Shown here: positions 1-21,873 of the stretch, piece after piece
How the letters are laid out: the number at the start of each line of letters is the position of its first letter
Numbering within the stretch: position 1 is the stretch's first letter
Assembly (NCBI GenBank): GCA_006503475.1
Contig: RSEH01000416.1
Location: 1-21,873 of the forward strand
Source of the DNA: Stentor roeselii
Taxonomy: Eukaryota > Ciliophora > Heterotrichea > Heterotrichida > Stentoridae
Direction: 5' to 3'
DNA length: 21,873 nt
The notes under the pieces: generated by a model
Told to the model about the DNA's origin: nothing
Database searches by the model: none
The model's input: only the letters and a program-made list of their open reading frames with translations
Program-made: the position numbers and the translations under genes

Positions 1-420
1 CAGAATTTTACCAGACCATCAGCTTCACCTAAGGCAAGAAGTCTGCAGTCGGTGAAAAGTTGACTGAAAAGACACTCTCTTTATGGGCCTTTTAATTTCC
101 CTGTTTCTTGTTTGGTGCGAATATCCTAGAGAATGATGTTTTTGATTGTGAACTACTTTGGAAGGAATCTCACGTTTAGCTAAAGGTCAAGTATATCACT
201 TTTGTGTCTTTGTAAGGTGAATTCTTCTCTTTTCAGGGTTTTATTGACTTGTTTTTACATCCTGATGCGGAAATGACTGCAAGGAGAGTAAGTCACTGAA
301 GTCAACTTATTGTTTCGATGTAAAGTTCTAGCTATGGGCAGCTATTTACTTTCATCATCTTGTCTTAGATTGATTAGATCACGGAAACGTCTATTTATTT
401 GTTTGAATCGACTGATGAGA
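1..420 (-). pseudogene. WD40-repeat gene relic, copy 1 (cut by window edge)
   Basis: This is the first of three copies of a decayed WD40 gene, read on the minus strand. The window starts inside the codon block for the blade ending 'VKFW', so only the upstream blades are visible. It is about 94% identical by eye to 4143-4440. Readable pieces include a 'SVNFSP'-type strand and 'IRTKQETRKLKG'. In-frame damage includes TAG at 126-128, where the blade Trp before 'DIR' is expected, and TGA at 233-235, where the Trp of an 'IK-W-KE' blade end is expected. A missing base near 45-56 breaks the frame, as in copy 2 but not copy 3. No continuous ORF remains, so no protein is expected. Confidence 0.75.
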
Positions 421-440
421 TATATTCAATAATATTTTTA

Positions 441-650
441 GTCTTGATATCTTTACCCTTTATATTAGTTTAATATATTTCCTCTATTCTTCTAATTTAT
501 ATTCAGCTTTTCTGGATTATGTTTACTTTACCACTTCTTATAAAAGTTATAATGTGATTTGATATAAACTCACTGATTTAGATGCATTTTTATCCAAGAA
601 TAAGAATTTCAAGTATAGTTATTTTATTACACGGTTACATATGATTATGA
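441..650. repeat. Non-coding repeat, copy 1 (spacer segment of the duplicated unit)
   Basis: This segment matches 4981-5190 along its length, with substitutions and small indels. Both contain 'AAACTCACTGATTTAGA' and end at 'ACATATGATT'. It is very AT-rich and has no open frame. Copy 1 has lost roughly 400 bases that lie between the WD40 relic and this segment in copy 2. The third unit does not show it. It marks ancestry of the tandem duplication. Confidence 0.7.
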
Positions 651-710
651 TAGTATCCTTAATCAGACTCAATGATTTATAACTAAATCTTTAGTCAAAC
701 ATACTATAAA

Positions 711-1451
711 TAACGCATAGTGGATTCAACTTAAATGATTATATATTCAATCAAAACTTACTTTTACTCACACATGATAAGGCCACCATGAGATTTTAAC
801 TCTCAATGATAATAATTTCATCTTCTTAAATCTTTAGATTATGCATTCTATGCGGTTTGAAAGAAATAGTTTTCAATTTTTCTTCTGTATGAAAAGGATA
901 AAGATTTGATTTATTTTGAAAATAAATTTGATTGAATTTTCGCTTTTGATGTTTATATTAGTTTTAGTAAATCATTTTGATATTCCCACGTAATCTAAAT
1001 ATGGAAATTTTGATTCTGATTACTTGATATTATCTAAATTACGAATATTTTGGAAGAGTTAGTGTAGAGAGTTCTAATTTCAAGTAAATTTATATAAACT
1101 GAGTTCGTTTTGTGTTTTTCTAAAATTTCACTCCTTTATTTCCCTATCATCACTGAGAAGTACTCGCGAAAGAATATAAATTAAGTCGATATCCTTAAGG
1201 CCGATTAACACAGAAAACAAATATTTGATATGAATTCATGGTCATTTAAATAAATTTAATAATTATTAGAATAAATCAAATTAACATTCAGTTGATAGCT
1301 TCTAGAATTATTTTCTTATAATTCAACCAAAAGTGATCTTATGATGTGATTTACAACTGAATAAAACCAAAAATCTTGGATTCTAGTAGTATAACCTTGA
1401 GAAAATTTTGTGAAAATTTGTAAAATTTTCATAAAATTACCTAAAATTTGG
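711..1451. repeat. Conserved upstream region of tyrosinase gene 1
   Basis: About 740 bases matching 6717-7460, directly upstream of the second tyrosinase gene. Blocks that stay nearly unchanged include 'CCATGAGATTTTAACTCT' (783-800), 'GAAGTACTC' near 1156 followed by 'GAAAGAATATAA', 'AAGGCCGATTAACACAG' near 1197, and the bases just before the start codon. Between the blocks there are many indels. The region has no convincing ORF. It presumably contains the promoter and 5' UTR of the gene, but I cannot point to a defined promoter element. Confidence 0.65.
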
Positions 1452-3182
1452 ATGGATATAAAAATGGAGTCGAGTACCTCATCAAAAGATCAAGGATATC
1501 ACATCACGGTGAACGTCCACGGAAATAACAATACAATTTCTCTTGATAAGCCTATTGCTCCAAGTATTGCTAGTCAGTCCTTTCCACCATCAAATCCCTT
1601 TGAAACATTCACAGTGACCCCTCTTGTGACCCCAGGCCCAAGAAAATCAATTCAGTTTCTTTGGAAAGAATACCTTAAAGGAAATGGTAAGGAGCTCGAG
1701 GACCTTGTGGATGCATTTGACAAGATCCAGAAATTAGAACCAACCGATCCTAATTCGTACTTCGTAATAGCAGGTCTTCACGGTTCTCCACTATTACTAA
1801 GATACGGAATAGAGAATTTAGAAGATGAGTTGCAAAAATATACTTACTGGGGTGGATATTGTCATCACGGTAATGTTTTATTCCCAGTTTGGCATAGAGC
1901 ATATCTTCAACGTCTTGCAAACGCATTGCAAAGTGTGGTGCCAACAGCTCAAATGGCATATTGGGATGAACTCGATGGTAAAGGTGTTCCTAAGATTTTT
2001 ACCTTAGAAAAATTTAAATTCTGTGATGGAAGAGAAATTAAAAATCCTCTCAAATCATTTACTTTGCCTTTGCCATTGAATGACTTTCCACAGAAGACCG
2101 ACTATATCAAGCCTGAAGGGTATACAACTGTAAGATACCCCTTATCTGGACTTGTGGGCACTGAACAAGATAGAGAAAGAACAGAGATTCATAATGCTCA
2201 ATTTCCTCCACCGGAAGATACAATTGCATTAGTTAAGAATGTTAAACAATGGCAAGCTGGTCCACCGCCTACAACTTTTGACAGAGGAGTTTATGGTGTC
2301 ATGGAAAAGTTTGAAAAATGCTTGAATGCTCCAAATTACACTGTATTTTCCAACAATACCTCAGCCAATGCTTACAACTTATCTCGCAAAATGGACGAAA
2401 ATCAAGAAACTATAATACCAATTGAAAGTCCCCATGATGATATGCATCTTGCAGTAGGAGGCTTTGACTTCCCTACAATAGGCCAAGCCGGAATAATACC
2501 AGGAGCAAACGGAGATATGGGAGAAAACAACACCGCTTCTTTCGACCCCATCTTTCACTTCCATCATTGTTTCATTGACCACATCTTCTGGCAATGGCAA
2601 CAGAGACATGACTCGACGAATTCCATCTCAATAGAAAAAAGATACCCAGGCACATCTGCATTCGATTCACAAGGACCTACCCCTGGGTATAAACCCAACG
2701 ATAGCTTCGATGTTGACTCTCTACTCTATCCTTTTGTTTCCGCTCATGGACAATATTGGACTGCTAATCAAATGAGCAATATTGAAAATTGGGGATATAG
2801 TTATCAAGAACCTCCAAAAACTATTGCTCGTAGAAATAATCGTGTTGAAGCTTTTGCGAGTGTACCGAGAATGCCAGAGAATTCAGAAAAGTTTGTGATT
2901 GACTCGATTAGTAGAAGGAGAGTTTCTGGATCTTCGATTTTAGTGGCTTATGCTTCTCCTAAGTCGAATCCCTCTGAAAAGTATTTGATTGGATATCAGA
3001 GCATTTTGAGCAGAGTCAATGTCGAAGGATGTGCCAACTGCTTGACTCATGTGGACATGTCTTGTGTCTTCCAGCCTTATAGCATTTCAAGGAGTATTGC
3101 CAATGATCTTGAGTTTGAAGTCAAATTAATAACGCATCATGGAGTTATTGAAGAAAGAGTACTCAACGTAGAAGTTTATTAG
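1452..3182 (+). CDS. Tyrosinase-like type-3 copper oxidase, paralog 1
   Basis: A 576-residue protein with a complete dinuclear copper site. CuA: His110 in 'GLHG', His139 in 'YCHHGN' and His148 in 'VWHRAY'. CuB: His328 and His332 in 'PHDDMH', and His372 in 'FHHCFIDH'. Cys137 sits two residues before His139, the spacing of the Cys-His thioether bridge known in fungal tyrosinases. Family members oxidise phenols or catechols to quinones with O2; the substrate here is unknown. No signal peptide or membrane segment is visible, so the protein is probably intracellular. The last ~130 residues look beta-rich and contain a CxxC ('CANC'), the kind of motif linked to copper loading in Aspergillus MelB. 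The open frame extends 14 codons upstream to a GTG, but ATG 1452 matches the paralog and I use it. The gene is ~85% identical to the copy at 7461-9188. An o-diphenol oxidase or other type-3 copper enzyme is possible. Confidence 0.9.
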   Translation: MDIKMESSTSSKDQGYHITVNVHGNNNTISLDKPIAPSIASQSFPPSNPFETFTVTPLVTPGPRKSIQFLWKEYLKGNGKELEDLVDAFDKIQKLEPTDPNSYFVIAGLHGSPLLLRYGIENLEDELQKYTYWGGYCHHGNVLFPVWHRAYLQRLANALQSVVPTAQMAYWDELDGKGVPKIFTLEKFKFCDGREIKNPLKSFTLPLPLNDFPQKTDYIKPEGYTTVRYPLSGLVGTEQDRERTEIHNAQFPPPEDTIALVKNVKQWQAGPPPTTFDRGVYGVMEKFEKCLNAPNYTVFSNNTSANAYNLSRKMDENQETIIPIESPHDDMHLAVGGFDFPTIGQAGIIPGANGDMGENNTASFDPIFHFHHCFIDHIFWQWQQRHDSTNSISIEKRYPGTSAFDSQGPTPGYKPNDSFDVDSLLYPFVSAHGQYWTANQMSNIENWGYSYQEPPKTIARRNNRVEAFASVPRMPENSEKFVIDSISRRRVSGSSILVAYASPKSNPSEKYLIGYQSILSRVNVEGCANCLTHVDMSCVFQPYSISRSIANDLEFEVKLITHHGVIEERVLNVEVY

Positions 3183-3267
3183 TTAAGGATTAGGAATATT
3201 CGTAGATTTTATTGGGAGGCTGGAAGAAAAGTAGTTTGGATTAGTTTGTGGAGATTTAGCACTTTTC
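3183..3267. repeat. 3' flank of tyrosinase 1, shared with paralog 2, ending at a duplication junction
   Basis: The bases after the stop codon match 9189-9274 ('GTTAAGGATTAGGAAT', then 'GCACTTTTCAG'). Homology stops abruptly after that: here the WD40 relic begins, while after the second gene unique sequence begins. This fixes one end of the duplicated unit to within a few bases. No separate terminator or poly(A) signal was identified. Confidence 0.7.
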
Positions 3268-4700
3268 AGGTTAAGACTTTAACCCACCTTGAATCTCATT
3301 TGAGCGAGTTTTCTAGGGTTTTATTCAGCACATTCAGATCTTCACAGTTTTATCAGCGGGTCCAAAAACATCTGGATTCCTTAAAAAAAATAGATGAAAA
3401 TGACCAGTATTGCCTGTTTTTTTCGAACTTAATCTTCGAATTTCAATTAAAAGTTATCTTAAGCTGTGGTAAGTATTTATTCGTCATGGGAAAAGCAAAC
3501 TGACACCACCCAGCTCTTATGTCCTTGAAAAGTACCTTCAAGACATTTTCTTAATTTTCCAGAGCTTTGCAGAGTTCTCAGCGGAGCCAGTCGCTAAAAT
3601 TTTGAATTTGAAAAGAAAAAACAGAGCTGACGTATTCAGATGGAAGTTCGAAACGATTTAATCGCTGTTGTCTCCCCCGCACACTAGAGTCATTCAAAGC
3701 TGAGGCTAAGAAAATCCTGTTCAGCTGAAGCAAATCGAAAGAATTGGGAGAAAATGTTGATTTTCCTTTGAAAGTCTCTAACACCCAGGCAATGATTATT
3801 TTGTCGGTGATGGCAGTTCTTAAAAGTTTATACTTATGGAAAAAAGAAAGAGAAAGCATGATTTTATTTAATATCTTGTATTCTAAAGGTTTCATAGTTC
3901 ACAGGTCACTGAATTCGAACCTGAAGGTAAAAGTCCCCTGTCTGGCGAGTACTGTAAAAATTTATTAAATTTTAATGAAATTTTGCGATTAGCAAATTTC
4001 TTCGTTTTTCAACGTTCCAAATTTTCACTTCATTTCAGCTGAGTCAGAAGCTAAAATTGTTGAATTAGGCGAGAAACATACTGCTTGGACTGAATCTGAA
4101 TGGTCTGGAAGGTTCACCTCGAGTCGATTTTCAATTAAATTCCAGAATTTTACCAGACCATCAGCTTCACCTAAGGCAAGAAGTCTGCAGTCGGTGAAAA
4201 GTTGACTGAAAAGACACTCACTTTATGGGCCTTTTAATTTCCTTGTTTCTTGTTTGGTGCGAACATCTTAGAGAATGATGTTTTTGGTTGTGAACTACTT
4301 TCCCAGGAACCTCACTTTTTTGCTGAAGGTCAAGTATGTCACTTTTGTGTCTTTGTAAGGTGAATTCTTCTCTTTTCAGGGTTTTATTGGCTTGTTTTGA
4401 CATCCTGATGCGGAAATGACTGCAAGGAGAGTAAGTCACTGAAGTCAACTTATCGTTTTGATGTAAAGTTCTAGTTATGGGCAGCTATTTACTTTCATCA
4501 TCTTGTCTTGGATTGATTAGATCACGGAGTCGTCTATGTATTTGTTTTGAATTGACTTGCCAATCAACTTACTGGAGTCACTTGGAGAGATTTCGTTTGG
4601 GAGGTTTTTATTTATATCTAATTAAAAGTCAGAATGAATTTTATAGAATATAAATCTTTTAAATACATGTTCAGTTATGCTCAAGTAGCAAATGGACTTC
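3268..4700 (-). pseudogene. WD40-repeat gene relic, copy 2 (most complete)
   Basis: Read on the minus strand from about 4480 down to 3270, this contains about nine recognisable WD40 blades in different frames. Examples are 'KLTSVTYSP', 'LQRHKSDILDL', 'DVRTKQETRKLKG', 'HKVSVFSVNFSP' plus 'DGLVKFWNLIENRLEV', 'HSDSVQAVCFSPNSTILAS' plus 'VKIWNVEKR', 'SPDRGLLPSGS', 'ITDKIIIAWVLET', 'ATGSAENSAKLW', 'FQGHKSWVVSVCFSHDE' and 'ADKTVKI-stop-NV'. The blades are joined only through frameshifts and stops: TGA replaces an expected Trp at 4376-4378, 3892-3894 and 3334-3336, and TAA does at 4268-4270. Small ORFs in the segment (e.g. 105 codons, minus, 3578-3895) are pieces of it, not genes. The stretch 4570-4700 is non-coding sequence also present in copy 3. 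Parent gene not in this window. Confidence 0.85.
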
Positions 4701-4980
4701 TATCAGAGATAAATAGTAAAATATCATTTAATACATCTCATGAATCGTTTGTAATTCTATGAGATTTTAAACTAAGAAAAAAACTATGAAATTTATATTT
4801 GAAAATTTTGGATAAATTTTCAGATTTGAATTTGACTCGATAATAAGAGAAAGTCTCTTAAAATTATAGTGATTTTTATTTTTAAGTTATTTCATAAAAA
4901 TACTATATTTAATAATTTTTTTCATTTAAAATCATTTCTTAGTTCATATAATTTGTTTTTAAGTCATATATCTCTTCATT
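4701..4980. other. AT-rich spacer inside unit 2
   Basis: Very AT-rich sequence between the WD40 relic and the repeated spacer segment. It has no ORF of note, and I see no clear match to the other units. The corresponding part is missing in unit 1. Nothing functional is visible. Confidence 0.5.
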
Positions 4981-5190
4981 CATCTTAATATCTCTACCCT
5001 TATTATACTTTAATATATTTCTCTATTCTTCTAAGTTTATGTTTAGTTTTTCTGGATTCTATTTACTTTTCCTACTTATTTTAAAAGTTATAAGGTGATT
5101 TTGATATAAACTCACTGATTTAGAATTATTTTTTGATCCAAGAATAACAATTTTAAATATACTTATTTAGTACACGCTACATATGATTTA
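4981..5190. repeat. Non-coding repeat, copy 2 (spacer segment)
   Basis: Matches 441-650. In this copy the upstream-of-tyrosinase segment and the tyrosinase gene do not follow. After about 35 unmatched bases (5191-5223) the next WD40 relic begins. Unit 2 therefore looks like a deleted tandem unit that lost its oxidase gene. Confidence 0.7.
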
Positions 5191-5223
5191 TGGAGGCTTG
5201 AGTCGATTGAGGTCGCCCATATA

Positions 5224-6650
5224 CAGGGTAAGACTTTAACCCACCTTGAATCTCATTTGAGCGAGTTTTTTAGGGTTTTATTCAGCAAATTCAGATCTTC
5301 ACAGTTTTATCAGCGACCCAAAAACATCTGGATTCCTTAAAAAAATTACATGAAACAAACCAGTATTACCTGTTCTTTTCGCACTTAATCTTCGAATTTT
5401 AACTAAAAGTCATCTTAAGCCGTGGTGAGTATTTTTAGTTATGGAAAAGCAAACTGACACCACCAAATTCCTATGTCCTTGAAAAGTACTTTCAAAACGT
5501 TTTCTTAATTTTCCAGAGCTTTGCAGAGTTCTCAGCGGAGCAAGTCGCTAAAATTTTGAATCTGAAGAGAAAAAACAGAGCAGAAGTATTTAGATGGAAG
5601 TTCGAAGCGACTTGATCTCAAATGTCTTCCCCACTCACTAGACTCGTTCAAAGCTGAGGCCAAGAAGATGCTTTTCAGTGAGAAGAAAATCAAAAGAATT
5701 TCACATGTATTGGCAGAAAATGTTGATTTTTCTCGGAGAGTCTCTAAAACCCAGGTCTTGATTATTTGGTCGGTGCTGACAGTGCTTAAAAGTTTATACT
5801 ATGGAAAAAAGAAGAGAAAGCATGTTTTTTATTTAATATGTCCTGTATTCTAAAGGTTTCATACTTCACAGGTCACTGAATTCGAACCTGGAGCCAAAGT
5901 CCCCTGTCTGGCGAGTACTGTAAAAATTTATAAATTTTAATGAAATTTCAGTATATAAAATTTTTTCGATTTTCAACGTTCCAAATTTTCACTTCATTTC
6001 AGCTGAGTCAGAAGCTAAAATTTTTGATTTAGGCGAAAAAATACTGATTGGACTGAATCTGAATGGTCTGGAAGGTTGAACTCGATTCGATTTTCAATTA
6101 AATTGCAGAATTTTACCAGACCATCAGCTTCACCTGAAGCGAGAAGTCTGCATTCATGTGAAAAGTGGACTGAAAAAACACTCAATTTATGGGCCTGCTA
6201 ATTTCCCTGTTTCTTGTTTTGTGCGAACGTCCAAGAGAATGATGTTTTAGCTTGTGATCTACTTTACCACCAACCTCACGTTTTCGCTGAAGGTCAAGTA
6301 TGCCACTTTGTGTCTTTATAAGGTGAATTCTTTTCTTTTCAGATTATTTTACAGATTTTTATTGACTTTTTTTGATAGCCTTATGCGGAAATGACCTCTT
6401 CGTTTCTATATCAAGTTCTAGGTATGGGTAACTATTTACTTTCATCATTTTGTCGTAGATTGAAATACATAATGGCATCGTCTATGTATTTCTTTTGAAT
6501 TGGTTTTTCAATCAACTTGATGAAGTCAATTGAGAGACTTCGTTTGGAATTTTTTTAATTATTTCTAATCGAAAGTAAGAATGAATCTTATAGAATATAA
6601 ATCTTTTAAATACATGTTCAGTTGTGTCTTGTAATCAAATTTTGACTTCT
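5224..6650 (-). pseudogene. WD40-repeat gene relic, copy 3
   Basis: Minus-strand homologue of 3268-4700, the more diverged of the fully visible copies. Blade pieces include 'LLASGEADGLVKF', 'DHSDSVQSVFF', 'VSTDQIIKTWVLET' and 'FQGHRNLVVSVCFS'. It shares with copy 2 the TGA at expected Trp positions (5859-5861 and 5291-5293) and, with both other copies, TGA at 6339-6341. It also shares the frame break just before 'VKIWNVE'. It differs in other lesions: the Trp codon that is TAG or TAA in the others is TTG here (6232-6234), and the 'LASGEADG' blade is still in frame. Clearly non-coding now. Confidence 0.82.
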
Positions 6651-6716
6651 TAAAAATATGGGCTATACATAATACTTTTGCTATAAAATATATATATCAA
6701 AGAGAATCGTATATAT

Positions 6717-7460
6717 AACGGATAGTAGATTCAACTTAAATAATTCAATATTTTATATCAAAACTTGCTTTTACTAACACATGATAAAGACACCATGAGA
6801 TTTTAACTCTAATGATAATAATTTCATATTCTAAATCTTTAGATTATGCATCCTATGTGGTTTTGAAAGAAATAGTTTTGAATCATTTCTTTTCATTGAA
6901 AATGATATATATTTGATTCTGTTTTGAAAATAAATTTGATTGAATTTTTCACTTTTGATGCTTTTCTTACTTATAGTAAATCATCTAATATTCCACGTAA
7001 ATAAAATATGGAAATTTTGATTCTGATTACTTGATATCGGTCTAACTTTCAGAATATTTGATGATTGAAGTATTGATAGTTCTAATTTCAAGTGAATTAT
7101 ATAAAATAAGTTTGTTTTGAGTTTTTTTAAAAACATCACTTCTTCATTTGCCTATAATCACTAAGAAGTACTCACGAAAGAATATAATTTATTCAATATC
7201 CATAAGGCCGATTAACACAGAAAAACCACTATTTGATATGAATTTCATGTTATTTAATGAATTTAATAATTATTAGTACAAATAAAATTTACGATTCAGA
7301 TGATAGCCTCAAGAATTTTTTTCTTAAAAATACAATCAAAAGTGCTCTTAAGTTGTGTTTAACTACTATATTAAAACTTAAAATCTTGAATTCCAGTAGT
7401 ATACCCTTAAAAAAACTTTGAGAAAATTTGTAAAAATTTAATAAATTTACATAAATTTGG
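6717..7460. repeat. Conserved upstream region of tyrosinase gene 2
   Basis: Matches 711-1451 with many small indels, and runs straight into the start codon. Conserved blocks include 'CCATGAGATTTTAACTCT' near 6793, 'AAGGCCGATTAACACAG' near 7203 and the last ~20 bases before the ATG. Probably holds the promoter and leader of the second oxidase gene; no discrete element could be assigned. Confidence 0.65.
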
Positions 7461-9188
7461 ATGGATATAAAAATGGAGTCGAGTATCTCATCAAAAGACC
7501 AAGTGTATCACATCACTGTGAACATCCATGGAAATAACAATACGGTTTCTCTTGATAAACCTATTGTTCCAAGCACTGCTGATCAGTCAATTACACCATC
7601 AAATCTCTTGGAAACATTCAAAATCACCCCTCTTGTGAACCCAGGTCCAAGAAAATCAATTCAATTACTTTGGAAGGAATATCGCAGAGGAAACTGTAAG
7701 GAACTCGAGGACCTTATAGATGCATTTGACAGGATCCAGCAATTAGAGCCAACCAATCCGAATTCGTTCTTCGCGATAGCAGGTCTTCACGGTTCTCCAC
7801 TTAGACTAAGATATGGAATAGAAAACTTGAAAAATGACCTGGAGAAGTATACTTACTGGGGTGGATATTGCCATCACGGTAATGTTTTATTCCCAGTCTG
7901 GCATAGAGCTTATCTTCAAGTACTTGAAAACGCATTGCAAAGTGAGGTGCCAACAGCTCACATGGCATATTGGGATGAACTAGATGGTAAAGGTGTTCCT
8001 GAAATATTTCTCTTAGAAAAATTTAGGTTCTCTGATGGAAGAGAAATAAAAAATCCACTCAAATCATATACTTTGCCTTTGCCATTGAATGACTTTCCAG
8101 ATCAGACAGCTTATATTAAGCCTAAAGGGTATACAACTGTCAGGTACCCCTTATCAGGACTTGTGGGCACTGAAGAAGCTCAAGAATTAACTGAGATTCA
8201 TAATTCTAAATTTCCTCCACCTAAGGATGGTATTGCACTACAAGAAAATGTTAAACAATGGCAAAGTGGACCACCGCCTTCAAATCCTCCGAGAGGAGTT
8301 GACGGTATCATGGCAAAATTCGAAAAATGTTTGAAAGCTCCAAATTACACTGTCTTTTCCAACAACACCTCAGCCAACGCTTACAACTTATCGCGCAAAA
8401 TGGATGAACATCAAGAAACTATAGTTCCAATTGAAAGTCCCCATGATGATATGCATCTTGCAGTGGGAGGCTTTGACTTCCCTGGTTTCCAAGCCGGGAT
8501 ATTACCAGGAGCAAACGGAGATATGGGAGAAAACAACACTGCTTCTTTCGACCCCATCTTTCACTTCCATCATTGTTTCATTGACCACATCTTCTGGCAA
8601 TGGCAACAGAGACATGACTCGACGAAGTACATCTCAATAGAAAAAAGATACCCAGGCACAACTGCATTCGAGTCACAAGGACCTACCCCTGGGTATAGTC
8701 CCAACGATAACTTCGATGAAGAATCACCACTCTATCCTTTTGTTTCCGTTCATGGACAATATTGGACTGCTAATCAAATGAGCAATATTGAAAATTGGGG
8801 ATATAGTTATCACGAATCTCCAAAAACTATTACTCGTAGAAATAATCGTGTTGAAGCTTTTGCGAGTGTGCCAAGATCGCCAGAGAATTCGGAAAAGTTT
8901 GTGATTGACTCGGTTAGTAGAAGGAGAGTTTCTGGATCTTCGATTTTAGTGGCTTATGCTTCTCCTAAGTCGAATCCCTCTGAAAAATTTATGATTGGAT
9001 ATCAGAGCATTTTGAGCAGAGTCAATGTAGAAGGATGTGCCAACTGCTTGACTCATGTGAACATGTCTTGTGTCTTCCAGCCTTATAGTATTGCAAGAAG
9101 TCTTATGAATGATCTTGAGTTTGAAGTCAAATTAATAACGCATCATGGAGTTATTGAAGAAAGAGTACTCAAAGTAGAAGTTTATTAG
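7461..9188 (+). CDS. Tyrosinase-like type-3 copper oxidase, paralog 2
   Basis: A 575-residue tandem paralog of the gene at 1452-3182, about 85% identical by eye, with one one-residue gap ('PTIGQ' versus 'PGFQ'). All six copper ligands are kept: His110, His139 and His148 for CuA; His328, His332 and His371 for CuB. The thioether-type Cys137 and the C-terminal 'CANC' are kept too. Differences cluster in the first 60 residues and at residues ~175-290, outside the copper site. DNA in the CuB and C-terminal parts is nearly identical between the copies, including third positions, while the 5' half is more diverged. There is no signal peptide. The first ATG is chosen because the preceding bases and 'MDIKMESS' match in both copies; the next Met is four codons in. 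Substrate unknown; both copies look functional. Confidence 0.9.
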   Translation: MDIKMESSISSKDQVYHITVNIHGNNNTVSLDKPIVPSTADQSITPSNLLETFKITPLVNPGPRKSIQLLWKEYRRGNCKELEDLIDAFDRIQQLEPTNPNSFFAIAGLHGSPLRLRYGIENLKNDLEKYTYWGGYCHHGNVLFPVWHRAYLQVLENALQSEVPTAHMAYWDELDGKGVPEIFLLEKFRFSDGREIKNPLKSYTLPLPLNDFPDQTAYIKPKGYTTVRYPLSGLVGTEEAQELTEIHNSKFPPPKDGIALQENVKQWQSGPPPSNPPRGVDGIMAKFEKCLKAPNYTVFSNNTSANAYNLSRKMDEHQETIVPIESPHDDMHLAVGGFDFPGFQAGILPGANGDMGENNTASFDPIFHFHHCFIDHIFWQWQQRHDSTKYISIEKRYPGTTAFESQGPTPGYSPNDNFDEESPLYPFVSVHGQYWTANQMSNIENWGYSYHESPKTITRRNNRVEAFASVPRSPENSEKFVIDSVSRRRVSGSSILVAYASPKSNPSEKFMIGYQSILSRVNVEGCANCLTHVNMSCVFQPYSIARSLMNDLEFEVKLITHHGVIEERVLKVEVY

Positions 9189-9274
9189 TTAAGGATTAGG
9201 AATTACTAGATTTTTTTTGGAAGGCTGGAGTGGAAGTATTTTGGATTAGTTTTTGAAAAATTGGCACTTTTCAG
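9189..9274. repeat. 3' flank of tyrosinase 2, end of the duplicated region
   Basis: Matches 3183-3267 after the stop codon. Similarity ends after 'GCACTTTTCAG' at 9274, and the sequence becomes unique. This is the right-hand limit of the tandem array. Confidence 0.7.
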
Positions 9275-9921
9275 CATAAATTATATCTTAACCTATTGAA
9301 AGAGATTAAATAAACCCACCTCAATCTTTATTTATTGGTTAAAATCAATATCAGTAGTTATCATAATGAATCATATTCATGAAAGATATGCATCAATTAC
9401 TTCATTAGCCCAGATTCATTATCTAAATTGATTTTACCATAATTTCTAAATCTTAGACCAAATAAATAGCTCTCTATTCATATTGAAATTCAAGCGATTC
9501 TTGGTGTTCTAATAATCCACAGTATCCTTTTAATATCCAATGCAACATCTATGGTCCTGTCCTCAGGCTGTTAGTAAGATTAAATCCTCATAATTTTATC
9601 GTTTTAAATTGAAAATTTTAAAGAATTAACTCAATCTTAGTTAAAGTCTTGAGAAAGTCCTTAGAAAAGTTGTGAGGTGTAGATTTGAAAATTATTGATT
9701 ATTTTTAAGTATTTGGTTATCTGTTTAATTTCCTTTAGATATCATTACCAATATAGAATAATGTGGTTGATTAAGTATTAATTTTATAAAAATCATAAAA
9801 TTAACCTTTTTAGAAATATTCGCACAAAGTTTTTGAATACCCTATCAAACGAAAACCTGAATTAAAATCAAAGTTTGAAAATATCTCCTCTAAAACTTGA
9901 ACAATTAAACTAACTGCTAAA
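9275..9921. other. Spacer between convergent gene ends
   Basis: AT-rich sequence between the end of tyrosinase 2 (+) and the end of the ABC transporter (minus). No ORF, repeat or relic could be recognised. It must contain both 3' UTRs if the two loci are transcribed. Confidence 0.6.
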
Positions 9922-12900
9922 TTAACTAATCTCTACAAAATGTTCTTTTTTCAAACCTGCAGTTACAGCTAACTTCCTAAAAAACCCGTTTTTCCTCACG
10001 AAAAGGCAAGCAGGTGTATCAAATTCAACACAATTTCCAGAATCCATAACGATAATCCTATCACTGTCAGCAGCAGTTAAATCCTATGAGCAATAACAAT
10101 TAAAGTCGATTCCTCAAACTGACTTTTCATGATCCTCTGTACAAAAACATCAGTTTGCAAATCAATATTCGAAGTGGCTTCATCAAGCAAAACAATTTTA
10201 TTTCTCTTTAAAACGGTTCTTACAATACAAACCAGCTGCTTCTGCCCAGCAGAAAGTTTGACCCCTTCACTTCCCATCAAAGAGTCGATTCCATTTGCCG
10301 AGTTCAAGAAAATTCCTTTTAACTTGACCATTTCCAAGACATCCCAGATCTGGTCATCAGTGAAAAGTCTTAAAGGGTCTAGATTATCTCTTAAAGAGGT
10401 TGAAAACAACACTGAACTTTGCGGAATAACTGAAATTTGACTCCTCAGATCATGAAGACCAAACATTTTATAGTCCTGCCCATCGAGTAAGACAGTCCCT
10501 GAAAGAGGGTCAGCAAGTCTGCATAAAACATGCAAAAGTGAAGACTTTCCTGAACCAGTTCTTCCAACGACCCCTATTCTTTCTCCTGGGTGGATCTCGA
10601 AACTGATGCCGTTTAAAACTGTAGGAAGATGAGGCTGGTACTTGAAAAAAACATTCTGAAATTCGATTTTTCCTGAAGAAATTACGAAATTTTTCAGAGA
10701 GTTTACCTTTTCTTGGTCTAAATCGAAGTACTCAAGTAAGTGTTGCGGGGAAAACATTAAAGAATTTAATTCGAGAAGATCTTTTGTTGCGATTGACGAG
10801 GTGGAAACGATGTTGATAGAAGAAGATAAACTATAAGCACCCAAGCCGACTTCAATCAAATCATCAAATTTGAGGATGAGGATTACATTAATCAAAACAA
10901 TCACCAATCCGAAGATTTCACTATAAAGTTGAGTAAATCTCATGAAGCTTTGATTTGTGATGAAACATCTGTAATACTCGTTTATTTGCTTGAAAAGGTC
11001 AGAAAGGACTTTTTGTTCAAGTTTTTGAGTTCTGATTGTGCAGAGTCCTTCTAAAGCTGAAGAGACATATGAAAGAATCGGCGCCTTCGAAATGTACTCC
11101 TTTTTTCTAAGCTTTGATATATTCGAAGATGTATAATAAAACATCAAAAACAGCACGCACAAGTAAAAAGGAATCACAATTGTAATATAAGGAATCGCAA
11201 TCAACTGCACCACGATTGAGCCCCACAGAAACCCAAGATAGCTCAAAGAATCAAACAAGTAATAATTAAGAGGCCCGTCACAGTTGCTGATATCTCTTGA
11301 AAACCGATTCAACATCCTGCCACTTGGGTTATTATCAAAAAACACACTTTAGCACTTGCAATACTTCTTAAAGACTTGTCATGAATGCTGTGATTATATC
11401 GAGTAAAAAAGGTTAAAAGGTAAAAAGCGGATCCCGCAAGAGTCATGTAAAAAGCAAGAGTCCACATTCCAAGTCCATGCAAAAAGTACCCATCGCTCTT
11501 ATCATCAAGTTTCTCTCTATGCGAGCACCAATAAATGAGTTCTTAATATACAACCATCGTCGCTACTAGTCCCAAAAGTCCGACAACCATGAAAAACCAG
11601 TTCCCAAAGCCTTGTTTCAAGTACCTCCAAAGATTCCTGACCTTCAACTTCTCTAAAATTTCCTCTTCATCCAAAGTGCGCTGACTTCCTGCAATCCAAA
11701 GTCGCGCTTCATCTTCATGGTCCATAAGTGTTTGTTTCAGTTGAATCGAACTTAAAACTTGGTTGTTTTTTTCGAGTTCAGAAAACTTTCCAAAAAAAGT
11801 CTGAGTCCTGTTTTCAATGACGAGGATTTTATCTGCTTTGCTGAGGAACTGCAACTGATGAGTGACGAGGACGATACTTTTGCCTTCACGTAAATTTGCC
11901 AAGATGCATTCTTCAAAAATCTGATTCGCGACTTGTGCGTCAACGGCACTTAAAGGGTCATCTAGCAAAAGAATGTCGAAGTCTCGGTAAAGAGCTCGGG
12001 CGAGGTTGACCCTTGCCTTTTGTCCTCCACTTAAAGTGATTCCTCTTTCGCCGATCCAGGTCTCGTCTCCGGAGATGAACTTTTCCAGGTCTTTTTCAAG
12101 AGCACAGGACCTGATGACTTGAAAATAACGGTCTTGGATCAGAGCTTGGCCCATTAAAATGTTGTCTTTCACTGAGCCGGAGACTATCCAAGGCACTTCA
12201 CTTGCGTAAGAAAGTTTTCAATTGACAAGCATTTCGCCTTCAGATAATTTAAACTCTTTCTGTAGAGCTTGAAGAAGGACTGATTTTCCCCCTCCGATTG
12301 AACCGATGATCATCAGGAGCTTTCCAGAAGAGACTTTGAATGAAAGGTTATAAAGAATTGGCTTGGCTGATGTTTCTTCTAAGAGGTTTTCAATTATTGA
12401 GGATTCTTTAGTGGCAGAAAAAAGAAGGCTAAAGGATACATTTTTTAATTGGATCAGGATTTTTGATTCTGATGGTTCGACCACTGCTGGGCATTCAGGA
12501 AGTGTTAAAATCCCTGTGATCCTTTTTAGTACCCCTCTTATGACGAAGAAGGTGTAGATGGAGACATTATTTTGATGGACTATTGAAACATGGGTGCTGA
12601 TGTAGATGTTTATTATCAGGTAAATTTCTCCTAATGTCAGTGGCTTCTTTAACCATGTTAGGTAAACGTAGAATGTTACAAAAATGCATAGACATACTCC
12701 ACCCATGCTAAAAATAGTCATTAAAGAAGTTACATATCCTGACTTGTACCTGAACTTCATCTCTTTACCTCGAATCTCACAAATTTTATCTGCCAGGAGG
12801 TTTTCCCAGGCGTAAAACTTGAAAATCTTGATGCCTTCAATCAAGTTATGGATTAATTTTATTCTTCTGTCAGAGAGCTCATCACATTTCCCCTTGAAGC

Positions 12901-13604
12901 TGCTTCCGATGCCAGCCAGAAGAAATATAAGAGGAACATGCAAAATAGAAATCCCGATGCCAATCAAGCCAGACTTGTCAAAAAAGTAAACAACCAGGAC
13001 ACAAGCCACAGTGAGAGTGATCGGAGTTCCTATTAAGTACGGGCTGTAAAGCATCAGATCAAAAAGCTCTAGATCGCCGCTGATAAGGTTGAGGACTTTC
13101 CCTTCATTTATAGCATTTTTGTTGGTCTTTAACACTTTTTCTGAAACCGTTTGAGTGATCAAGCATTTGAGCTTCCCAGTAAGTAACAAAAGCCGATACT
13201 CTGCATTGCCTTTCAACGTTATCGCTATGAATGAAAGTACCATAAGTCCTGCTATCAACAGATTTTCTTTTGTGGTATCTTTCGAAGGCTCTTGCAAATA
13301 ATCGATCATTTCTTTCAAAATAACTGCCATGAACAAGCATTGAATGTTGCCGATGATCTGGATGAGGGATGAAGTTAAGAAGTCTCTCCAGATCACTTTG
13401 AACAGAGCTCTTGCAAATGAAGGCTTTGGAGAATTTGCCTCTTTTTTTCCAGGCATTCTGGAGATTGATGAAAGAGTCTTCGAGCTGAAGATCTTTCGGG
13501 ATTTCACAAAGTTTTGGTCTTAGTGAATTTCGAAGGTGACTAAAAAGCCAGGTAAAGAGCAAATTACTTTTAATGCAATCAGTCTTTATGCTCTCTTCAG
13601 CCAT
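9922..13604 (-). pseudogene. ABCC/MRP-type ABC transporter, disrupted by five lesions
   Basis: A full-length two-half ABC exporter, about 1,225 codons, without the extra N-terminal TMD0 (the short ABCC layout). Order: N-tail with 'QLEDSFINLQNAW'; TMD1 with 'GKVLNLISGDLELFD' and 'GIKIFKFYAWE'; NBD1 with Walker A 'GSIGGGKS', signature 'LSGGQKAR', 'LLLDDPLSAVDA' and H-loop 'THQ'; TMD2 with 'FFDNNPSGRMLNRFSRD'; NBD2 with 'GRTGSGKS', 'LSAGQKQ', 'LLDEATSNID' and 'AHR'. NBD1 has Asp where NBD2 has the catalytic Glu, as is usual in this family. Lesions in reading order: one extra A in the A7 run at 13442-13448; TGA at 12218-12220 in 'LVN-stop-KLSYASE'; TAA at 11543-11545 in TMD2; one T too few at 11337-11342; one base missing at about 10077-10082, after 'AHR'. 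The frame then reads 'TAADSDRIIVMD' to TAA 9922-9924. The Q-loop of NBD1 has Glu ('SYASE'). The frame is otherwise open, suggesting recent death or consensus errors. Confidence 0.85.
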
Positions 13605-15709
13605 TTGTAAATTGTGGCCTGTAATTTCACTTAAACATAGCCGAAATGGTTAATCTTGATTTAAGCGGAAAAACTAAAGAAAAAATGGTTATAATAGTAA
13701 TAATGAGAGAGATTATCTAGATATTAGAATATTTTCTATTTGTTTAAGGCCAAAAATCTTTATCTTGCTTACTTAAGCAGAGTTTCTTATAAATTTTTAA
13801 GATTCCCTAAATCTAACATAAATTGAAAGGAATAAATTTGAAAAAAGGTTCATATAAATTTTCCAAAACTCTAATATTATAAGTAATCAACTATATTATT
13901 CATTTTATATTGAATCATAAGTGTTTAACTTAATTAATTTAAATATTTGATCATATAGATGTCCTATACACAATACTAGAGAGTACTCAAACAAAAAATA
14001 TCTAATACACATATTTTTATCTTAAATATGACAAAAATTTAAGTTGCCAATATACTTGAGTTATAAATCTTTTATGGCAAAGTAATTCTAAATAGATATC
14101 ACTACAACAATAGATGAGATAAAGTAATCAAAAATTGCAAAATGATATTTACTCAACATAATAATTTATTGAGGTTATTGAATATAGAGATATATTGAAA
14201 AAAAAATCACAATGAAGGAATAAACAAATAATAAAGACTAAATCCATGTTATCTAAATCCTAATTATATTAAAAGTGATGCTAAGATCTAAAAAATAATA
14301 ATGCTTAATAAATATAATAAAATACTATTGAACTTTTCAATAATAAAGTACTTTCTGTGTGCTATATATCTCAATCTTTTCAAACTATCCACTTTTTAAG
14401 ATAATTGATTCTTATCTAAATGCTTCAAAATAAATGTTGAATCAATCATTCTACCATTATATAAACTGTAATTGCTTTATAAGGAATATATTTCATAAAT
14501 TCGATAATAATCAATCTTAATAAAGTGACTATCAAAACATAAATGCGATGAATCTGAAAATATAAAATTATTTTTTGAATTTTCTCATGATGATTTTCTG
14601 ATCATGATTTAATAATACCTTAGATTCCTTGAAGTTACTAATTACTGATTTATTTTATTAAAATAATTGAATTAATTTATTGCATGTAGAATATGATAAT
14701 CTCTCAAAAGTTAAGGAAGCTTTTTAATATGAAATCTGATCATCTGCTACATTATAAACTCTTTTGACTCTTAGTAAACCAGCATTAAGAATTAATATTT
14801 TACCAATACTGTTTCAACATAAAATATTTGAGCCACAAAATGCCAAATTATGAATATAATATTTAAATGATCTCCTAGAAATATTACGCATTGATTTCAG
14901 ACTATACAACCGTATAATTTGATAGCCATAAACAATAAGTTCTAGTTTACACAATAGAAATATTTGAATAAGGAAAACATCTAATACACTTCCTTTAATA
15001 GATTTTTCATTTCAATATTATAAATCAATTCTTAATTTAGCTTATTATTTATTTTCTGATACTTTTTTCTGTTTATTCTTTATATTCTATTAGAAAGACA
15101 TTAATTTAAATTTATAAATTTATAATGTATAAAGCTTTTAAATCTTTTATTAAATACCTAGTTTGCATTGTATCATTTTTCTATTATATTCAATATACAA
15201 TTCATTTGCTGGAAGAAGTCATTCTCAGTCTTTAAAAACAGCCATCAGTATACTTATATAAATAATGATTGAATAATCCTTGAAATATTTAATCTTTATG
15301 TTTAATAACTTTTATTTTTCAGTCTTGTAAGTCTTAGGGTAATTAATAATTGTATTAGTTATTATTCTTAAATATTTATTAGAACTAATTATTTCAATAT
15401 TAATTCATCTTCAAAAAGTAATATTATTAGTCTTTGAGGAATATTCTGTCTTGAAAGATTAATTTTTAGATAGTCATTTTGTAGATTTTCTTGAAATTGT
15501 GCTTATTCAGTTTTTTTTTAATATAAGTCTTTTTTGAAAGTCATTAGACAGTGCTTAAGTCATAAGAGAGTCATTTTAGACTTTCAAATCATTTTCAAGA
15601 GAGTTATTATTTTAAATTATTCTAAGAATGCCATCTCAAAGAAATTATCAAACCATCCTCAATGCTAGTCCTTCTGTGATTAAATGTTATTAAGAAAATA
15701 ATACTAATT
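13605..15709. other. Long AT-rich spacer, no gene recognised
   Basis: About 2.1 kb of very AT-rich sequence between the start of the ABC transporter (minus) and the end of the WD40 gene (minus). No ORF of 60 codons or more, no RNA gene and no relic could be seen on either strand. The first part would hold the transporter promoter. The last 500 bases contain an unusual density of 'AGTC' words (e.g. around 15215, 15320, 15430, 15527 and 15560). Confidence 0.6.
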
Positions 15710-17776
15710 CTAAAATAAATATCTAGTAAGTTCAAACTCAAGGCTTCTATCCTGATAGAGCCACTTTTTCATTTCATTTTCATCCCTAAATTCTCGAAGT
15801 TCAGCTTTTTTTAAGTAATTCAAAACCGATACTCCAAAATAAGTACTTGCAAATACGATATATTTATCATCACCAGTCATCCAGACCCTTTCTATAACAG
15901 AATTATTATTGAAGGTACGGAAGCAGACATTCTTCAGTATATCCCAAACAATAACTTTTTGATCAATACCTGCAGAAACTGAGTATTTTTTATTTTTGGT
16001 GAATTTAACAGATAAAACATTACCTCTATGCTCACGAAAGAAACACTCTTGTTTTAAAGATTTCAAATCCCAGATCCTCAACACTCCATTAATGTCTCCT
16101 GAGATGGCTTTTTGAGAGTCTTTTGATATATCCACACAAAGAACTGATCCTTGATGGCCTGAGAGTGTCGTTCTCTTTATTTTCCTCTGAACATCCCATA
16201 ATATCAGATTATCAGAAATCCCTTTCGATGAACTTATCAAATAGTTTAAATCTGATGATAAACAAGTCGATAAAACAAGCTCAGGATGACCACTTAGCAC
16301 AGTTTCACTTTCAATTTTACTATTGTCTACTAGAATTACATTTTCCAAGCTTCCAAAGGAAATCATGTCTCCTTGAATGCTCTCGGAATAAACTTTAAAA
16401 GCTTTTGAATAAAAGAAAGTTTCAAAAGTTTTAGATAAAATTCTTGATACTCCTATTCTTGAATCACTTGAGACTGAAATTATGAAATCACTGTATGTAA
16501 AAAGTCCAGTCACTGAATCTAAGTGGAAATTAAACTGATGTATTTTTGATTTTGACTTAATATTCCATAAAATAATGGAATTGTCTCTTGAACCTGATAA
16601 AATGTGATTGTTATCTGAGGTAATAGATACTGATAATACTTCTTTGGTATGGCCTGAGAGAGATGCGTAAAGTAAATTTGATGAAACTTCAAAAATTCTC
16701 ACAAATGTATCAGTGGAGCAGGTAATTATATAGATTTCGTTTGAACTTAAAATGATTGATTTTATATCTGAATTATGCACACCTTTTACTGTTGTAGTTT
16801 TGTAATTTGAATTTAAATCTATGATATACAAGGATTTTCCAACCCCCGCATAAAATATACTCTTAGAGCATACTAAAATATTGATGGTACTTTCATAAGT
16901 CATTTTCTTTATATTTTCCAGAGTATCTTCCTTCCAAAACAAAATATCTCCATTTCTACTCCCTGACACAATTATCTTTAATCCTCTAAAAACATCAATC
17001 GTATAGACTACATCTGTGTGTCCAGTCAATACTTGAAAATTACCTAATTTATTCAAATTCCTCAAAATCAAAGTTCTATCATCAGACCCCGAAATTACCT
17101 TCGTGTCATTTGCAAAGAGACATACACAGTTAACAGTTGATTTATGGCCAAACAGGCAAGAAGTTTGCCTCTTAGACTCCATATCCCAGACACGAACTGT
17201 TGAGTCTTTTGATCCTGTCACTAGAGTTCTACAATCTTTTGATATTGCAAGACATTTGAACCCTCCCTGATAGTTTTCCAGTGCTTTTTTAGTTATATTT
17301 TCTTTTAGCTTGCAAATGTCTGAAATTAATGAAAAAGTCTCTTGAGAGTAAACTTCTTCTATGGCTTCATCCAATGGTTTTATATTTAAAGTGTTTTTCA
17401 CAAGTGCGGAGGAAAGAATTGATTTGATTTCCTTGAATTCGGAAATTTTGAATTTCGTTTTTGATAAGAGGCCGTTGTATTGAGAAATTTGATTGTCAAG
17501 CTTTAACAATAACGAGGCCTTTTGTGATTCAATGTTTTTTATGATCTTGGTTGTGATAGAACAGATTTCGGATTTTAAGCTTGTTAAGGTCATCACCCAG
17601 CTAGCTAGTTTGGAGTCTAGCATTAATTTTTCTGATGGGTTAATCACTTTGATTAGGTTCTCTATTCTGTGATCCCCACTAAAGAGCATGTGTTTACCTA
17701 AGTGGATCTCGCAGAGAGATATGTCAAAGCATCTGCAGATAAAAGAAGGATTTTTCAGACAATCTTCACAATCCAT
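15710..17776 (-). CDS. Zinc-motif / coiled-coil / WD40-repeat protein
   Basis: A 688-residue protein with three parts. Residues 3-36 form a B-box-like Cys/His cluster (C3, C6, C14, C16, C22, H25, H29, H36). Residues ~50-160 look helical and rich in Lys, Glu, Ser and Leu, consistent with a coiled coil. Residues ~165-660 hold about 12 WD40-type units, at least nine clear, with ends such as 'VRVWDMES', 'IILWNIKS', 'LILWDVQR', 'LRIWDLKS' and 'VIVWDILK', and typical 'GH' starts. Twelve units could form two propellers. Such proteins usually act as scaffolds; no enzyme domain is seen, so the partner and role are unknown. The ATG at 17776 is right for the zinc motif, which begins at residue 3. It is head-to-head with the kelch-like gene at 18397, whose N-terminus has the same cluster. 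No signal peptide. Confidence 0.9.
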   Translation of the reverse strand: MDCEDCLKNPSFICRCFDISLCEIHLGKHMLFSGDHRIENLIKVINPSEKLMLDSKLASWVMTLTSLKSEICSITTKIIKNIESQKASLLLKLDNQISQYNGLLSKTKFKISEFKEIKSILSSALVKNTLNIKPLDEAIEEVYSQETFSLISDICKLKENITKKALENYQGGFKCLAISKDCRTLVTGSKDSTVRVWDMESKRQTSCLFGHKSTVNCVCLFANDTKVISGSDDRTLILRNLNKLGNFQVLTGHTDVVYTIDVFRGLKIIVSGSRNGDILFWKEDTLENIKKMTYESTINILVCSKSIFYAGVGKSLYIIDLNSNYKTTTVKGVHNSDIKSIILSSNEIYIITCSTDTFVRIFEVSSNLLYASLSGHTKEVLSVSITSDNNHILSGSRDNSIILWNIKSKSKIHQFNFHLDSVTGLFTYSDFIISVSSDSRIGVSRILSKTFETFFYSKAFKVYSESIQGDMISFGSLENVILVDNSKIESETVLSGHPELVLSTCLSSDLNYLISSSKGISDNLILWDVQRKIKRTTLSGHQGSVLCVDISKDSQKAISGDINGVLRIWDLKSLKQECFFREHRGNVLSVKFTKNKKYSVSAGIDQKVIVWDILKNVCFRTFNNNSVIERVWMTGDDKYIVFASTYFGVSVLNYLKKAELREFRDENEMKKWLYQDRSLEFELTRYLF

Positions 17777-18396
17777 TTTATTAGAGAATGAAGTTATTCA
17801 AGGTTTTAACGATATTAGAGTAATAAACTAAAAAATTTACTCGGAATAGTTCTTTCTTGTAAAAGTAAAGAATAGATAATGAATAATTTGATAATAATTT
17901 TATATAAATAGCTAAACGTTTTTGATTTATTAACCTTGAATAAGTAAAATCTTGATAGATTCAAAATATAACTTTGACTAATTATTTGTAATTGATTAAA
18001 ATTTTTATATTAAGAACTTAGAGCATATCAATTGATTATTTATAATGGTGAGCTCAGTTGAAATCCATTAGACACTTACGATTTTCACTCTTCGTTTTCA
18101 GCGCAAGTCTTTTACAAAATTAAGTTCTTCCTCTAAAGGAACTCATATCTAATCTTTTTAGTGAAATCATTGAGAATCATTTAATTATTGAAATTATTCA
18201 GGGTTTGAATGAAAGAAAGATTTCTCATCATTTTTTTTGGAAAAGTGATTCAGGATTATTAATTTGCTTCAATATTTGAAGCTTAATATATAATAATAGA
18301 TGAATCTTAGAAAAGTTTGTGAGTTAATTTTTTAAGATCTTAAATTAAAGTCCATAGTCAATGATGTCTAGATAAAAATTCGGAACAATTAATAAA
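17777..18396. promoter_or_regulatory. Divergent upstream region shared by the WD40 and kelch-like genes
   Basis: The two start codons face away from each other across these 620 bases, so both promoters must lie here unless a 5' intron was missed. The DNA is AT-rich with no ORF. I could not identify a specific element, and the call rests on gene orientation alone. Confidence 0.5.
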
Positions 18397-19695
18397 ATGA
18401 ATCAAGAATGCAGTATCATAAATTGTCCTTCATTACCAGATTTTATATGCACCTGCTCAGATCCTAGGTTAAAACTGTGTAAGATTCACCTTCAAATACA
18501 TCTCACAAGTTTAAATCATGCTAAACACATTTTATATCCAGCATTTAAAATGACTACAGAAGATCAGAAGCCAATGCTATTGGAATTTCTGAAAAACTTG
18601 ATACAATCAACAATTAATTCCAAGAATCAACTTCAGCGAATGATAGAAACATTTTTATCAAAATCAGCAAGTCTCTTAAATTTGATGAATAGACAAATTG
18701 ACGAACTTAAATCAAATTTTAAAATCTTACTGAGAGAAAACAGAATAATGAAACTTCCAGATATTCAACCAGACTTTGAAGATTTTCTAATCTGTTATGA
18801 AGACATTCATTCGTTGAAAAATAATTTTCGAGATATAAAAAAATATGTTGAAATCAGAAAAAAAATGCAATCTGAGCTTAAGGAAATAATTAGAACTATT
18901 CGAATGAATGAAGATCTCAAAGAGTATGGATTAATTGGAACTACTCTGTATTTTTTTAATTCTAATTCAATCATGCTTAATTTATTTTATACTTCAGCTG
19001 AGACAGTTGATAAAATCGCAATTCCTTTTTTACCGCATATGAGTGACTTGGCCTCAATCATGCAAATTAACAAAGATGAGATATTTGTGTTTGGAGGAAA
19101 AACTAATCCAATCACATCAAGTGCATTTATTATAAACCCACTAAAAAAATCGTTTAAGCAGCTTAAATCAGGATCAGCTAAATTCGGAGCTTCTCCTTCC
19201 TTACTTGAAAATAAAATCTATATTTTTGGAGGAGTTAACAAAGATAAAGACAAAGAGATCTCTTTAGATTCATCTAGTTATTTCAGTCTAGTGAGTGAAA
19301 CTTGGACCAATATTCAAAAAATTCCTACTAAAACTGGATATACTAGTACGTTAACGATTGATAAAGAAATTCTGATATCAGGGGATTCAAAAAACCTGTA
19401 TTTGTATTCAACAGCACAAAACACTTATCGTGAAATCGCAAACAATCTTAACATAAAAAAATTTAATATATTGATTCCTTTCAAACGAAATATCCTACTG
19501 GTAAGTGAAACTGTTTATATTTCAAGCATTCAAGTATTAAACACCTGGAAAGATGTGGCGAAATTAAGTGTCTGGAAAGAAACCACTTGCAAGCCAATGA
19601 TTAGGGGAAAATTTTGTTATTTTGCTGGATTTGAGTCAGAAATTTATAAATTCGACTGCGTGAATCATGTGATTAAGACTATAGCAAATTATTAG
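18397..19695 (+). CDS. Zinc-motif / coiled-coil / kelch-like propeller protein
   Basis: A 432-residue protein with the same layout as its divergent neighbour but a different propeller. The N-terminal Cys/His cluster has C5, C10, C18, C20, C28, H31, H35 and H41, with the same C-x7-C-x-C and C-x2-H-x3-H spacing as the WD40 protein. Residues ~50-175 look helical, coiled-coil-like. From ~205 on there are kelch-type strands: 'IFVFGGKT', 'KIYIFGGVN' followed by 'SETWTNIQKIP', then weaker units with 'ILISGDSKNLYLYST' and 'NTWKDVAKLSVW'. Five or six blades seem likely, the last ones lacking the Gly-Gly pair. Kelch propellers mostly bind proteins. No enzymatic or membrane part is visible. Function unknown; I infer a scaffold from a lineage-specific family built by joining this N-terminal module to different propellers. 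Confidence 0.87.
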   Translation: MNQECSIINCPSLPDFICTCSDPRLKLCKIHLQIHLTSLNHAKHILYPAFKMTTEDQKPMLLEFLKNLIQSTINSKNQLQRMIETFLSKSASLLNLMNRQIDELKSNFKILLRENRIMKLPDIQPDFEDFLICYEDIHSLKNNFRDIKKYVEIRKKMQSELKEIIRTIRMNEDLKEYGLIGTTLYFFNSNSIMLNLFYTSAETVDKIAIPFLPHMSDLASIMQINKDEIFVFGGKTNPITSSAFIINPLKKSFKQLKSGSAKFGASPSLLENKIYIFGGVNKDKDKEISLDSSSYFSLVSETWTNIQKIPTKTGYTSTLTIDKEILISGDSKNLYLYSTAQNTYREIANNLNIKKFNILIPFKRNILLVSETVYISSIQVLNTWKDVAKLSVWKETTCKPMIRGKFCYFAGFESEIYKFDCVNHVIKTIANY

Positions 19696-20736
19696 TTTTT
19701 AATAAAAATTCAATGATATGTGGGACCCTACTATTTTGAACAATTTAAACCTTCATGATTTTTTAAAATTTTTGCATTTGAGATGAATCAGACTTAGATT
19801 TAGTTACTTCGATGATAATCGTAACGAAAAAATTTAATAAATCGTTTATCATGTAAGAATCTTATGAAAATATTTTAAAAAGATTGAAGTTTGAGTCTCA
19901 CGTATAGATTAAGACTTAAAATTACTGACATAAGATTAGTTTTAAAAAGGAAAATATATGAGAAGTATTAAAAAAATTCTTAAGGTCTATTAATTACTAA
20001 CTTTAGAGAGTAGCCCCATTGCATATAGCTATATTAAGGGTATTTGTCAAGCCAAAATTACCTCATACACTAATTTTAGACATCAAAATTAAGTATCGTT
20101 GAACTATTCATATTAAATAGACACTACCTACTCAAACCCATAATTTTATCATAAATCTCATTACTCTTATTAGATAAGCTAGATCAATACTAGGAAAATA
20201 ATTATTATGAAATAAATTTAATTCAAAATTAGTTAAAGATAAATTGCACAGCTAAGAATTATATCAGAATGATTAGAAAAATTATTATTTTTAAAGAAAA
20301 CTTCATCTATGAAAGAATCATCAATATTGATCAAGAACTACTTAACCACTATGTTAATTTCAATTTTAGCTGTACTCAAGGCAGTTTGGGTCTTGAGAAG
20401 TGATGATAAAAGGATATGTTTTAATATATAGACTAACCAGAACTCTTGTACTATCATTGAATAAAATTTGACTAAGATCTCGAATTTTCGAAAAATAGTC
20501 TTTTAGTCATGAATTAACAACAATTTTCAATTTAAATTTGAGCTATCAATTGCAACACAGATTATAGTCGCTTAGATAAAGATATAATAAATTTACTAAA
20601 TGCTCAAAGTCTGAGGAATATATATAACTATATAATCAAACTTCACACTAAAATATTAATTAAGAATAACAATGATATCTTAATATTCAAACTAAGTAAA
20701 ATCAATATTTTATTTAGCCTACTTTAGCAATTTCCT
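19696..20736. other. Convergent spacer, no gene recognised
   Basis: About 1 kb of AT-rich sequence between the ends of two convergent genes. No ORF, RNA gene, repeat family or relic of the neighbouring genes could be seen in it. Confidence 0.6.
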
Positions 20737-21873
20737 CTAATTATCTAAAGCATCATACTTTGTATAAAAATCATAAAGTTCTGGTATCTCCATTTCTGAA
20801 GGCCAACAATCATTTATCATTTTTTCAGCTTTTTGATATATCTCAAAAGTTTGTCCCCAAACTGATTTATCTTTCAAAAAGAAATTAACCAACTTAGAAG
20901 CTCTTAAATTAGAAGTAGTATGCCTCATAATTACTCGAATCAAAGCATTTTTGATTTCAATTTTATCAGGGTGTTCTTTGTCTTTCAAACTTGCATTAAA
21001 AAGTAAAAGGCTTTCTGGGTTTCTCATCTGAACTTTGAATTCATCAGGAAGATTTTTTTCATATAGAGAAAAATATTCAATTTCTATGATTTCAAAAATA
21101 ATGACAATGTGTTTACAATTGATTCCTATTATTGCCTTTTTATTCTTAAGAAACTGAGGAATATTCCCTTCGATTTCTCTATTATTCTGCAAAATTTCTT
21201 CAATCGACAATTTTTCATTTTTTGGATTGTTGACCTGATTCAAAAAGATCATTATGTGGCAAACTAACTTAAGAAGTTCTTCTTTCTCTCTAATAGTTTT
21301 CAAGACTTTACGAAAGTTTTCTTGTTCTTTATTTGAAAGTTGAACAGAATAAGACTTTTCTCTTAGCTCTTGAATTAATTCCTTATATTTAGAGCCTTGG
21401 AAAACTTCATTGGAATATTGAATACATTCAATATCATGAGTATCAAGATTTTTGTCCATGCTTAGCAAAGGATTCAGACTCTTCTCGAAGCTTTTAATGT
21501 CATAAAAAGCTTTAATTTTAGACCCAGAAAGATATTTTAATGTAAATTTCTCTTCATTTATATCAGATAATATCTGTGAAAGGTTTGACTTTTGACTATA
21601 TAATTTCTGTATCTTATATATATTGTGATTCATTTGAGTTTTTTCATAGTCTTTTTTTGATTCATTTACCATAGAAGCGATTTTATTATGAATTTTTGAG
21701 ATTGTTCTTATCAAAAAAGTCAATGTCGACCGATCTTTCGAATCTTCTTCATGAAGAAGAAAGTTTTCTAAGGATGAATCTACTGAAAATTTGGATAAGT
21801 CTATATTAGGTTTTTTCAGATTAAGTTTTATTTGATTAAAGTTTTTCTCAATAATAACTAAAGAATCAATAAA
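20737..21873 (-). CDS. C-terminal part of a larger protein, possibly RNF213-like; runs off the right edge
   Basis: The frame is open from the right edge to its stop, 378 codons. No start is convincing: the in-frame TTG at 21723 is not a start, and all 50 codons between it and the edge are open. The visible part is hydrophilic and mostly helical, with no membrane segment, zinc cluster or NTPase motif. 'TFLIRTISKIHNKIASMV', an 'LSNKEQENFRKVL' helix and 'CKHIVIIFEIIE' are arranged roughly like the helical C-terminal region of RNF213-type giant E3 ligases, where an HN-containing helix and an 'LKH..xLW..L' helix occur. That likeness is from memory of the family and is weak; the AAA+ and RING parts would lie outside the window. 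If it is wrong, this is an unrecognised helical protein. Confidence 0.7.
   Translation of the reverse strand, partial: FIDSLVIIEKNFNQIKLNLKKPNIDLSKFSVDSSLENFLLHEEDSKDRSTLTFLIRTISKIHNKIASMVNESKKDYEKTQMNHNIYKIQKLYSQKSNLSQILSDINEEKFTLKYLSGSKIKAFYDIKSFEKSLNPLLSMDKNLDTHDIECIQYSNEVFQGSKYKELIQELREKSYSVQLSNKEQENFRKVLKTIREKEELLKLVCHIMIFLNQVNNPKNEKLSIEEILQNNREIEGNIPQFLKNKKAIIGINCKHIVIIFEIIEIEYFSLYEKNLPDEFKVQMRNPESLLLFNASLKDKEHPDKIEIKNALIRVIMRHTTSNLRASKLVNFFLKDKSVWGQTFEIYQKAEKMINDCWPSEMEIPELYDFYTKYDALDN

Follow-up and report, generated by a model that had tools for sequence, protein, structure and literature searches.

The repeats that surround the tyrosinase genes of the window, i.e., the complete contig C367 of 21,873 bases in an assembly of 44.4 Mb and 522 contigs, are very probably pseudogene copies of a single WD40-repeat gene with a length of about 17 blades, which would have hitch-hiked on the duplication of a tyrosinase segment. 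The original prediction, that the repeats around the tyrosinases are copies of a dead WD40 gene, is borne out, as all three carry both a WD40 signal and disabling changes. Its picture of positions 1-6650 as three such copies needs amending: the three are present, but an intact tyrosinase ORF and spacers lie among them, and the count applies to the window, where the contig edge truncates copy 1, at least one more copy being found on contig C111. The features are as follows, "dead gene" standing for the probable WD40 pseudogene:

1-413, minus strand: dead gene copy 1, 5' part only, WD40 signal at 50-320, cut by the contig end
421-1400, no strand assigned: spacer from copy 1 to tyrosinase 1
1452-3182, plus strand: tyrosinase gene 1 (PF00264), intact; counted from the ATG at 1452 it encodes 576 aa, whereas the mechanical ORF starts at 1410
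3267-4680, minus strand: dead gene copy 2, WD40 signal at 3470-4463, 3'-truncated at 3267
4983-5188, no strand assigned: spacer remnant past copy 2, 85% identical to 442-646
5224-6626, minus strand: dead gene copy 3, WD40 signal at 5443-6368, 3'-truncated
7461-9188, plus strand: tyrosinase gene 2, intact, 575 aa, 84.7% amino acid identity to gene 1 (dN 0.083, dS 0.241)

The WD40 signal was measured with a cyclic profile made from 23 non-redundant blades of intact WD40 proteins of the same genome, with one G column set by hand, to which DNA was aligned with frameshifts and stops allowed and scores given in half-bits. On the minus strand, copies 2 (3470-4463), 3 (5443-6368) and 1 (50-320) scored 258.9, 222.3 and 71.8, the highest of 60 dinucleotide shuffles reaching 48.5, 48.0 and 38.9, respectively, whereas the plus strand of the same three copies (34.0, 36.1 and 26.7) stayed at shuffle level. 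The minus strand of spacer 421-1400 (30.9) and of tyrosinase gene 1 (31.3) was at shuffle level as well, and the window's intact 688-aa WD40 gene, a positive control that contributed three of its blades to the profile, scored 647.9. The C111 copy reached 184.3 and copy 1 joined to contig C501 reached 442.2, with maxima of 47.8 and 48.9 in 40 shuffles each. The repeats thus contain recurrent blades of about 42 aa on one strand, above background. The frame-aware search suggested with the original prediction returned a minus-strand match far above the shuffles and ahead of the plus strand; the four WD40 motifs quoted there were recovered in copy 2 (4192-4227, 4133-4162, 4002-4028 and 3489-3530), all on the minus strand and in three frames, and its estimate of about nine blades agrees with the alignment traces of copies 2 and 3.

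Searching the assembly with 3268-4700 as a DNA query gave five matching places, three in the window and one each at C501:1-971 and C111:1307-2527, the copy on C111 adjoining another tyrosinase. Copies 2 and 3 end (3267 and 5224) at one identical point of the gene, past which their sequences differ, and the 3' part of the gene is missing from both; at 3267 the 3' flank of tyrosinase 1 abuts copy 2. The window start overlaps reversed C501 by exactly 77 nt, and the start of contig C275 overlaps reversed C111 by exactly the same length; these overlaps look like de Bruijn graph breaks. Copy 1 probably continues across the overlap into C501 (C501:1-1931), within which WD40 similarity extends to C501:1931. 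The pairing of C501 with C367 is likely rather than proved, because the contigs are joined through overlaps of 77 nt and because the sequence of positions 1-77 occurs again at 4143 in the window. Copy 1 and C501 combined are about 2.17 kb long, which on division by 126 nt corresponds to about 17 blades, and given the two together the full dead gene is probably about 17 blades long.

We consider the gene dead because each copy carries 17-37 frameshifts and 2-11 stops, because indels between copies are blind to the frame, because substitutions show no significant codon-position bias and because a model with tiny introns leaves the breaks in place, and on all four counts the earlier reading of the gene as dead stands. 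Aligned to the WD40 profile, copy 1 joined to C501 showed 37 frameshifts and 9 stops, copy 2 17 and 2, copy 3 18 and 2, and the C111 copy 18 and 11. Such disablement is absent from the intact relatives, with neither frameshift nor stop in the 688-aa gene of the window or in the WD40 proteins on C281 and C178, and one frameshift and no stop in that on C314. Against the single intact protein of C314, copy 2 showed 12 frameshifts and 9 stops and copy 3 showed 6 and 5, frameshift calls varying with the penalties and with the stretch aligned.

Frame jumps may also be produced by splicing in a live WD40 gene with introns of the heterotrich type. The telomere repeat and the standard code suggest a Stentor-like ciliate with introns of 15-16 nt (PMC9942806, PMC9505925, in the passages concerned), and as Stentor introns are given as 15-16 nt in a passage of PMC9505925, the alignment was free to place GT..AG introns 15 or 16 nt long for a small penalty. 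The alignments of copies 2, 3 and C111 contained no such intron, and the single one used in copy 1 joined to C501 took its frameshifts from 37 to 38 and left its stops at 9, so that no copy lost a frameshift or a stop. As the intact WD40 relatives occupy continuous open frames as long as 2483 aa and the indels between copies disregard the frame, splicing is an extremely unlikely explanation. Errors of sequencing or assembly in a live gene deserve just as little credence: the assembly is broken at 77-mers within the array and is therefore imperfect here, yet copies 1-3, although 13-14% divergent, agree on the position of three called frameshifts, the tyrosinase ORFs of the same contigs are open, and the substitutions are without significant codon-position bias.

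Comparison of the copies among themselves (c1-c3 for those of the window, cB for that of C111) and of the tyrosinases (t1 and t2 in the window, tB the third of the group) further supports the reading of a dead gene. Indels with lengths other than a multiple of 3 accounted for 11 of 12 between c1 and c2, 19 of 21 between c1 and c3 and 14 of 16 between c2 and c3, and for 25 of 27, 26 of 27 and 30 of 31 when c1, c2 and c3 were compared with cB. Codon-position bias among the differences was not significant in any of the 12 pair-by-frame tests of the dead gene (lowest p 0.09), nor when pooled over its independent pairs (p 0.24 and 0.19); in the three tyrosinase pairs p ranged from 6e-5 to 1e-10. 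With 0 of 12 tests significant, purifying selection on the former frame was not detected. Since codon position 3 was numerically the highest in all 12, slight past constraint on the WD40 frame may nonetheless have acted.

Divergence (K2P) was 0.142-0.154 among copies 1-3 and 0.215-0.222 between these and the C111 copy, and four-fold sites of the tyrosinases gave 0.146 (t1-t2) and 0.260-0.284 (to tB). Spacers differed between window units by 0.180 and 0.192, slightly above copies 1-3, and from the C111 locus by 0.169-0.177, below the 0.215-0.222 of the dead gene, and the 86-nt 3' flank of the tyrosinase gave 0.247 in the same K2P set. The reading frames of the three tyrosinases (575-576 codons) are uninterrupted, their dN/dS (NG86) being about 0.35, 0.22 and 0.25, and the dead gene beside them offers a local near-neutral yardstick next to constrained genes.

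Whole-length traces place seven frameshifts, within 6 columns, in common to copies 1-3; realigned singly, those at columns 673, 753 and 1126 are again called in each of copies 1-3 and the remaining four are not. Because frameshifts are common to copies 1-3, we infer that the gene had died by the time of the tandem duplication that gave rise to the window copies. Death before the split of the window and C111 loci is probable rather than shown, the case resting on one traced site: column 1126 is the only common frameshift that site-by-site realignment calls at the same place in C111. The whole-length trace of C111, which covers 186 columns only, gave no break called as common with copies 1-3, and at columns 477 and 673 the C111 sequence looks like the copies, with no common break called there by the aligner. 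A by-eye reading of three frameshifts common to all four copies was thus reduced by the site-by-site test to the one at column 1126.

The dead gene lies within a larger duplicated segment, as a similar Cys-rich ORF is seen by eye beyond it on both C501 and C111, and as C111 and C275 together match the window through the tyrosinase and the ABC transporter gene up to about 15,030. The segment of Cys-rich gene, dead WD40 gene, tyrosinase and ABC transporter occurs twice (C501+C367 and C111+C275) at about 77-87% DNA identity, and the second may be a paralogous segment, a divergent haplotype or a second organism in the sample. Within the window, spacer part 442-646 occurs again at 4983-5188, and the block 705-3269, consisting of spacer, tyrosinase and 3' flank, occurs again at 6710-9274. 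Loss of a middle tyrosinase between the spacer remnant 4983-5188 and copy 3 is weakly suggested; the 36-nt junction was compared with the flanks of tyrosinases 2 and 1, and its scores were reached by 8 and 57 of 500 shuffles, respectively. The window ABC gene (10077-13604, minus strand; PF00005 and PF00664 on a 422-aa piece) is itself broken: by eye, stops interrupt the frame near 12220 and 11545, and the frame changes near 13450 and near 11345. Its paralogue on C275 consists, over the part read, of a single open frame of 1034 codons.

We propose that an ancestral WD40 gene of about 17 blades died before the tandem duplication, and that its death probably preceded the doubling of the segment comprising the Cys-rich protein gene, the dead WD40 gene, the spacer, the tyrosinase and the ABC transporter. 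In the C501+C367 segment, the unit of dead WD40 gene, spacer and tyrosinase would then have been duplicated in tandem; a breakpoint within the dead gene would account for the 3' truncation that copies 2 and 3 share. The dead gene would have been carried along passively by duplication of the tyrosinase segment, and most likely it does nothing.

A dead WD40 copy lies upstream and in opposite orientation at all three intact tyrosinases of the close group (window 1, window 2 and C111/C275), as one would see if the repeats were retained for some function other than coding, such as antisense or regulatory action on the tyrosinase genes. This association is explained, however, by the whole segment having been duplicated, and copies 1-3 diverge at about the rate of four-fold sites. 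Moreover, a broken tyrosinase fragment on C417 (16246-16867, minus strand), with in-frame stops and adjoining an ABC-like stretch, lacks a WD40 signal in the 1.5 kb and 4.2 kb read upstream: C417:15068-18367 gave no match of at least 50 half-bits, and C417:18300-22500 scored 44.1 and 36.7 on its two strands. Two less closely related tyrosinases, on C171 and C219, likewise have no WD40 signal within the flanks read. Retention for such a role is therefore highly improbable, and there is equally little to favour a putative transcribed antisense or chromatin element upstream of each tyrosinase that would control tyrosinase expression or macronuclear copy number.

The intact parent gene that the original prediction expected to be found was sought across the assembly, and no close one was detected by searches that scored only the best candidates and could miss a more distant parent. 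In a search with a 50-aa piece of copy 2 (best 150 of 1185 candidates scored) the top match after the window and C501 was C281, an open frame of 638 aa that is 55% identical to the piece. Copy 1 joined to C501 scored 334 against the 1651-aa protein of C314, at 36% identity over 591 residues (maximum of 8 shuffles 51), the highest score in a ranking against the longest ORFs of WD40 loci numbered below L069, pseudogene loci excluded. As a DNA query of the assembly, C501:950-3050 matched only C501 itself and C111. The window's own WD40 gene at 15710-17776 was rejected as parent, since its alignment scored 85.6 (108 residues, 30% identity) and that of C314 scored 334.

The proteins of C314 and C281, long tandem-blade proteins of PF00400, resemble the dead gene in their blades of about 42 aa and differ from it in their intact open frames. 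That of C314 (C314:15002-19954, i.e., L038:5003-9955) is an intact protein of 1651 aa with 17 PF00400 stretches, an ankyrin match below the Pfam cut-off (26.4 versus 27.3 bits) and a hydrophobic C-terminal part that is channel-like in appearance, with no Pfam channel model matched. Unlike C314, with its weak ankyrin match and hydrophobic C-terminal part, copy 1 joined to C501 bears no trace of this region (43.6, with 5 shuffles at 41-51). The WD40 family of this genome is very large, with near-identical tandem blades on many contigs (G000, loci L006-L035; best 150 of 4124 candidates scored), and many of the matches listed lie near contig ends, in keeping with subtelomeric placement or with assembly breaks in repeats. 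The window also carries at 18397-19695 on the plus strand an ORF of 432 aa in which kelch motifs are recognised. Its N-terminus is rich in Cys and His, is similar to the N-terminus of the WD40 gene at 15710-17776 and is taken by us to be B-box-like; no B-box family was among the Pfam matches listed for it.

A run of three CCCTAACA units has 547 exact matches in the assembly (220 forward, 327 reverse; reversed control 0), and among the matches listed the forward ones lie at the first bases of contigs. According to passages of PMC9942806, the telomere repeat of Blepharisma is a permutation of CCCTAACA and UGA is read as tryptophan there; Stentor uses the standard genetic code, as a passage of PMC9505925 has it, and the genes read here are open under that code. 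In annotation, the repeats are best labelled as WD40 pseudogenes, the short mechanical ORFs within 3246-4448 and 5668-5853 being most likely spurious, and the copies are a record of gene turnover within the very large WD40 family of this probable heterotrich ciliate. To the original prediction our analysis adds the length of the gene, the additional copy and the absence of a close intact parent.

The WD40 repeats are an ordinary duplicated pseudogene of a large gene family. Duplicated (non-processed) pseudogenes occur in tandem arrays, and as in such arrays the dead gene is copied here together with a live neighbour, the tyrosinase, and the spacer, and shows frame-blind indels and near-neutral substitution. 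A processed (retro)pseudogene is copied without flanking DNA, whereas here spacer and tyrosinase are co-duplicated. What sets this case apart from the usual duplicated pseudogene is that the WD40 gene had apparently died before it was duplicated, or at any rate before the duplication in tandem.
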